From positions 1,093,501 to 1,157,500 of the forward strand of contig NZ_CP046400.1 in assembly GCF_009762795.1 (NCBI RefSeq): a DNA stretch of 64,000 bases, written 5' to 3'. Made by a program: the position numbers and the translations under genes. The notes under the pieces were generated by a model. That model did no database searches, was not told where the DNA came from, and saw only the letters and a list, made by a program, of their open reading frames with translations. This DNA is from Pseudodesulfovibrio cashew (lineage in GTDB: Bacteria; Desulfobacterota; Desulfovibrionia; Desulfovibrionales; Desulfovibrionaceae). Positions 1 to 64,000 of the stretch are shown one piece after another; the stretch's first letter is position 1; the number at the start of each line of letters is the position of its first letter.

Positions 1-761
1 TTGCGGACCCGGCACTCCTCCTCTATCAGCTTGGAGAAGAACTCCCCGGCATTGACCGGCTCCTTGCTCACCGCCAGGGTGCCCTGCTCCGCCTGCTCAA
101 GATCCCGATGGTAGACCACGTCCCTCAGGATGCGCCGGGATGCATCTGCCAGCATCGGATAGAGGGACATGTCGCCGGGATCGTCCTCGAGAAACTCGGT
201 AACGGTGGCGATGCCCCCCACGGTGTTTATCAGCCCGTGGTGGAAGAGGTTGTTGAGATACTTGAGCCGCAACTCGTGGCTGATGTCCAGGGCGAAGAGG
301 AAGGCGAACTCCTGGCCCCGAAATTCGATGGGCGTGGCGAATACCTGGAGGTCCAGGGGTGTCTCTACCCCTTCCACCAGCCGGGTCAGGCGACAGTTCT
401 GGCAGTCCTTCTCGCCGCCCAGGGACTTGACGATGGCCTGGGCCGCGCCGCAGGTGGCGCACTCGCGTGAACAGCCGCAGCCAGCCTCATTCAGGGTGGA
501 ATTCACGCAATTCAGGGCCTCGCCCGGACGCAGACCGATAACGCCTTCCGCTTCCGGCTTGAGGGACAGATTGCGAAACGCCTGGTTGCAATGGACGATC
601 TGGCGGTACTTGTTGACAACGAAGACGCTGGTGGGCACGGCGTCGAGCCACTGAATGAGAAATTCCTTTTTCAACTCAAGGGAAACGGCTTTGACCTCTT
701 CCGGCACCATCCTCTCCGGAGCCGCAAAAAACGAATGTAACCCTTCTCCTATCAAAGCCAT
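1..761 (-). CDS. PAS-domain sensor histidine kinase, C-terminal part missing
   Basis: The reading frame starts at ATG 761 behind a GAGGGG purine stretch and runs off the left edge, so only the first 253 residues are visible. Residues about 35-160 form a PAS-like domain carrying an unusual cysteine set (C58, C85, C95, C97, C101, C104, C120, C123; motif GCGCSRECATCG). The segment FHHGLINTVGG near residues 173-183 resembles the phosphoacceptor helix of a histidine kinase (H174 or H175). No transmembrane segment is seen, so it should be cytoplasmic. The Cys cluster inside a PAS domain suggests redox or metal sensing, which is inference. The ATPase domain would lie outside the window. Confidence 0.8.
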   Translation of the reverse strand, partial: MALIGEGLHSFFAAPERMVPEEVKAVSLELKKEFLIQWLDAVPTSVFVVNKYRQIVHCNQAFRNLSLKPEAEGVIGLRPGEALNCVNSTLNEAGCGCSRECATCGAAQAIVKSLGGEKDCQNCRLTRLVEGVETPLDLQVFATPIEFRGQEFAFLFALDISHELRLKYLNNLFHHGLINTVGGIATVTEFLEDDPGDMSLYPMLADASRRILRDVVYHRDLEQAEQGTLAVSKEPVNAGEFFSKLIEEECRVR

Positions 762-962
762 AACCACCCCTCATTGTTTGCTTTTATTGCAAATGACCCA
801 ATGCTATTTTTATCAGAACAAATAGTTGCGGAAAGCGGGGTACAAGTCAATGTCGTTATAATCGGCCGCCCCTTGCTCCTCGGCCTATGGACAGGGCGTG
901 CGGGGGCGGGTTAAAGCGAACGGGCGTTCGCCGAGAATCCCACCCGTCAAAGGAGACCTCCC

Positions 963-1598
963 ATGTTCGGCATTCACGACCTTGCCCTGTTCATCATTTC
1001 CGGCCTGCTCCTCAACATCACCCCGGGCCAGGACGTCGCCTTCATCGTCAGTAGAGGGGCCGCCTTCGGCTGGCGCAAGGGAATGGTCGCGGCCCTGGGG
1101 GTGGGCACCGGATGCTTCGTGCACGTCTTTGCCGCCGCCCTCGGCCTGTCCGCCATCCTGGCCACCTCGGCCACCGCGTTCACCGTGGTCAAGCTCGCGG
1201 GTGCGGGCTATCTCATCTGGATCGGCCTGAGCGTGTGGCGGTCCGGCGGAGAGAATGGCGAAGCGAATCCGATACAATACCACAAGGTCTCCCTGCGCCG
1301 TCTTTTCATCCAGGGCTTCCTGACCAACGCCCTCAATCCCAAGGTGGCGCTCTTCTTCATGGCCTTCCTGCCCCAGTTCGTCTCCCCTGACTCACCGGCC
1401 AAACCCCTGGCTTTCCTAACCCTTGGCGTCATCTTCACGGTCAACGGCACCATGGTGAACTTCGGCTACGCGTGGTTCGCGGCCCGGGCCGCGGCCCTGT
1501 TCAACGGCGGCGGACGCTTCACCGCCTGGATCAAAAGGGCCGCCGGAACCCTGTTCATCGGCCTGGGCATCCGCCTGGCCATGGCCGAACGCATCTGA
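963..1598 (+). CDS. LysE/RhtB family amino-acid exporter
   Basis: A 211-residue membrane protein with about six hydrophobic segments. It has the family hallmark near residues 18-24 (NITPGQD), a central basic loop, and the FLTNALNPKVALFF segment typical of LysE/RhtB exporters. Members move amino acids or related small molecules out across the inner membrane; the substrate cannot be read from sequence. The start is fixed by an AAAGGAG ribosome-binding site 9 bases upstream. The length is normal for the family (about 200-210). The gene stands alone, divergent from the sensor kinase to its left and 159 bases before purD. Confidence 0.9.
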   Translation: MFGIHDLALFIISGLLLNITPGQDVAFIVSRGAAFGWRKGMVAALGVGTGCFVHVFAAALGLSAILATSATAFTVVKLAGAGYLIWIGLSVWRSGGENGEANPIQYHKVSLRRLFIQGFLTNALNPKVALFFMAFLPQFVSPDSPAKPLAFLTLGVIFTVNGTMVNFGYAWFAARAAALFNGGGRFTAWIKRAAGTLFIGLGIRLAMAERI

Positions 1599-1757
1599 CG
1601 GGCTCCCTGAACACCACCCTTTTCCCACCCTCGGAGCCACCCACGCCAGACCGGATGACAAGCCGCACCTCCGGGCTGTCCGGCCAGTTCAACCTTGCCA
1701 AATAGGCCATTTTTCCTTAAACGGATGAGCATCCGAAAAATGACAAGGGGGCCCCTC

Positions 1758-3035
1758 ATGAAGATATTAGTTGTTGGCAGCGGCGGCCGCGAGCACGCGT
1801 TGTGCTGGAAACTGTCCCAGAACCCCAAGGTGGAGCGCATCCTGTGCGCCCCCGGCAACGGCGGCACGGCCCAGGTGGGCGAGAACGTGCCGGTCAAGGA
1901 CGACGACATTCCGGCGCTGGTCAGACTGGCCAGGGAAGAGGAAGTGGACCTGGTCGTGGCCGGGCCTGAAATGCCTCTGGTTCTGGGCCTGGAGAACGCC
2001 CTGCGGCAGGAAGGCATTCCCTGCTTCGGGCCGAGCGCCTACGCCGCCAACCTGGAGGGCTCCAAGGCCTTCTCCAAAAACGTCATGGCCGATGCGGGCG
2101 TGCCCACCGCGCCGTTCCGCGTCTTTGACGAATTCGATCCCGCCGTGGCCTTCATCAAGGAGAAGGGCGCGCCCATCGTGGTCAAGGCCGACGGCCTGGC
2201 CGCGGGCAAGGGCGTCGTCGTCGCCTCCACCGAAGAAGAGGCCATCGAGGCAGTGGAAGAGATGATGGTCAAGAAGGCCTTCGGCTCGGCAGGCGACCGC
2301 GTGGTCATCGAAGAGGCCCTCAAGGGCGAGGAGGCCTCGTTCCTGGCATTCTGCGACGGGCTGCACTACGCCCTGCTGCCCTCCAGCCAGGACCACAAGG
2401 CCATCTACGAGGGCGACACCGGCCCCAACACCGGCGGCATGGGCGCCTATTCCCCGGCCCCGATCCTGCCCAAGGAAAAATACGCCGAGACCGCAGAGCT
2501 CTGCATCGCTCCCATTCTCAAATATCTCGCCGCCAAGGGTGAACCCTTCAAGGGCGTGCTCTACGCCGGACTCATGTACACCGAGAACGGCCCGTCCGTG
2601 CTCGAATACAACGTCCGCTTCGGCGATCCCGAGTGCCAGCCCCTGCTCATGCGCCTGGAGACCGATCTGCTGGAAATCATGTTTGCCTGCATCGACGGCA
2701 AGCTGGACCAGGTGGACGTGGTATCCACCCCGCAGACCGCCTGCGGCGTGGTCATGGCCGCCGAGGGTTACCCCGGCTCCTACCCCAAGGGCATGGAAAT
2801 CACCGGGCTCGATCAGGCCGACGCCATGGAAGGGGTCAAGGTCTTTCAGGCCGGGACCCAGCTCAAGGACGGCAAAATCGTCACCTCCGGCGGTCGCGTG
2901 CTCTGCGTAACCGCTCTTGGCGACGACTTGGCCGCCGCCCGCGAGAAGGCCTACCAGGCCGTGGACAAAGTACATTTCGACCAGAGCTACTACCGCCGCG
3001 ACATCGCGGACAAGGGCCTCAAGCGCCTGAAATAG
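1758..3035 (+). CDS. purD: Phosphoribosylamine-glycine ligase (GAR synthetase)
   Basis: 425 residues. It catalyses step two of purine synthesis: phosphoribosylamine + glycine + ATP to GAR. The N-terminus MKILVVGSGGREHALCWK is the family signature, followed by an ATP-grasp domain (residues about 105-300) with FGDPECQPLL near 290 as metal/ATP-binding motif. The open frame extends 63 bases further upstream, but the family N-terminus and an AAGGGGG sequence place the start at 1758. It is followed 14 bases later by purE, so the two form a small purine operon ended by the hairpin at about 3600. Confidence 0.96.
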   Translation: MKILVVGSGGREHALCWKLSQNPKVERILCAPGNGGTAQVGENVPVKDDDIPALVRLAREEEVDLVVAGPEMPLVLGLENALRQEGIPCFGPSAYAANLEGSKAFSKNVMADAGVPTAPFRVFDEFDPAVAFIKEKGAPIVVKADGLAAGKGVVVASTEEEAIEAVEEMMVKKAFGSAGDRVVIEEALKGEEASFLAFCDGLHYALLPSSQDHKAIYEGDTGPNTGGMGAYSPAPILPKEKYAETAELCIAPILKYLAAKGEPFKGVLYAGLMYTENGPSVLEYNVRFGDPECQPLLMRLETDLLEIMFACIDGKLDQVDVVSTPQTACGVVMAAEGYPGSYPKGMEITGLDQADAMEGVKVFQAGTQLKDGKIVTSGGRVLCVTALGDDLAAAREKAYQAVDKVHFDQSYYRRDIADKGLKRLK

Positions 3036-3049
3036 GAGAAACAAAGACA

Positions 3050-3532
3050 ATGCCGAAAGTAGTGATCTTCATGGGCTCCCTCTCGGACGAGGAGAAGATG
3101 CGCCCCTGTTCCGACCTGCTGTCCGAACTCGGCGTGGACCACGTCTTCACCGTGTCCTCGGCCCACCGCACCCCGGAACGGACCGCCAAGCTGGTCGCGG
3201 AGTACGAGGCCGACGGCTGCCAGGTCTTCATCTGCGCCGCAGGACTCGCCGCCCACCTGGCCGGAGCCGTGGCCGCCAAGACCACCAAGCCGGTGCTCGG
3301 CGTGCCTCTGACCGCCTCTCCGCTGGGCGGCATGGACGCCCTGCTCGCCACCGTGCAGATGCCTCCGGGCTTCCCGGTGGGCACCCTGGCCCTGGACAAG
3401 GTCGGCGCCAAGAACGCCGCCTGGATGGCCGCCCAGATCCTCGCCCTGCACGACAGGGAGCTGGCCGCCAAGATCCAGGCCGCCCGCGACGGCTTCAAGG
3501 CCTCCGTGGAAAAGGCCGCCGCCAGCCTGTAG
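3050..3532 (+). CDS. purE: 5-(carboxyamino)imidazole ribonucleotide mutase / AIR carboxylase
   Basis: 160 residues with the PurE signatures MGSLSDEEKM (phosphate/nucleotide binding) and SSAHRTPE (catalytic His). The start is supported by TAGGAG immediately after the purD stop. PurE acts in purine synthesis at the AIR to CAIR carboxylation step. The C-terminal half (CAAGLAAHLAG, MPPGFPVGTLALDKVGAKNAAW) departs from the typical class I pattern, and there is no purK beside it. A class II enzyme that uses CO2 directly is possible but not proven by this window. Confidence 0.93.
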   Translation: MPKVVIFMGSLSDEEKMRPCSDLLSELGVDHVFTVSSAHRTPERTAKLVAEYEADGCQVFICAAGLAAHLAGAVAAKTTKPVLGVPLTASPLGGMDALLATVQMPPGFPVGTLALDKVGAKNAAWMAAQILALHDRELAAKIQAARDGFKASVEKAAASL

Positions 3533-3574
3533 GCCGGACGCGAGGGGAGACGCCCCCGCGATTCCATCGACATC

Positions 3575-3624
3575 AAAAACATCGCGAGAGACATCCCATG
3601 GGGAAGTCTCTCGCGATGTTTTAT
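3575..3624. terminator. Rho-independent terminator between convergent purE and usp genes
   Basis: The arms AAAACATCGCGAGAGAC and GTCTCTCGCGATGTTTT pair over 17 bases around a 13-base loop. A T-run lies on the plus-strand side and A-rich sequence on the other, so it can work for both convergent transcripts. Confidence 0.88.
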
Positions 3625-3670
3625 TACCTGCCCAGGTCCGGCGATGCCAAAGCCGTGTGAAGGCGACGGC

Positions 3671-4537
3671 CTAGCGCAGGATGAGCATGGACGAGGAGGC
3701 GTGGTTCACCAGCGAGGCGACCTTGCTGGTGGAGAAAAGCCGCTTCAGGGGCGACTGGTGGTGCAGCCACAGGGCCATGAGATCGTTCTCCCCGCCCGCC
3801 TCGATAAAGGCCTCAAGGGAACTCTCGTCCACGACCCGGACGCGGGCCTGGATGCCCCGATCCAGATAATAATCCAGCACCTCGGTCATCTTGGCCTCCA
3901 CATTTTCCCTCAGGTCCCCGTGCTTCAGGACGCCGGCCACCTCCAGCTCTGCGCCATAGAGCGTCACCCACTGGTTGATGAGTTCCAGGGATTCCTGCGA
4001 CACATGGGCGTGGTCCAGGCAGCAGACCACCCTGGACGGGGTCATGTTCTCGCGGATGATGTACACCGAGCATTCGACCGCGTCGGCGACCTTGCCGGGA
4101 ACGTCCGATCCCCTGCCCCATGCGGCGTCATGATGGCCGCAGCCGACGATGACCAGGTCGCTTTTCTCGGCCCGGGCCTCGGCGGTGATGGCCTTGACCG
4201 GATCGCCGTGGCGCAGGTGCAGGAGGAAGGACTTGCGGCCCGAGGCGTTCTCTTCGAGCACCTTGCCCGGCTTGTGGGCGAGGGTCAGGTCTTCCTCCCG
4301 GCCGTAGAGGTCCACATCCGGTCCGAGCGCCTCGAGAAAGTCCGTGCGACAGCGGTGCAGCAGTCGGATTTTGGGGTGGGCCTCTTCCGGGTTGAGGTCG
4401 TCCTCGTCCACGTAGGTGCGGTTCTTTTCAATGGCCAGCATGACCATGTCGGGCCAGGTGTTGGCGGCCAGCCTGGCGGCCTGGTGCACCGCATACCGGC
4501 TGTAGGCGTTCTCATCGACGGCGACAAGCAGCTTCAT
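3671..4537 (-). CDS. Universal stress protein, tandem Usp fold
   Basis: 288 residues. The N-terminal half begins MKLLVAVDENAYSRYAVHQAARLA, the classic first strand and helix of a Usp domain. Residues about 110-160 (LRHGDPVKAITAEARAEKSDLVIVGCGHH) contain the second half of that domain; the glycine-rich ATP loop is only partly conserved. A second, weaker Usp-like unit follows (VVCCLDHAHVSQESLELI to SSMLILR). It is the last gene of the seven-gene operon that starts at 10633, 21 bases after the preceding Usp-like gene. A role in stress signalling is a family inference. Confidence 0.88.
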   Translation of the reverse strand: MKLLVAVDENAYSRYAVHQAARLAANTWPDMVMLAIEKNRTYVDEDDLNPEEAHPKIRLLHRCRTDFLEALGPDVDLYGREEDLTLAHKPGKVLEENASGRKSFLLHLRHGDPVKAITAEARAEKSDLVIVGCGHHDAAWGRGSDVPGKVADAVECSVYIIRENMTPSRVVCCLDHAHVSQESLELINQWVTLYGAELEVAGVLKHGDLRENVEAKMTEVLDYYLDRGIQARVRVVDESSLEAFIEAGGENDLMALWLHHQSPLKRLFSTSKVASLVNHASSSMLILR

Positions 4538-4558
4538 AACGATTCTCCCTTGGTGCGG

Positions 4559-5356
4559 TTACCAGCATAAAAGGATCGGGCTGGACACAAGGCCCAGGAC
4601 CTCGGTCAGGGGCGACTTGCGGTTGGACTTCCGGTCCATGTGAGCGACGAGCAGGCCGTAATCGTGCAGGGCCTGCGAGGCGGAGTCCGGGCCGCACAGC
4701 AGGGTATACGCCATGGCCGGTGCATAGCCCCGCTTTTCCAGGATGCGTCCGGCTTCGGCCAGGAGCTCGTCCGGGTGCGGGTCCCGGTGCAGGTCGTCCA
4801 TGGCATAGGCGCACAGGTCGAAATCAGTCCCGGTGTCCGTGAAAAACTTGCAGAACTGGGCGACCAGGTATTCGACGTCGGTCTTTTCGTCGAGCATGAG
4901 GGCCACGCGGTCGGACTGGATCATGTTGCGCACGATCAGGGCCGGGCAGGGCATCTGGCGATAGAGCTTGGAACGGAGCCGCTTGCGGAACTCCCCGGTG
5001 TTGAAGTTGACCACCTCGCCCTCGACGAAGAGGTCGTGCCCCCCCATGCGCAGCTCCTCGAGAATCCTGTCCTCCCGCGATCCCACGCGGACGATCGGGT
5101 TGGGCAGGACAAAGCAGTCCAGCTTCTCGCTCTTGAGAACCCGCTGGACCTCTTCCATGCCGGCCTGGCGCAGCCCCGATTCCCAGGACTTGCGGATCCA
5201 GCCGGTTTCCGAGGAATGCGGCTTGTGATCCGGCTCCTCGACGTGAATGGGCTGAACGCCAATGCCGAGCAGGCCGGCCTTCTGACACAGGTATCTCAGG
5301 GCGACATTGGACGCCAACGTCATCTCCACGGGGACAAGGGCTTTCATCATGTCCAT
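4559..5356 (-). CDS. Usp-like protein (divergent universal stress family)
   Basis: 265 residues starting MDMMKALVPVEMTLASNVALRYLCQKAGLL, which resembles the first Usp strand-helix pair. LIVRNMIQSDRVALMLDEKTDVEYLVAQF marks a likely second Usp unit, and the end (LGLVSSPILLCW) matches a terminal Usp strand. No clear ATP-binding glycine loop is visible, so it may be a non-nucleotide-binding member. It lies between the receiver gene and the tandem Usp gene, 30 and 21 bases away, in the same operon. M3 could also be the start. Confidence 0.78.
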   Translation of the reverse strand: MDMMKALVPVEMTLASNVALRYLCQKAGLLGIGVQPIHVEEPDHKPHSSETGWIRKSWESGLRQAGMEEVQRVLKSEKLDCFVLPNPIVRVGSREDRILEELRMGGHDLFVEGEVVNFNTGEFRKRLRSKLYRQMPCPALIVRNMIQSDRVALMLDEKTDVEYLVAQFCKFFTDTGTDFDLCAYAMDDLHRDPHPDELLAEAGRILEKRGYAPAMAYTLLCGPDSASQALHDYGLLVAHMDRKSNRKSPLTEVLGLVSSPILLCW

Positions 5357-5386
5357 GGACGCACCTCGCTTGTTTGGTTTCCTTTG

Positions 5387-5776
5387 TTACGAGCCACAGC
5401 GGATGTGCTCCTCCGCCTTCCTGATGACTTCCTGGATCTCGCCCAGCTTGAAGGGCTTGGCCAGGAAGTCGAACACGCCCTTGCGCATGGACTCCTTGGC
5501 GGTGTCCATGGTGGCGAATCCGGTGATGACGATGACCTCGGTGGACGGGGAGAGCCGTTTGACCTCCGCGAGGAACTGCATCCCGTCGATCCCCTCCATC
5601 TTCAGGTCGGTGACGACGATGTCGAAGCTCCGCTCCCGGATCCGCTCCATGGCCTCGGCACTCTTGTAAAAACTCTCGATTTCATAGCCCATTTTCTCAA
5701 GGGCCGGCTGAAGCCGCTTGCTGACGATGGGTTCGTCGTCCAGGATGAGAATGCTTGTCTTGTATGAACTGATCAT
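5387..5776 (-). CDS. Single-domain response regulator (receiver only)
   Basis: 129 residues, exactly one receiver domain. The acidic pocket is DDE at residues 13-15, the phosphoacceptor is D57 (VVTDLKM), the conserved Thr lies in VITG, and the conserved Lys is K107 (FLAKPF). No output domain follows, so it should act by protein contact, as CheY or Spo0F do. It sits in the sigma-54 operon between the PEP-synthase-like gene and two Usp genes. No histidine kinase is inside the operon; the one at 12467-13867 is a candidate partner by proximity only. Confidence 0.92.
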   Translation of the reverse strand: MISSYKTSILILDDEPIVSKRLQPALEKMGYEIESFYKSAEAMERIRERSFDIVVTDLKMEGIDGMQFLAEVKRLSPSTEVIVITGFATMDTAKESMRKGVFDFLAKPFKLGEIQEVIRKAEEHIRCGS

Positions 5777-5794
5777 GTCGCAATCCTCCAGTAG

Positions 5795-8383
5795 CTAATT
5801 TAACACCGCCTCATTGACGATGCGTTCGAATTCCTCGCAATGCTCGTAAATGCGGGCATCGTTGACCATGGAGACGTCCAACTGCCTGGTATAGGCCACT
5901 AGAATGCCCAAGATACGCATGAGCCGCTTGAGGTCGCGCGCCATCCAGCCCTTTGCGCGGGCCACGACCAGGTCTTCCTTGACCGTCACGGAGAAGTCGA
6001 AGGTCTTGAGCACCTCCGACAGGAACCGCGCCCGCCGCGAGCGCCGGGTGACGCCGGTGACGCCACCGGCAAAGCGGAACTGGATGCTGTTCCGGGTGCC
6101 GTCCTCGCTCTCGTAACAGTCGATCATGGTGAAGTGGTATCCAAGCTTGAGGCTCAGGTGCAGGTAGTGCTCCGAGATGACGGCGAGATTCTGCCCAATG
6201 TTTTTGGCCCCGGCCGCCTCGGCCGAGAAGGTCCGGGTCATGCTGGACATGAAGCTGGAAAAATCAACGGGCACGGGCGTGGACTGCCACACTCCCTCCA
6301 GGGTCACCCCGTCGATGAAGGCGTGCAGGGTCCCGGACTTGACCTGATCCGGCTGGATGGTCCGGCGCAACTTCAGGCCGTCCAGGCCGCCGGTGCACTC
6401 CGGGGCAAGGCCGCCGCCGATGTCCAGCACTACCAGGTCCAGGGGCACCGGCAGCACCAGCCTGCCGCCCGGGCACGCCTCCCCGGACGCGGAGGCGTTG
6501 GGGATGTTCGCCAGGATGTCCACGGACTTTTCGTGGATGAACCGGGCGATGTCGTGCAGGGTCCGGCATCCCTGCGGGGTGAAATTGCTCGCCTCGGGAT
6601 CGAAAAGGTTCAGCGGCTCGATGAGCTTGAGCATCCGCCGCAGCAGGCGATATTCGTAGGTCTCCTCCATGCGCTCGCGCATGTAGTCGTGGAGCCGCAG
6701 CTCCCTGACCTCGCCCCGGTACACGGTCTTCTGCTCCGCATCCACGGTGACCACGTCGCCCTCTTCCAGGACCATGGTGGCCCGGCTCGCGTTGAGCAGG
6801 GTCGGGACGCGGTATTCCCGCGCGATGGTGGCCATGTGCCCCAGGGGGGAGCCGATGTCGGTGATCACGCCCGAGGCGCGGTGCAGGATCGCGGCGTACT
6901 GGGGCGACGAGAGATGGGCCACAAGCACGGCCCCGTCAGGGAACGTCTCCAGGTCGCGCCCCTCCCAGGCCACGAACACGGGCCCGGAGCCGACGCCCTG
7001 CTGGGCCACCTCGCCCTCGCCGCTGAGCAGCACCGGGTAGCGCTTCAGGCTCTGGCTCAGGTCCGGGGTCTCGCCGTCTTCCTTTCTCCCGATGCGCAGG
7101 GGGCGCGTCTGGAGCACGGTCAGGCTCCCCTCCGAATCAAAGGCGAATTCGATGTCCTGGGGCTTCCTGAAATACCGCTCAAGGCGAACCGCCGTGTCCG
7201 CCAGCAGGCGCACTTCCTCCGGCGACAGGCAGGGGACCTTGCGCAGATCCTCGGGCACGGGCTCCATGGTCACGGAACCGCCCGGCTTGCCCTGCATGGC
7301 CAGGGCCTTGTCCGCGACGGAATTGGACAGGATGGCGTGCCCGGCGTCCCTGGAAACCACGAACCGGTCCACTTCGACCTCGCCGGAGACCACGGGAGCG
7401 CCGAGCCCCCAGGTTCCCGCGATGTCGGTGCTGTTGCGGCCGGGATCGACGGGAGAGAGGCTGTAGGCCACGCCGCTGGTCCTGGCCTCGACCATCTGCT
7501 GCACCGAAACCGCCATGAAGACCTCGTCCGGCTTGAAGTCGTACTCACGCCGGTACTCCATGGCAGAGGGAGAATAGGTGCTGGCGAGCACCTTCCTGTA
7601 GGCGTCGTGCAGGTCCTCGGGGGTGACGTGGAGGAAGCTATCGTACTGACCGGCAAAGGACAGGTTGCCGTCCTCGCCCCAGGCGCTGCTGCGGACCGCC
7701 AGGCGGATCTCCCCGTCCCCGAGCTTGCGCCGCAGGGCGTCGAGCTCCCGGTTCAGGGCCTTGCGCAACCGGGACGGGATGGTCCCGGCGAGGATGTGCG
7801 AACGGATTCTGCCCGAGGCTTCCGCCGCGGACAACTCGCCCGAGTTCCAGGCCTCCTCGCTGTCCTTGATCACGTCGAGGATCTCGTTGCGCTCCATGAA
7901 CAAACGGTAGGCCGCCGTGGTCACGGCGAACCCATGGGGGACCTGGGCCGTGCCGGTCTCGGCGATGATGCCCAGCCGGGTGCTCTTGGCCCCCACCGCG
8001 TCCATGTCCTTGGCCCCGATCTCCTCGAAGGGGATCGCCATGATGTCCGGCAGGACGGGCCGCCGCTCCAGCTCGCCGTCCAGCTTGTCGCGGATGCTCC
8101 GGAAGCTGACGTAGAGTTCGGGATACCGGCCCGGGGCCAGGGCGTCGAAGGCGTCGATCAGCTCACGGACCGTGTTCACCATGTACTGCCTGGAGCTGCG
8201 GAGATATTGCAGGTCGAAGATGTAGCTGCCGCCGAGCTTGTTGTGCATGGACGCGATGGTCGTCAGCACGCGATTGTTCAACTCCAGCACATGCTGGAAC
8301 TGGCCGAAGACGGCGGAGAGGGAACGCCGTTCCCTCCGCCGCCCCTTCAGCCTGTTTTTGATATGTTCGAACAACCTCAGCAT
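5795..8383 (-). CDS. PEP/pyruvate-binding ATP-grasp and phospho-His domain protein, no TIM barrel
   Basis: 862 residues. Residues about 1-110 are a helical N-terminal region. Residues about 120-430 match the PEP/pyruvate-binding ATP-grasp domain of PEP synthase and PPDK (RSSAWGEDGNLSFAGQYDSF at 231-250; QTRPLR at 425-430). Residues about 465-560 match the mobile phosphohistidine domain (GVITDIGSPLGHMATIARE, with H516 as the phosphocarrier candidate). The C-terminal 300 residues do not resemble the PEP-utilising TIM barrel and are not recognised. It could move phosphate or pyrophosphate between ATP and an unknown acceptor through H516. It is the central gene of the operon, 14 bases after the TIGR02186 gene. 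Confidence 0.85.
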   Translation of the reverse strand: MLRLFEHIKNRLKGRRRERRSLSAVFGQFQHVLELNNRVLTTIASMHNKLGGSYIFDLQYLRSSRQYMVNTVRELIDAFDALAPGRYPELYVSFRSIRDKLDGELERRPVLPDIMAIPFEEIGAKDMDAVGAKSTRLGIIAETGTAQVPHGFAVTTAAYRLFMERNEILDVIKDSEEAWNSGELSAAEASGRIRSHILAGTIPSRLRKALNRELDALRRKLGDGEIRLAVRSSAWGEDGNLSFAGQYDSFLHVTPEDLHDAYRKVLASTYSPSAMEYRREYDFKPDEVFMAVSVQQMVEARTSGVAYSLSPVDPGRNSTDIAGTWGLGAPVVSGEVEVDRFVVSRDAGHAILSNSVADKALAMQGKPGGSVTMEPVPEDLRKVPCLSPEEVRLLADTAVRLERYFRKPQDIEFAFDSEGSLTVLQTRPLRIGRKEDGETPDLSQSLKRYPVLLSGEGEVAQQGVGSGPVFVAWEGRDLETFPDGAVLVAHLSSPQYAAILHRASGVITDIGSPLGHMATIAREYRVPTLLNASRATMVLEEGDVVTVDAEQKTVYRGEVRELRLHDYMRERMEETYEYRLLRRMLKLIEPLNLFDPEASNFTPQGCRTLHDIARFIHEKSVDILANIPNASASGEACPGGRLVLPVPLDLVVLDIGGGLAPECTGGLDGLKLRRTIQPDQVKSGTLHAFIDGVTLEGVWQSTPVPVDFSSFMSSMTRTFSAEAAGAKNIGQNLAVISEHYLHLSLKLGYHFTMIDCYESEDGTRNSIQFRFAGGVTGVTRRSRRARFLSEVLKTFDFSVTVKEDLVVARAKGWMARDLKRLMRILGILVAYTRQLDVSMVNDARIYEHCEEFERIVNEAVLN

Positions 8384-8397
8384 CGGCGACTCTCGCG

Positions 8398-9132
8398 TTA
8401 GTGAACGCCTCCGCGTTCCTTGAAGAGCATGCTCATGATCAGACCCGCCAGGATGGCGATGATGACGGCGGCTATACCGTACACCAGGGAATGATCGAAA
8501 GCGAACTTGGACAGCATGGCGGGCACGCCGGTGAGCTTGGTGTGCAGCTCCTGCGAGGCCCGGCCCACGATCTTGCCGTCCCTGACGGCCAGGACCTCCA
8601 CCTCATACACGCCCTGGTGCATGGCGGACGGGATGGACAGCGAGGCGGCGAAGGGCCGCATGCCGTTTTCCGCGTCCTGGTAGGCGACTACGCCATCCTC
8701 GATCTCGTAGAAGCCATCCTGCTCCATGAGCTTGATGAATTCGTCGAAGATAAGGTCGTCTGTCTCGCCCTTGACGGACAGGAACCCGAGGTCCGAGTGC
8801 TCCCAGTTGATGCCCGGAGTGCCGTCGGTGCCCACGAGAAACACGTCGGGAACGTTGGTGATCTCGATGGAGTTGAGATTCATCCACAGGACGCCCAGGG
8901 CCTTGCCCTTCTGCTTGAAGTGGCGGTTCTGGGGCTCGCCCAGCAGCCGGATGACCGCGCTCGTCCCTTCGGGGACCTGGCCGTTGATGGCCAATTGCGC
9001 GCCGTTGAAGCTGGTCCCGATGCCCACCAGGTTGGGCCTGATGGTCAGGGAGGTCTGCGCGCCGGCAAAGGCCGGGCAGGACAGCAGCAGGATGGCCACG
9101 AAGGCCACGCAGGTTGCGGTGAATTTTCTCAT
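8398..9132 (-). CDS. TIGR02186 family (Alph_Pro_TM) membrane-anchored protein
   Basis: 244 residues. There is an N-terminal signal peptide (hydrophobic residues about 5-22, cut near AFAGAQT), a periplasmic region of about 185 residues, and one C-terminal transmembrane helix near residues 213-236 followed by a short basic tail. It resembles the TIGR02186 / Alph_Pro_TM family, which is commonly found next to TauE/SafE permeases. Here it follows such a permease with a gap of 2 bases, so the two probably work together at the inner membrane. The molecular role of the family is not established. Confidence 0.83.
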   Translation of the reverse strand: MRKFTATCVAFVAILLLSCPAFAGAQTSLTIRPNLVGIGTSFNGAQLAINGQVPEGTSAVIRLLGEPQNRHFKQKGKALGVLWMNLNSIEITNVPDVFLVGTDGTPGINWEHSDLGFLSVKGETDDLIFDEFIKLMEQDGFYEIEDGVVAYQDAENGMRPFAASLSIPSAMHQGVYEVEVLAVRDGKIVGRASQELHTKLTGVPAMLSKFAFDHSLVYGIAAVIIAILAGLIMSMLFKERGGVH

Positions 9133-9134
9133 GA

Positions 9135-10064
9135 CTAGTGACCTCCGGCGTAAGCGAGCAGCACGTCGGGCGTGAGCAGCAGGTTGAGCAGCATCTTGAC
9201 CATGACGGCGAGCACCAGGGTGGCCAGCAGGATCTTGAGTTGCTCGCCCTTGAGCTTGCGGCTGATCCGGGTGCCGAACTGGGCTCCGAGGGTGGAGCCG
9301 AGCAGCAGCAGGACGGCCAGCACGAAGTCCACGGTGTGGTTGGTGTACGACTGCAGGATGGTCACGTTGATGCAGGTGAACAGGATCTGGAAGAGGCTGG
9401 TGCCGACGACCACGTGCATGGGCATGCGCAGCAGGTAGACCATGATCGGGACCATGATGAAGCCGCCGCCGACGCCCATGATGGCCGCCAGGACGCCCAC
9501 CAGGACGCCCAGCACCAGGGGCATGAGCACGGACAGGCGTACGCCGGACTTGGTGAACTCCATCTGGAAGGGGAGGCTCTCCAGCATGCTGGTGTAGCGG
9601 GATTTCTTCTTGGGGGGAGCCTGGGTGTCGGCCTCCGGGGCCTTCTTGCGCATGCTCTGCAGGCTCTCGATGAACATGTAGGAACCCACGCCGCCGAGCA
9701 TCAGCACGTAGGTGATGTTGATCAGGAAGTCGGCGTTGCCCATGGCCCTGAGGACCTTGATCACCTGGACGCCGCCAAAGCCGCCGAGCACGCCGCCGAT
9801 GAGGAGCAGGAAGCCCATCTTGAAGTCCACGTTACCCAGCCTGTAGTGGGCCAGGCAGCCCGAGGTGGACGCCCCGACGATCTGGTTCGAGTCGGAAGCG
9901 GCGGCCACGGTCGGCGGTATGCCGAACATGATCAGCAGCGGGGTCATCAGAAATCCTCCACCGACACCGAAAATGCCGGAAAGCAGGCCGACAAACCCTC
10001 CCAAGGCGAACACGAGGAACACGTTCACGCTGTTCCCGGCGATGGGAAGATACATATGAAACAT
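9135..10064 (-). CDS. TauE/SafE family sulfite/organosulfonate exporter-like permease
   Basis: 309 residues, with two half-repeats of hydrophobic segments. Each begins with the family motif: GLLSGIFGVGGGFLMTPLLIMFGIP in the first half and GVLAAIMGVGGGFIMVPIMVYLLRMP in the second. A charged cytoplasmic loop at about 142-170 separates them. Family members export sulfite, sulfoacetate or other small anions, or import metals; the substrate is not visible. It is the second gene of the operon and is paired with the TIGR02186 gene. In a sulfate reducer an anion of sulfur metabolism is plausible, but this is inference. Confidence 0.93.
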   Translation of the reverse strand: MFHMYLPIAGNSVNVFLVFALGGFVGLLSGIFGVGGGFLMTPLLIMFGIPPTVAAASDSNQIVGASTSGCLAHYRLGNVDFKMGFLLLIGGVLGGFGGVQVIKVLRAMGNADFLINITYVLMLGGVGSYMFIESLQSMRKKAPEADTQAPPKKKSRYTSMLESLPFQMEFTKSGVRLSVLMPLVLGVLVGVLAAIMGVGGGFIMVPIMVYLLRMPMHVVVGTSLFQILFTCINVTILQSYTNHTVDFVLAVLLLLGSTLGAQFGTRISRKLKGEQLKILLATLVLAVMVKMLLNLLLTPDVLLAYAGGH

Positions 10065-10201
10065 TAAGGAACTCCTCTACGGTTTGAATTGCACTCCAAC
10101 GGTCCCTTTCCGGCCGTCCGTCCCCGTCCTTCCGGTGCCGAACCGTTCCTCTTGCCGTTATCCGCGCCCCCCCGCATCGCTTCGCAGGACCAGGCGCCTT
10201 T

Positions 10202-10633
10202 TCATTTCCTTTTGCTGTGAGCGGAAACCTTCTGGACCACCTCCACCTCGCAGTGGGTGGTGGTGTTCACCGCGTCGATGACCTTCATCAATTTGGCGTA
10301 GGCGTCGGGTCGACGGCCCTCCGGGTGGCCGATGAACATCTTGGAGATGGCGTTTTCCCGTATGAATTTAGGGACTTCCTCCTCCATCCTGCCTCGCGTG
10401 ACGTAGTAATTGATGTGCGCCGAATCGGAGTGATCCTCGGCAAGGACGGATTCGAGCCGCTTTTCCGGTGAGCCGATCCACTGGCCGGAGTCCCCGCACA
10501 GGTCGGAGTACTCCTCGTCGACGACCATCAGAATGGAGACCCGCGCGTCGATGCGGTGGGTCAGGCCCATGGCGTAGTAGGCCAGCCACAGGCTGGACTC
10601 GGATTTTTCCACGACAATCAATACGTTCTTCAT
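10202..10633 (-). CDS. Small universal stress protein, first gene of the sigma-54 operon
   Basis: 143 residues from ATG 10633. It begins MKNVLIVVEKSESSLWLAYYAMGL and has the Usp half RENAISKMFIGHPEGRRPDAYAKLMKVIDAVN. The typical G-2x-G-9x-G(S/T) ATP loop is absent. The open frame reaches 10654, but the sigma-54 promoter at 10658-10673 predicts transcription from about 10647. The downstream ATG with its GAGGAAGC ribosome-binding site must therefore be the start. A 137-base spacer with no visible signal separates it from the permease gene. Confidence 0.88.
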   Translation of the reverse strand: MKNVLIVVEKSESSLWLAYYAMGLTHRIDARVSILMVVDEEYSDLCGDSGQWIGSPEKRLESVLAEDHSDSAHINYYVTRGRMEEEVPKFIRENAISKMFIGHPEGRRPDAYAKLMKVIDAVNTTTHCEVEVVQKVSAHSKRK

Positions 10634-10657
10634 GCTTCCTCTCGTTGCCGCCATAAG

Positions 10658-10673
10658 AGCAAAGCCGGTGCCA
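10658..10673 (-). promoter_or_regulatory. Sigma-54 (RpoN) promoter of the usp-tauE-PEP operon
   Basis: On the minus strand the sequence is TGGCAC-CGGCT-TTGCT, which matches the -24/-12 consensus TGGCAC-N5-TTGCW with correct GG/GC spacing. The predicted start of transcription is about 10647, only 14 bases before the ATG of the small usp gene. An NtrC-type activator is encoded about 450 bases upstream on the same strand. Confidence 0.88.
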
Positions 10674-10767
10674 ACCCGTCCGAAGGGGGAAAAGCGGCTA
10701 ACTAACCAGAACTATTGAATGTCTGTCTTTCTATGGTGGGGTGATCCGCTCAATTCACTCGAAATCG

Positions 10768-10783
10768 TGTTCCATAATGAACA
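10768..10783. promoter_or_regulatory. Activator-site candidate A (inverted repeat)
   Basis: TGTTCCATAATGAACA, with 5-base arms TGTTC/GAACA. The 12-base core (TTCATTATGGAA on the other strand) is found again at 10918-10929. It lies about 120 bases upstream of the predicted sigma-54 transcription start, a usual distance for an enhancer-binding protein. Confidence 0.7.
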
Positions 10784-10874
10784 GCTATCGACTGATTCGC
10801 TCGTGTCGGCACGAAGGCCGGTGCCCAGACAGTAATACTTTCATAACTATCTGTTTTATTGAAATAAGTGCTAA

Positions 10875-10896
10875 AATACACTGGAAGTAGTGTATT
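10875..10896. promoter_or_regulatory. Perfect 8-base inverted repeat
   Basis: AATACACT and AGTGTATT are separated by six bases. The sequence differs from the three TTCATTATGGAA-like sites around it, so it may bind another regulator or simply form a hairpin. Confidence 0.5.
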
Positions 10897-10914
10897 CGGT
10901 ATAAGCCGTTTGCG

Positions 10915-10930
10915 TGTTTCATTATGGAAA
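10915..10930. promoter_or_regulatory. Activator-site candidate B
   Basis: TGTTTCATTATGGAAA contains the core TTCATTATGGAA, identical to the reverse complement of the core of site A. It is about 270 bases upstream of the predicted sigma-54 transcription start. Confidence 0.65.
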
Positions 10931-10976
10931 AAACGCTTTTTCCGAATCGGCCCGACGGACCAAAAGCTGAAAATCG

Positions 10977-10992
10977 TGTTTCAAAATGAACA
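10977..10992. promoter_or_regulatory. Activator-site candidate C
   Basis: TGTTTCAAAATGAACA is flanked by the same bases as site A (AATCGTG before, GC after), so the two are imperfect direct repeats of about 23 bases. It is about 330 bases upstream of the predicted start, just after the hairpin that follows the regulator gene. Confidence 0.65.
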
Positions 10993-11027
10993 GCCCGGCG
11001 CGGGCCGTTGTCGGGCACGCGCCGGGC
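10993..11027 (-). terminator. Hairpin after the two-component operon, candidate terminator
   Basis: The arms GCCCGGCGCG and CGCGCCGGGC pair over 10 bases. On the minus strand the hairpin is followed only by a weak T-rich tail (TGTTCATTTTG). On the plus strand T8 follows, but 8 bases away from the stem. It most likely ends the kinase/regulator transcript before the usp promoter region. Confidence 0.5.
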
Positions 11028-11111
11028 AGGCATAATTTTTTTTGAAGGAGGGGAAGAGAAAGGGGTGATGGACCGAGAAATGACGCGGGCCGAGGGGGCG
11101 TTCGCCGGGCG

Positions 11112-12467
11112 CTAGTCCTCGTCCGCCTTCAGTCCGAATTTCTTGATCCTGCGCCACAGGGTGGTCCGGGGGATGCCCAGGATGCTGCTGCTCAGCCCCT
11201 TGTTGTAGCCGGTGGCCTCCAGGACGCGCTGGATGTGCCGCCGCTCCACCTCTTCCAGGGGGAGCAGACCAGGGGTGCCGAGGCTGCTGAAGGAGAGGTT
11301 GAGCAGGTCCTGGGGAAGCTCGCGGATACCCACGGTTTCCCCGTCGGTCAGGGCCACGGCGCGCTGCACGATGTTCTCCAGCTCGCGCACGTTACCCGGG
11401 TAGTTGTACTGGACCAGGATGTCCATGGCCTCGGGCGAGATGGAGCGGACGCCCTTGCCGAAGCGGGTGTTGAAGATCTCCAGGAAGTGGTTGGCCAGCA
11501 GCGGGATGTCTTCCTTTCGCTCGGCCAGGGGCGGCAGGTAAATTCTGACCACGTTCAGGCGGTAGAACAGGTCCTCGCGGAACTCGCCAGCAAGCATGGC
11601 CTCCTCCAGGTCCCGGTTGGTGGCGGCGATGATGCGGATGTCCAGGTCGATGGGCTGGGTGCCGCCCACGCGCATGATGCGCCGCTCCTGGATCACGTGC
11701 AGCAGCTTGACCTGCATGTTCAGCGGCATCTCGCCGATCTCGTCCAGGAAGACCGTGCCGCCGTTGGCGGATTCCAGCAGGCCGATCTTGGTGGCCGTGG
11801 CCCCGGTAAAGGCACCCTTCTCGTGCCCGAAGAGCTCGCTGGAGATGAGCTCCTCGGTGAACCCGCCGCAGTTGAACGACACGAAGGTCTTGTCCTTGCG
11901 GGGGCTGAGATCGTGGATGGCCTTGGCCGCCCGCTCCTTTCCGGTGCCGGTATCGGCCTGGAGCAGCACGTTGCAGTTGACCCCGGCCACCTTGCGGATC
12001 ATGGCGAAGACCTCGAGCATGGCCGGGCTGGAACCCAGGAAATCCTTGCGCGGGGCCTTTTCCAGGGCCTCCCGCAGGCGGCGGTTTTCCGAGCGCAGCG
12101 CGATCTTCTCCTGGGCCTCGCGGACAATGGTCTTGATCTCCTGCAGACGGAAGGGCTTGACCACGTAGTTGGATGCCCCCTTGGCCGTGGCCTCCACAGC
12201 CGAGGGAATGCTGGCGTTTCCGGTGATGATCACGGCCTCGACATTGTCGAACCCGGTCTTGACCGCCTCCAGGATGTCCAGGCCGTCCATGTCGGGCAGC
12301 TTGAGATCGATGAAGACGAGCTGGAACGGGTCCTCGGCCATGCGCGCCAGGAAATTGTGCCCCGACGAGAAGGTCTCCACCTCGAAGCCGAGTTTTTCCA
12401 CTGCCCGGGCCACAAGCCGCCTGGCCTGGACCTCGTCGTCTATGACCGCCGCGCGATTGGTTTGCAT
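11112..12467 (-). CDS. NtrC-family sigma-54-dependent response regulator
   Basis: 451 residues. The receiver domain (1-120) has D10/D11, phosphoacceptor D54 and K104. The AAA+ domain (about 143-380) has a Walker A variant ADTGTGKE at 171-178, GAFTGA at 218-223 (contact with sigma-54), Walker B VFLDEIGE and an arginine-finger region FREDLFYRL. The C-terminal Fis-type HTH covers about 408-445. It activates sigma-54 promoters by ATP hydrolysis. Its start overlaps the stop of the kinase gene (TGATG), so the two are translationally coupled. The sigma-54 promoter at 10658 and its repeats are the obvious target. Confidence 0.95.
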   Translation of the reverse strand: MQTNRAAVIDDEVQARRLVARAVEKLGFEVETFSSGHNFLARMAEDPFQLVFIDLKLPDMDGLDILEAVKTGFDNVEAVIITGNASIPSAVEATAKGASNYVVKPFRLQEIKTIVREAQEKIALRSENRRLREALEKAPRKDFLGSSPAMLEVFAMIRKVAGVNCNVLLQADTGTGKERAAKAIHDLSPRKDKTFVSFNCGGFTEELISSELFGHEKGAFTGATATKIGLLESANGGTVFLDEIGEMPLNMQVKLLHVIQERRIMRVGGTQPIDLDIRIIAATNRDLEEAMLAGEFREDLFYRLNVVRIYLPPLAERKEDIPLLANHFLEIFNTRFGKGVRSISPEAMDILVQYNYPGNVRELENIVQRAVALTDGETVGIRELPQDLLNLSFSSLGTPGLLPLEEVERRHIQRVLEATGYNKGLSSSILGIPRTTLWRRIKKFGLKADED

Positions 12468-13867
12468 CAGGCCTCCTCCCCTTCCGCCAGCAGCGGCAGG
12501 CGGACGGTGAACGTGGCGCCCTCGCCCGGCTCGCTGTCGGCGTCGATGGACCCGCCGTGCTTCTTGATGATGCCGTAGATGATGGAGAGCCCCAGGCCGG
12601 TGCCCTGCCCCACGGGCTTGGTGGTGAAGAAGGGATCGAAGATGCGGCTCAGGGTCTCCCGGTCCATGCCGCAGCCGTTGTCGGCCACGTCCACCCGGAG
12701 CATACCCCCGTCCTCGCGGGCCGAGATGCGCAGGGTCCCGCCCTGCTTCATGGCCTGGTCGGCATTGAGGAACAGATTGATGAAAACCTGCTGGAGATAG
12801 TGAAGATCGCCCCTGATGGCGGGCAGTCCGTCCGGGATGTCCACCTCCACGCCGACATGGTTCAGGGCCAGTTGATTGCCCACCAGCTTGAGTGTCTGGC
12901 TGATGACCGTGGCAATGTCCAGCCGGGACAGGCTGCGCTGCTCCTCGCGGGAGAAGTCGAGCAGGTTGCGGACAACCCCGCTGGCGCGGCCCGTCTCGTT
13001 GATGATGTCGGTCAGCAGCTCCCGGATCTCTTCCTTGGGCAGGTCGTCCAGCTCCTCCAGAAGGGTGTCTGCCGTCAGGGAGACATTGTTCAGGGGGTTG
13101 TTCAGCTCATGGGCGATGCCCGAGGTCAGGGTGCCGATGGACACCAGCTTGCGGGCCTCGATGAGCTGTTCCTGGCGCGTGTCCAGTTCGCCGGCCATAT
13201 TCCGGAAGGCAGAGCGCATCAGCAGGGAGATGGGGTCTTCGCTGCTGATCTGCTGCACGGCGGCGTAGTCGCCCTTGGCCACGCCCTCGGCAGCCCGCTG
13301 GACGTACTTCAGCCGGTCCAGGACCTTCCTGGCCTGCCAGATGTAGACGATGGTGCCCAGAGCCAGCAGCAACGCCATGACCGCCAGGGGCAGAAACAGG
13401 ATGCGGTTCAGGGCGGTGTGGATGCGAAGCTTCTTCTGCCGGAGCAGGTCCTGGGCAAACTCCACCAGCCAGGTCCCTTTCCGCCGGGTGGCGGTGGCCA
13501 CGGTCTTGTCGCCGTGCGCCAGGGAGTTGAGCAGCGTACGGTATTCCCTGATGTTGGCCCGCAGGGAGCCGTAGGCCTCGTTGCCCACGATCTCGACGAT
13601 CTTGGGCTGGAGCAGGTTGGCCGTTTTTTCGGCCCGGTCAAGATAGACCTGGGCCTCCTTGAGGCTGCCCGGCTCAGGGTAGAACATGAAGTTCTTTTCA
13701 TACCGGCGCGTTTCCAGGATGTCCGACAACACGTCGTGGAATTCGTCAATGATCGTCAGCCGCTCGCGGAAGGCGGCGATGTTCCACCAGTACATGCCCA
13801 TGTTCAGGGACATGAACACGACATAGGCGATGAAGAGCAGAAAGACTTTGATTTTGAGTGCGCGCAT
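12467..13867 (-). CDS. Membrane histidine kinase, partner of the NtrC-type regulator
   Basis: 466 residues from ATG 13867; the open frame extends to 13915, but the membrane segment begins right after MRALKIKV. It has TM1 at about 4-26, a periplasmic helical sensor region of about 130 residues, TM2 at about 156-178, a HAMP-like linker, the H-box GIAHELNNPLNN with H253, and the N, G1 and G2 boxes (NLFLNADQAM, VADNGCGM, GQGTGLGLSI). The sensor looks like an all-helical bundle, as in chemoreceptors; its ligand is unknown. It is co-transcribed with the regulator that follows. Confidence 0.94.
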   Translation of the reverse strand: MRALKIKVFLLFIAYVVFMSLNMGMYWWNIAAFRERLTIIDEFHDVLSDILETRRYEKNFMFYPEPGSLKEAQVYLDRAEKTANLLQPKIVEIVGNEAYGSLRANIREYRTLLNSLAHGDKTVATATRRKGTWLVEFAQDLLRQKKLRIHTALNRILFLPLAVMALLLALGTIVYIWQARKVLDRLKYVQRAAEGVAKGDYAAVQQISSEDPISLLMRSAFRNMAGELDTRQEQLIEARKLVSIGTLTSGIAHELNNPLNNVSLTADTLLEELDDLPKEEIRELLTDIINETGRASGVVRNLLDFSREEQRSLSRLDIATVISQTLKLVGNQLALNHVGVEVDIPDGLPAIRGDLHYLQQVFINLFLNADQAMKQGGTLRISAREDGGMLRVDVADNGCGMDRETLSRIFDPFFTTKPVGQGTGLGLSIIYGIIKKHGGSIDADSEPGEGATFTVRLPLLAEGEEA

Positions 13868-13908
13868 GCAGGCTCCGGCTTTGCGGGCCACACCGATAGG
13901 AACGCCTC

Positions 13909-13923
13909 CGTTCACATTGAACG
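13909..13923. promoter_or_regulatory. Inverted repeat upstream of the kinase gene
   Basis: CGTTCACATTGAACG, a 6-base arm palindrome with a 3-base spacer, 42 bases before the kinase ATG. It shares 10 of 14 positions with the reverse strand of activator site C, so it may be a weak site for the same regulator (autoregulation). No sigma-54 promoter is seen beside it. Confidence 0.4.
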
Positions 13924-14143
13924 AAGACCCCCCTCAGGACCCGGCCCATACTTTCGCCCCAAACGGCAGTAAAAATCAACTCATGCGCTGTCGGGCCGGG
14001 AAACCGGCCGGGCAGATGCTGTACAACGCCCTTCCGGCCCTGTATGAAAAGCGCGGCCCTGCGCGATTTCGAGCGGTGGATCTCGCGAAGTCCCGGCCCA
14101 CTCTCTCGGGAGAACACAAGAACTCCAACAAACACCAACAACC

Positions 14144-14680
14144 ATGCACGTCCTGCTCATCGACAACAACGACAGCTTCACGCGCAACCTGGAGCACCTG
14201 CTGGCCACGTCCATCACCGGCGCGGTGATCTCGGTGGAGCCATATGCGCGGCTCGCCGAGCTGGACCTGTCCACTGCGGATCTGATCGTTATTTCGCCGG
14301 GACCGGGCGCGCCGGAAGAGTATCCGGGCTACGGCAGGGTGTTCGAAAGCGGCGTGCCGGTGCTGGGCGTGTGCCTCGGCATGCAGATCCTCAACGAACA
14401 CTTCGGCGGAGAAACGGGCCGCCTTCCCGGCTGCGTGCACGGACAAACCGACACCATTGTCTGGCAGGGGCGCGAGGCTTGTGTGGCGCGCTATCATTCC
14501 CTCTGCGCCACGCGGGTGGGGGACGACCTGGACGTGTTGGCGCGCAACGTGGCGGGCGTGGTCATGGCCCTCGGTTCACAACAACGGCGGGTGCTCGGAT
14601 TCCAGTTCCACCCGGAGTCCTTTCTGACCGATGACGGAGGAGCGTTCCTTGCCGACGCATGCGCATACCTTTCCCTGTAG
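14144..14680 (+). CDS. pabA: Glutamine amidotransferase subunit of aminodeoxychorismate (or anthranilate) synthase
   Basis: 178 residues, a class I glutamine amidotransferase. The nucleophile is C77 in GVCLGMQ, and H156/E158 (FHPES) complete the triad. LIDNNDSFTRNL at the N-terminus and SPGPGAPEE are family motifs. It supplies ammonia to the chorismate-binding partner encoded next. PabA and TrpG cannot be told apart by sequence alone. The neighbouring pabC-type lyase, and no trp genes in this neighbourhood, favour folate (p-aminobenzoate) synthesis. It overlaps the next gene by about 50 bases. Confidence 0.9.
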   Translation: MHVLLIDNNDSFTRNLEHLLATSITGAVISVEPYARLAELDLSTADLIVISPGPGAPEEYPGYGRVFESGVPVLGVCLGMQILNEHFGGETGRLPGCVHGQTDTIVWQGREACVARYHSLCATRVGDDLDVLARNVAGVVMALGSQQRRVLGFQFHPESFLTDDGGAFLADACAYLSL

Positions 14681-15926
14681 CCGCGCCGGGTTCGACGCCC
14701 TGGCCGGACGGCTGGCGCGGAGTGGAGGCGCGGACTTCATCCTGTCCTCGCCGGGGTATCCGGCCCAGACCGAGTCGGTCATCGGCGTGGAGCCCGTGGC
14801 CGAGCTGCGGTTCACCCCGTCCACCACGCCGGAGGAGATAAAGCGGTTCTGCTTCGGCTCCCCCGGCCTGAGCCTGGGGTTTGTCAGCTACACCTACGGC
14901 ATGCTGCTGCGCGGTGTCGCGTCCGCCAAGCCGCTGGACTTCCCCCTCGGCCACCTGAAGAAATTCCGAGCCGTGGCCGAGTTCGATCCCGAAGCAGGAG
15001 CCGTGGTCCATACGGAGGACCCGGCTCTGGTCAGGCGCATCGGGCTGCTGCTGGAGGTCGGAGAAGAATCGACGCCGCCGGTGACGCTGCCCAAGGGCGA
15101 CTTTACCGCGTCGCTGGACCGGGCGGGGTACGAGGCCGGAGTGAGCGAGGCCCTGGAGCGCATCCGCTCTGGCCACACCTACCAGCTCAACCTGTCCGCG
15201 AAATTTTCGAGGCATTGGCCGGACCTCGACCCCCTGGCCCTGTTCATGGCCCTGCGCCGGGATCACCCCGCGCCGTTTTACGCCTGGCTGGAGTCCGGTC
15301 CGCACCGGGTGCTCTCCACCTCACCCGAGCGTTTTCTGCGCGTGGCTGACGGAGAGGTGCTCTCCCAACCCATCAAGGGCACGCTCAAGGTGGAACCCGA
15401 CGCGGGAGAATACGAACCCGGCCAGGAAGAGCGGCTGACCGGGTCCGCCAAAGAGAGCGCCGAGCTGTCCATGATCGTGGACCTGATCCGCAACGACATC
15501 TCCACCAATTGCGACTACGGCTCGGTGCGAGTGGAAAACCACAAGTCCGTATTCCAGGTGGACAACCTGTTGCAGATGTACGCGAACGTACGCGGCACCC
15601 TGCGCCAGGATCGCGACTGCCTCGACCTCTTCCTGGACGCCTTTCCCGGCGGGTCCGTCACCGGCTGTCCCAAGCACAGTTCCATGGAGATCATCGAGGC
15701 GCTGGAGCCCCACTCGCGCGGCGTCTACTGCGGCTCGGCGGTGGTCATCCGCGACGAGCGGAACATGGATTCGTCCATCGCCATCCGCACCGCCACCTGG
15801 GACGCGGCCTCGGGCGGGTTCGCGGTCTACGGGGGGAGCGGTATCGTGGTGGACTCTGACCCGGCAAAAGAGTATCGGGAAACCATCGCAAAACTGGAAA
15901 AATTCTTCGCCCTGGGAGGCGCATGA
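14631..15926 (+). CDS. pabB: Chorismate-binding subunit, aminodeoxychorismate synthase component I
   Basis: 431 residues; the C-terminal 260 form the chorismate-binding domain (SAKESAELSMIVDLIRND, FPGGSVTGCPK, YCGSAVVI, GSGIVVDSDPAKEYRE). It makes 4-amino-4-deoxychorismate from chorismate and ammonia. A GGAGGAGC ribosome-binding site at 14637-14644 lies inside the frame and points to TTG 14649 as a possible true start, which would cut the overlap with pabA to 32 bases. The stop overlaps the next start by 4 bases (ATGA). Anthranilate synthase component I is the alternative. Confidence 0.9.
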   Translation: MTEERSLPTHAHTFPCSRAGFDALAGRLARSGGADFILSSPGYPAQTESVIGVEPVAELRFTPSTTPEEIKRFCFGSPGLSLGFVSYTYGMLLRGVASAKPLDFPLGHLKKFRAVAEFDPEAGAVVHTEDPALVRRIGLLLEVGEESTPPVTLPKGDFTASLDRAGYEAGVSEALERIRSGHTYQLNLSAKFSRHWPDLDPLALFMALRRDHPAPFYAWLESGPHRVLSTSPERFLRVADGEVLSQPIKGTLKVEPDAGEYEPGQEERLTGSAKESAELSMIVDLIRNDISTNCDYGSVRVENHKSVFQVDNLLQMYANVRGTLRQDRDCLDLFLDAFPGGSVTGCPKHSSMEIIEALEPHSRGVYCGSAVVIRDERNMDSSIAIRTATWDAASGGFAVYGGSGIVVDSDPAKEYRETIAKLEKFFALGGA

Positions 15927-16687
15927 TCTATTACTACGCCGGGAAACTCAGGGAAGGCGCTTTCCCCATTGATCCCGCCGCGCCAGGCTTCCGCTATGGC
16001 GCGGGTTTCTTCGAGACCATCTGTTACAACGGCTCCGTTCTCTGCCATCTGGACCGCCACCTGGACCGGCTGTTCCATGCTCTGCGCGACCATGCCGTGC
16101 CGCACCGGAGCATCGACTTCGAGGCTGCCATCCTCCGGGTGCTGGCCGAAAACGGGCTGTCCGAGAGCTTTGCCCGGGTAAACATCGTCTACCCCATGCG
16201 CGAACCGGAGGCGCGCCCCGTGGTCATGGCCGCCCCCTTCGAGCCGGCGCCCCACAAGGCCTACCGCCTGTGTGTCTGCTCGGACCGCCACGTCTCCGCG
16301 CTCAACGCCTACAAGACCACCAGCTACATGTTTTTCCACCTCGCCCGGCGGCAGGCCCAGGCCATTGGGTTTGACGACGCCGTGCTGCTCGACCTCAATG
16401 ACAACCTGCTCGAAAGTTCCACCGGTGCCATCCTCTTGAAAAGACAGGGTGAATACTTCGAGATGGACTCGCCCTACAAGCTGCCGTCCACCGCCCTGGC
16501 CCTGGCCGGGGAAGTCCTCGACGTGGTCCCCGCCACCGTCCCGCTCGGTGATCTCGGGCAGTACCGGCACGCGTATCTGCTCAATTCGCTCATCGGCATG
16601 CGGCCCATCGTTTCCATCGGGGAGAACGCCTTCATCCCGGATGAGGGGCCTTGCCAGAAGGTTACCGACGTCGTTCTGGAGCGGTAA
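15923..16687 (+). CDS. pabC: Aminodeoxychorismate lyase / class IV aminotransferase
   Basis: 254 residues, fold-type IV PLP enzyme. K131 in NAYKTTSYM is the likely PLP lysine, and the segment DLNDNLLESSTGAILL contains the conserved Glu and phosphate-binding turn. Next to pabA and pabB, the likely reaction is 4-amino-4-deoxychorismate to p-aminobenzoate plus pyruvate, completing the PABA branch of folate synthesis. A D-amino-acid or branched-chain transaminase is the fallback reading. The start overlaps the pabB stop (ATGA), which indicates coupled translation. Confidence 0.87.
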   Translation: MIYYYAGKLREGAFPIDPAAPGFRYGAGFFETICYNGSVLCHLDRHLDRLFHALRDHAVPHRSIDFEAAILRVLAENGLSESFARVNIVYPMREPEARPVVMAAPFEPAPHKAYRLCVCSDRHVSALNAYKTTSYMFFHLARRQAQAIGFDDAVLLDLNDNLLESSTGAILLKRQGEYFEMDSPYKLPSTALALAGEVLDVVPATVPLGDLGQYRHAYLLNSLIGMRPIVSIGENAFIPDEGPCQKVTDVVLER

Positions 16688-16691
16688 GGGG

Positions 16692-16913
16692 GCGCCTGCG
16701 GCGCGGCCTGAGAGTCAGCGGCGGGGCCTGCGGCCCCTCGCTTCCAGGTCCGCGCCTGTGGCGCGGAAGAGCCGTTGTTGGAGCGTTCCGCTCCTCCCCC
16801 TCCGGGAATCGCGCTTGCAGCGCGTGGAGAGCCGGATTTGGGGCTATGCCCCAAATACCCTCCATGCCCTGCCGGGCGGGCCTACTTTCTTTGGCGGCGC
16901 CCAAAGAAAGTAG
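16692..16913. repeat. Array of eight small hairpins at about 29-base intervals
   Basis: Successive hairpins, each with a perfect stem and short loop: GCGCC-TGC-GGCGC (centre about 16698), GGGGCC-TGC-GGCCCC (16730), CCGCGCC-TGT-GGCGCGG (16758), GGAGCG-TTC-CGCTCC (16787), CGCGCT-TGC-AGCGCG (16817), ATTTGGGGC-TAT-GCCCCAAAT (16846), GCCC-TGCC-GGGC (16872), and a 13-base stem starting CTACTTTCTTTGG (16898). Stem sequences differ, but the spacing is near constant. Confidence 0.85.
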
Positions 16914-17445
16914 CAAAGAAAGGTCGCTGTAGCGCCATCTCCGCCCTGATGCTCGCTGGCAAGAATCTCATCCAACCCGGTCGGCTTCAGACTTCGTTGA
17001 GTGAAACGCTCTGCCAGCCTTATCATTTGGAGGCCGTCCCACGCCGTGCGTATCGAGACCAAAGAGCCGCCGCCCGGGTTGGTGAGCTTCTAGGCCCGTG
17101 AGCAAGGAGCTCACGGCGGCCCCCCGAAGGGAAGTCAACGCGCCGAATTGCTTCTTTCTGATTTGTACAGAAGTGCCAGCTCGACTTGATGGGAAAAGTT
17201 GTCTTAATTAAGCAGCTTGGTGCTGGCTTAACATGGCGGACAAAGGCCAATTACCTCATTCGGCAAGTTCCCAATCACTCGGGCAACGACCGGTCATCGA
17301 GTTCGGGGCTTAGAGCCGCTTGCACACGGCTGTAGTGCAGCCCGAAGCGCGCCTGCCCACAGGCTTTCGCTTTTCGGGCAGCGAAAGCCGTGTTAGCGGC
17401 TCTTGGCCACGAGATCGCGCTGCAGCACAAAAAGCGCGTCTTTTG

Positions 17446-17532
17446 CTTACTTTTGGACGCGCCAGCCCAAAAGTAAGTCGGCCCAAAAGGGCCGAAACCC
17501 TTCCTACATCAATCGCCGCCTAGAAAGGCGGC
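17446..17532. repeat. Second hairpin group
   Basis: CTTACTTTTGG pairs with CCAAAAGTAAG (17446-17477). It is followed by TCGGCCC-AAAA-GGGCCGA (17478-17495) and GCCGCC-N6-GGCGGC (about 17515-17532). The first resembles the long-stem hairpin at 16882-16913. Confidence 0.75.
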
Positions 17533-17568
17533 TTCCTTCTCTCTCTTCCTCTTCTCCCCTTTTCCATC

Positions 17569-17610
17569 AAACAAAAAAGGCCGCCCTCAATTGGGCGGCC
17601 TTTTTTGTTT
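17569..17610. terminator. Bidirectional terminator
   Basis: AAACAAAAAAGGCCGCCC pairs with GGGCGGCCTTTTTTGTTT around a 6-base loop. Strong T-runs lie on both strands. It ends the glycosyltransferase operon on the minus strand. Confidence 0.93.
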
Positions 17611-17622
17611 CCCGTCTTCCCC

Positions 17623-18783
17623 CTACCGGGAAACCAACTCCTCCAATATCCTCGCGGAGTTCTCCCCTCCATTGAGGTTCAACCCATGCGGGGTGGGCGT
17701 ACGCTCCAACCCGGCGGCCATGTGCGAGGCCATGGTCTCCGGGGCCAGGTCCTCGTCCAGCAACATCTTCACGATGCCGCGTTCCTCCAACCGCGTGGTG
17801 CGCATGCGCTGCTCGCGATTTTGGAGGAAGGGGTACATGAGCCCGTAGGTGCCGGCGGCAAGCAGGTTCATGGTCGTGTTGTATCCGCCCAGGGACACGG
17901 ACAGGTCGGCGGCGTCCAGGTAATCCGGGAACCGCTTGGTGAACCGCTTCACGGTGATCCAGTCATGCCCTTCGGCCATGGCCTGGTATTCGGCGAAGGC
18001 CTCGTCCGTGGCGTAGGGGCCGGTAAAGACGATGAGCTTATGCGGATGGGTCTCGGCCAGCAGCACCGAGGCGGACAGGGTGGACTTGAGCAGGCTTCCG
18101 CCGATGTGGCCGCCGCCCACCGACTGGACCACCAGCGGGACGTCGCCCAGGCCGAGCTCCTCCCGCAGGGCCGCGCCCGCGCCGGGCTCGGGCTTGCGGG
18201 CCACGTAGCCGGTGTAGTGGACCTCGGGCACGATGCCGTCCACACCCGGAAAGGTCTCCTCCAGCCGGACCAGCTTGGGGTCGGAGTGGACCAGCACGGC
18301 CTGAAAATTGGGGTTGAGCATGGCGTGGACCCGCTGCACCTGACGCTGCATGTCGGCCTTCTCCACCAGGATGTCCCGCACCGAGCAGACTGCCTTGCAC
18401 GGGCCCCAGGTGGAGAAATTCACGCCCTCCAGGATGGGCAGCAGCTCGAAACGAAACTTCTTGCGGCCAAAGGGGAAAAGCTCCACCAGAAAAACGTCGG
18501 GCCGGTACTCTCGCATGATCTCCTTGAATTGCTTCAACCGCCGGGAGAGCACGTCCTCCACGTCGGTGACGCCCTCCTCCAGCGGAATGAACGACTTGAA
18601 ATCCGGGGTCATCATCAACCCGGGCAGCTGGATGTGGGTCATGTGCGCAGGCTTGTCGAACTCCACCTCTGCCCCGCCCGTGACCATGATCACCTCATGA
18701 TCCTTGAGACCCTTGATGATCTCCAGGCTGCGGAAGACGTGGCCCACGCCCAGGACGTGCTGGCAATAGAAGACAATGCGCAT
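17623..18783 (-). CDS. MurG-like glycosyltransferase (GT-B fold)
   Basis: 386 residues. The N-terminal MRIVFYCQHVLGVGHVFRSLEII is the glycine-rich donor/acceptor loop of MurG-like enzymes. The C-terminal half has SVGGGHIGGSLL and LSVSLGGYNTTMNLLAAGTYGLMYP, the nucleotide-sugar-binding region typical of this group. It lacks a membrane segment and should act at the cytoplasmic face of the membrane. It follows the histidine phosphatase gene with no gap (TAAATG). Relative of the gene at 27894. The acceptor is unknown; polysaccharide or glycolipid synthesis is likely. Confidence 0.85.
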   Translation of the reverse strand: MRIVFYCQHVLGVGHVFRSLEIIKGLKDHEVIMVTGGAEVEFDKPAHMTHIQLPGLMMTPDFKSFIPLEEGVTDVEDVLSRRLKQFKEIMREYRPDVFLVELFPFGRKKFRFELLPILEGVNFSTWGPCKAVCSVRDILVEKADMQRQVQRVHAMLNPNFQAVLVHSDPKLVRLEETFPGVDGIVPEVHYTGYVARKPEPGAGAALREELGLGDVPLVVQSVGGGHIGGSLLKSTLSASVLLAETHPHKLIVFTGPYATDEAFAEYQAMAEGHDWITVKRFTKRFPDYLDAADLSVSLGGYNTTMNLLAAGTYGLMYPFLQNREQRMRTTRLEERGIVKMLLDEDLAPETMASHMAAGLERTPTPHGLNLNGGENSARILEELVSR

Positions 18784-19380
18784 TTACAGCTCCATGTTGA
18801 TCTCGCCCAGGGCGAGCTCGTTCTCGAAACATTCGATCCGATGCACCCGGTAGGGGCGTATGGGGGATTTCTCGCCGGGCAGATACTCCAGGCCGGACAG
18901 GGCGTACATCAGACACTTGAGCACGCCGTTGTGGGTGACCACCAGTACGCGGTCATCGGGATGGGCCTCGGCGAACTCCAGCAGGGCGTCGCAGGCCCGT
19001 TGGAGCACCTCCTCGCGACTCTCGCCACCCGGAGGACGGAAGTCGAAGCCGCGCTTTTCCTGTTTATCCACCTTGGCGCGAAGCTGCTTCAACTCCGCTT
19101 TGGTCAGGCCGGTCCACTCGCCCCAGTCCTGTTCGCCGAGCCGCGCGTCGGCGGAAATCGGCAGCCCGCCGAGCTTCCCGTTGAGGATGGCGGCGGTCTG
19201 TTCGGCCCGGGCCAGCGCCGAGGTCAGGATGCGATCGAACCGGTTATCCGCGAGAGAGTCGGCCCAGGAGTCGGCCATGGTTCGCCCCTCGTCCGAGAGG
19301 TCCGTGTTCGTGGTGCCCTGGATGCGCTTGTCGCGGTTCCAGTCCGTAAGCCCGTGCCGCAGGCAGAAGAAAGTGGTCAC
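18784..19380 (-). CDS. Histidine phosphatase family protein (phosphoglycerate mutase-like)
   Basis: 198 residues with the RHG motif (FCLRHGLTDWN, H9 as phosphoacceptor), the second catalytic His in VLVVTHNGVLKCLMY, and a conserved Glu in LGEQDWGEW. Such enzymes remove phosphate from sugar phosphates, nucleotides or cobalamin precursors. Placement between two glycosyltransferases suggests a sugar-phosphate or lipid-linked substrate, which is inference. The start overlaps the end of the preceding gene by 4 bases. Confidence 0.9.
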   Translation of the reverse strand: MTTFFCLRHGLTDWNRDKRIQGTTNTDLSDEGRTMADSWADSLADNRFDRILTSALARAEQTAAILNGKLGGLPISADARLGEQDWGEWTGLTKAELKQLRAKVDKQEKRGFDFRPPGGESREEVLQRACDALLEFAEAHPDDRVLVVTHNGVLKCLMYALSGLEYLPGEKSPIRPYRVHRIECFENELALGEINMEL

Positions 19381-20492
19381 GATTGCTTCCTTTCGCGCAC
19401 CAGGCGCGTGATGATCTCGTTGAGCGGGGCGTAGGCCGTGGCCGAGGTGTGGTTGTCCCGCACGTAGGGTGCCGCCTGCGCGCCGAGCCGCTCCAGCAGG
19501 GCGGAATCCGTGAGCAGCCGGTCCACGGCTTCGGTGAAGGCGCGCCTGTCCACGGGCGTTATCAGGCCGGAAACCTCATGGCGGATCACGTGGGGCGCGC
19601 CCTCGTCGTCGGTGGCCACCACGGGCAGGCCGCACCGCTGGGCCTCCAGATAGACCATGCCCACGCTTTCCTCAAGGCCGGGAAAGGCGAACAGGTCGCC
19701 CGCGCTGAACAGCCCGGCGAGCTCGGTCCTGTCCACCAGGCCGAGAAAAGTCACTCTTTCGCCCAGCCGCTCGCGGGCCAGGGCCTCGATCTCGTCCCGG
19801 CGCGGGCCGCCCCCGGCAACCACGAGCCGGAAATCCCGGCCCCGGGCCGCCAGCTCGGCGCAGGTCTCCACCACCCACCTGAGCCCCTCGGCCTTGACCC
19901 CGTGGCGCATGATGGCCGCCGTCACGATCACCGGGACGCCGTCAGCACTCCATTCCCGGCGTAGCCGCTCCCGGGCCGCCTCGTCCCTGGCGAACAACCC
20001 TTCGGGCAGGCCGGGACGGACGTAAGTGTAGCGGTCTTCGGGCAGCAGCTTGGCGCAGCCGCGCATGTCGTTTACCCGGTTGCAGACGATGTGGTCCGAA
20101 GCAAGCATGGCCCGCTTGTTCAGGGCGTAGCCCGGCCAGGTGGCGAGCCTGCGGCCCCGGTTTTCGGCATAGGACGCCTGAAAGATGACGTAGGGCATGG
20201 CCAGTCGACGCGTGATTGTGGGGCCGAACACGTCCGGCACCTTGTAGTAGCTGCCGTAGGTCAGCCAGCAGTCAGCGCCGCGCGCCGCGTCGGCCATGCG
20301 GTTTAAGGCACGCCAGGCACCGGGCCAGGTGGTCGGTTTGCGATAGATCTCCTTGGCCGGAAAATAGGGAAGCGGCAGGACCTCGTGTCCGAACCCGGCC
20401 AGGGCTGCCGCCAGATCACGGGCGATGGTCACGTCTCCGGAGACGGAGGCGTGATCAATGGGCTTGAACGGGGTGCAAAAGGCGATTTTCAT
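19377..20492 (-). CDS. Family 4-type glycosyltransferase
   Basis: 371 residues, GT-B fold. The N-terminal part begins MKIAFCTPFKPIDHASVSGDVTIARDLAAAL. The C-terminal part has VVAGGGPRRDEIEALARERLG and the EX7E region FPGLEESVGMVYLEAQRCGLPVVATDDEG, the hallmark of GT4 enzymes. First gene of a three-gene operon with the phosphatase and the MurG-like transferase, so a common glycan is likely. The sugar donor cannot be read from sequence. Confidence 0.9.
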   Translation of the reverse strand: MKIAFCTPFKPIDHASVSGDVTIARDLAAALAGFGHEVLPLPYFPAKEIYRKPTTWPGAWRALNRMADAARGADCWLTYGSYYKVPDVFGPTITRRLAMPYVIFQASYAENRGRRLATWPGYALNKRAMLASDHIVCNRVNDMRGCAKLLPEDRYTYVRPGLPEGLFARDEAARERLRREWSADGVPVIVTAAIMRHGVKAEGLRWVVETCAELAARGRDFRLVVAGGGPRRDEIEALARERLGERVTFLGLVDRTELAGLFSAGDLFAFPGLEESVGMVYLEAQRCGLPVVATDDEGAPHVIRHEVSGLITPVDRRAFTEAVDRLLTDSALLERLGAQAAPYVRDNHTSATAYAPLNEIITRLVRERKQS

Positions 20493-20645
20493 GACCTGCC
20501 GGGCTGTTGAAGTTGCTCCCGGCGTTCTACACCAAAGGGCCTGGAGAGGAAAGGCGCAAGGGGAACCGCCGCGCCGGGAGGGGCGGCAAGAATCGGATTG
20601 CGGCCCGCCACGCTTCTGCTACACTGCGCCGACCACAGGCAGACA

Positions 20646-21326
20646 ATGGAGACGCGCTTGAAGAAACTGGACGCCATCATATTCGACTTCGACGGAACCC
20701 TGGCCGACGTGCCCCTGGACTTCGACCTGATGAAAACCAGGATCGCGGCCCTGGGCGAGGTCTTTCTGGGCGAGCGCCCCGTGCCCGGCACCACCCCGGC
20801 CCTGGAGTGGCTCGAGGAGCTGGTGCAGCAGGCCATGGAGTGGGACGAGGACGAGGGCAAGGAGTTCCGCTCGCGGGGCCAACTGGTGATCACGGCCATG
20901 GAGCTGGACGCGGCCCGGGAAGGCAGGCTGTTCGAGTTCACCCGGCCCGCCCTGGAACTGCTGCGGGAGCGCGGCGTGGCGGCCGGAGTAATTACCCGCA
21001 ACATCACCCCGGCGGTGAAGACCGTATTTCCCGACATAGAGAAATTCATCCGGGCCTTTGTGCCGAGAGAGGACGCCGTGCGCGTCAAGCCCGACCCGGC
21101 CCATCTCTTCCAGGCCCTGGACAGGCTGGGCGCGGACCCGGCCAACTCGCTCATGGTGGGCGACCACCCCATGGACGTGATAACGGCCAAAAACGGAGGC
21201 GCACTGGCCGCCGCCGTGACCAGCGGCAGGATCGGGCCGGAGGGATTCGCCGAGCTCGAACCCGATTTTCTGGCTCCGGACGTGGGACAACTCATGACGC
21301 TGCTGGAGGAAGCAGGCAGGCTCTAG
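20646..21326 (+). CDS. HAD-superfamily hydrolase
   Basis: 226 residues from ATG 20646; a longer frame begins at 20598 without a better ribosome-binding site. Motif I is DFDGTLADV, the cap is helical, motif II is in ITRNITP, and motif III/IV is VKPDP...MVGDHPMDVITAKNGG. This is the phosphoglycolate phosphatase-like subgroup. Substrate unknown. It is divergent from the glycosyltransferase operon and 73 bases before the HD-GYP gene. Confidence 0.88.
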   Translation: METRLKKLDAIIFDFDGTLADVPLDFDLMKTRIAALGEVFLGERPVPGTTPALEWLEELVQQAMEWDEDEGKEFRSRGQLVITAMELDAAREGRLFEFTRPALELLRERGVAAGVITRNITPAVKTVFPDIEKFIRAFVPREDAVRVKPDPAHLFQALDRLGADPANSLMVGDHPMDVITAKNGGALAAAVTSGRIGPEGFAELEPDFLAPDVGQLMTLLEEAGRL

Positions 21327-21399
21327 CCGCCTGGAGGGCCTCTAACAGTGCTGAATATTTCTATTGTCTTCTATTGACTCCTTGATGTAGTGGGGGTGC

Positions 21400-22425
21400 A
21401 TGGGGAAAATTTATGAAAAGGCCATGACCGAGGAGGAGATCCGGGAAGCCCTCAAGGACGATCCCGTCCTGGCTGAGGAGCCCGGTCCCACGGCTCCAGC
21501 CACTATCCAAGAAGAGCTTGAGCGGGCGGACAAACTCTACGGCGAAGCCGTGAACTACGCCAAATCCTTCATGGACAACGTCCGGGAAGGCAAACCATTC
21601 GACTTTCAGGACGCCACCCCCCTGGTCAACGACCTCATCGATTCCGTCTTCCGCAACGACTCGGCCACGGCAGCCATCAGCAAGCTCAAGGCCTTTGACG
21701 AATACACCTACACTCACTGCATCAATGTCTCGGTCCTGGCCGTGATCCTCGGCAAGCGGCTCGGCTATTCACGTGAGAAGCTGGAGATGGTCGGCATGGC
21801 CGGCATGTTCCACGACGTGGGCAAGGCGATCATTCCCCCACACATCCTGAACAAGCCGGGCGCGCTCACGGACAAGGAGATGGACGTCATGCGCACCCAT
21901 CCCGTTCACGGCTACAAGCTGCTCAAGGAACAGCCCGACATCCCGGAGGAGATCATCCGGGGCGCCATGGAGCACCATGAGAAGCACGACGGAAGCGGCT
22001 ACCCGCGCGGGCTCAAGGGCGAGCAGATCAGCGAGATCGCCCGGCTCCTGGCCGTGGTGGACGTGTACGACGCCCTGACCAGCAAACGGGTCTACAAGGA
22101 CCCCCTCCCCCCCGGAAAGGTCCTGGCCATGATGTATAAATGGCGGGTCACGGATTTCTACCCGGACATCGTGGAGCAGTTCATCAAGAGCCTGGGCGTG
22201 TACCCTGTGGGCAGCTTCGTGCGTCTCTCCACGGGAGAGCACGGCGTGGTCACCGACCACTCCCCGGAACACCCGCTCAACCCGGTGGTGCGCATCTGCT
22301 ACGACGAGCGCATGCGCCCGGAGCTCAAGCGGGACGTCAACCTGGCCGAAGACCCGGACCTGCGCATCACCGACGTAATCAACCCCGACGAGCACGGGGT
22401 GGACATCTTCAAACTCATCCAGTGA
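21400..22425 (+). CDS. HD-GYP domain protein, probable cyclic-di-GMP phosphodiesterase
   Basis: 341 residues. An N-terminal helical region of about 95 residues comes first. The HD-GYP domain (about 100-260) has FHDVGK at 137-142 with the HD pair at 138-139, further metal-binding HHEKHDGSGYP, and the GYP triad at 200-202. A C-terminal tail of about 80 residues resembles the DUF3391-type accessory region in composition but is not firmly assigned. All metal-binding residues are present, so activity on cyclic-di-GMP is expected. No ribosome-binding site better than GTGGGGGTGC is seen before the ATG. Confidence 0.92.
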   Translation: MGKIYEKAMTEEEIREALKDDPVLAEEPGPTAPATIQEELERADKLYGEAVNYAKSFMDNVREGKPFDFQDATPLVNDLIDSVFRNDSATAAISKLKAFDEYTYTHCINVSVLAVILGKRLGYSREKLEMVGMAGMFHDVGKAIIPPHILNKPGALTDKEMDVMRTHPVHGYKLLKEQPDIPEEIIRGAMEHHEKHDGSGYPRGLKGEQISEIARLLAVVDVYDALTSKRVYKDPLPPGKVLAMMYKWRVTDFYPDIVEQFIKSLGVYPVGSFVRLSTGEHGVVTDHSPEHPLNPVVRICYDERMRPELKRDVNLAEDPDLRITDVINPDEHGVDIFKLIQ

Positions 22426-22441
22426 CGAACCGAGGGTGGCG

Positions 22442-23410
22442 ATGCGGAGAATAGCGCTGTGCATGTCCGGCGGGATGCGTTGCTACCGGCAGACCGTGGA
22501 CTCCCTGCGCCGCAATCTCATCGAGGCCAACCCGGACTGCGAGTTCGACCTGTTCCTCGTCACCAACGAGAAAGTCAGCCACGGCTCCAAGGACTACCAG
22601 CAGCCGGACGCGTACGGCAAACGAGTGTCCGAACTCTACGGCCCCCTCATGAAACGGAAGGAAAAGCCCTTTTCCGAAGCGGCTGCGCAGGAAGTGTACG
22701 GCGACCTGCTCCGGCGCATGGAGGTGTGGGGCGACGACCAGCCCTACGGCTACTTCCAGATCCTCTCCATGTTCTGGAAAATCGTCCGGTGCGACGAAAT
22801 CAGGATGGAATACGGGCGCGAGCACGATTTCGAATACGATCTGGTCATCCGCCTGCGCAGCGACCTGCTCATCTGCACCCCGCTGGACCTGACGCCGTTC
22901 TTCGACAAGCCGGGGGTCATGTTCCAGAGCTGGCTCTACAATCCGGGCGAACCGCGCCTGGTCGAGCCGCTGATGACGCTTTTGGAGGACGAAAGCCAGC
23001 CCCTGGCCCCGCTCATGCCCCACCCGGACGCGGGCGGCAAGTTTTCGGACATCATGTTCTGGTCCGACGGACCGACCATGGCCCGGATGCACGGCGTCAC
23101 CGACTTTTTCCTCAAGTTCCTCAATCGATTCCAGAAGGACAAGGGGCTGCCTCCCCTGACGTCGCACACGCCGCCTCCCGAATACGGCGGCCACCCCGGC
23201 AGCTGGGATATGCTCACCCTGTTCTACCTGCGCTTCAAAGGCATCACCCCGCATCCGGGAAGAACCTTCCTCTCCTTCCTGGTCCTTCATCTGGTCCTTG
23301 AGCAGGGCGTGACCATCCGCAAGGAAGACCTGCCGGAGGAGTTCCGGCGGGAGCTCCTGCGAGCCTATTTCCGGGACGAGCCCTTCACCGCGCGGCTGGC
23401 TCTCCCCTAG
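22442..23410 (+). CDS. Protein of unknown function, glycosyltransferase-A-like features
   Basis: 322 residues from ATG 22442 (GAGGGTGG just upstream; a GTG at 22436 is also in frame). It starts RRIALCMSGGMRCYRQTVDSLRRNL. The segment EYDLVIRLRSDLLICTPLDL resembles the region around the acidic metal motif in uncharacterised GT-A-like proteins. No signal peptide or membrane segment is seen. It follows the HD-GYP gene by 16 bases and may be co-transcribed. Function not assigned. Confidence 0.72.
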   Translation: MRRIALCMSGGMRCYRQTVDSLRRNLIEANPDCEFDLFLVTNEKVSHGSKDYQQPDAYGKRVSELYGPLMKRKEKPFSEAAAQEVYGDLLRRMEVWGDDQPYGYFQILSMFWKIVRCDEIRMEYGREHDFEYDLVIRLRSDLLICTPLDLTPFFDKPGVMFQSWLYNPGEPRLVEPLMTLLEDESQPLAPLMPHPDAGGKFSDIMFWSDGPTMARMHGVTDFFLKFLNRFQKDKGLPPLTSHTPPPEYGGHPGSWDMLTLFYLRFKGITPHPGRTFLSFLVLHLVLEQGVTIRKEDLPEEFRRELLRAYFRDEPFTARLALP

Positions 23411-23573
23411 CTCTTACGCAGCCAATTGCCAGCCACTTCAACGTATTCCGATTGAATTGTAACCCTGCCGACACATGGGGGTCATGATTATCATTGCATG
23501 CCCTTGGGGTATGTTTATTATTGGGTTAATTGTTAGGCTCCCCTAAACAACCCCTCATAGCCAAGGAGTGGAT

Positions 23574-25541
23574 ATGATCCGCTATAAGGATTGGCAGCTT
23601 AAATTCAAAATACTCATCCCGACCTTCCTGGTCGTCCTGGCCGTGATGATCGCCAGCAGCCTGATCATGACTCTCAAGGCCCAGGACATGGCTCTGGGAC
23701 AGGCCAAGGAAACCGCTCACTCGGCCGCCTACGGCTTCAGCGCCGAGCTGGAGAACACCATGGGGCGGGCCATGACCGTCACGCGCACCCTGGCTGCGGT
23801 CTTTGAGCAGGGCACCAATTACGCCAAGATCCCCGACCGGGACCTGCTGGACGGCATCCTCGTCGAGACGCTCAAACGCCATGAGGGGCTGGCTGGTGCA
23901 TGGTGTGCCTTCCCGCCCGGCGCATTCGGCGATGACGAGGAGACATACCGGGCCAAGTACAAGGGCGCCTATCGCAACTGGTACTACCGCGACGGCAACA
24001 GCATCGCGTCCAGCTACGCGGGCGACGCCAACCTGGAAGGCCAGGCGTGGTTCGAAGTTCCCATGTCGGGCGATGTGGAGACCCTTACGGAGCCCTATCC
24101 CTGGGAAGCCAACGGCAAGAAGTTCTGGCTCTCCTCCACGGGTTACCCCGTCAAGAAAAACGGAAGAAACATCGGCGTCGTCGGTGTGGACTTCTACCTC
24201 AACGACCTGCAGACGCTCGTGGGGGGCATCAAGCCCTTCGAGACCGGATATGCCTTCCTGGTGACCAACAAGGGCACCGTGGTGGCCTATCCCAAGGAGG
24301 ACGTCATCGGCAAACCGTACGCCGATATCGCCGACAAGGAGAATGAATCGCAAACCCTGTCGGCCATCAAGAGCGGTCAGGAAATCTCCTATGAAACCTA
24401 CACCCCGGACGGCGAGCACGTCTACATCACCTTCCGCCCCGTGAAGATCGGCCGCACCACAACGCCGTGGAGCCTGGCCGTGGTCATCCCCTGGGACAAG
24501 GTGCTGGAGCAGGGGCACTCCTTCGCGTACCTGTCGGCCGTCATGGCCGTGGTCATTCTCGTCCTCCTTTTCGTGGTCCTGTGGTTCATCGCCAGCGCCA
24601 TCACCAAGCCCATTCACAAGGGCATCGGCCTGGCACGGAACCTCGCCGACGGTGACCTGACGCGCACCATCGACGTGGACCAGAAGGACGAGGTGGGCGT
24701 TCTGGCCGACTCCCTCGGACAGATGACCGCACGCCTCAACGACGTCATCGGCACGGTGAGCGACTCCACCGAAAGTGTGGCCTCGGGCAGCGAGCAACTG
24801 GCCGCTTCGTCCCAGGCCCTGGCCCAGGGCGCCTCGGAGCAGGCCGCCAGCATCGAGGAGGTCTCCTCCTCCATGGAAGAGATGGCTTCCAACATCCAGG
24901 CCAACGCGGATAACGCCGGGCAGACCGAAGCCCTGGCCGATCGCGCCGCCGTCCGCGCCGAAGAATCCGGCAAGGCCGTGTCTTCGGCCATGGGGGCGAT
25001 GACCGACATCGCGGAAAAGATCTCCGTCATCGAGGAGATCGCCCGCCAGACCAATCTGCTGGCGCTCAATGCCGCAATCGAGGCCGCCCGCGCCGGCGAG
25101 CACGGAAAGGGATTCGCCGTGGTCGCCGCAGAGGTGCGCAAGCTTGCCGAGCGAAGCGGCGTGGCAGCGGCCGAGATCAGCGAACTCTCCATATCCACGG
25201 TAAAGGTGGCCGAAGAGGCCGGGGAAAAGCTCAGCCAGCTGGTTCCCGACATTCAGGAGACCGCTCGCATGATCCGGGAAATCGCCACGGCCAGCAACGA
25301 GCAGAACACGGGCGTGGAGCAGATCAACGCCGCCATCCAGCAGCTGGATCAGGTAACCCAGCAGAATGCCTCGTCTTCGGAGGAGCTGGCGTCCACTGCG
25401 GAAAGCCTGGCCAGCGAGGGAAGCCACCTGCAACAGACCATCAGCTTCTTCAAGCTTGACCACTCGGGCGCAGAACGCTTCGCGCAACGCGCAACGCGCG
25501 CCTTGCCTAGTCGAGATGACGATGATCTCGAGCGGTTCTGA
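23574..25541 (+). CDS. Methyl-accepting chemotaxis protein with dCache-type sensor
   Basis: 655 residues. The start at ATG 23574 follows AAGGAG; GTG 23568 is in frame but too close to that site. TM1 is at about 13-35. A periplasmic double-Cache sensor of about 270 residues follows ([32 protein letters not shown]), then TM2 at about 320-342, HAMP, and the signalling domain with the conserved hairpin [33 protein letters not shown]. The protein lacks an obvious C-terminal CheR-tether pentapeptide. The Cache type often binds amino or carboxylic acids; the ligand is unknown. Confidence 0.95.
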
Positions 25542-25558
25542 CATGACATTCCATAAAA

Positions 25559-25600
25559 ACAAAACGCGGGCTCCCGGTTTCGGGAGCCCGCGTTTTTTTC
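25559..25600 (+). terminator. Rho-independent terminator after the MCP gene
   Basis: AAAACGCGGGCTCCCG pairs with CGGGAGCCCGCGTTTT around a GTTT loop, followed by a T-run. Confidence 0.94.
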
Positions 25601-25765
25601 GCAGATGGCCGGGTCATACCACGCTGCCCCTGACCGCGAAGCCGCACCCGAACGAGCCCGGACCGATGACCCCGGCTTTCCTCGCATTGTCCCTGCCGCC
25701 ACGGTCATAATTATTTGCCACAACGGCCCGCCATCTCTATGCTGGGTGAAATCCAAGGAGGATAC

Positions 25766-26530
25766 ATGCTTCTCGAAGGCAAAAAAGCGCTCATTTTCGG
25801 CGTGGTCAACGACCGCTCCATCGCCTACGGCATCGCCCGCCAGTTCAAGGAACACGGGGCTCGCTTGGCCTTCAGCTACGCGGCCGACCCCATCCGCCGC
25901 AGGCTTGAACCCATCAGCGAGGAGCTGGGCGGCGAACTGCTCTTCAAGTGCGACGTGACCAGCGACGAGGAAATCCGGTCCGGGGCCGAAATCGTCAAGG
26001 AAGCCTGGGGCGATGTGGACATCCTTGTCCACTCCATCGCCTACGCCAACAGGGAAGACCTCAAGGGCCGTTTCATCGACACCAGCCGCCAGGGGTATGC
26101 CGTGGCCCTGGACGTGTCGTCCTATTCCCTGGTGGCCCTGTGCCGCGCCTACGAGCAGCTCCTCAATCCCGGCAGCTCCGTGCTCACCCTCTCCTACTAC
26201 GGCGCGGGCAGGGTCGTGGCCAACTACAACGCCATGGGCGTGGCCAAGGCCGCCCTGGAGGCCTGTGTGCGCTACCTCTCCGTGGATCTCGGCGAGCGCG
26301 GGGTGCGCATCAACGCCCTGTCAGCCGGGCCGGTCAAGACCATGGCCGCCAAGGGCATCTCCGGGTTCTCCACCATCCTCGGCCGCATCGAGGAGAAGGC
26401 CCCCCTGCACCGCAACATCACCATCGACGACGTGGGCAAGTCCGCGCTCTATCTCGCCTCGGACCTCTCCTCCGGCACCACCGGGGAAGTGTTGTTCGTG
26501 GATTCGGGCTACAACATCATGGGCGTGTAA
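25766..26530 (+). CDS. fabI: Enoyl-[acyl-carrier-protein] reductase (NADH)
   Basis: 254 residues; the start is fixed by AAGGAGG before ATG 25766. It belongs to the short-chain dehydrogenase family with the FabI-type cofactor loop FGVVNDRSIAYGIA. The active pair Y154-x6-K161 lies in SYYGAGRVVANYNAMGVAKAALE, and SAGPVKTMAAKGI is the flexible substrate-binding loop. It reduces the enoyl-ACP double bond, the last step of each fatty-acid elongation round. It stands alone between the MCP terminator and a convergent glycosyltransferase. Confidence 0.93.
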   Translation: MLLEGKKALIFGVVNDRSIAYGIARQFKEHGARLAFSYAADPIRRRLEPISEELGGELLFKCDVTSDEEIRSGAEIVKEAWGDVDILVHSIAYANREDLKGRFIDTSRQGYAVALDVSSYSLVALCRAYEQLLNPGSSVLTLSYYGAGRVVANYNAMGVAKAALEACVRYLSVDLGERGVRINALSAGPVKTMAAKGISGFSTILGRIEEKAPLHRNITIDDVGKSALYLASDLSSGTTGEVLFVDSGYNIMGV

Positions 26531-26548
26531 AGCCCGCAGAGGATGCCT

Positions 26549-26574
26549 CCGGCAGGGCCGTGCCGTCCTGCCGG
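26549..26574. terminator. Hairpin between convergent genes, possible terminator
   Basis: CCGGCAGG and CCTGCCGG with a 10-base loop, between the fabI stop and the end of the glycosyltransferase. No T-run, so termination is uncertain. Confidence 0.4.
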
Positions 26575-26626
26575 GGATATTCAGGCCCGGCATGCGCCAA
26601 CCCTCTCAGATTGATCGAAAGAGTCT

Positions 26627-27901
26627 TTACTTTCCGCAGGGCACGCCGTGTGAGCGGTAGATTTCGCCCAGATCGCGGATGAGCTTCTTGTTGTTGAAGA
26701 CCTCGTGCACCTTGTCGCGGGCGGCGGGGATGATCTCGGCGCGAAGCGACTGGTCGGTGAGAATCCGCTTGAGGATGGCGGCCAGCGCGTCCGGGTCGTC
26801 CGACGGGCAGAGCATGCCGGTCTCTTCGTGGTCCACCAGCTCCGGCACGCCGGACACGTCGGTGGCGGCCACCGGCACGCCGGTGGCCATGGCTTCGGCC
26901 ACCACGTTGGGGATGCCGTCGCGGTCGCCGTCGCTGGCCTCGCGGCAGCCCAGGGTGAAGCAGTCCGCCTCGCCCAGCAGCTTGATGACCTCGTCGTGGG
27001 TGATGGTGCCCGGCAGGGTGGTCACGTCGGCAAGGCCCAGCTCGTCGATGAGCTTGCGGACCTTGCGGTTGAACTTGGCCTTGCCCTCGCCCACCAGGGT
27101 ATAGCGGAACTCCAGCCCCTCGGCCCGCAGCTTGGCCAGTGCGCGCAGCACCGTGTCGATGCCCTTTTTCTCCACAAACCGGGCTACGGTCAGGATGTGG
27201 TAGGGCTGCTTGGCCGAGGTCGGCCTGCCGTTGGGCGAAAAAAGATCGAGATTGATGCCGTGGTAGACGCAGTGGATGGGCTTGCCGCCCGGCGACACCT
27301 CGGAGAGATACCGTTCGTTGTAGCGGGTGCAGGTGACCACAAACCGGGCCAGGTCGATCTTGTCCTGAAAACGGCGCGGGTCCTGGGTGTAGATGTCCTT
27401 GGCGTGGGCCGTGAACGAGAACGGCACGTCCGCCAGCAGTGCCGCGTACATGGTCACCGTGGTAGGCGTATGCGCGAAGTGGCCGTGCAGGTGCCCGAGG
27501 TCCACGCCGTCGTCGTGCACCGACTTCTGGACGATGTAGCCGCCCTGGAGCAGGTGCTTGAGCCAGGTGTGCTTCTTGGGCGCGAGCTTGAAGCGGGATT
27601 TCATCAGCTTCACGCACTCCATGTACCGGCGCGGCATGCGGCAGAACAGTCGCAGGTTGTGCCACAACAGAGCGGGCAGCCCCCAGATCATGGACGAGGG
27701 CAGGTAGGTCACCTTGGCCTTGATCGCCTTGATCGAGTCATGGGAAAAGGACTCGCGCGGGGCGCGCATGGAATAGATGTGGATGTTGAAACCCATCTCT
27801 TCCAGCAACCTGATTTCGTTGGAAATAAATGTCTCGGAAATACGGGGGTACCCCTTGAGCACCATGCCCAGGGTACGCCCCTTGGGGGCGGAATCAATCA
27901 C
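26627..27901 (-). CDS. Family 4-type glycosyltransferase
   Basis: 424 residues, GT-B fold. The segment LHGHFAHTPTTVTMYAALLADVPFSFTAHAKDIYTQD is typical of GT4 N-terminal domains. The C-terminal domain has LTVARFVEKKGIDTVLRALAKL, the basic binding loop, and an EX7E-type region GDRDGIPNVVAEAMATGVPVAATDVSGVPELV. Its start overlaps the stop of the upstream MurG-like transferase by 8 bases, so the two are coupled. Function in exopolysaccharide or lipopolysaccharide assembly is likely. Confidence 0.91.
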   Translation of the reverse strand: MIDSAPKGRTLGMVLKGYPRISETFISNEIRLLEEMGFNIHIYSMRAPRESFSHDSIKAIKAKVTYLPSSMIWGLPALLWHNLRLFCRMPRRYMECVKLMKSRFKLAPKKHTWLKHLLQGGYIVQKSVHDDGVDLGHLHGHFAHTPTTVTMYAALLADVPFSFTAHAKDIYTQDPRRFQDKIDLARFVVTCTRYNERYLSEVSPGGKPIHCVYHGINLDLFSPNGRPTSAKQPYHILTVARFVEKKGIDTVLRALAKLRAEGLEFRYTLVGEGKAKFNRKVRKLIDELGLADVTTLPGTITHDEVIKLLGEADCFTLGCREASDGDRDGIPNVVAEAMATGVPVAATDVSGVPELVDHEETGMLCPSDDPDALAAILKRILTDQSLRAEIIPAARDKVHEVFNNKKLIRDLGEIYRSHGVPCGK

Positions 27902-29063
27902 GGCAGTTCTCTCGGAAATGGGCCAGGCGCTCGCTCATGACGTCGAGGCCGGTCATACAGAAATTGTCAAGACTGGTGCAGCAGAGGCCGGGGTCGTTCA
28001 GCAGGCCGGTCACCTTTTCCCGGAGCAGCTCCGGGGTGACGTCCCCCCACTTGATGAAGTCGCACAGGCCGCGCTCCTTGAAGACCGTGGCCCGGAGCAA
28101 CTGCTCCTGGCGGGGGTTGTCGCGCGGAATGACCAGGGCCGGTTTGCGCAGGGAAAGAATCTCGCACAGGGTGTTGTAGCCGCCCATGGTCACGACCAGG
28201 TCGGCAGCGGCCATGCGCTTTTCCAGGTTGCGGACAAAAGGCTTGATCTGGACCTTGAGAGCCCGGGCCCGATCGGCCAGCTCGTCCAGGCGGTCCGGGT
28301 CGAGAAAGGGACCGGTGACCATCAGGGTCTTGAAATCCACTGTGCCGTTGGACTCCAGCATCTTCAGGTAGTTGTCCAGAACGGTGTAGCCGTCTCCACC
28401 GCCGCCGATGGTGACCACCACGCGCTTGTGGCGGCGGACGCCCTTGCGTTGCGTGGGGACCCGGCGCGGGATGTAGCCGGTGAAGACCGTCTTTGCCGCG
28501 ATGTCGTCCGGGAAATCGTATTCCTTGATGGGATCGTAGAATCCGCGCTCTCCATAGACCCATATTTCGGAATAGAAGTCGCGCAGGATTTCGGGAAATT
28601 TCTTTTTCTTCCAGTCGGCGCGCGTGGACTCGGCGTCATCGAGAATATCCCTGAGCCCCAGCACCACCCGCGTGCAGGGGAGCTTCTTCCTGATCCACTT
28701 CAGGGTGGGCAGAACCTCGTTCTTCAGGCCCGAAGGCACTTTATCCACGATGAACAGGTCCGGCTTGAAGGCCCTGGCCGTGCTGGCGATGATGTTCTTG
28801 CGGATTGCGATGGCGATCTTGGGATCGACCTTGATGGAGTGCGGGACGTAAATGGTGTTCGTCTTCTTGATCATGCCGGGCATGCGCACGAAGTCCACGC
28901 CGCTGGGCATGGAGTAACGCCCCGCGATGGGCGAGCCGGTAACGATGAGGATGTTCACTCCCGGCCGCACCAGGTTGCGGGCGATGGCCATGGTCCGGCG
29001 GATGTGTCCCAGACCGTAGGTGTCGTGGGAGTACATCAGGATGTTGTAGGATTTCGGTTCCAT
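27894..29063 (-). CDS. Predicted glycosyltransferase, MurG-like (COG4671 type)
   Basis: 389 residues from ATG 29063 (MEPKSYNILMYSHDT); the frame is open to 29117 without a ribosome-binding site. YSHDTYGLGHIRRTMAIARNL is the glycine-rich N-terminal loop of this group; TIGGGGDGYTVLDNYLKML and VTMGGYNTLCEILSLRKPALVIPRDNPRQEQ form the C-terminal nucleotide-sugar site. It is a relative of the gene at 17623. It heads a two-gene unit with the GT4 gene that overlaps its end. Donor and acceptor are unknown. Confidence 0.85.
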   Translation of the reverse strand: MEPKSYNILMYSHDTYGLGHIRRTMAIARNLVRPGVNILIVTGSPIAGRYSMPSGVDFVRMPGMIKKTNTIYVPHSIKVDPKIAIAIRKNIIASTARAFKPDLFIVDKVPSGLKNEVLPTLKWIRKKLPCTRVVLGLRDILDDAESTRADWKKKKFPEILRDFYSEIWVYGERGFYDPIKEYDFPDDIAAKTVFTGYIPRRVPTQRKGVRRHKRVVVTIGGGGDGYTVLDNYLKMLESNGTVDFKTLMVTGPFLDPDRLDELADRARALKVQIKPFVRNLEKRMAAADLVVTMGGYNTLCEILSLRKPALVIPRDNPRQEQLLRATVFKERGLCDFIKWGDVTPELLREKVTGLLNDPGLCCTSLDNFCMTGLDVMSERLAHFRENCRD

Positions 29064-29207
29064 ATACTCGTCAGTCCGCAAAAAAAGGGCCGGGTGGCAA
29101 ACGCTGTCTCCCGGCAACTTCCCAACACTACCGGGTTGTGTCCCTTATGTCCAGAAAAGTGAGAATGCTCTGTTCAAGAACCACCCTGCGTGCCCTCGGA
29201 ACACCGC

Positions 29208-30311
29208 TTAAGCACAAGGGAAATTGATGTCCAGGCAGATCTGCGGGTCGAAGTCCGCACCCGCCTTTGCCTGTTCGAGATTGTCCGCGTAGAGCGCGCG
29301 CTCCGGGCGGCCTTCCAGGGCTGTCTGAAAATGACGCACGGCCCCCTCGCGGTCGCCGTTTCGCCACGCCAGCACGCCGAGGTTGTTTTCGGCGCAGGGA
29401 TGGGCAGGAGCGCCGGCCAGCGCACGTCCGAAGGCGTCCGCCGAAGCGCGGTTGTCGCCGACCACGCCGAACTGCACGCCCTCCACCAGGTCGGCCTGGC
29501 TTTCGGTCAGAATGACGTGGTCCAACCCCCGGCAAGGACAGCGACCCTTGGTGCACGGAGTCGGGCCGCCGGTCAGGGCGACCTCGTCCAGGATATTGCC
29601 CAGCACGGTCTTGTCGCCGGGGCAGCGGAGCACGGTCCCGTCAGGCTCCATGCGCAACAGGGTGTGGCCCGCCGAGCAGGGCACTCCCTGGAAATTGAAG
29701 GCGACCTTCTTTCCCTGTTCCGGGTGGTCGCCGAAGATGTCCTTGGCCTGCTCACCGTAGGCCTCGGGATAGCGCCTCCCCTCGTATTCGCCCTTGAACG
29801 GGCGCGGGGTGATGTTCACGCCGTGCGCGGCATAGAACTCGCGGTCCGCCGGGAAGCGACCGATAAGCGTCGGATGAACCACGTAGTTGACGATGACCTT
29901 GAAGCCCGAGTCCATAAGCAGCCGGGCGTTTTTGATGAAGGCCTCGACTCCCTTGACCCGCTCCCGCTCCTCGATATGCAGGGCGGCGTAGAAATTCTGC
30001 ACCCGCGCCGGGTCGATACGCTCGGCGAACTCCCGTATTTTAGAAGACGCGGACAGGTTGGTGTCGATGCCTACGATATGGTTTCGGGTAAGTGCCACGC
30101 AGATGTCCACGATGCCCGGATAGATGAACGGCTCGCCCCCGGTCAAACGCACCTTCCAGGTGCGGCCCGTGGCGTCCAGGAAGTCCGTGATCCTGTCCAC
30201 GGGCAGGGTCTCGGTCACCGGGGAGTTGTCGTGGGGGAAGTAGCAGTATTCGCAACGGAAATTGCACTTCCGCGTCATGTTCCAGATCAGGCTGTTTACG
30301 TGCGTAGCCAT
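29208..30311 (-). CDS. Radical SAM protein with C-terminal Cys cluster and TPR tail
   Basis: 367 residues from ATG 30311, behind AAGGAGCG; the frame is open to 30410. C16-x3-C20-x2-C23 (CNFRCEYC) binds the radical-SAM 4Fe-4S cluster, and LTGGEPFIYPG is the SAM-binding motif. A second Cys group (PCSAG, RCPGDK, PCTKGRCPCRG, about residues 225-280) resembles an auxiliary-cluster region. The last 80 residues (CAENNLGVLAWRNGDREGAVRHFQTAL) look like one or two TPR units. Substrate unknown; a peptide or glycan-linked target is possible. It is divergent from the deacetylase-like gene. Confidence 0.87.
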   Translation of the reverse strand: MATHVNSLIWNMTRKCNFRCEYCYFPHDNSPVTETLPVDRITDFLDATGRTWKVRLTGGEPFIYPGIVDICVALTRNHIVGIDTNLSASSKIREFAERIDPARVQNFYAALHIEERERVKGVEAFIKNARLLMDSGFKVIVNYVVHPTLIGRFPADREFYAAHGVNITPRPFKGEYEGRRYPEAYGEQAKDIFGDHPEQGKKVAFNFQGVPCSAGHTLLRMEPDGTVLRCPGDKTVLGNILDEVALTGGPTPCTKGRCPCRGLDHVILTESQADLVEGVQFGVVGDNRASADAFGRALAGAPAHPCAENNLGVLAWRNGDREGAVRHFQTALEGRPERALYADNLEQAKAGADFDPQICLDINFPCA

Positions 30312-30409
30312 GTGTGCGCTCCTTGTGCGCCATTCCTGCCATGGATCGCGCCAAAACGCCAGAACAGGGGTTTCCCTTTCAGGGGTTCCTCTGCTACAAC
30401 CTTTTTCCA

Positions 30410-31189
30410 ATGACCCGAGAACCGTTACGCATACTTCTGGACGAGCTGGACGCCTGGGAAAAAGAAGGCCTGACCGCCGAATTCTGGTGGCGCGACGACG
30501 ACGCCGCCGAGCCCCACGTTGCTCTGGACCGGCTCTTCGCCCTGAGCGATCGCCACGAGACCCCCTGCGGTCTGGCCGTGATCCCGGCTCGGGCCGGCGA
30601 ACCCCTGCGCAAGGCCGTGTCCCAGGCCCATCACATCTGGGTCCTGCAGCACGGCTACGCCCACAAGAACCACGCGCCCAAGGGCGGCGGCGCCTGGGAG
30701 CTGGGCATGCATCGCCCCGTCTCCGTCATCCGCGAGGAACTGAGCCAGGGAACACACAAGCTGAACCAGCTGTTCAAGGACCGCTTCGTGCCCGTGATCG
30801 TGCCGCCGTGGAATCGCATCGACCCGGAACTGCTAGCGTATCTTCCGGTCATGGGCTTCAGGGGCGTTTCGGCCAGCTACAAGAAGGACCGTCCCGAAGT
30901 GCCCGAAGGACTGCGCCGGGCCGATGCCCATTGCGACCTTCTGAACTGGAAGGACAAGGCGCACGGCGCTCGCTTTGCCGGAAGCGACAAATGCCTGGCC
31001 GGGCTGATCGGCCATCTCCGGGACAAACGCACGGGCGAAGCCGATCCCTCGGAGCCCACCTGCGTCCTGTCCCACCACCTGGAGATGGACGAGGCGGCCT
31101 GGGATTTTCTGGAGACGACGCTCTCCGCAATCAGGGAACACCCCGCCGCCGCCTGGGTGTCCCCTGTCCAGATATGGCCCGCTAACTGA
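30410..31189 (+). CDS. Polysaccharide deacetylase-like protein
   Basis: 259 residues from ATG 30410. FWWRDDDAAEP offers the Asp pair and QHGYAHKNHAPKGG the His-x3-His metal motif of the NodB/polysaccharide deacetylase fold. VPPWNRIDPELLAYLPVMGFRGVSAS matches the later catalytic region. No signal peptide is visible, so it would act inside the cell or be anchored by partners. It sits 22 bases before the acetyltransferase gene, close to glycosyltransferases, which fits glycan modification. Activity is inferred from motifs only. Confidence 0.83.
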   Translation: MTREPLRILLDELDAWEKEGLTAEFWWRDDDAAEPHVALDRLFALSDRHETPCGLAVIPARAGEPLRKAVSQAHHIWVLQHGYAHKNHAPKGGGAWELGMHRPVSVIREELSQGTHKLNQLFKDRFVPVIVPPWNRIDPELLAYLPVMGFRGVSASYKKDRPEVPEGLRRADAHCDLLNWKDKAHGARFAGSDKCLAGLIGHLRDKRTGEADPSEPTCVLSHHLEMDEAAWDFLETTLSAIREHPAAAWVSPVQIWPAN

Positions 31190-31211
31190 ACCTGATTGAG
31201 GACGTAATCCG

Positions 31212-32084
31212 ATGACCGTTACGCTACGCCGGGTTCGCCCCGGTGATATCGATGGGGTGTGCTCGCTGCTGCATACGTACATGAACCCGGACTTCCCCGT
31301 TGAGCGGTGGCAGAAACTTTTCGAGCCTACGTGGTGCGTGGACAACCCGGACATGGGCATCGTGGCCGTGGATAAAACCAAAAATGGACAGGAGATCGTG
31401 GGCTTTCATGGCCACGTCTGCTCCCACCGCACCGTGGGCACCCGCCAGGAGCGGTTCGTGAATTTTTCCTCCTGGTACCTGCGCAAGGAATACCGGGGCC
31501 AAGGCCTGGGCCGGAAGATGCTCGAAATGGCCACCTCCCAACCGGAAACCACCTACGTGGTCTGCTCTCTCTCGCCCAAGCGCGTGGAGTATTTCAAGAC
31601 TCTCGGCATGGATGTGCTCGACACCGAGCGGCTGCTTTGGCGCAAGGACGGCCACCTCTTCGACAACCTCGAACTGATCCACGACCCGGAAACCATCGCC
31701 CGCTACGCCAACCCGGACGAGCTGACCGTGCTCGAAGACCACAAGGGGCTCAACGTCACGCCCGTGCTCGCCTCCACCCGGTGCACACAGTGCCTCATGC
31801 TGCTCTCCCTAGCCAAAAAGGACGAAGGGCGGCTCTATTACGACGTGCTCTATCGCTCCAACCCCGGCTTGTTCACTGACCGCGTCCGCGACATCGCCGA
31901 AGCCCTGCTGCCCGAAGGCAACTGCGTGCTCGCCGCCGACCGCCGCTTCGTGGAAAATGACGGCCCCGGAGCCGAAGTGGAACAAATCAAATCGCCGCGC
32001 TTCTACAAAACCGGCCGGGTCAGACCTAGAAACGTCGACCTCGCCTACTCCGAAATAGTACTCCTGGACCTCAAGCTGGATTAA
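31212..32084 (+). CDS. GNAT family N-acetyltransferase
   Basis: 290 residues. The N-terminal half is a GNAT domain: MTVTLRRVRPGDIDGVCSLLHTYM, the beta-bulge SSWYLRKEYRGQGLGRKMLEMA (acetyl-CoA binding Q/RxxGxG/A) and VCSLSPKRVEYFKTLGM. The C-terminal 140 residues are not recognised. It probably forms a unit with the deacetylase-like gene. Substrate unknown. Confidence 0.86.
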   Translation: MTVTLRRVRPGDIDGVCSLLHTYMNPDFPVERWQKLFEPTWCVDNPDMGIVAVDKTKNGQEIVGFHGHVCSHRTVGTRQERFVNFSSWYLRKEYRGQGLGRKMLEMATSQPETTYVVCSLSPKRVEYFKTLGMDVLDTERLLWRKDGHLFDNLELIHDPETIARYANPDELTVLEDHKGLNVTPVLASTRCTQCLMLLSLAKKDEGRLYYDVLYRSNPGLFTDRVRDIAEALLPEGNCVLAADRRFVENDGPGAEVEQIKSPRFYKTGRVRPRNVDLAYSEIVLLDLKLD

Positions 32085-32087
32085 CGC

Positions 32088-32300
32088 GCCTCCGGCGGCC
32101 GGGGGGAAGGGGAAGAGGGAACCCTTGGACTCGCCCCGTCCTGGGGCTCGGGTCTTCGACCCGTTGCGCTTCGCTGCAACGCCCAAATCCGCCGTCCTGC
32201 GGATTTGTGTAAAAGGGCTTTCTTTTCCTTTCCCGGACCCCCCACCCCCTTCTCCTTCCTAAACTTTTTACAGCTCGCTTCGCTCGAGGGCGGGGGAACT
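32088..32300 (+). repeat. Dispersed intergenic repeat, copy 1
   Basis: Begins GCCTCCGGCGGCCGGGGGGA and ends CCTAAACTTTTTACAG followed by GCTCGCTTCGCTCGAGGGCG. The copy at 48554-48684 is the same element inverted and lacks about 90 internal bases. Confidence 0.85.
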
Positions 32301-32619
32301 CGAAAAGTCCCTTCCCGAATGTTCTGTTCGAATTAAGGGCAAAATCCATCGAATCTCATTTGTCCTCTTAACTCACTAATCATATGATCTTTCTTCTCTC
32401 TATTTCGAACAAATCGACGGCGTAACGCTCTCGACAATTCCAAAAATCCACCCTCGCGGTTTGCGCCGGGGGAAGCGGCGGACCTTGTCCGGTACGAAGG
32501 CGGGTCTCCCACCCGCTTTCCCCGGCGCAAGCCGCCACCCGGCACGGCGGGGTCGAGCGACCAGTCCGTCCCCGCAAAAGCGGCACGAACTCGGCTTCCG
32601 CACAAATCTGAGCGAAGCG

Positions 32620-32720
32620 AACACAAAAAGTTTAGGAGGATTCTTAAGGAACCCTTCTCAAAGGGTTCCTTAAGCCGTCGGAGACGCCCCGCCGGCGAGG
32701 CGACCACCGGTAGCCCCCGA
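32620..32720 (-). repeat. Dispersed intergenic repeat, copy 2
   Basis: Read on the minus strand it gives GGTCGCCTCGCCGGCGGGGC, then a hairpin GGAACCCTTTGAGAAGGGTTCC, then CCTCCTAAACTTTTTGTG. It matches the gyrB-gyrA spacer copy in order and end sequence. Confidence 0.75.
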
Positions 32721-32755
32721 CAGGGGCGCAGAAGCCCCTTAAAACGCAAAACAGG

Positions 32756-33658
32756 CTATTCCGCCTCTACTGCGTCGCCGTCCTGCCAGACGGCGGCCAC
32801 GGCGTCGAGCAGGGCCTGGATGAGCGGATCGTTGCGGCGGGTCTTGGCGTAGCAGAAGTTGATATTGAGGGAGAGCTCCGGGCCGGTTTCACAGATAACG
32901 GCGGTGCCTGCGCGAACCATGTTGAGGGCGTCGTGCTCCTTGATCAGGGAGAGTCCTTTTCCGGCCGCCACGAGTTCACGGATGATGTCTTCGGAGTCGG
33001 CACCGATGCACTGATCCATGATGATGCCGGAGTCTTCGAAGACGCCGTTCATGACCTGCATGAAGGGGCAGTCGTCATGGGGCTTGATCCATGGCAGTTC
33101 GGCGAGCTGGTCCACGGATTTGCCTTCCACGCGAGCGGCCCAGGCGGCCGGGGCCACGATGCGCACGGGCATGGTCTTGAGCTTGAGCACTTCGACCTCG
33201 GCGTAGTGATTTTCGAAGAAGGAGAACCCCGCATCGATGCGCCGGTCGCGCAGATCCTTGAGGATGCGGTGGGAGGAGGAGAGGTGGAACTTGAGCATGA
33301 GCCCGGGGTGGGTTTCGGCCAGAGTGGTCACCAGGGCGGAGATGCGCAGGAACTCGGAATCCGTATTCAGGGCCACGCTCAGGTCGCCGGTGAGGTCCTT
33401 GCGGAACCGGTTGGCCTGGTCGAGCATGTCGGCGGCGGCCAGAAGGATGGAGTCTGCTTTGAGCTTGAGTCCCTTGCCGATGTCGGTCAGCTGCATGCCA
33501 CGCGGGGTACGCACGAAGAGCGGCAGGCCGAGTTCTTCTTCCAGGGCCTTGATGTGCGCCGACACGGCGGGTTGGCTGGCGAACACGCGCTCGGCGGCGC
33601 GCGTAAGGTTGCCTTCCTCGGCCACGGCCACGAACGTCTTAAGCTGATAGAGTTCCAT
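32756..33658 (-). CDS. LysR-type transcriptional regulator
   Basis: 300 residues. The N-terminal winged HTH is MELYQLKTFVAVAEEGNLTRAAERVFASQPAVSAHIKALEEELGLPLF; the rest is a periplasmic-binding-like effector domain. It has a close neighbour of the same type 7 bases upstream with the same N-terminal pattern, so the two arose by tandem duplication. Target and inducer are unknown. No divergently transcribed metabolic gene adjoins it, which is unusual for LysR regulators. Confidence 0.93.
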   Translation of the reverse strand: MELYQLKTFVAVAEEGNLTRAAERVFASQPAVSAHIKALEEELGLPLFVRTPRGMQLTDIGKGLKLKADSILLAAADMLDQANRFRKDLTGDLSVALNTDSEFLRISALVTTLAETHPGLMLKFHLSSSHRILKDLRDRRIDAGFSFFENHYAEVEVLKLKTMPVRIVAPAAWAARVEGKSVDQLAELPWIKPHDDCPFMQVMNGVFEDSGIIMDQCIGADSEDIIRELVAAGKGLSLIKEHDALNMVRAGTAVICETGPELSLNINFCYAKTRRNDPLIQALLDAVAAVWQDGDAVEAE

Positions 33659-33665
33659 GCTGTCC

Positions 33666-34547
33666 TCACAGGGACCAAAGTTGGCGGACCACGTCGGTCA
33701 GCGCGCGCAGGGCCGGGTCTTCGGCCTGGGCGGTGCGGTAGACGAAATTCAGTTCCACGGGATGGCGCCCCAGGGAAGGGCAGACCACGGCCCGGCCAGA
33801 GGCGACGAGTTCCGGCGCCTCGTCCTCGCGCACCAGGGAGAGCGCCTTGCCATCAACCACCAACTGGCGGATGACCTGTTCCGAGTCGGCCCCGATGGTC
33901 TGTGCCGGGGATATGGAGAACTCCTTGAAAATATTGAGCTGTAGTTCGCGGAAAGGGCAATGGGTGGTAGGCATGACCCAGGTGAATTCCGCGAGCTCAT
34001 CCGGCGTGGCGCGCTCAAGCTTTTGCTGCCAGCGGGCCGCACCCATTATCACATACCCCGGCTCGGCCAGGCGCAGGGCGGTGACGTCCCGGTAGGGATT
34101 GCCTGAAAAAATGAACCCGGCATCCAGATTCTTGGCCCTGAGTTCATTCAGGATGACGCCGGAGGGCGACTGCACCAGCTTGAGGTTCAGCTTGGGGAAC
34201 CGCTCGCCGATGTGTTCAAGCAGGCCAGAGACGTTGAGGTATTGCGGGTCGGTGCAGAGGCCTATGGCGAGCTTTCCGGAGACCTCGCCCTGGAGAGTTA
34301 CGGCCCGCACCTGGAGCTTTTCCGCGGCATCAAGCACCTCGATGGCGTCGCCGATCAGTTCGCTGCCGGCGGCGGTCAACTCCACGCCGCGCGGGGTGCG
34401 GTCGAAGAGGAGTACGCCCAGTTCTTCTTCCAGGCTCTTGATGTGCGAAGACACGGCGGGCTGGGTGGCGTGCACGCGTTTTCCCGCCTTGGTGAAGTTT
34501 CCCTCCTCGGCCACGGCGACGAATGTTCTGAGCTGATAGAGTTCCAT
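33666..34547 (-). CDS. LysR-type transcriptional regulator, tandem paralogue
   Basis: 293 residues from ATG 34547, chosen by alignment with the paralogue next door (MELYQLRTFVAVAEEGNFTKAGKRVHATQPAVSSHIKSLEEELG); the frame runs open to 34667. It has an HTH plus effector-binding domain. It is divergent from the small membrane-peptide gene at 34694, 146 bases away, which is therefore its best target candidate. The start lacks a good ribosome-binding site; ATG 34556 is equally possible. Confidence 0.9.
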   Translation of the reverse strand: MELYQLRTFVAVAEEGNFTKAGKRVHATQPAVSSHIKSLEEELGVLLFDRTPRGVELTAAGSELIGDAIEVLDAAEKLQVRAVTLQGEVSGKLAIGLCTDPQYLNVSGLLEHIGERFPKLNLKLVQSPSGVILNELRAKNLDAGFIFSGNPYRDVTALRLAEPGYVIMGAARWQQKLERATPDELAEFTWVMPTTHCPFRELQLNIFKEFSISPAQTIGADSEQVIRQLVVDGKALSLVREDEAPELVASGRAVVCPSLGRHPVELNFVYRTAQAEDPALRALTDVVRQLWSL

Positions 34548-34693
34548 GGAAGGCATTCTAGTTTCATTCCCGTTGGGGAGCAATCGTAATTCGTTATGAC
34601 TGCCTTCATACTTTGCTATTGGACCTTTCACCGCCCTATATGTAGCACAGTATGAGTTTCCCGCCATTTCCTATCATAAACAAGGAGGCAAGG

Positions 34694-34849
34694 ATGAACA
34701 GAAGGAAAAGGCCGTTCAACTGGCTGTACCTGGTTCAGGCGGAGGACTTGACGACCCAAAGCGGCAGCCGCCTCAACGAGGCCTGCAAGACCTGTCTCTG
34801 GCTGGGCGTCTCCATTCTCCTCGGTGTGGGATTTGGACAACTGACCTAA
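34694..34849 (+). CDS. Small membrane peptide of 51 residues
   Basis: ATG 34694 follows a strong AAGGAGG site at 7 bases spacing, and a good terminator ends the transcript 60 bases after the stop, so this is a real small gene. The product has a basic N-terminus (MNRRKRPFNWLYLV), a polar middle with Cys-x2-Cys (EACKTCLW), and one hydrophobic C-terminal segment (LWLGVSILLGVGFGQL). It is probably inserted in the inner membrane. Function unknown; it is divergent from two LysR genes. Confidence 0.72.
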   Translation: MNRRKRPFNWLYLVQAEDLTTQSGSRLNEACKTCLWLGVSILLGVGFGQLT

Positions 34850-34906
34850 CTTTTTCTTTCTCTTACCGGTGCGCGGCTCTCTCCCCGACCTTCCGCGCGC
34901 CAACCA

Positions 34907-34945
34907 CAAAAGCGGCGTCCCTCTCCGGCGCCGCTTTGTTTTTTC
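34907..34945 (+). terminator. Terminator after the small peptide gene
   Basis: AAAGCGGCG pairs with CGCCGCTTT, followed by GTTTTTT. Confidence 0.9.
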
Positions 34946-35044
34946 CCAGGGAGCATAAGTTTATTTTTATGCATTATTTCAGATTGTAATGCAGCTTTTG
35001 CGGAGAGCTGGATAAGAAAGAGAAGTGTCTTGCGGCGTCACTCT

Positions 35045-37012
35045 CTAATGTGTGACCGGAATGGTGAAGGTGAAGGTCGAGCCGCTGCCCAGGACGCTGC
35101 TCGCGGTGATGGAGCCGCCGTAGTGCTCGGCGATACGCTTGGAGATGGCCAGCCCCATGCCGCTGCCGCGGGCCGCCCGGGTGTCGGATTTGGACCGGGC
35201 CACCTGGTAGAACTTGTCGAAAATGCTCTCCAGCTTGTCCTGCGGAATGCCCACGCCGGTATCCGAGACAATGAAATCGACCCCTTCCTCTCCGGCCTTG
35301 GCAGTGAGGGTCACCGAGCCCTTTTCCGTGAATTTGGCCGCGTTGCTGATCAGGTTGTTGAGGACCTGGTGCAACCGGTCCGGATCTGCATTGATGGCTG
35401 GCAGCGTCCCTTCGACGTCAATGTTCAGGGTAACGTCGGTGTCGCTGAAATATCCCTCCAATACGGGCCGGGCCTGATCTATGAATGAGGCCGGATCGAG
35501 CGTGCCGTCGTTCCAGACCATCCTGCCAGATTCTATCTTGGAGAGATCCAGGAAATCATTGATCATTCTTGTCAGTCGTTCCCCCTCGTTTTCCACGATG
35601 GCGAGGTTGGAGATGATGCGCCTTCCCCTGGCCTTCAGGGTTTCGTTTTTGCGGCAGGCAGGAACGAAGTATTTTTTGAAATCCCGTCCGATGATCTTGC
35701 AGAAACCGAGAACCGACGTCAGCGGGGTCCGCAGGTCGTGGGAGACGGTATTCAGCACTGACGTCTTGAGGTCGTCGAGCTTGCGCAGCTCGTAGTTGGC
35801 TACCTCAAGCTCGCGGGAGCGCTGCACCAGTTCGTTGGTCCTGTCTTCGATCAGCGCTTCCTGGTAATGGCTGAGCTCCTCGAGTTCCTGCTCGGCTACG
35901 CGCCGGGCGCGATTGTTGAGCAGCAGAATGACAACGGCCATGGAGAGCAGGGTGATGAACAGAATGGCGGTCCAGAATTCAAAGGTGTATTTCGTTATCA
36001 GCGACTCGGGCACGTTGATCATGATGCCGCCCTCGGGAACCCTGTCCGGGTCCAGCCCGAAGCGCTGCAGCACGGCGTAATCAAACACGTAGCCGTTGGC
36101 TTTTTCCAGGACCACCGGAATGTCTGCGGCCCGGGTCCCGTCCAGTATCCGCAACGCTTTGCGTGCCGCCAGTTCCCCCTGCTTCGCTCCGGAGGTGATC
36201 ATGCCCCCGAGGATGCCCTTGTCCAGGAAGAAATCCCACATACCGTAAATCGGTGCAGTGCTCGCTTGGCTCAGTACGCGGGCGACCTCGGCATAGGTGA
36301 ACCAATTCCCCAGCCGATCCCTGTTGTACATAACGAGCAGCACGGCAGAATCCGGAGGCAGCTTGGCCAGGTCGCCCCTGAGCTCGGCCAGGGACTTGTC
36401 GTCCAGCCAGGTAACGTCGAGCCGGTCCCTGAAGTCGGGCAGAGTCCGTTCCACGTGACCTCGGCCTATCTTTCCCGACGTGGTGTCGTCGCACACCACG
36501 TAAAGCCGTTTCAGGCCGGGTTGCAGGCTCAAGGCGGCACGAATGGTGGAGGCGATGTCGGTAAATTCGAGCACGCCCGTGGCGTTGGTGAAATCGGGCC
36601 TCTTGGGCAGGTCGAAATCATTGACCCCGCAAAAGACCATGGGGGCATCCAGGAACAGGTCATGATGGTGGCGCAACACGAAATTAGCCGCGTTGTCATC
36701 GGACGCGATGATCGCATCGAAACGGACATTCCGGTATTTAAAACGATACTGCTCTTCCAGCAGGGCGAGATATTGCGGGGAGTAGTGGTTCTTGGTGTCC
36801 ATGTACTCCACGAACACCTTTACCTCACCTTCCCGCTCGGCGAGCGCTTCCATGGCTCCGCGAGTGATGCTCGCGGTCCAGGCAAGATCCTGATTGTACG
36901 AATTAAGCAGCAGGACCCGCTTTTCCGGCTGACAGTGAGCCGTTCCCGCCACCGCGCACAGGCTCAGCAGCAGAGAAACCACAAGAAAAAACTGGCGAAT
37001 TCCATTCGTCAT
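35045..37012 (-). CDS. Histidine kinase with ABC-type substrate-binding sensor
   Basis: 655 residues. There is a signal peptide (about 1-27), then a periplasmic region of about 310 residues resembling an ABC-transporter substrate-binding domain (KRVLLLNSYNQDLAWTASITRG, FDAIIASDDNAANFVL, APMVFCGVNDF). TM lies at about 345-366, then a coiled coil, the H-box NTVSHDLRTPLTSVLGF, and the N, G1, F and G2 boxes of a complete ATPase domain. No response regulator is adjacent, so it is an orphan kinase. A strong inverted repeat lies 19 bases before its start. Confidence 0.93.
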   Translation of the reverse strand: MTNGIRQFFLVVSLLLSLCAVAGTAHCQPEKRVLLLNSYNQDLAWTASITRGAMEALAEREGEVKVFVEYMDTKNHYSPQYLALLEEQYRFKYRNVRFDAIIASDDNAANFVLRHHHDLFLDAPMVFCGVNDFDLPKRPDFTNATGVLEFTDIASTIRAALSLQPGLKRLYVVCDDTTSGKIGRGHVERTLPDFRDRLDVTWLDDKSLAELRGDLAKLPPDSAVLLVMYNRDRLGNWFTYAEVARVLSQASTAPIYGMWDFFLDKGILGGMITSGAKQGELAARKALRILDGTRAADIPVVLEKANGYVFDYAVLQRFGLDPDRVPEGGIMINVPESLITKYTFEFWTAILFITLLSMAVVILLLNNRARRVAEQELEELSHYQEALIEDRTNELVQRSRELEVANYELRKLDDLKTSVLNTVSHDLRTPLTSVLGFCKIIGRDFKKYFVPACRKNETLKARGRRIISNLAIVENEGERLTRMINDFLDLSKIESGRMVWNDGTLDPASFIDQARPVLEGYFSDTDVTLNIDVEGTLPAINADPDRLHQVLNNLISNAAKFTEKGSVTLTAKAGEEGVDFIVSDTGVGIPQDKLESIFDKFYQVARSKSDTRAARGSGMGLAISKRIAEHYGGSITASSVLGSGSTFTFTIPVTH

Positions 37013-37030
37013 GCGCCGCGTACTCCGATT

Positions 37031-37066
37031 TTGACGCTATTGGCTTTTTCACACCAATAGCATCAA
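37031..37066. promoter_or_regulatory. Long inverted repeat before the orphan kinase gene
   Basis: TTGACGCTATTGG and CCAATAGCATCAA pair at 12 of 13 positions across a 10-base spacer. On the minus strand it lies 19 bases upstream of the kinase ATG, where an operator or leader hairpin would act. No T-run follows, so it is not an obvious terminator. Confidence 0.6.
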
Positions 37067-37149
37067 TACCCGCTCATACATAATAATGCAACGGCTACCG
37101 TGAATGAACCGGGTCTTTTCGCATGCGAACCGGAAGATATTCGGGGAAA

Positions 37150-37974
37150 TCAGTTCTGCGGCGGCTGGGGGATTTCCTTTTGGGGCTCGATGTATGGGAG
37201 ATTGGCCAGTCTGGTCTCGACGACCTTGGGGTTGGGGTAGGTCTTCACGATGGATTGCAGAAGCTCCCGGGCCTTGTTGTAATCCCGTTCGTTCTCGTAG
37301 ATGTCGGCCAGCAGAAAGACGGCCAGGACGCGGGTCTGCTCCTTGACGCCATCCAGGGACAACAGGGTCTCCAGGGCGCGGCGCGACTGATTCCAGTTGG
37401 AGATGAAGCTGTAGCTCTGGGCAAGTTCATAGAGACAGCGCGCCTTGGCATCGTCGTCCTTGGCGGAATCGGCGCAATTCTCCAGCGTCACGGCCACCAT
37501 GTCGTAATTGCCCATGTTCCGGTACAGCTTGGCCATGCGCAACTGCGTAACATAGGTGTGCTCCGGCGACTCCACCGCGTACACCATGCACTTTTCGAAT
37601 GACTCCAGCGCCTTACTTCTGTTTCCTAATTGCGCATAGATATCGCCGAGTTGAAACATGATTCGCCAGGCGGCCTCCGGGTCGGTGCCCAACTCCAGAT
37701 ACATGGCCTCCAGCAGCACCACGGCGCGATCCAGGTCGCCTTTGACGCTGATGGCGATCTCGCTCAGCCGATTCCACGCCTCGGTGCGGAACCTGCCCTG
37801 CGGCTCGTCCTGCAGGTAGCGCTCATAGTTCTTTTCCGCCTCCAGGTAGAGTCCCTTGGAGTAGGCCTCGCGGGCGTGCTCGATGTCTTCCCGGCCCGGT
37901 CCGCCGCCCCGGTCGCAGCCGGTCGCGGCGAAAAGCGCGGCAAGGATGACAATGGCCAGCAATATTCGCTTCAT
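37150..37974 (-). CDS. TPR-repeat lipoprotein
   Basis: 274 residues from ATG 37974 (MKRILLAIVILAALFAATGCD); the open frame extends further. The lipobox FAATGC is followed by Gly/Asp-rich sequence, then helical repeats of TPR character through about residue 250 (AREAYSKGLYLEAEKNYERYL, FQLGDIYAQLGNRSKALESFEKC, LADIYENERDYNKARELLQSI). It should be attached to a membrane facing the periplasm, perhaps as an assembly scaffold. It follows gyrA by 174 bases on the same strand with a hairpin between. Confidence 0.88.
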   Translation of the reverse strand: MKRILLAIVILAALFAATGCDRGGGPGREDIEHAREAYSKGLYLEAEKNYERYLQDEPQGRFRTEAWNRLSEIAISVKGDLDRAVVLLEAMYLELGTDPEAAWRIMFQLGDIYAQLGNRSKALESFEKCMVYAVESPEHTYVTQLRMAKLYRNMGNYDMVAVTLENCADSAKDDDAKARCLYELAQSYSFISNWNQSRRALETLLSLDGVKEQTRVLAVFLLADIYENERDYNKARELLQSIVKTYPNPKVVETRLANLPYIEPQKEIPQPPQN

Positions 37975-38084
37975 GAATGCGTTTCCCGATTTGCCCGGTC
38001 TCCCATGGGAGACCATTGCGTTTTCTACGCGTTAACCAGGAAAAAAAGGCGAAAAAACACACCGGCTCCCCATTTTCTCCGGCG

Positions 38085-38112
38085 GAATGCGGGCCGTTTC
38101 CGGCCCGCATTC
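38085..38112 (-). terminator. Hairpin after gyrA, possible terminator
   Basis: GAATGCGGGCCG and CGGCCCGCATTC form a perfect 12-base stem with a TTTC loop, 36 bases after the gyrA stop. There is no T-run directly after it, so read-through to the lipoprotein gene is possible. Confidence 0.45.
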
Positions 38113-38148
38113 AAAGTCTTTTACGCGTTTCTTTCACCGCCTGGGACG

Positions 38149-40590
38149 TTACTTGTCCTTCAGTTCATCCTCGTCATCCATGACCAGATCGAACCCGGCC
38201 ACGTAGTTGCCTTCGTCCATGCGGACCAGGCGCACACCCTGGGTGGCTCTGCCACGGGTCTGGCTGATCTCGCCCACGGACATGCGGATGACCTTGTTCT
38301 GTGTGGTGAGCAGGATCACGTCGTCGCTCTCGTTGACCATGCGCGCGCCGACCACTTGGCCGGTCTTGTTGGTCAGGCGCATGTTCAGGATGCCCTTACC
38401 GCCGCGCGACTGGACCCGGTACTGGTCGATGGAGGTCCGCTTGCCGAAGCCGCCCTCGGAAACCGTGAGCAGCTGGTCGCGCTCGGGATCGCCGGTGACC
38501 ACGCAGGCCACGACCTCGTCGCTGCCGCGCAGGGCAACACCCTTGACGCCGGCGGTGGCCCTGCCCAGCGGGCGGGCGTCATTGATGTTGAAGCGGATGG
38601 CCGAACCCTCGCGGGTGGCCAGGATGCAATCCACGTCCGGTTCGATCTCGCGGACCATCATCAGCTCGTCGCCATCGCGCAGGTTCACCGCGCGGATGCC
38701 GGTGGAACGGCAGTTGCCGTACAGGCCGATGGAGGAGCGCTTGATCATGCCCTTGCGGGTCACGAACAGGAAGAAGCGGTCGTCCTCGAACTCGCGCAGG
38801 GAGAGGGCGGTGGCGATGTGCTCGTCCTTCTCCAGGGGCAGCAGGTTATTGACGTGGCCGCCCTTGGCGTAACGCGAGCCTTCCGGCACCTGATGGACCT
38901 TGATCTTGAACATCTTGCCCAGGTTCGTGAACAGGACAAGGTGCTGATGGTTGGTGGTCAGCATGAAGGTGTGGATGAAGTCGCCGTCGCCAGTCTGCAC
39001 GCCGGAGATCCCCTTTCCGCCCCGGCGCTGGGCCGTGTAGTTGGAGAGCGGGGTGCGCTTGATGTAGCCACGCTGGGACAGGGTGATGACGGTCTCCTCG
39101 TCGGGAATGAGATCCTCGATGTCGATGGAGTCCGGATCGGCCATGAGCAGCTCGGACTTGCGCGGAGTGGCGTAGTTTTCCTTGATCTCGCCGAGTTCAT
39201 CGCGGATGACGGACTTGAGCACGTCCTCGTTCTCCAGAATGGACTTGAAGTATTCGATCTTCTTCATCAATTCGGCCAACTCTTCCAGGAGCTTGTCGTG
39301 CTCCAGGCCGGTCAGCTTCTGGAGTCGCATGTCCAGAATGGCTTTGGCCTGGATCTCCGACAGCTCGAAGCGGCTCATCAACCCTTCCTTGGCCTCGTCG
39401 GGCGTCTTGGAAGCGCGAATGAGCTTGACCACTTCGTCGATGTTGTCCAGGGCGATGCGCAAGCCTTCCAAGATGTGGACGCGGCGCTCGCACTTGTCGA
39501 GATCGAACTTGGTCCGGCGGATGATGACTTCCCGGCGATGATCCAGGAAGTGGCTCAGAACCTCTTTCAGGTTCATGAGCATGGGCCGCTTGCCGACAAC
39601 GGCCATCATGTTGATGCCGAAGCTGGTTTCCAGCGGCGTGAACTTGTAGAGCGAGTTGATGATGATGTCCGCGATGGCCCCGCGCTTCAGGTCGAGGACG
39701 ATGCGGATGCCCTTGCGGTCGGACTCGTCGCGCAGATCGGACACACCCTCGATCTTCTTCTCGTGGACCAGGGCAGCAATCTTCTCCACCAGGGTGGACT
39801 TGTTGAGCGCATAGGGAATTTCCCTGATGACGATGCACTCCTTCCTGCCCTTCCTGGCCTCCTCGACCTCGACCACGCCGCGGATCTTGATGGACCCGCG
39901 CCCGGTCTCGTAAGCGTCTTTCAATCCCTGGCCGCCGAAGACCATTCCTCCGGTGGGGAAGTCCGGTCCCTGAACGTGCAGCATCATGTCGGCCACGGTG
40001 CAGCCAGGGTTATCCAGCAGATGCACGCAGCCGTCGATGAGCTCGCCCAGGTTGTGGGGCGGAATATTGGTGGCCATGCCGACCGCGATACCCGTGGTGC
40101 CGTTGAGCAGCAGGTTGGGCACCTTGGTGGGCAGCACCGAGGGCTCCTGCAGGGTGTTGTCGTAGTTGGGACGGAAGTCCACGGTCTGCTTCTCGATGTC
40201 CCCGAGGAACTCGGAGCAGAGCCTGGCCATGCGCACTTCGGTGTAACGCATTGCCGCCGCGGCGTCGCCGTCGATGGAGCCGAAGTTACCCTGGCCATCC
40301 ACGAGCATGTCGCGCATGGAAAAGTCCTGGGCCATGCGGACGAGGGCGTCGTAAACTGCCGAGTCGCCGTGCGGGTGGTATTTACCGATGACGTCACCGA
40401 CCACGCGCGCGGACTTCTTGTAGGCCCGGTTGTGGTAGTTGCCCAGGTCGTGCATGGCGTACAGAATACGCCGGTGGACCGGTTTCAAACCGTCCCGGAC
40501 GTCCGGAATGGCGCGTCCGATGATGACTGAAAGCGAGTACTCCAGGTAACTCTTCTTCAGTTCGCTTTCGATAGTGATCGTATCGTTCAT
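38149..40590 (-). CDS. gyrA: DNA gyrase subunit A
   Basis: 813 residues, starting [23 protein letters not shown] after AGGAGG. The catalytic Tyr is Y116 (AAAMRYTE). The quinolone-resistance region [10 protein letters not shown] carries S77 and D81, the sensitive residues corresponding to S83 and D87 of E. coli. The C-terminal domain has the GyrA box QRRGGKG and later degenerate repeats (QSRGGKG), as needed to wrap DNA and supercoil negatively. It follows gyrB at 353 bases, with a dispersed repeat in the gap. Confidence 0.98.
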
Positions 40591-40607
40591 TATGCCTCCT
40601 AGGAGTT

Positions 40608-40695
40608 GCCTCCGGCGGGCCTACCGGCGGTCGCCTTCGGCGGGACCAGTGCCCCCTTTGAAAAGGGTTCTCTGGACTCTCCTAAACTTTTTGTC
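40608..40695 (+). repeat. Dispersed intergenic repeat, copy 3
   Basis: Runs GCCTCCGGCGGGC, then GGTCGCCTTCGGCGGG, a hairpin CCCTTTGAAAAGGG, TTCTCTGGACTCT and CCTAAACTTTTTGTC. It has the same order as copies 1 and 2. Confidence 0.75.
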
Positions 40696-40891
40696 ACGCC
40701 GCTTGGGAGCCCCCTTGGAACCCTCTGATACGACTTGGCGGCGAAACTGTGCTAGATTTCAAATTTATCTATCTTTTCAGTATGATGAATAAATCAGCCA
40801 TACTTTCTTAACCTACCTCCACGCCGCTCTGCGGAATTCTCGCTTTCCGCCGTATGACCTTGTGGCGTGGCACCAAAAAGTTATGGAAGAG

Positions 40892-40930
40892 GGTCTGGGG
40901 AAAACCTCTCTCAATAGGTTTCCCCCAGTC
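40892..40930 (-). terminator. Hairpin after gyrB
   Basis: GGTCTGGGGAAAACC pairs with GGTTTCCCCCAGTC with few mismatches. On the minus strand a T-run (CTTTTTGG) follows only about 15 bases later. Confidence 0.5.
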
Positions 40931-40943
40931 TTCATTCCAAAAC

Positions 40944-43349
<2,406 letters not shown>

Positions 43350-44519
43350 CTACGCATTTTCCTCGGTGTAGTAAGTCTCTTCCTGGATCATCATTGGCAT
43401 GACGATAACCTGGTAGTCCTTGTCGTCGGCTCCGGACACGCCGCAGGGCGCCTCGGTGCCGGTGAGGGTGAATTTGACGGTGTCGGAATTGAAGTGGTTG
43501 AGTATCTCGATCAGGTTCCGGGTAGGGAACGCAATACGCTTCATTTCGCCGCTGAAGGTGGCATCCAGCGATTCCTGAGCCGTTCCCGTCTCCTGGCCTT
43601 GGGCCGAGACCAAAACTTCGCTCCCGTCGAATTTGAAGTACGCGCAGCGGTTGGAGTCCGTATTGAACAGCGCGACGCGGGAGAGGGCGTCGACCATCTC
43701 CATCCGGTTGACCTCCAGGGTGGAGACGTCCGGATCATTCAGTTTCGACAGGAAGTTCTGGTAGTTGGGGTACTGGTAATAAGAGAGCGGCAGGGTAAAG
43801 GTCTCCCGCTGGTCACCGGTGCGGAAGAAGAGGCGCTTGTCGGAAATGGCCAGCTCGATCTCATCGGCGGTGAGCCACTTCTTGAGCTCGGTGAGGTACT
43901 TCTTCTGGATGAGCACGCCTTCTTCCGGGAGCATGGCGTAAATATCGTCGTTGACGAAGTTGAACATGGCGAACTGGTGGCCGTTCAGGCCGCAGACCTC
44001 GACCTTCTTCACGCCCATGACATCGCGCGGCACCAGGTACAGGCAGGCGATGGCCTCCATGGAGTCCTCATCGGAGATGCAGAAGGCGATCTTGTCGATG
44101 ATTTCGTGCAGAAAGTCGCCGGACCAGAACACGGTGCCGTTCTCGGGAAAGCTGGAAAACTTCTGGAACCAGTCGGGATCGTTGACCGGGAACTTATACT
44201 TCCTGGCCCGCTGCTCCACCAGCACGTTGGCGGACTCGTCGTCCGTGCGGATGGTCAGCTCGCCCTGATCGCCCCTGAGCTGCTTGACCAGGTCGTAGAA
44301 GGCGCGACCCTGAACGCCGGCCAGCCCCTCTCCTTCGATGGTCGCGGGATAGGATCCCTTGAACTCGAGGTTGGAGTCGGTGGACATGACGTTGAGGCTC
44401 CCATTTTCGCACTGGAGCCAGATGGTGCGGAGAAAGGCCGCTCCGGTTTTGGCCGGGATGATGTTCGCCGACTTCTGGAGGCCTTCGATGATTTCATCTC
44501 TGTTCACTTTCAGAAACAT
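43350..44519 (-). CDS. dnaN: DNA polymerase III beta subunit (sliding clamp)
   Basis: 389 residues, slightly longer than the common 366-380. It begins MFLKVNRDEIIEGLQKSANIIPAK and follows the three-domain clamp pattern (LEFKGSYPATIEGEGLAGVQGRAFYDLVKQL; ALSRVALFNTDSNRCAYFKFDGSEVLVSAQ; DTVKFTLTGTEAPCGVSG). The usual C-terminal YVIMPMRL is altered to YQVIVMPMMI before a short extra tail. The clamp tethers the replicative polymerase to DNA. It lies between dnaA and gyrB, all on one strand. Confidence 0.96.
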   Translation of the reverse strand: MFLKVNRDEIIEGLQKSANIIPAKTGAAFLRTIWLQCENGSLNVMSTDSNLEFKGSYPATIEGEGLAGVQGRAFYDLVKQLRGDQGELTIRTDDESANVLVEQRARKYKFPVNDPDWFQKFSSFPENGTVFWSGDFLHEIIDKIAFCISDEDSMEAIACLYLVPRDVMGVKKVEVCGLNGHQFAMFNFVNDDIYAMLPEEGVLIQKKYLTELKKWLTADEIELAISDKRLFFRTGDQRETFTLPLSYYQYPNYQNFLSKLNDPDVSTLEVNRMEMVDALSRVALFNTDSNRCAYFKFDGSEVLVSAQGQETGTAQESLDATFSGEMKRIAFPTRNLIEILNHFNSDTVKFTLTGTEAPCGVSGADDKDYQVIVMPMMIQEETYYTEENA

Positions 44520-44550
44520 AAATTAAAACTCCTTTATTGAGATTTATTAC

Positions 44551-44645
44551 CTCGGTTCCTTTGTTCCAAATTCAGCCAACCCCTTTTTTTCCATGGCTTT
44601 TTTGCGCACATGGATTGTCCCTGATTTGGAACTCTTGGAACCGAG
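44551..44645. promoter_or_regulatory. Long interrupted inverted repeat in the dnaA-dnaN spacer
   Basis: CTCGGTTCC-TTTG-TTCCAAAT pairs with ATTTGGAA-CTCT-TGGAACCGAG: 9 and 8 base pairs flank a 4-base internal loop, and the arms are separated by 52 bases. Each arm also has two TTCC (or GGAA) units 8 bases apart. No canonical DnaA box is present. It may be a paired regulator site or a leader structure of dnaN. Confidence 0.65.
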
Positions 44646-44667
44646 ATCACCGCATTTCGTGCATGGA

Positions 44668-45963
44668 TCACGTCATGCGACATTTTGTCTTCAACGTTTT
44701 CAACAGTTGTTTCAGTTCGTTGTCATCTTCCTGCATTTGTTTGATTTTTTTTACCGAGTACAGGACGGTCGAGTGGTCCTTTCCGCCAAAGGCGCGGCCC
44801 AGGGACGGATAGGAAGTGTTGAGCATCTGACGGCACAGGAACATGGCCACCTGCCGCGCAAGGGCGATGTGCTGGTGACGCTTGGTACCGGTCAGGTCGC
44901 CCACGCGGATGTTGAAATGCTCGCTGACCACGCCCATGATCTTTTTGGGCGTCAGGTCGTCCGTGGCCTTCTCCTCGGTGTTGGAGAGGATGTGCTGGAA
45001 GTCCTTTTCCGTGAGCTCCTTCTTGACCAGCTCCTTGAAGGCGAACAGCTTGAGCAGGATGCCCTGGAGATAGCGGAAATCCGTGAACCGCTGGGCCAGG
45101 GTCAGAACCTGTTCCTTGGTCAGGGTCAGCCTTCTCACCTTGCACTGACGCTGGATGTATCCGACCCGGATCTCCAGATCCGGCTTCTTCAGGGTGACTA
45201 TCAACCCCCATCCCAGGCGCGACTGCAGGCCGTCGTCCAGGAAGTCGTAACTGGTCACCTTGTCCCGGCAGGCCAGCACCATTTGCTTCTTGTTGTCGTA
45301 GAAGTGGTTGAAGATATTGATCAGTTCCTGCTGGAAATGGGGATACTCCCGGATCTTGTGGAAGTCGTCGAGGAACAGAAAATCGTACTCGAACAGGTGG
45401 TTTCTGGCCCGGAACGGGTCGCCCTTGAACTGGATGGTGTACAGGGAGTTCAACTCGTCCATGGTGCCCATGAAGATTTTCGAATAGTCGCTGTTTTTCG
45501 AAATCTCGTTGCCCACCGACTTGAGGATGTGCGTCTTGCCCGAGCCGCCGGGACCGCAGATGATGAACGGATTGAACAGCGAGCCGGACTGCTTGGCCAC
45601 CTCTTTGGCCGAGGCCACGGGAAAGTAGTTCTTCTTGTTGATGAGGAAGGATTCGAAGGTAAACTCCTGGCCGAAGGGGAAGTCGATGCGTTTGACAACC
45701 TCGGGAGGTGCACCGGCCGGGCGGTCCACAGCGCCGTTGTCCCGGTAGCTGACAAGATAGCCGTTGCCGAGGAACAGGTTGAGCTGCGCCTCGAATCGGT
45801 CCTGGACTTCGCTTTCAAACCATTTGGCGAAAAAAGCGTGCGGAAAACCGACAACGACCCGTTTGCCCTCGGGTTCGTATTCGAAATGAAGGGGGTCGAA
45901 CCACCGTTTCAGATCGCTATTGGAGTTGGTCTGGAGGAGATGTTTGCGAAGTGCCTGTTTCAC
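44668..45963 (-). CDS. dnaA: Chromosomal replication initiator DnaA
   Basis: 431 residues from GTG 45963 (no strong ribosome-binding site), on the short side for DnaA. The N-terminal domain I is followed by a short linker. The AAA+ domain has Walker A GPGGSGKT at 137-144 and Walker B FLFLDDFHKI. The C-terminal DNA-binding domain carries the DnaA signature (IALARQVAMFLCRQMLNTSY, GKDHSTVL). It opens the origin in its ATP form. The four genes dnaA-dnaN-gyrB-gyrA follow in order. Confidence 0.96.
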   Translation of the reverse strand: MKQALRKHLLQTNSNSDLKRWFDPLHFEYEPEGKRVVVGFPHAFFAKWFESEVQDRFEAQLNLFLGNGYLVSYRDNGAVDRPAGAPPEVVKRIDFPFGQEFTFESFLINKKNYFPVASAKEVAKQSGSLFNPFIICGPGGSGKTHILKSVGNEISKNSDYSKIFMGTMDELNSLYTIQFKGDPFRARNHLFEYDFLFLDDFHKIREYPHFQQELINIFNHFYDNKKQMVLACRDKVTSYDFLDDGLQSRLGWGLIVTLKKPDLEIRVGYIQRQCKVRRLTLTKEQVLTLAQRFTDFRYLQGILLKLFAFKELVKKELTEKDFQHILSNTEEKATDDLTPKKIMGVVSEHFNIRVGDLTGTKRHQHIALARQVAMFLCRQMLNTSYPSLGRAFGGKDHSTVLYSVKKIKQMQEDDNELKQLLKTLKTKCRMT

Positions 45964-46291
45964 GTCTATTCCGTGGCCTGGAAGGTGACTCTGTAACTAC
46001 TTAATAAAAATAGCTAAAATATGTTAAAACATGTGTCTAAAGAAATTCACGAAAATACTCGGTACATATACATTAAAAGATACCTAAAGCCAAGCTCTCG
46101 GGGACTGTTTCAGCAGACTAATTTTCGGCCGTTTTTCCCCGTGAGCCAAGTCCGCCTGTCACTTGCCGAATGCGTGGGGCGTTTCTCGTCCGTGCAAGAT
46201 GGCGCTTCTTTCCCTTGACGACAGCCGGGAAAAAATCTGCTATTGATCTTGTCCGTTTGATACTGACACAAATCCAATCGGAGGCGATATA
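45964..46291. other. AT-rich spacer upstream of dnaA, origin candidate
   Basis: The part at about 45997-46090 is very AT-rich, as expected of a DNA-unwinding element, and includes the small palindrome ATGTTAAAACAT (46020-46031). I find no 9-mer matching TTATCCACA with one mismatch or fewer; the best is TGTGTCTAA (two mismatches, about 46031-46039). Divergent promoters for dnaA and the DUF39 gene must also lie here. Origin status is inference from gene order. Confidence 0.45.
46215..46243 (+). promoter_or_regulatory. Possible sigma-70 promoter of the DUF39 gene
   Basis: TTGACG, 17 bases, TGCTAT (or TATTGA shifted). The -35 is good and the -10 is weak. It lies 49 bases before the ATG at 46292. 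Confidence 0.35.
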
Positions 46292-47461
46292 ATGGCGCAA
46301 CATCAGGTCAATAAGACGATCAAGGAGATCAACGACCGAATCCGCAAAGGCAAGGCCGTGGTGGTCAACGCCGACGAGATGGTCGAGATCGTCAAGAAGG
46401 AAGGCAAGGTCCGCGCGGCACAGGAAGTGGACGTGGTCACCACCGGCACCTTCTCGCCCATGTGCTCCAGCGGCCTGCTCTTCAACATCGGACAGCAGCC
46501 GCCCGTCATGAAGGTTTCCAGGATGTGGCTCAACAACGTCCCCTGCCACTGTGGCGTTGCCGCCGTAGACGCGTATATGGGGTGCACAGAGCCTTCCGAG
46601 GACGATCCCCTTAACAAGGTTCATCCCGGACGGTTTGCGTACGGTGGTGGGCACGTTATGGAAGATTTGCTCCGGGGCAAGGCCGTGCACCTGCGCGCCG
46701 AGGCCTACGGTACCGACTGCTATCCGCGCCGCGAGCTCGACAAGGACGTCACCCTTGCCGACCTGCCCAATGCGATCATGCTCAACCCGCGCAACTGCTA
46801 CCAGAACTACAATGCGGCCGTGAATCTCACCAGCGGTACCGTCTACACCTACATGGGACCGCTCAAGTCCAACTGCTCCAACTGCAACTACGCCACCGCA
46901 GGGCAGCTCTCGCCGCTGTTTAACGATCCCTACTTCAAGACCATCGGCATGGGCACCCGCATCTTCCTGGGCGGCGGCATCGGGTATGTCATCGGCGAAG
47001 GTACCCAACACGTCCAGAAGCCTAAACGCAACGAACGCGGACTGCCCGAGAACCCCTCCGGCACGCTCATGCTCAAAGGCGACTTCAAGCAGATGAACGC
47101 CCGCTACGTGCGCGCCCAGTCCATCGTCGGTTACGGCGTGTCCCTGGCCGTGGGCGTCGGCATCCCCATCCCCATGCTCAACGAGGAGATGGCCTGGTTC
47201 ACCGGCGTGGCCGATTCCGACATCACCATGCCCGTCAAGGACTACGGTTACGACTATCCCAACGGCATCCCCCGCGAGCTCGCCCGGGTTACCTTCGAGG
47301 AACTCAAGTCCGGCAACGTGACCATCAACGGCAAGGAAACTCCCACCGTGCCGCTTACCAGCCACATCATGTCCCTCGAAGTCGCCGATACGCTCAAGGA
47401 GTGGATCGAAAAAGGCGACTTCCTGCTCACTGAAAAAGTCGACGATATTCCCAGCTTCTAA
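46292..47461 (+). CDS. DUF39 / homocysteine biosynthesis family protein
   Basis: 389 residues, start fixed by GGAGGCGATA. It is the DUF39 (HcyBio) family. Conserved-looking segments are GTFSPMCSSGLLFN with C58, CHCGVAAVDAYMGCTEPSEDDPLN, TDCYPRREL with C143, and SNCSNCNYATAGQLSP. In methanogens and, by genetic evidence, in Desulfovibrio, this family takes part in making homocysteine from aspartate semialdehyde and reduced sulfur, with a ferredoxin/NIL partner that is not in this window. No CBS domains are present, unlike the longer archaeal members. It ends in a terminator. Confidence 0.9.
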   Translation: MAQHQVNKTIKEINDRIRKGKAVVVNADEMVEIVKKEGKVRAAQEVDVVTTGTFSPMCSSGLLFNIGQQPPVMKVSRMWLNNVPCHCGVAAVDAYMGCTEPSEDDPLNKVHPGRFAYGGGHVMEDLLRGKAVHLRAEAYGTDCYPRRELDKDVTLADLPNAIMLNPRNCYQNYNAAVNLTSGTVYTYMGPLKSNCSNCNYATAGQLSPLFNDPYFKTIGMGTRIFLGGGIGYVIGEGTQHVQKPKRNERGLPENPSGTLMLKGDFKQMNARYVRAQSIVGYGVSLAVGVGIPIPMLNEEMAWFTGVADSDITMPVKDYGYDYPNGIPRELARVTFEELKSGNVTINGKETPTVPLTSHIMSLEVADTLKEWIEKGDFLLTEKVDDIPSF

Positions 47462-47484
47462 CAGCCGGAATCACTGATTATAGC

Positions 47485-47518
47485 AAGGCCTGCCGAGCAA
47501 CCTCGGCAGGCCTTTTTC
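47485..47518 (+). terminator. Rho-independent terminator after the DUF39 gene
   Basis: AAGGCCTGCCGAG pairs with CTCGGCAGGCCTT around a CAAC loop, followed by TTTTT. Confidence 0.95.
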
Positions 47519-47851
47519 GTGCTCTTTGTGCGGTTGTTTCGGATAGATTGTGTGACTGACTTTGAAACGGCTTCGGCGGTCCTTCAGTCGGCTCGAAAAT
47601 CACATAGCCCGTGAATTTGTGCATCCCAACAATCTTCGTGGAGTGGAGTGAAAAACCGTGACCACTTCTCCAGGGGGAGTTTGGGCCAGAAGTCTTTTCC
47701 TTATGATGGAACTGGTTCATGGGGACTTTACATCCACTATGAAAAAATGGATAAGCAGACTGGTATAGTTATCTATACCAGCCTTTGGTTTTTGTAATAG
47801 CGTCCAGGCCGTAAATTCAAATTTCAACACTCTATGTCCTTGGAGGATCAG
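47519..47851. other. Spacer, clearly lower GC than surroundings
   Basis: No supported gene. A minus-strand frame at 47478-47720 has no ribosome-binding site and overlaps the terminator. A small imperfect stem (GTATAGTTATCTATAC near 47762-47777) lies about 80 bases before the lipoprotein gene. Composition suggests that this patch, together with the gene after it, may have come from elsewhere. Confidence 0.5.
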
Positions 47852-48316
47852 ATGTTACCCCACAAGCTTGGTTGGAAAAAACTTGTCGTCTGCATGATGC
47901 TTGTCTTGTTGCCGGTCTTGCAGGGCTGCCCGGCCCTTCTCATCATCGCATTGGTCTCCTCCGATGATTATGTCTCGGGTACAGTGGAAATCCCCCGAAG
48001 TGCGGATGAGGTTTTTGCGGCAGTCAAAGCGCGTGCCCAACAAGGTATTGATCAAGAGACTCAACAGGAATTTATCATTTCAAAAATGGATGAGGGCGAC
48101 CGTTTCGTACAAGTCAAAGACTCCAATGACACGTGGTGGATGGAGGTTGCGATTGTACCTTTGAGCGCCCGATCAAGCCGACTTCAGATGATAGGGCATA
48201 GTACGGGCGATGAGAAGGCACAGGTTGATAGGGGGCTTCGGGCCATCGCAAGGGTCTGTGATGATCTTGGCGTCAAATACAGGGTTGTCGAGACCAGCGT
48301 TGGTGATGACAATTAG
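47852..48316 (+). CDS. Lipoprotein of unknown function
   Basis: 154 residues from ATG 47852 behind GGAGG; a further in-frame ATG at 47834 precedes that site. The signal segment KLVVCMMLVLLPVLQGC has lipobox LQGC, followed by a hydrophobic stretch and a soluble domain with mixed alpha/beta character (VEIPRSADEVFAAVKARAQQ, DTWWMEVAIVPLSARSSRLQMIGHS). It resembles the general shape of DUF3568-type small lipoproteins, but I do not assign it. The base composition is AT-richer than neighbouring genes, so acquisition by transfer is possible. Confidence 0.7.
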   Translation: MLPHKLGWKKLVVCMMLVLLPVLQGCPALLIIALVSSDDYVSGTVEIPRSADEVFAAVKARAQQGIDQETQQEFIISKMDEGDRFVQVKDSNDTWWMEVAIVPLSARSSRLQMIGHSTGDEKAQVDRGLRAIARVCDDLGVKYRVVETSVGDDN

Positions 48317-48553
48317 GGAGCCTAAGTCAGCTGAACGAAATATATGGCTGCGCTTTTTGGCTTAAGAACTGGTATCGATACGGCAATTCGAAAGATGTCA
48401 CGGATAACCAGCACTGAACCACTTGGTTCAGCGCTATTCATGGCCGATAAGAAAAGGCCATTAGGAAGCTACGGGCGCATAGTCGGTATACCCTTGAACT
48501 TAGCCCTCTTACAGATCAAGTGTTTGATGGAGTCCTTGCAGGGGGCTCATTAA

Positions 48554-48684
48554 ACTCCCTCGCCCTCGAGCGAAGCGAGCTACATAAAGTTTAGGAGGGG
48601 AGATAGGGATGGGGGGTCCGGGGGGAAGGGGAAGCCCTTTTCTAAAGGGTGCCCCTCTTCCCCTTCCCCCCGGCCGCCGGAGGC
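48554..48684 (-). repeat. Dispersed intergenic repeat, copy 4
   Basis: On the minus strand it reads GCCTCCGGCGGCCGGGGGGA, a CCCTTTAGAAAAGGG hairpin, CCTCCTAAACTTTATG and GCTCGCTTCGCTCGAGGGCG. It is the inverted counterpart of copy 1 about 16 kb away. Confidence 0.85.
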
Positions 48685-48687
48685 AAA

Positions 48688-48730
48688 AAAAACCGCCCAG
48701 CCTGGCGTGAGCCTGGCTGGGCGGTTTGTT
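48688..48730 (-). terminator. Terminator of the 2-oxoacid oxidoreductase operon
   Basis: On the minus strand AAACCGCCCAGCC pairs with GGCTGGGCGGTTT, followed by T8. Confidence 0.94.
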
Positions 48731-48747
48731 ATTGCCAGATCAGCGAT

Positions 48748-49289
48748 CTAGCCGACGACTTCTGCGCCGGCCTGGATGGCCTGGGTATTGGCGGGAATGA
48801 GTTTGTGGTAGCGCTCGGAGATGACGTTCTCGAGGGAGTCGATAACGGCCTGGAGCGGGATGATGCCGGTGGCCTGGACGAAGGCTCCGATGGCGACCAT
48901 GTTGGCCATGCGGGTGTTGCCGAGCTTATCGGCGATTTCGTTGCAGGGCACGGCGTAGCATTTCAGGCGCTCTTTATCGGCCAGCTCCATGTCGATGAGC
49001 GAGGAGTTGACGATGTGCACGCCGTTGTCGACGATCCGGGGCTGGAACTTGTCCAGGGAAGGTCGGTTCATGGCGATGAGCGACTGCGGCCGGTGGATGA
49101 TGGGCGACCCGATGTCTTCTTCGGACAGGACCACGGTGCAGTTGGCGGTGCCGCCGCGCATTTCGGGCCCGTAGACCGGAATATAGGTGACGTTAAGGCC
49201 GTCCTTCATGCCCGCATAGGCGAGCAGGTTGCCGATGAGCATGACGCCCTGGCCGCCGAATCCGGCGATGATGGTGTCCATGTAGCGCA

Positions 49290-49290
<1 letters not shown>
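48748..49290 (-). CDS. 2-oxoacid:ferredoxin oxidoreductase gamma subunit
   Basis: 180 residues. It begins [26 protein letters not shown], the conserved start of the gamma subunits of pyruvate, 2-oxoglutarate and 2-oxoisovalerate ferredoxin oxidoreductases; [17 protein letters not shown] is also typical. It is the last gene of a four-gene operon and overlaps the beta-subunit stop by 1 base. The gamma subunit helps hold CoA at the active site of the complex. Confidence 0.93.
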
Positions 49291-50060
<770 letters not shown>

Positions 50061-51131
50061 TTATTTCCCCTCCAAACAGTTGAGGATCGGCTCCTCGAGC
50101 TCGTCCGGTGTGGGCAGGTTGCCGGGGTAGATGGGGTAGAAGTCCGAGTCGGCCACGGTTCGGATGGAGAGTCGGACGTCTTCGAGCATCTGTCCCAGGT
50201 TGTGTTCGATGGTCAGGAAGCGTTTTCCCTGCTCGGCCAGCGCCTTGAGTTCGGCGGCGGGGAAGGGATAGAGGGTAATGGGCCGGAACAGGCCGACCTT
50301 CTTGCCTTCCTTGCGGAACTTGCGCACGGCGGTCTTGGCGATGCGCCCGATGGAACCGTAGGCGCAGATGATCAGATCCGCGTCCTCGGTTTCGAACTGC
50401 TCGGCCTCGGCCAGATCCGTCCAGGCGTCATACTTGGCCTGGAGGTGCTTGTTCTGTCCGGCCAGTTCGCCTTCCAGGAGGAAGAGGGATTTGACGAGCC
50501 GTTTTTCACGGTCGGCGGTCTTGCCCATGATGGCCCAGTCGCGTCCGCCTTCTTCGTCGATGTTTTCAGGTTCCCAGGGAGTGATGGGTTCCTTCATCTG
50601 GCCCAGAATGGCGTCACCGAGGATGAGGACCGGGGTGCGGTGCTCGAAGGCGATGTCAAAGGCGCGGATGGTCAGGTCGTAGGCCTCCTGGACGGTGCCG
50701 GGGCCGAAAGTGAAGTGGCGGTAGTCGCCGTGTCCGCCGCCGCGGGTGGACTGGAAATAGTCGCCCTGCGCCGGGCCGATGTCGCCCAGGCCCGGGCCGC
50801 CCCGGTTCATGTTGACGATGACCGCCGGAATTTCGGAGCCGGCCATGTAGGAGATGGCTTCCTGCTTCAGGGACATGCCCGGGGAAGAGGAGGAGGTCAT
50901 GGCGCGCACGCCGGCTGCTCCGGCGCCGAGCAGCATGTTGGCCGCAGCCACCTCGGATTCGGCCTGGACGAAGTCGCCGCCCGCCTTGATTATGGCCGAG
51001 GACATGAATTCGGGGATGTCGTTCTGGGGCGTGATGGGGTAGCCGAAGAAACATTTGCACTTGGCCGCCAGCGCGCCGCGGGCGATGGCCTCGTTGCCTT
51101 TGACGAAGATGCGTTCGGGCTGTTTGGTCAT
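50061..51131 (-). CDS. vorB: 2-oxoacid:ferredoxin oxidoreductase alpha subunit (VorB type)
   Basis: 356 residues from ATG 51131; the frame is open further but overlaps the ferredoxin gene. It begins with RIFVKGNEAIARGALAAKCKCFFGYPITPQNDIPEFM, characteristic of the VorB / KorA alpha chain, and has SSSSPGMSLKQEAISYMAGSEIPAVIVNMNRGGPGLG. Separate delta, alpha, beta and gamma chains match four-subunit 2-oxoisovalerate (or 2-oxoglutarate) ferredoxin oxidoreductases. In anaerobes these oxidise branched-chain keto acids from amino-acid degradation, or run in the synthetic direction. Confidence 0.92.
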   Translation of the reverse strand: MTKQPERIFVKGNEAIARGALAAKCKCFFGYPITPQNDIPEFMSSAIIKAGGDFVQAESEVAAANMLLGAGAAGVRAMTSSSSPGMSLKQEAISYMAGSEIPAVIVNMNRGGPGLGDIGPAQGDYFQSTRGGGHGDYRHFTFGPGTVQEAYDLTIRAFDIAFEHRTPVLILGDAILGQMKEPITPWEPENIDEEGGRDWAIMGKTADREKRLVKSLFLLEGELAGQNKHLQAKYDAWTDLAEAEQFETEDADLIICAYGSIGRIAKTAVRKFRKEGKKVGLFRPITLYPFPAAELKALAEQGKRFLTIEHNLGQMLEDVRLSIRTVADSDFYPIYPGNLPTPDELEEPILNCLEGK

Positions 51132-51132
51132 A

Positions 51133-51366
51133 TTATTCGCCCCCTTTCTTTTTCGGGGTTCTGTATACCTTGATGGCCACATCCGGACAGATCATGGCGC
51201 ATGAGGCGCATCCTGTGCACTTGTCCGCATCGGCTTCCGGGACTTCGGCGACCTTGTAGCCGCTGACGTTGAACCGATCCGACTGGACAATGATGTCCAC
51301 AGGACAAACCGTGGTGCAAAGGAGGCATCCCTTGCAACGATCTTCCTGGACTTCGATTCGGGACAT
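51133..51366 (-). CDS. 2x[4Fe-4S] ferredoxin, delta subunit of the oxidoreductase
   Basis: 77 residues with two cluster motifs CKGCLLCTTVCP and CTGCASCAMICP. It is the first gene of the four-gene oxidoreductase unit, 1 base before the alpha gene. It carries electrons from the TPP subunit to the external ferredoxin. It follows queA by 43 bases on the same strand, so queA may be part of the same transcript. Confidence 0.94.
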   Translation of the reverse strand: MSRIEVQEDRCKGCLLCTTVCPVDIIVQSDRFNVSGYKVAEVPEADADKCTGCASCAMICPDVAIKVYRTPKKKGGE

Positions 51367-51409
51367 TCTACACTCCAGTGTTGTTTGAGATATAAGAAGG
51401 TGACCGCGA

Positions 51410-52495
51410 CTATTTTATCAGCATCGCATCTCCGTAGCTGAAGAAGCGAAACCCGTTTTCCAGGGCTTTGGCATATGCCGAAAGGATGGTGGACCTGCCG
51501 GCTAGAGCAGAGATCATAATGATCAGCGAGGATTCTGGCAAATGGAAGTTGGTCAAAATGCCGTCGATGACGGAGAAGCGGTATCCCGGGTAGATAAAAA
51601 TATCCGTTTCTCCTTGAAATTCTTTTATTTCTCCAGCTTCACGGTACATCCCTTCCAGGGTTCGGGCGCTGGTGGTTCCGATGGCTATGACCGGCCGTCC
51701 CTCTGCCTTGGCTCGTTTTATCGCTTCTGCAGTGGCCTCGGGGACCTCGATGTATTCGGCGTGCATCCGGTGGTCGCGAATGTCCGGGCAGCGGACTGGG
51801 CTGAAGGTGCCGTAGCCTACATACAGGGTGACTTCCGCCCATTGGAAGCCGCGTTCGAGGAGCTTCTTCCGCATTGCAGGAGTGAAGTGCAACCCGGCCG
51901 TTGGCGCGGCCACGGACCCGGTCTTGTTCGTGTCCGAGTGGGTGGTCTGGTAGCGTTCCCTGTCTTCGGCGGTGTCCGGGCGTTTGATGTAGGGCGGCAG
52001 GGGCAGATGTCCCAGGCTTTCGAACAGGTCCTTCAGGTCGCCGCGCCATTGGAGTTCCAATTGCCACCTGCCGAACTCGCCGGGTTGTTTCGGGACCAGG
52101 CGAAGATCATCCGAGAAGGTGACCACGGTGTCGGCCTTGGGCGTCTTGGACGCCCTGAGCAGACCTTCGGCCATGGTTTTCTGCCAGCCATCCGGTCCCG
52201 GTTCCGCCTTGAGCAGCGGCAGGGGAGTTAAGAGAAGGAACTCCACCTGTCCGCCCGTTGGCTTGTGTCCGAAGAGTCGCGCCGGGATGACGCGAGAGTT
52301 GTTGGCCACCAGCAGCGCGTTTTCCGGCAGGTAATCCGGGAGATCGGTGAAGCTGACCGGCTCCATGGTCCGGCTGGCCCTGTCGAGAACAAGCAGCTTG
52401 GACCCGTCGCGTTTATCGGCGGGTTCCTGCGCAATCCGGTCCTCGGGCAGCGGGTAGTCGTAGCTGGAGAGATGAAAATCTGCGGGTATATCCAT
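51410..52495 (-). CDS. queA: S-adenosylmethionine:tRNA ribosyltransferase-isomerase
   Basis: 361 residues. FHLSSYDYPLPEDRIAQEPADKRDGSKLLVLDR is the standard start; GSVAAPTAGLHFTPAMRKKL and TLYVGYGTFSPV are the central motifs; IGTTSARTLEG and TNFHLPESSLIIMISALAG close the protein. It transfers and rearranges the ribosyl part of SAM onto 7-aminomethyl-7-deazaguanine in tRNA to make epoxyqueuosine. No other queuosine gene is in the window. Confidence 0.96.
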   Translation of the reverse strand: MDIPADFHLSSYDYPLPEDRIAQEPADKRDGSKLLVLDRASRTMEPVSFTDLPDYLPENALLVANNSRVIPARLFGHKPTGGQVEFLLLTPLPLLKAEPGPDGWQKTMAEGLLRASKTPKADTVVTFSDDLRLVPKQPGEFGRWQLELQWRGDLKDLFESLGHLPLPPYIKRPDTAEDRERYQTTHSDTNKTGSVAAPTAGLHFTPAMRKKLLERGFQWAEVTLYVGYGTFSPVRCPDIRDHRMHAEYIEVPEATAEAIKRAKAEGRPVIAIGTTSARTLEGMYREAGEIKEFQGETDIFIYPGYRFSVIDGILTNFHLPESSLIIMISALAGRSTILSAYAKALENGFRFFSYGDAMLIK

Positions 52496-52652
52496 AATAA
52501 TAACGCCCTGTTTGGGAGCACCCCTTTTACACTACCTTCGCGGCACGGGCGATACTTTTTTCTTGTTCAATGATCCCGGGTGGATAACTTTTCTCTTGTG
52601 CAGCTTATGCTTTGGACTTGATATTGGCCCCATTCGTGGTATTGCATAATGC

Positions 52653-53330
52653 ATGAATTGGCTTTCCGTGGCTGAGATAGCCAAACTTACCCGCATTCCC
52701 GCCCCCACGGCACGCCGCTATGCGTCCCTGTTCAAGGATTTTCTCGGTGGGCGCAAGCTGGGCCGGATCACCAAGTATCCCGAAGAGTCCGTTGTCGTTT
52801 TCGAGCGGATTTCCCGGCTGTATGGTGAGGGCCGTGTTACCGCCGAGATCGAGGATGCACTGCGGGCTGAATTTCCCCGAACCATAGACGTTGAGCAGGG
52901 CGGCGGAGCTCCGGCCACCTCGTCCGACGGTTTTGCCAAACTTGCCGAGACCTTCAATGGAGTTATCGGCAAGGTGGCCTCCTGCATGGAGGTTATCGCC
53001 GACCAGAAGAGCGTTATCGAGCGCCAGCAGGATGATATCCAGAAGCTGAAGACCGCCTTTGTGCTCCTGGCCCGCAGCCAGAAGAAAATGAAGGAACTTC
53101 CGGTGGGACAGGATATCATTCCCGAAGAGATTCTTGAACAGACCAAGGCGTTGGAAAAGCGCGACTCGGAGATCGAGGAGATGGCGCTCAAGCTGACTTT
53201 CGACACGTCCGATATCAAGGCAAAGCTGCAAATATTGGAATCCGAACTGGTGCGTCTGCGTAAAGACCGCCGCGATATGGAAAAATACCTTCAGGAAAAG
53301 ATCGACCGGCTCAAGGATGCCGCGTCTTGA
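52653..53330 (+). CDS. MerR-like HTH protein with C-terminal coiled coil
   Basis: 225 residues. The N-terminus WLSVAEIAKLTRIPAPTARRYASLFKDFLGGRKLGRITKYPEESV is a MerR-type winged HTH. Residues about 105-222 are strongly heptad-like (VIADQKSVIERQQDDIQKLK; LQILESELVRLRKDRRDMEKYLQEKIDRLKD), predicting a long coiled coil. No ligand-binding domain is seen. This layout also occurs in RacA-like DNA organisers, but there is no direct evidence for such a role here. The next gene follows after 69 bases. Confidence 0.78.
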   Translation: MNWLSVAEIAKLTRIPAPTARRYASLFKDFLGGRKLGRITKYPEESVVVFERISRLYGEGRVTAEIEDALRAEFPRTIDVEQGGGAPATSSDGFAKLAETFNGVIGKVASCMEVIADQKSVIERQQDDIQKLKTAFVLLARSQKKMKELPVGQDIIPEEILEQTKALEKRDSEIEEMALKLTFDTSDIKAKLQILESELVRLRKDRRDMEKYLQEKIDRLKDAAS

Positions 53331-53399
53331 TCCATTGCGGACTTCCCGTTCCGGGAACTCATTTCGTAAGCACTTCAGGGAACGTAACAGGAGGATAGT

Positions 53400-53864
53400 A
53401 TGCGTTCTTTCATCAAAATTCTCGTCGTCATGGTCCTGCTTTCCCTTTGTTTCGGCTGCAACGCCATGAACAGCTCCAGCTCTTCAACTACAGAGCCCGC
53501 ACGTCAGGCCAACTATTCCGAGCCCGATTACTATCTCGATTTCGATGACATAATGATCCCCAAGGAGATCGACTACGACGCCGACGACTCCTACAAGCTC
53601 GACAACGCCAAATTCCGGGCTGCCATTATGCGGTTCAAGGGCCGCGTGGAAGTCATGGAACTTGTTCAGTATTTCCTCAATAACATGGCCAAGGACAACT
53701 GGACCCTTATTTCCAACAACAAGGCCAGCGCCATTCATGTCCTCACCTTCGAGAAGTTCAACAAGAGCTGCGTCATCCAGATCGATGACAGTTTCGCCAC
53801 GGCCAAGACCACCATTTTTGCCGTGGAAGTCAAGGATTCCGCCACCCCGGCCAAGGTTCAGTAG
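53400..53864 (+). CDS. Lipoprotein of unknown function
   Basis: 154 residues, ATG behind AGGAGGATAGT. The signal peptide ends in lipobox LCFGC. A Ser-rich linker (about residues 23-40) follows, then a domain of about 110 residues (VMELVQYFLNNMAKDNWTLISNNKASAIHVLTFEKFNKSCVIQID). It should be anchored in the inner or outer membrane. The coaBC gene follows after 3 bases, so expression is probably shared. No known function recognised. Confidence 0.85.
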   Translation: MRSFIKILVVMVLLSLCFGCNAMNSSSSSTTEPARQANYSEPDYYLDFDDIMIPKEIDYDADDSYKLDNAKFRAAIMRFKGRVEVMELVQYFLNNMAKDNWTLISNNKASAIHVLTFEKFNKSCVIQIDDSFATAKTTIFAVEVKDSATPAKVQ

Positions 53865-53867
53865 CCT

Positions 53868-55088
53868 ATGCAGGCGCACTACGGCTTTGCCGGATTCATG
53901 GGGAAGCGCGTCCACCTGGGCGTGTGTGGTTCCATAGCCGCTTACCGTGCGTTGGACCTTGTCCGTGCCTTTTTGGACGCGGATTGCATGGTCTCCGCCA
54001 CCGTGACAGATGCGGCCGCGAGGTTCGTCACGCCCTTGTCCTTCGAGGGACTGGGCGCTTCGCCGGTCTATACGGGCATGTTTGACGCCGCAACCGAACG
54101 GGAGAGCGCCTTCGGGCATCTGGAGCCCGGCCAGACCTGCGAGGTCATGGTCATTGCTCCGGCTTCGGCCAACACCATAGCTAAACTTGCTAACGGGCTG
54201 GCGGACGACATGCTCTCCTGTCAGGCTTTGGCCTTTGCCGGACCCAAGGTTGTGGCACCGGCCATGAACCCGCGCATGTGGGCAAACCCCGTCACCAGGC
54301 GCAATTGGGACATGCTCGAAAAACTCGGGTTTATCGGGGTGGTTCCCGAGACGGGAAAGGTTGCCTGCGGCGACACCGGAACTGGCCGACTTGCTCCTGT
54401 TGAAGAGATTTTTCTTGCCGGTCTCAAAGCGCTTTCGCCTCAAGATTTGAACGGCAAGCGGGTAATGGTCACCCTTGGACCTACCAGGGAGCCATGGGAT
54501 GCGGTCCGCTTCTGGTCCAATCCTTCATCAGGAACCATGGGCGCGTGCATGGCCATGGCCGCCTATCTTCGCGGAGCCGAGGTCACCGTGGTGGCCGGAC
54601 CCACAGCCTTGAGTTTTCCTTCCGGGATGTCCGTGGTGCAGGTCCAGACCGCCCAGCAGATGAATGCGGCATGCCAGGATCTCTGGCCCTCCATGGATGT
54701 GGCTTGCGCCACCGCTGCTGTGGCCGACTTCCGTCCGGTTCTCTATGGCCCGGACAAGTTCAAGAAGGAGCAGGGCGACGGCCTGCACGTCGATTTTGTC
54801 CCCAACCCGGACATCCTCAAGGGATTGGGCGTTTCCAAGCAGGGATACCAGCGTCTCATCGGTTTTGCCGCTGAAACGCGGAACATCAAATCCGAGGCGT
54901 CCCGCAAGCTCAAGAGCAAGAATCTCGACCTCATTGCTGCAAACGATGTTTCGAGAGAAGGCAGCGGCTTTGGCACTGCCACGAATCAGATGTATATACT
55001 GGACAAGGCAGGCCGCCAGGAGTCGTGGCCTAAACTGCCAAAGACCGAAGTAGCATGGCGTTTATGGGATCACCTTCTTCTCGATTAA
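53868..55088 (+). CDS. coaBC: Bifunctional phosphopantothenoylcysteine decarboxylase / phosphopantothenate-cysteine ligase
   Basis: 406 residues. The N-terminal flavin-dependent CoaC part (KRVHLGVCGSIAAYRALDLVR; VVAPAMNPRMW; KVACGDTGTGRLA with the catalytic Cys) is followed by CoaB (KRVMVTLGPTREPWDAVRFWSNPSSGTMG; VGFAAETR-like region IGFAAETRNIKSEA). It makes phosphopantetheine from phosphopantothenate and cysteine in CoA synthesis. The stop lies inside the next gene, overlapping by 34 bases. Confidence 0.95.
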   Translation: MQAHYGFAGFMGKRVHLGVCGSIAAYRALDLVRAFLDADCMVSATVTDAAARFVTPLSFEGLGASPVYTGMFDAATERESAFGHLEPGQTCEVMVIAPASANTIAKLANGLADDMLSCQALAFAGPKVVAPAMNPRMWANPVTRRNWDMLEKLGFIGVVPETGKVACGDTGTGRLAPVEEIFLAGLKALSPQDLNGKRVMVTLGPTREPWDAVRFWSNPSSGTMGACMAMAAYLRGAEVTVVAGPTALSFPSGMSVVQVQTAQQMNAACQDLWPSMDVACATAAVADFRPVLYGPDKFKKEQGDGLHVDFVPNPDILKGLGVSKQGYQRLIGFAAETRNIKSEASRKLKSKNLDLIAANDVSREGSGFGTATNQMYILDKAGRQESWPKLPKTEVAWRLWDHLLLD

Positions 55089-55774
55089 ATACGGCAACTC
55101 GGTATCGTCCCTGGGTGGACGCCGGGCTTAAATATGTCTTTTCGCCTGACAGGGCGGGGCATCCGGTGGAGGTAGCCGCTCCAGCTGCGGTCCAGTCCCA
55201 AGGGCCAGCTTCCCTTGCAGCCTCACCGCGGCCTCAAAGAGAGGCAGCACCAGCCCGCGAGATTGATACAAGCCGTGCAGCACCACCAAACGCACCAGCG
55301 TCAACTCAACCTTTTCCCCGTACCGCAACTTTTCCCGAACCATGGTCTACGTTCCTGTCCAAGGTCAAAGCCAGTTCACCCAAGGTCATCTGCACGTACA
55401 TGGAACTGGGACTCGATCTTGGCGGTCAACCTGACCCGCGCAGAAGCGCCGTGCTCAAGTCGACGCTCAACACACATCTGAAGTGGCCTCCGGGCACTGC
55501 AGCGTTTTGGCCCATGTCAGCATTACGGCAGGGCAGTCTGCAACCCGACCGTGCCATGTTCTGGAAAGGGTGGGAGATTTGGCGGACACCGTACATTGTT
55601 TGTTTCGGTGATGAAGCACTCAGGGTTATTCATCCCGAAGGGGTGGCAGGGAACAATACGCATCTGCTGGAGCATGTCACCATACTTGTCGTGCCTCCCC
55701 TCGCCCGACTCATTTCCATGCTTCCGCATGAACAGCATCTTGCCACCGAAGGACTCAAGGCTGTCCGTCTGTGA
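55055..55774 (+). CDS. Hypothetical protein, possible uracil-DNA-glycosylase-fold relic
   Basis: 239 residues with a start inside coaBC (34-base overlap). A Pro/Ala-rich linker at about residues 40-95 precedes a domain of about 140 residues. WRTPYIVCFGDEALRVI and ILVVPPLARLISMLPHEQHLATEGLKAV resemble the last core strands of uracil-DNA glycosylase-like folds, but the catalytic N-terminal motif (G-E-x-P-G) is absent. No confident assignment. Upstream in-frame starts are limited by coaBC. Confidence 0.72.
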   Translation: MAFMGSPSSRLNTATRYRPWVDAGLKYVFSPDRAGHPVEVAAPAAVQSQGPASLAASPRPQREAAPAREIDTSRAAPPNAPASTQPFPRTATFPEPWSTFLSKVKASSPKVICTYMELGLDLGGQPDPRRSAVLKSTLNTHLKWPPGTAAFWPMSALRQGSLQPDRAMFWKGWEIWRTPYIVCFGDEALRVIHPEGVAGNNTHLLEHVTILVVPPLARLISMLPHEQHLATEGLKAVRL

Positions 55775-56156
55775 TAATTTTTGATCGGCGGAGTACCGTG
55801 TTACTCTCCAGCCTCTTCCACTTTAGCTCTTTGTTGTCTGCATTTCCCTTGTATGCCTGCAATTCGTTCATAATTGCGCGTTGACGCATTTTACGCCTTT
55901 GCGGGATAACCCGGGCTGGATTTTTAATAAAATGTCTCAGCGGCCCGATTTTCAGGAGCCATAGAACGCCAACGCTTTACCGGTGTTGTGTCTCCAAATG
56001 GTCAAATTCTGACCTTCCTGTCCCATGTCACTTGCCTAACGGCACCTGGATAGCGTATGAGATGCCCTTAAACCTGTGTCACCTGTGCCGCCCCTATTTT
56101 TCATAGAAGGTACAGGGAGAGCAAAACACCTTTTTTACAACAGGGATGCCCATAGC
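55775..56156. other. Spacer before the epimerase gene
   Basis: About 380 bases with no gene or strong hairpin on either strand. It is relatively AT-rich, including a TTTTTAATAAAATG stretch near 55922-55936; the promoter of the epimerase gene presumably lies here. Confidence 0.6.
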
Positions 56157-57164
56157 ATGAAACTTCTTGTTACCGGAGCTGCCGGATTCATCGGCTTTCA
56201 TCTTTCCTTACGCCTCACCAACGAGGGCCATGAAGTGGTGGGTCTGGACAATCTTGATCCATACTATGACGTCAACCTCAAGAAAGCTCGACTCGACATA
56301 CTTTCTCAAAGCGAGCTATTTCGTCACGTAAACATCAGCCTTCAGGATGAACGCTCCATGAGTGATCTTTTCAAGACCGAAAAGTTCACCCATGTGATCA
56401 ACCTGGCAGCGCAGGCCGGCGTCAGGTACTCCATCGAAAATCCCATGGCCTACGTGAACACCAACCTGGTGGGCTTCGCCAATGTTCTTGAGGGGTGCCG
56501 TCACAATGAAGTAGAGCACCTTGTTTACGCTTCCAGCAGTTCTGTCTATGGCATGAACACCAAGATGCCGTTGTCGCCTCATGAAGGGGTTGATCACCCC
56601 ATGAGCCTGTACGCTGCCACCAAGAAGTCCAACGAGATGATGGCGCACTCTTATTCCAACCTCTATGATCTGCCCACAACTGGTCTTCGTTTCTTTACCG
56701 TATATGGTCCTTGGGGCAGGCCAGACATGGCGCTTTTCTTGTTCACCAAAAACATTCTTGAGGAAAAACCCATCAATGTTTTCAACTACGGCAAAATGCG
56801 CCGCGACTTCACCTATATTGATGACATCGTCGAAGGCGTAGTCCGTGTGACCAAAAACATTGCAACTGCCAATCCCGATTGGGATGGTGATAATCCCGAT
56901 CCTTGCACCAGCTCCAACCCCTACCGTGTCTATAACATTGGTAATAACCAGGTTGTGGAGTTGTCGCGTTACATAGAGGTCATCGAAGAGGTTGTCGGCA
57001 AAAAGGCCATCTACAACTATATGCCCATGCAGCCGGGCGATGTTCCTGCCACCGAGGCAGATGTCAGCGATTTGATGCAGGATGTTGGATTCAAGCCCGA
57101 CACCAGCATTGAATTCGGGATTCGGAAATTCATCGAGTGGTACCGAGAGTATTACAACGCTTAG
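56157..57164 (+). CDS. NAD-dependent sugar-nucleotide epimerase (UDP-glucuronate 4-epimerase type)
   Basis: 335 residues from ATG 56157 (the frame is open to 56076). It is an extended short-chain dehydrogenase: [12 protein letters not shown] (NAD loop), D-N-L-D-P-Y-Y-D ([21 protein letters not shown], typical of UDP-glucuronate 4-epimerases), SSSVYG and active pair [31 protein letters not shown] is also diagnostic. It supplies UDP-galacturonate or a related sugar for surface polysaccharide. It is followed by a strong terminator. Confidence 0.93.
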
Positions 57165-57204
57165 TTCTACTTTCCAGTCTTCGCCGAAGCTATCTAATCG
57201 ATAT

Positions 57205-57243
57205 CAAAGAGCGCGATCCAATCAGGGTCGCGCTCTTTTTTGT
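57205..57243 (+). terminator. Terminator after the epimerase gene
   Basis: AAAGAGCGCGATCC pairs with GGGTCGCGCTCTTT (one wobble) around AATCA, followed by TTTTTT. Confidence 0.93.
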
Positions 57244-57313
57244 GTGATTTTATCCTGATCAACTTGCCTTCATTTTCATTTCGTCCTACGAACACGTTGA
57301 GCACTGACTGATC

Positions 57314-57329
57314 TGTTTCACGTGAAACA
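57314..57329. promoter_or_regulatory. parS: parS site 1
   Basis: TGTTTCACGTGAAACA, the exact 16-base consensus bound by ParB. It lies 90 bases before the GTG start of parA. Confidence 0.97.
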
Positions 57330-57347
57330 ATCATGACAGAAGTGACA

Positions 57348-57363
57348 TGTTTCACGTGAAACA
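57348..57363. promoter_or_regulatory. parS: parS site 2
   Basis: TGTTTCACGTGAAACA, again perfect, 34 bases from site 1. An ATG at 57347 reads through it (MFHVKH), but the better ribosome-binding site belongs to GTG 57404. Confidence 0.97.
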
Positions 57364-57403
57364 TTGCACTGAATCCACAACACCGTGGTCAAGCGAGGAT
57401 CGT

Positions 57404-58177
57404 GTGGCGAGAAGAATCGTTGTAGCTAATCAGAAGGGCGGTGTCGGCAAGACGACCACGTCCGTGAATCTGGCGGCGTCTTTGGCGGTGATGGAAAAAA
57501 AGGTTTTATTGGTGGACTGCGATCCACAGGGGAACGCCTCGAGCGGGCTCGGGTTCTACCCGGGAGACAGACGCGAAAACATCTACACCGTGCTGTTCGA
57601 CCCCAAGAAGGTGCACAAAGCCATTTACGAAACCGACGTGCCGTTCCTCCATATCCTGCCGGGAACGCAGGATCTGGTAGGTGCTGAAATCGAATTGGTA
57701 GGGGAGATCGGACGCGAACATTACCTGCGGGAATTGGTGATGGGGATTGATGAGGAGTATGATTTCATCATCATCGATTGTCCTCCGTCCCTTGGGTTGC
57801 TTACGGTCAATGCCCTTTGCGCAGCAACGGAGATGCTGGTCCCGCTTCAGTGTGAGTATTACGCTTTGGAAGGTATAGCGCAGTTGCTCATGACATACGA
57901 AAAGGTGCGCAAGAGACTTAACACCGAGTTGAAGATTCTCGGCGTGGTTCTGACCATGTATGATGGGAGGAACCGGCTGTCCTGGCAGGTCAAGCATGAG
58001 GTGCGCAAGGCCTTTCCTCAGCATCTTTTCGATACGATCATACCGCGGAACGTCCGTCTTTCCGAGGCGCCAAGCTTCGGCAAGCCCGTGATCAATTACG
58101 ATATCAAGTCAAAAGGGGCTGAGGCCTACCTGGCACTGGCGCAGGAAGTGGAGAGGAGCTCCACGGCGCCGGCCTGA
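57404..58177 (+). CDS. parA: Chromosome-partitioning ATPase ParA (Soj)
   Basis: 257 residues from GTG 57404, which follows AGCGAGG at 5-base spacing and gives the usual N-terminus RRIVVANQKGGVGKTTTSVNLAASLA. The frame is open to ATG 57347, inside parS. The deviant Walker A is KGGVGKTT. The switch regions VDCDPQGNAS and IIDCPPSLGLLTVNAL are intact. With ParB and parS it positions the replicated origin. The gene is followed by a terminator, and parB is about 590 bases away beyond an oppositely oriented gene. Confidence 0.96.
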   Translation: MARRIVVANQKGGVGKTTTSVNLAASLAVMEKKVLLVDCDPQGNASSGLGFYPGDRRENIYTVLFDPKKVHKAIYETDVPFLHILPGTQDLVGAEIELVGEIGREHYLRELVMGIDEEYDFIIIDCPPSLGLLTVNALCAATEMLVPLQCEYYALEGIAQLLMTYEKVRKRLNTELKILGVVLTMYDGRNRLSWQVKHEVRKAFPQHLFDTIIPRNVRLSEAPSFGKPVINYDIKSKGAEAYLALAQEVERSSTAPA

Positions 58178-58195
58178 TCAAGTTCTTTCACAAAC

Positions 58196-58224
58196 GAAAA
58201 CACCCCGGAGAACCGGGGTGTTTG
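58196..58224. terminator. Terminator between parA and the zinc-ribbon gene
   Basis: AAACACCCCGG pairs with CCGGGGTGTTT around AGAA; A and T runs flank both sides, so it may serve both converging transcripts. Confidence 0.85.
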
Positions 58225-58245
58225 CTAGGCCCAAAGGGGAGATGA

Positions 58246-58671
58246 TCAGTACCGCGCTTCCTTGGTGTCGTCCTTTTCATCCTGGTAAGGAGAGCACTCG
58301 GTCAGGATTTCGTCCTTGAAATGCCGTTTGATTATCCTTGATTGACATTTGACGCATTTGAATGCGACCAAGCCGGCCAAGTTGGCGGACGTCAGGAAAA
58401 AACGGCGTGGATTGTCGGCTTCCCAGTCCTCAGTAGCGTTACCGCAATGCTCGCAGGCAACGTCCTTATCGACAGGGTAGTCAAAGTCCCAGTACTCTTG
58501 GAGCGTCTGCCAGTCAGAGATCGGCTCGGCCATGGGTTCGGGCTCCGGTTTTTCGGCCAGGCCAAGTGCCTTGAGCACGTCCTCGCGGACATGAGCCCAG
58601 GCCTCGGCAGTCAGCAGGGCGCCGATAAGGTTCCCGTTTTTATCATAGAGTTCATTGATGTGGTCAGACAT
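58246..58671 (-). CDS. Zinc-ribbon-like protein between parA and parB
   Basis: 141 residues. It begins MSDHINELYDKNGNLIGALLTAEAWAHVREDVLKALG. The C-terminal half has paired Cys motifs CEHCGN and CVKCQ about 35 residues apart, suggesting zinc binding. An acidic Pro/Glu segment (PEPEPMAEP) lies between. It is transcribed against parA and parB. Function not recognised; it may be linked to segregation only by position. Confidence 0.8.
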   Translation of the reverse strand: MSDHINELYDKNGNLIGALLTAEAWAHVREDVLKALGLAEKPEPEPMAEPISDWQTLQEYWDFDYPVDKDVACEHCGNATEDWEADNPRRFFLTSANLAGLVAFKCVKCQSRIIKRHFKDEILTECSPYQDEKDDTKEARY

Positions 58672-58765
58672 GTCGGCTCCGTTGGTTCATGATGTGCTTT
58701 CGGGGCGTTATAGGCGCTTCCGTGCCAATGGGCAAGCGCGCAGAGATCAAGCAAGAGGAGAGCAT

Positions 58766-59686
58766 ATGAGTTCGGGTAACAGAGGGCTTGGCCGTGGGCT
58801 CGACGCCCTGTTGGGTGGGGTTAGGGAAGATGCCGAGATTACGGTTGAATCGTCGGAAGTCCGGATGATTCCCATCGCGTCCATCACGCCCAACCCCCAC
58901 CAGCCGCGACGGGAGTTTTCCAGGGAAGCCCTTGAGGACCTCAGTTCTTCCATCAAGGCGCGTGGCGTACTCCAACCGGTGCTTGTCCGGCCCTTGGAAG
59001 AAGGGCGCTACGAGCTGGTCGCAGGTGAGCGTCGTATGCGCGCTTCCAAGATGGCCGGTCTTGAGGAGATTCCCACGCTGGTCCGGGACATGACCGACCA
59101 GGAGAGTCTGGCCATCGCGCTCATCGAGAATCTCCAGCGCGAGGATCTCAATGCGGTGGAGGAAGCTCTGGGGTATCAGCAGTTACAGCGCCAGTTCGGC
59201 CTCAGTCAGGAGGAACTGGCCAGGCAGGTGGGCAAAAGCCGGTCCGCAGTGGCCAACTCGTTGCGACTTTTGAATCTCCCCGAGTCCATCCAAACGGATA
59301 TCCAGCAGGGTGCGTTGACGGCGGGGCACGGTCGCGCCATCATGTCGGTTGCCGACAACGCCATTCAGGACGAGTTGCACCGCCGGATTGCTGATAACGG
59401 TTTGACCGTCCGGCAGGCTGAAGCGCAAGCCGTGTTCTGGAAGCAGAACGGCAGACTCCCTGGTGCGGAAGAGGTTGGTGAACCTGTGAGCAACTCCAGG
59501 AGCGGAACATCCGTGACCAAGCCCATTGATCCAAAACTCAAAGAGCTACAGACACGGCTGGGTGACTTGCTGAATATTAAGGTTAAAATTTCAGGCAGCC
59601 AGGAAAAAGGCAAGATTACGATGAGTTATTCAGATGAAGATTCATTGCGGTCTATTGTGGAAAAATTGGGTTCCGAGATGATTTGA
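58766..59686 (+). CDS. parB: Chromosome-partitioning protein ParB (Spo0J)
   Basis: 306 residues from ATG 58766 behind AAGAGGAGAG (the open frame extends to 58655). The N-terminus has LGRGLDALLGG (ParA-contact region). Next come the ParB CTPase motifs (PHQPRREF; ELVAGERRMRASKMAGL; ENLQREDLN) and the HTH (LSQEELARQVGKSRSAVANSLRLL). The C-terminal dimerisation region ends in KITMSYSDEDSLRSIVEKLG. It binds the two parS sites 1.4 kb away and spreads with CTP. Confidence 0.96.
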   Translation: MSSGNRGLGRGLDALLGGVREDAEITVESSEVRMIPIASITPNPHQPRREFSREALEDLSSSIKARGVLQPVLVRPLEEGRYELVAGERRMRASKMAGLEEIPTLVRDMTDQESLAIALIENLQREDLNAVEEALGYQQLQRQFGLSQEELARQVGKSRSAVANSLRLLNLPESIQTDIQQGALTAGHGRAIMSVADNAIQDELHRRIADNGLTVRQAEAQAVFWKQNGRLPGAEEVGEPVSNSRSGTSVTKPIDPKLKELQTRLGDLLNIKVKISGSQEKGKITMSYSDEDSLRSIVEKLGSEMI

Positions 59687-59824
59687 ACCCCTGACTTAAT
59701 CAGTGGGGGCAGACTTCATCCGTGATCGGATTGCGATGATCATCTTGTCGTGGCAAAATAGATGCACTTGGCAACCCGGAATCTTTCAACCAACACAAAA
59801 ATAGGAATCATCGGCAGCTTCTTT

Positions 59825-60832
59825 ATGACTCTAGAACAAATCCATTCCGCCATAGCCGCGCTCAAAGGCAACAAGGTCATGATCATTGGCGATCTGATGC
59901 TGGATCATTACATGATCGGCGGTGTTGAGCGCATTTCACCGGAGGCGCCTGTTCCCGTGGTCCGCGTGGAGCGGGAGTCTTCCCTGCTCGGTGGCGCAGG
60001 TAACGTCGCCCGCAATATTGTCTCCCTGGGCGGTCATGCGATGCTTGTTTCCACCGTGGGTACGGATGAGGACGGCAATACCCTGGATCGGCTTTGCCGG
60101 GAGGCAGAAATCGCTACGAAGCTCATTCGCGACCCTGCCCGCCCAACCACCAAAAAAACCCGTATCATCGCCAGCAACCAGCAGGTGGTCAGGGTAGACC
60201 AGGAGTTGGCAGTACCCCTGCAACAGGCCGAGTTCGACGAATTGTTCAACTATCTGAGCAGCGTGATCAATGACTATCCGGTGATCATTCTGTCCGACTA
60301 CGGCAAGGGGTTCATTTCCCGGGAGTTCATGGATCGGTTCATGTGCCTGATAGAGACCTGCGAACGCCGTCCGCTGGTCCTGGTCGACCCCAAGACCGTG
60401 AATTACGACCTCTACACCGGGGTGGACTTGCTCACTCCCAACACCAAGGAAGCCGGGGAGGGTGCCGGGTTCCCGGTGACGGGGCAGGATACCGTCATCC
60501 GGGCAGGACGAGCCCTGTTCGAGCGTCTGTGCTGCAACAACCTGCTGATCACCATGGGCGGAGACGGCATGGCCCTGTTCGAGGGAGTGGACTCCATTCG
60601 GCACATCCCCACCTTTGCCCGCAAGGTCTATGACGTGACAGGTGCAGGCGATACGGTCATTGCCACCGTGGCCTTGGCGCTGTCAGCCGGGATTGGCCTC
60701 CTGACAGCCTGCACCCTGGCAAATTACGCAGCCGGCATAGTGGTGGGCCAGGTGGGCGCGGCCACAACCTCGCTTGAAGAAATGGCGGAGACCGTAGACG
60801 AACTCCCGGAACCTCAGGTTACCAACTGGTGA
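59825..60832 (+). CDS. rfaE1: D-glycero-beta-D-manno-heptose 7-phosphate kinase
   Basis: 335 residues from ATG 59825; ATG 59762 is also in frame and neither has a clear ribosome-binding site. PfkB fold: MIIGDLMLDHYMIGGVERISPEAPVPVV, LLGGAGNVARNIVSLG, and DVTGAGDTVIATVALALSAG (anion hole and catalytic Asp). It adds the 1-phosphate to heptose 7-phosphate on the way to ADP-heptose for lipopolysaccharide inner core. The separate adenylyltransferase is not in the window, so this is the one-domain form. Confidence 0.92.
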   Translation: MTLEQIHSAIAALKGNKVMIIGDLMLDHYMIGGVERISPEAPVPVVRVERESSLLGGAGNVARNIVSLGGHAMLVSTVGTDEDGNTLDRLCREAEIATKLIRDPARPTTKKTRIIASNQQVVRVDQELAVPLQQAEFDELFNYLSSVINDYPVIILSDYGKGFISREFMDRFMCLIETCERRPLVLVDPKTVNYDLYTGVDLLTPNTKEAGEGAGFPVTGQDTVIRAGRALFERLCCNNLLITMGGDGMALFEGVDSIRHIPTFARKVYDVTGAGDTVIATVALALSAGIGLLTACTLANYAAGIVVGQVGAATTSLEEMAETVDELPEPQVTNW

Positions 60833-60924
60833 AGAAGCCCGGTCATGCTCGACACGCGCGCCGTTCTGGCCGATGATGCTGCATAGGGAGTACGCCGATC
60901 AACCGGATCGCCCTGGAGGAAACC

Positions 60925-62232
60925 ATGTCGAAAGAAGCTGTATTGAAATACAATACCGAGATTCCGACCCTTGGCCCGGCCAAGACGACCACCCCCCTTG
61001 GCCACACCAAGTATGTGGATGAAAGCCAGCCGCAGAGTCTGATCATGACGCCCGAAGAGCTGGCCGAGCTGGAAAACGATACTGTGACCATGCACTTCGA
61101 AAAGGCAGGGCCGCGAAAGAAAATCTACTTCGACCCCTCAAAGACCAAGTGTGCCATCGTCACCTGCGGCGGTATCTGTCCGGGCATCAACGATGTCATC
61201 AGGGCTCTGGTCCTGGAGGCGCATTTCAACTACAACATCCGCACTGTTCTTGGAATTCGTAATGGATTTCGAGGTTTTATCCCGAAGTATGGCTACGACG
61301 TCATGGAGTTGACTCCCGAACGGGTGACCAATATCCACCATTTCGGCGGCACCATTCTCGGAACCTCCCGGGAATTGCAGGACCCGGCCGAGATCGTCGA
61401 TTCCCTGGAGCGGCTCAATATTAACGTCCTGTTCGTTATCGGCGGCGACGGCTCCATGCGGGCCGCCAAGGCAATCATGGATGAAACTTTCCGCCGCAAG
61501 CGCAAGATATCCGTCATCGGGATCCCCAAGACCATCGATAACGACATCAACTTTATCACCCGATCCTTTGGTTTTGACACGGCGGTAGGGAAGGCCACCG
61601 AGGCTATTCAGTGTGCCCACGTCGAGGCTACGGGCGTGGACATGGGCGTCGGCCTGGTCAAGCTAATGGGCAGGGAGGCCGGCTTTATCGCGGCTCAGGC
61701 GACCCTTGCCTTGCAGGAGGTCAATTTCCTCCTCGTGCCCGAAGTGAAGTTCTCCCTTGAAGGGGAGAACGGTTTCCTGGCCGCCCTTGAGCGAAGGTTG
61801 GACTCTCGGAAGCACGCCGTTATCGTCTGCGCTGAAGGAGCCGGTCAGGACCTGATGTGCGAAAAAATCAAACGGGATGAATCCGGAAATCCTGAATTGG
61901 GCGACATCTGCGGCCTGCTCATGCAGCGCATCAGAGAATATTTCGAAAAACGGGGCAAAGAATGCACTCTCAAGTTCATTGATCCCAGCTACATAATTCG
62001 TTCCGTGGCGGCCAATGCCGCTGACAGGGTCTATTGCACTTTCCTTGGCCAGCAGGCCGTACACGCCGCCATGGCAGGTAAGACAGGTATGGTCGTGACC
62101 CATCTCAAGTCCAGCATGGTTCATCTTCCCTTGGATCTGGTGGCCCTCAAGCGTCGTTCTCTCAATCCGCACTCCGACTACTGGTGCACGGTAATGGAAT
62201 CTACTGGCCAGGAGAGCTATTTCCTGACGTAG
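60925..62232 (+). CDS. pfkA: ATP-dependent 6-phosphofructokinase, long group-II type
   Basis: 435 residues, start after GGAGGAAACC. An N-terminal extension of about 70 residues precedes the kinase core. GGDGS at 173-177 and PKTIDND at 201-207 mark the active site: Gly in GGDG points to ATP rather than pyrophosphate, while the Lys in PKTIDND is usual for this long subgroup (plant, trypanosome and spirochaete relatives). It controls glycolytic entry. It follows the heptose kinase gene by 92 bases and ends at a terminator. Confidence 0.93.
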   Translation: MSKEAVLKYNTEIPTLGPAKTTTPLGHTKYVDESQPQSLIMTPEELAELENDTVTMHFEKAGPRKKIYFDPSKTKCAIVTCGGICPGINDVIRALVLEAHFNYNIRTVLGIRNGFRGFIPKYGYDVMELTPERVTNIHHFGGTILGTSRELQDPAEIVDSLERLNINVLFVIGGDGSMRAAKAIMDETFRRKRKISVIGIPKTIDNDINFITRSFGFDTAVGKATEAIQCAHVEATGVDMGVGLVKLMGREAGFIAAQATLALQEVNFLLVPEVKFSLEGENGFLAALERRLDSRKHAVIVCAEGAGQDLMCEKIKRDESGNPELGDICGLLMQRIREYFEKRGKECTLKFIDPSYIIRSVAANAADRVYCTFLGQQAVHAAMAGKTGMVVTHLKSSMVHLPLDLVALKRRSLNPHSDYWCTVMESTGQESYFLT

Positions 62233-62324
62233 GCGCATCCTTTACTAGGAAAGAGGGCATGAGTGACACGAGTTGAACTGCTAGGCAGGGGCTCGGGTGC
62301 CTCAATATTTCTTGGAACTTGAGC

Positions 62325-62360
62325 ATAAAAAAAGGGGACCTGACCAGGTCCCCTTTTTCT
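62325..62360. terminator. Bidirectional terminator between pfkA and the HTH operon
   Basis: AAAAAAAGGGGACCTG pairs with CAGGTCCCCTTTTT around a 3-base loop. A and T runs lie on both sides. Confidence 0.94.
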
Positions 62361-62377
62361 TTGCTGATGAAAAGTGG

Positions 62378-62782
62378 CTATTCGTTGGCAGCCAGTTTGC
62401 GACGAACCTGCTCGGAAACCTGACGGCTGACGCCTTCCTTGTTGGACTCAAGCGCCACAGCCAGCAACTCGAAAAGTTCATCATAGGAAAATTCGAGGGA
62501 AAGCACGCCGTTGGAAGCGATGCAGCTGTCCTCGCGTTCTTCGACGCGGTAGGCTCTCCGCTCGCGGGCGTGGCCAATGGCGGAAATAATGCCATAAGCG
62601 AGCTTGCCGTCCGCTTCACGGTACAGCTTCTCCATGGTCAGCATTCCGGAGTTGTCGTCAAAATACATTTCTTCACCGATGAGCTGACCTTCGACAGTCA
62701 TATCCTCACCGAAATCATTGGGTAAATTGACGCTCTGGACAAGGTCGGAACCTTTGTTGCCACCCTTGCTGCTCTGGGACAT
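62378..62782 (-). CDS. Hypothetical acidic protein downstream of an HTH gene
   Basis: 134 residues from ATG 62782, behind TAGGAGAG; an in-frame GTG at 62788 is the alternative. No signal peptide or membrane segment is visible. It opens with a Ser/Gly/Lys-rich stretch, then a domain containing MTVEGQLIGEEMYFDDNSG, IISAIGHARERRAYRVEE and SYDELFELLAVALESNKEGVSRQVSEQV. It is 10 bases after the HTH gene and surely co-transcribed. Function unknown. Confidence 0.75.
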   Translation of the reverse strand: MSQSSKGGNKGSDLVQSVNLPNDFGEDMTVEGQLIGEEMYFDDNSGMLTMEKLYREADGKLAYGIISAIGHARERRAYRVEEREDSCIASNGVLSLEFSYDELFELLAVALESNKEGVSRQVSEQVRRKLAANE

Positions 62783-62792
62783 GCTCACTCTC

Positions 62793-63044
62793 CTATTCCA
62801 AGGGAAGTTTATATTGCGTTGGGCCCGGCTTGGATTGGTCCTCCGGTTCGGGCTCCTGCCAACCTGAATTGATGAATTCCAACAGCGCGCTCTCAGGGAC
62901 TCGCCATTGGCTGCCGATCTTTATCGCCTTGATACTACCGCCCGTAATCAACCGATATGCCGTCCGTTGATGAACGCGAAGAAGCTCGGCGACTTCCCGC
63001 ACGGTATACAGCACTGGGGGCGATGTAATATCTTTCTTATTCAT
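62793..63044 (-). CDS. Excisionase-type (MerR-like) HTH DNA-binding protein
   Basis: 83 residues from ATG 63044; ATG 63083 is also in frame but lies inside a perfect inverted repeat, so the shorter form is preferred. TVREVAELLRVHQRTAYRLITGGSIKAIKIGSQWRVPESALLEFI is the helix-turn-helix of the excisionase/DNA-binding domain family. Such proteins act as transcription regulators or recombination directionality factors. No integrase or att site is nearby, so a regulator of this two-gene operon is more likely. The operators upstream fit autoregulation. Confidence 0.88.
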   Translation of the reverse strand: MNKKDITSPPVLYTVREVAELLRVHQRTAYRLITGGSIKAIKIGSQWRVPESALLEFINSGWQEPEPEDQSKPGPTQYKLPLE

Positions 63045-63074
63045 GATGTCATAGTCTGACTTACAATGTTCATT

Positions 63075-63095
63075 CTTTGACATAGGGAGTCAAAG
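63075..63095. promoter_or_regulatory. Inverted repeat at the HTH gene start
   Basis: CTTTGAC and GTCAAAG, perfect 7-base arms with a 7-base spacer. It covers the alternative ATG at 63083 and is 31 bases before ATG 63044. Confidence 0.65.
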
Positions 63096-63543
63096 TTTGT
63101 CAACAAAGTACAACGTTGTCCTACAAAGTCTAGACTTTTTCTACAGTCCAACGGAAAGAAAAGCATTACAAACCGTTGTTGAACGTTGAAGTGCTACATA
63201 GCAAAATTCAGCCTGAAACTTAATGGGAAAAAGTCACTTTTTTTTGCTGAGAGGCAATGTTTTTAAAGGGTTATGTCTAGAAAAAATCAAAGTTTTGTCT
63301 GGATGAAAATAGTCGATGAAATTGATTTGCCGTGTAAATGCAGCTGGTTAAGGAAATAAACCACAACTCCTCTTAAGTGGAAGCCATAAACAGGTATATT
63401 GTGGCGGGTTACTTTATAAGGCTGGCAAACCGAGGTTAACAAGGTAGGATAATGACGGAAAAAATCCACTAGGGATGATTGCTGTCAGTTGTGGTTGAAA
63501 CTCTATGAACGTGACGGCAGGCGATCAGAAGTCCTGCCTCTGA
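63084..63543. other. AT-rich spacer with palindromes
   Basis: About 460 bases without a gene on either strand. Apart from the palindromic sites close to the HTH gene there is one further hairpin, GGCAGG/CCTGCC, near 63515-63537, just after the end of the methyltransferase gene. Most of the stretch is AT-rich. Confidence 0.6.
63110..63138. promoter_or_regulatory. Two perfect palindromes upstream of the HTH operon
   Basis: ACAACGTTGT (63110-63119) and AAAGTCTAGACTTT (63125-63138) lie 15 and 30 bases beyond the inverted repeat at 63075-63095. Candidate operators for the HTH protein or another regulator; the sequences differ from each other. Confidence 0.55.
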
Positions 63544-64000
63544 CTAATTCTGCTTGTGTGCTGTAACAATGACGTCCTTGCCAAAGAAAAGGGCGTCGCT
63601 GAGAAGAGTTTCCGCGATGAAGGTGTTATAGGCGATATTTTCCGGTTTGGTTTTCTCGTGCTCCTGCGCGTTCTTTTTGTATTTGAGCAGATAATGACGG
63701 GTTGTAAACCGGATGAGAGGACGAATCAGAGAGAATAGGCGGTCGCTCTTCTGGAAGTAGGATGATTCCACGGTCTTGACCTCATAGCCGGTCTTGCGGA
63801 GGAAGTAATCCATCTCCGGGTAGCCGATGAGGTTGATGTGGGCCTCGCCAAAAGGAACATCAAGGTTAATGGGAGACTTCATCCCACGGTAGAACCCGGA
63901 AAAGAGGTGGAGAAAGCGTGACCGGATCTGGAGACGGTTGGGGAACGTCAGCACCAGGGTACCACCGGGTTTGAGTATGCGGTTGAATTCCCGCAACACG
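63544..64000 (-). CDS. SAM-dependent methyltransferase, C-terminal part (5' end outside)
   Basis: The frame is open to the right edge; the ATG-like first codon at 63999 is really an internal GTG. LREFNRILKPGGTLVLTFPNRLQIRSRFLHLF is motif III of class I methyltransferases with its following helix. The last 110 residues (LIGYPEMDYFLRKTGYEVKTVESS and a basic region LIRFTTRHYLLKYKKNAQEHEKTKPEN) belong to the C-terminal cap. Targets unknown; glycan or lipid methylation is common in such surroundings. Confidence 0.85.
   Translation of the reverse strand, partial: VLREFNRILKPGGTLVLTFPNRLQIRSRFLHLFSGFYRGMKSPINLDVPFGEAHINLIGYPEMDYFLRKTGYEVKTVESSYFQKSDRLFSLIRPLIRFTTRHYLLKYKKNAQEHEKTKPENIAYNTFIAETLLSDALFFGKDVIVTAHKQN

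Follow-up and report, generated by a model that had tools for sequence, protein, structure and literature searches.

Three inverted repeats before a sigma-54 promoter in Pseudodesulfovibrio cashew as predicted enhancer sites of a neighbouring NtrC-family regulator

Gene arrangement and the intergenic region

The window, that is, the whole stretch of 64,000 nucleotides of P. cashew that was analysed, carries on its minus strand an operon-like run of genes preceded by the genes of a sensor kinase and a response regulator. The first gene of the run encodes a Usp-like protein (10202-10633) and is followed by a TauE/SafE (TSUP) transporter (9135-10064; Pfam TauE, 3.9e-50), an Alph_Pro_TM membrane protein (8398-9132; Pfam Alph_Pro_TM, with TIGR02186 below its cut-off), a PEP-synthase-like protein with PPDK_N and PEP-utilizers domains (5795-8383), a stand-alone response regulator receiver recognized by domain scan (5387-5776), and a last gene (4559-5356) for which Pfam and NCBIfam returned no match. 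The gaps along this run measure 137, 2, 14, 18 and 30 bp. Upstream of the operon, and on the same strand, lie the gene of the response regulator and sigma-54 activator (11112-12467), the candidate ligand of the sites described below, with Pfam receiver, AAA+ and Fis HTH domains and GAFTGA in its translation, and that of a sensor histidine kinase (12467-13915; HisKA and HATPase_c), its presumed partner. In the first-pass annotation, made from the letters of the sequence, the regulator was described as NtrC-type; of this label the family assignment stands, the nearest solved relatives being NtrC-family activators, whereas the protein falls below the curated NCBIfam cut-off for NtrC (399.9 against 558.6 bits). 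Nor does it reach the curated cut-off for any of the NCBIfam families among the matches listed (25 of 105), which include AtoC and ZraR. The segment PRTTLWR in the HTH domain is present in 43 of 44 regulators and may be common in the wider activator family.

The region between the regulator stop (11112) and the Usp-like gene contains a sigma-54 -24/-12 promoter, TTGGCACCGGCTTTGC (10659-10674, minus strand), an exact match to TTGGCACN5TTGC that is conserved across an 18-locus alignment. Counted about 12 bases past the GC of the -12 element, transcription would start near 10647. The longest Usp reading frame (start at 10652-10654) begins upstream of this point, and the longer version, 10202-10654, scores 25.5 bits with Pfam Usp at a cut-off of 24. 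The true start is probably the M of MKNVLIVV at 10633, because all 18 aligned loci have an ATG at this position, GAGGAAG lies ahead of it, and the ATG at 10654 is upstream of the expected transcription start; with this start, the gap between the regulator stop and the first operon gene amounts to 478 bp. A short conserved AT-rich block (10699-10719; TAT.. then GTTA or GTTG) is situated about 25 bp ahead of the -24 box, between the promoter and the nearest of the three repeats. An IHF consensus does not explain this block; over the 18 loci, the best scores for that consensus between enhancer and promoter sum to 129 vs 124.7 (sd 2.8) in mononucleotide shuffles, a difference without significance.

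Three related inverted repeats had been claimed in this region, and they are present: site 1, furthest from the promoter (10977-10992, sense TGTTCATTTTGAAACA), site 2 (10915-10930, sense TTTCCATAATGAAACA), 62 bp from site 1, and site 3, nearest to the promoter (10768-10783, sense TGTTCATTATGGAACA), at a distance of 147 bp from site 2 and of 115 bp from the promoter, all on the minus strand. The distance of 120-345 bases to the sigma-54 start given for them holds with a start near 10647, and the distances of the three dyads from the promoter run from 115 up to 324 bp. The direct repeats in which two of the sites had been placed do contain the two outer ones, but are 24 nt long instead of 23 (10762-10785 and 10971-10994), with 22 of 24 bases the same (92%); segment 10770-10781 is the exact reverse complement of 10918-10929. 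A common core exists as well, but the conserved unit is the 13-bp TTTCAWWWTGAAA (sense), with a rightward extension to TGAAACA, rather than TGTT...AACA around TTCATTATGGAA. The sites lie outside coding sequence, as had been stated, if an 82-aa ORF on the minus strand (10785-11033), which overlaps sites 1 and 2, is taken as spurious because the sequence of the relatives there has, by eye, many changes and gaps. Site 1 is adjoined by a GC-rich inverted repeat (10993-11027; 14-nt arms, 7-nt loop), perhaps the terminator of the regulator gene; in the alignment, hairpins are seen by eye at the matching place in loci L034 and L041 too. A simple-rule terminator scan of 10500-11200 returned none, and no known RNA family reached the gathering score in 10500-11300.

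Exact matches to TGTTYCAWWATGRAMA in the 3.9-Mb genome are these three sites only, and out of 2000 dinucleotide shuffles of the 457 bp at 10655-11111, one contains three cores. With three mismatches allowed, the pattern of the first-pass annotation matches four times in the window against 1.8 expected, and 10 of 100 shuffles reach four; the degenerate pattern within the window is thus weak evidence, and the weight is carried by the relatives.

Conservation and helical spacing of the sites

Among 35 other genomes of the genus, 8 have a match to the Usp-like gene, and Alph_Pro_TM, taken as marker, was found in 46 of the 199 genomes searched in the order, that of the window included. Forty-eight loci were sorted by arrangement: 17 are close tandem loci, with kinase, regulator, Usp and TauE one after another, 24 are divergent, with the kinase facing away from the operon, and 7 fall in neither group. 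All 17 close tandem loci have three upstream copies of the core (<=2 mismatches). The spacing is maintained along with them: site 1 to site 2 measures 62-65 bp (mean 63.5, sd 1.0), site 2 to site 3 142-149 bp and once 176 bp (about three turns more), and site 3 to the promoter 110-114 bp (mean 112.5, sd 1.2), the corresponding values in the window being 62, 147 and 115, the last one base beyond the range of the relatives. Conservation in the 18-locus alignment is concentrated in the columns of the promoter, the Usp start and the three sites, and the rest varies freely. Half of the divergent loci (12 of 24) have two sites 41-42 bp apart, which lie 92-96 bp from the promoter in 11 of the 12 and at 84 bp in L049; of the others, 8 of 24 have one core, 3 of 24 have two cores at different spacings, and L067 has no core within two mismatches. 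Tandem and divergent layouts alike hold regulator, sites and promoter together.

A 21-column profile trained on 51 sites from the 17 relatives, with the window excluded, scores the three sites above every other place in the window, with 28.4 bits (site 1, top score), 28.4 bits (site 2) and 22.5 bits (site 3), the next unrelated place on either strand reaching at most 13.5 bits. For the profile data, cores less than 400 bp from TauE were dropped (three loci, with a 2-mismatch match 18 bp before TauE). The search core was picked after the window and the relatives had been viewed, so that the 51-site collection and the core counts are not fully blind.

The spacings were analysed further in 113 non-redundant loci out of 128, with 15 near-identical ones removed. 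Eighty-eight of them have at least one core (<=1 mismatch) and 62 at least two, compared with 0.018 per shuffled locus. The 75 core spacings between 20 and 160 bp (spacings outside 21-159 bp being left out) cluster near 41, 63, 82, 125 and 144 bp, with values such as 27, 55, 109 and 114 outside the main classes. Their phase matches a period of 10.2-10.4 bp (R from 0.53 to 0.50), the nominal Rayleigh p of 1e-9 to 1e-8 having to be read with the related loci not independent. This helical phase suggests that the proteins would bind on one face of the helix.

The link to the regulator gene and the search for further targets

A scan of the genome collection with a TauE alignment yielded at least 470 confirmed loci, of which the best 80 are the named ones; these range over Pseudodesulfovibrio, other Desulfovibrio-type bacteria, Desulfobacterales, Desulfobulbaceae, Syntrophobacter-type bacteria and one labelled Nitrospirae. 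In these best 80 of at least 470 loci, cores with at most one mismatch number 107 in the 115,436 bases before TauE vs 7 in 671,023 bases elsewhere; the 13-bp core is thus 89 times denser before the transporter gene, a contrast that partly reflects base composition; the comparison stretches include coding DNA of other composition. When loci with less than 3.7 kb of upstream sequence (16 of 80) are omitted, the regulator gene is found in 54 of the 64 remaining named loci (from the best 80 of at least 470), and a core accompanies it in 46 of 54, vs 1 of 10 loci without the gene (Fisher p 8e-6, kinship ignored). The same table for all best 80 of at least 470 loci reads 53, 8, 7 and 12 (p 5e-5). 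On the TauE tree, six supported independent pairs gave a mean of 3.6 for the association, 0 against and 2.4 undecided (sign test p 0.125); the events in this tree-aware test are too few, and kinship weakens the association of regulator and core.

Among the best 80 of at least 470 loci, 8 of the 54 with the regulator have no core within one mismatch (L123, L156, L160, L162, L171, L172, L175, L192); L076, at the same place as L156, has two cores at two mismatches, 41 bp apart. The one of ten loci of this set with a core and no regulator gene found in the stretch is L137, and cores without the regulator in the stretch also occur outside the 64-locus table in L064 (nearly 5 kb upstream) and L065 (about 2 kb). 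Some related TSUP loci (L136, L144, L166, L174, L179, L189) have a kinase match, and neither this activator nor its sites; another regulator has possibly replaced the activator there.

Loci such as L064 and L137 are what would be expected if the sites were sigma-54 enhancers bound by some other activator encoded elsewhere, alone or together with the neighbour. The genus of genome G149 indeed holds relatives of the regulator at 41-48% identity, and two D. vulgaris activators are reported, in the main text of PMC4641369, to share one motif before a TSUP operon. We nevertheless regard such a ligand as improbable, since the neighbouring regulator accompanies the sites in tandem and divergent layouts, and they are mostly missing where it is missing. 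It is more doubtful still that a repressor or an unrelated global regulator of the FNR/Crp type binds here: dyads of 13-16 bp are typical of FNR/Crp-type regulators too, but a set of three copies in helical phase, located 115-324 bp ahead of a sigma-54 promoter and linked to the gene of a sigma-54 activator, would be hard to reconcile with such a protein. Chance similarity or a dispersed repeat, in favour of which one can quote that the degenerate pattern in the window is just modestly above expectation, has a negligible probability, given an exact pattern with no further match in the genome, the rarity of three cores in shuffles and the conservation over many genera.

The first-pass annotation had recommended scanning the genome for the core next to other -24/-12 promoters. 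The exact pattern, as described above, is confined to the three sites, and the pattern searches revealed no second cluster elsewhere; the degenerate pattern with two mismatches gave 49 matches in the genome vs 18 for the reversed control. Profile scoring outside the window covered a part of the genome, namely 52 loci or stretches taking in 34 + 49 pattern matches, and a single scored place there reaches 20 bits, at 3799338 (L103; 23.8 bits), the remainder staying at or below 18.8 bits. This single site before a second Usp-like gene was rejected as a target, as it is not conserved: in 14 related loci (L195-L208) no match above 14 bits lies at its place, L203 being incomplete with offsets that are not comparable. 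Those related loci have a sigma-54-like element of their own. The element is conserved before the second Usp-like gene with TTGA at -12, as TGGCATGTGTTTTGA or close to it (L103:1224-1238, L194-L208), and in 13 of 15 loci it precedes the match start by 211-221 bp (L203 incomplete, L201 none). Three of the 15 loci show a weaker related palindrome of more than 14 bits at -380 to -386. This palindrome is probably served by another activator. The regulator of the window itself looks local, serving one operon, because the sole 20-bit place outside the window among the scored stretches is not conserved. In the main text of PMC4641369, service of a single operon is usual in D. vulgaris, most regulons comprising one to four operons.

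Proposed function and relation to known systems

Three features expected of a sigma-54 enhancer are found together here: a -24/-12 promoter downstream, repeated dyads some 80-400 bp upstream of it, and a candidate activator with GAFTGA and a Fis HTH. The conserved spacing lends indirect support to the idea that activation would require the sites and would tolerate their displacement by complete helical turns. As the perfect promoter, the domains of the regulator, the position of the sites, the conservation of their sequence and spacing, and their co-occurrence with the regulator gene agree, the three palindromes are very probably enhancer (UAS) sites of the sigma-54 promoter for the response regulator encoded at 11112-12467, which upholds the proposal of the first-pass annotation; the binding itself is deduced from sequence. 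It can be envisaged that, upon a signal, the kinase (12467-13915) phosphorylates this regulator, that dimers of its Fis-type HTH occupy the three sites, which would lie on about one helix face some 6 and 14 turns apart, and that the assembled AAA+ ring contacts sigma-54 polymerase at 10659-10674 via DNA looping. ATP hydrolysis would then open the promoter and turn on the operon of Usp, TauE/TSUP, Alph_Pro_TM, PEP-synthase-like protein, receiver and last gene, which are presumably co-transcribed.

The classical case for comparison is NtrC at the glnA enhancer, where phased dyads lie upstream of a sigma-54 promoter and the activator belongs to the same family as the one discussed here. The likeness extends to the phased dyads and the common activator family. 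The difference is that the present regulator scores under the NtrC cut-off; furthermore, the NtrC consensus dyad TGCACC-N5-GGTGCA does not occur within three mismatches in 10655-11111, so that neither the cut-off nor the dyad points to NtrC proper.

Closer parallels come from the sulfate reducer D. vulgaris Hildenborough, for which the main texts of Rajeev 2011 (PMC3333781) and Kazakov 2015 (PMC4641369) describe two-component sigma-54 activators with Fis HTH whose sites, for the most part palindromes, precede -24/-12 promoters and are in many cases close to the gene of the regulator. In this organism, according to PMC4641369, nine sigma-54 operons encode TSUP or PSE transporters. The system described here resembles these regulons, as far as the main texts portray them, in its Fis-HTH sigma-54 activator, palindromic sites, TSUP operon and nearby regulator. 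Candidate counterparts, known from their description in PMC4641369 without motif letters, are DVU0118, with the target DVU0123-DVU0121, and DVU0110/DVUA0057, with the target DVU0132-DVU0133 (TSUP); a search for the D. vulgaris counterpart in the genus of G149 found a regulator at 57-58% identity in 4 of 8 genomes. This genus is presumably Nitratidesulfovibrio, since L162, which comes from Nitratidesulfovibrio, has promoter letters in common with L071, L073 and L076. The DVU3305 system of general stress likewise has, in the main texts of PMC3333781 and PMC4641369, a sigma-54 response regulator with a kinase, in control of an operon containing Usp domains, and the likeness lies in just these elements. 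On the other hand, DVU3305 has GAFSGA (PMC3333781) where GAFTGA is found here, and its system is described with a receiver protein together with a lon protease, whereas the Lon domain is absent from the eight proteins scanned here. The kind of system is well known, namely sigma-54 activators in sulfate reducers that have palindromes upstream as their sites, and the present locus is a new example of it. In the passages considered, neither PMC3333781 nor PMC4641369 describes a phased layout of three sites or how widely it is spread, and the literature search, which covered article text, found no description of the motif.

The mechanism is an ordinary one; what is most interesting is that a phased spacing has been conserved across many genera. 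It appears somewhat probable that the sites represent one old module across sulfate-reducer-type genera, made up of a dedicated pair of kinase and sigma-54 activator, a TSUP operon and two to three TTTCAWWWTGAAA dyads at whole-turn, seemingly mostly even, spacings (about 41, 63, 82, 125 and 144 bp), with changing gene arrangement and copy number. A sigma-54 regulator that is common beside a conserved transporter operon in sulfate reducers, and that fits none of the named NCBIfam groups among the matches listed (25 of 105), thereby gains predictions of its binding motif, target operon and promoter. The variants of spacing that occur in nature, most of them close to whole turns, are a useful set for studying effects of distance and phase in bacterial enhancers, and if the reading as one old module is true, they would constitute a natural series from which the grammar of bacterial enhancers may be read.
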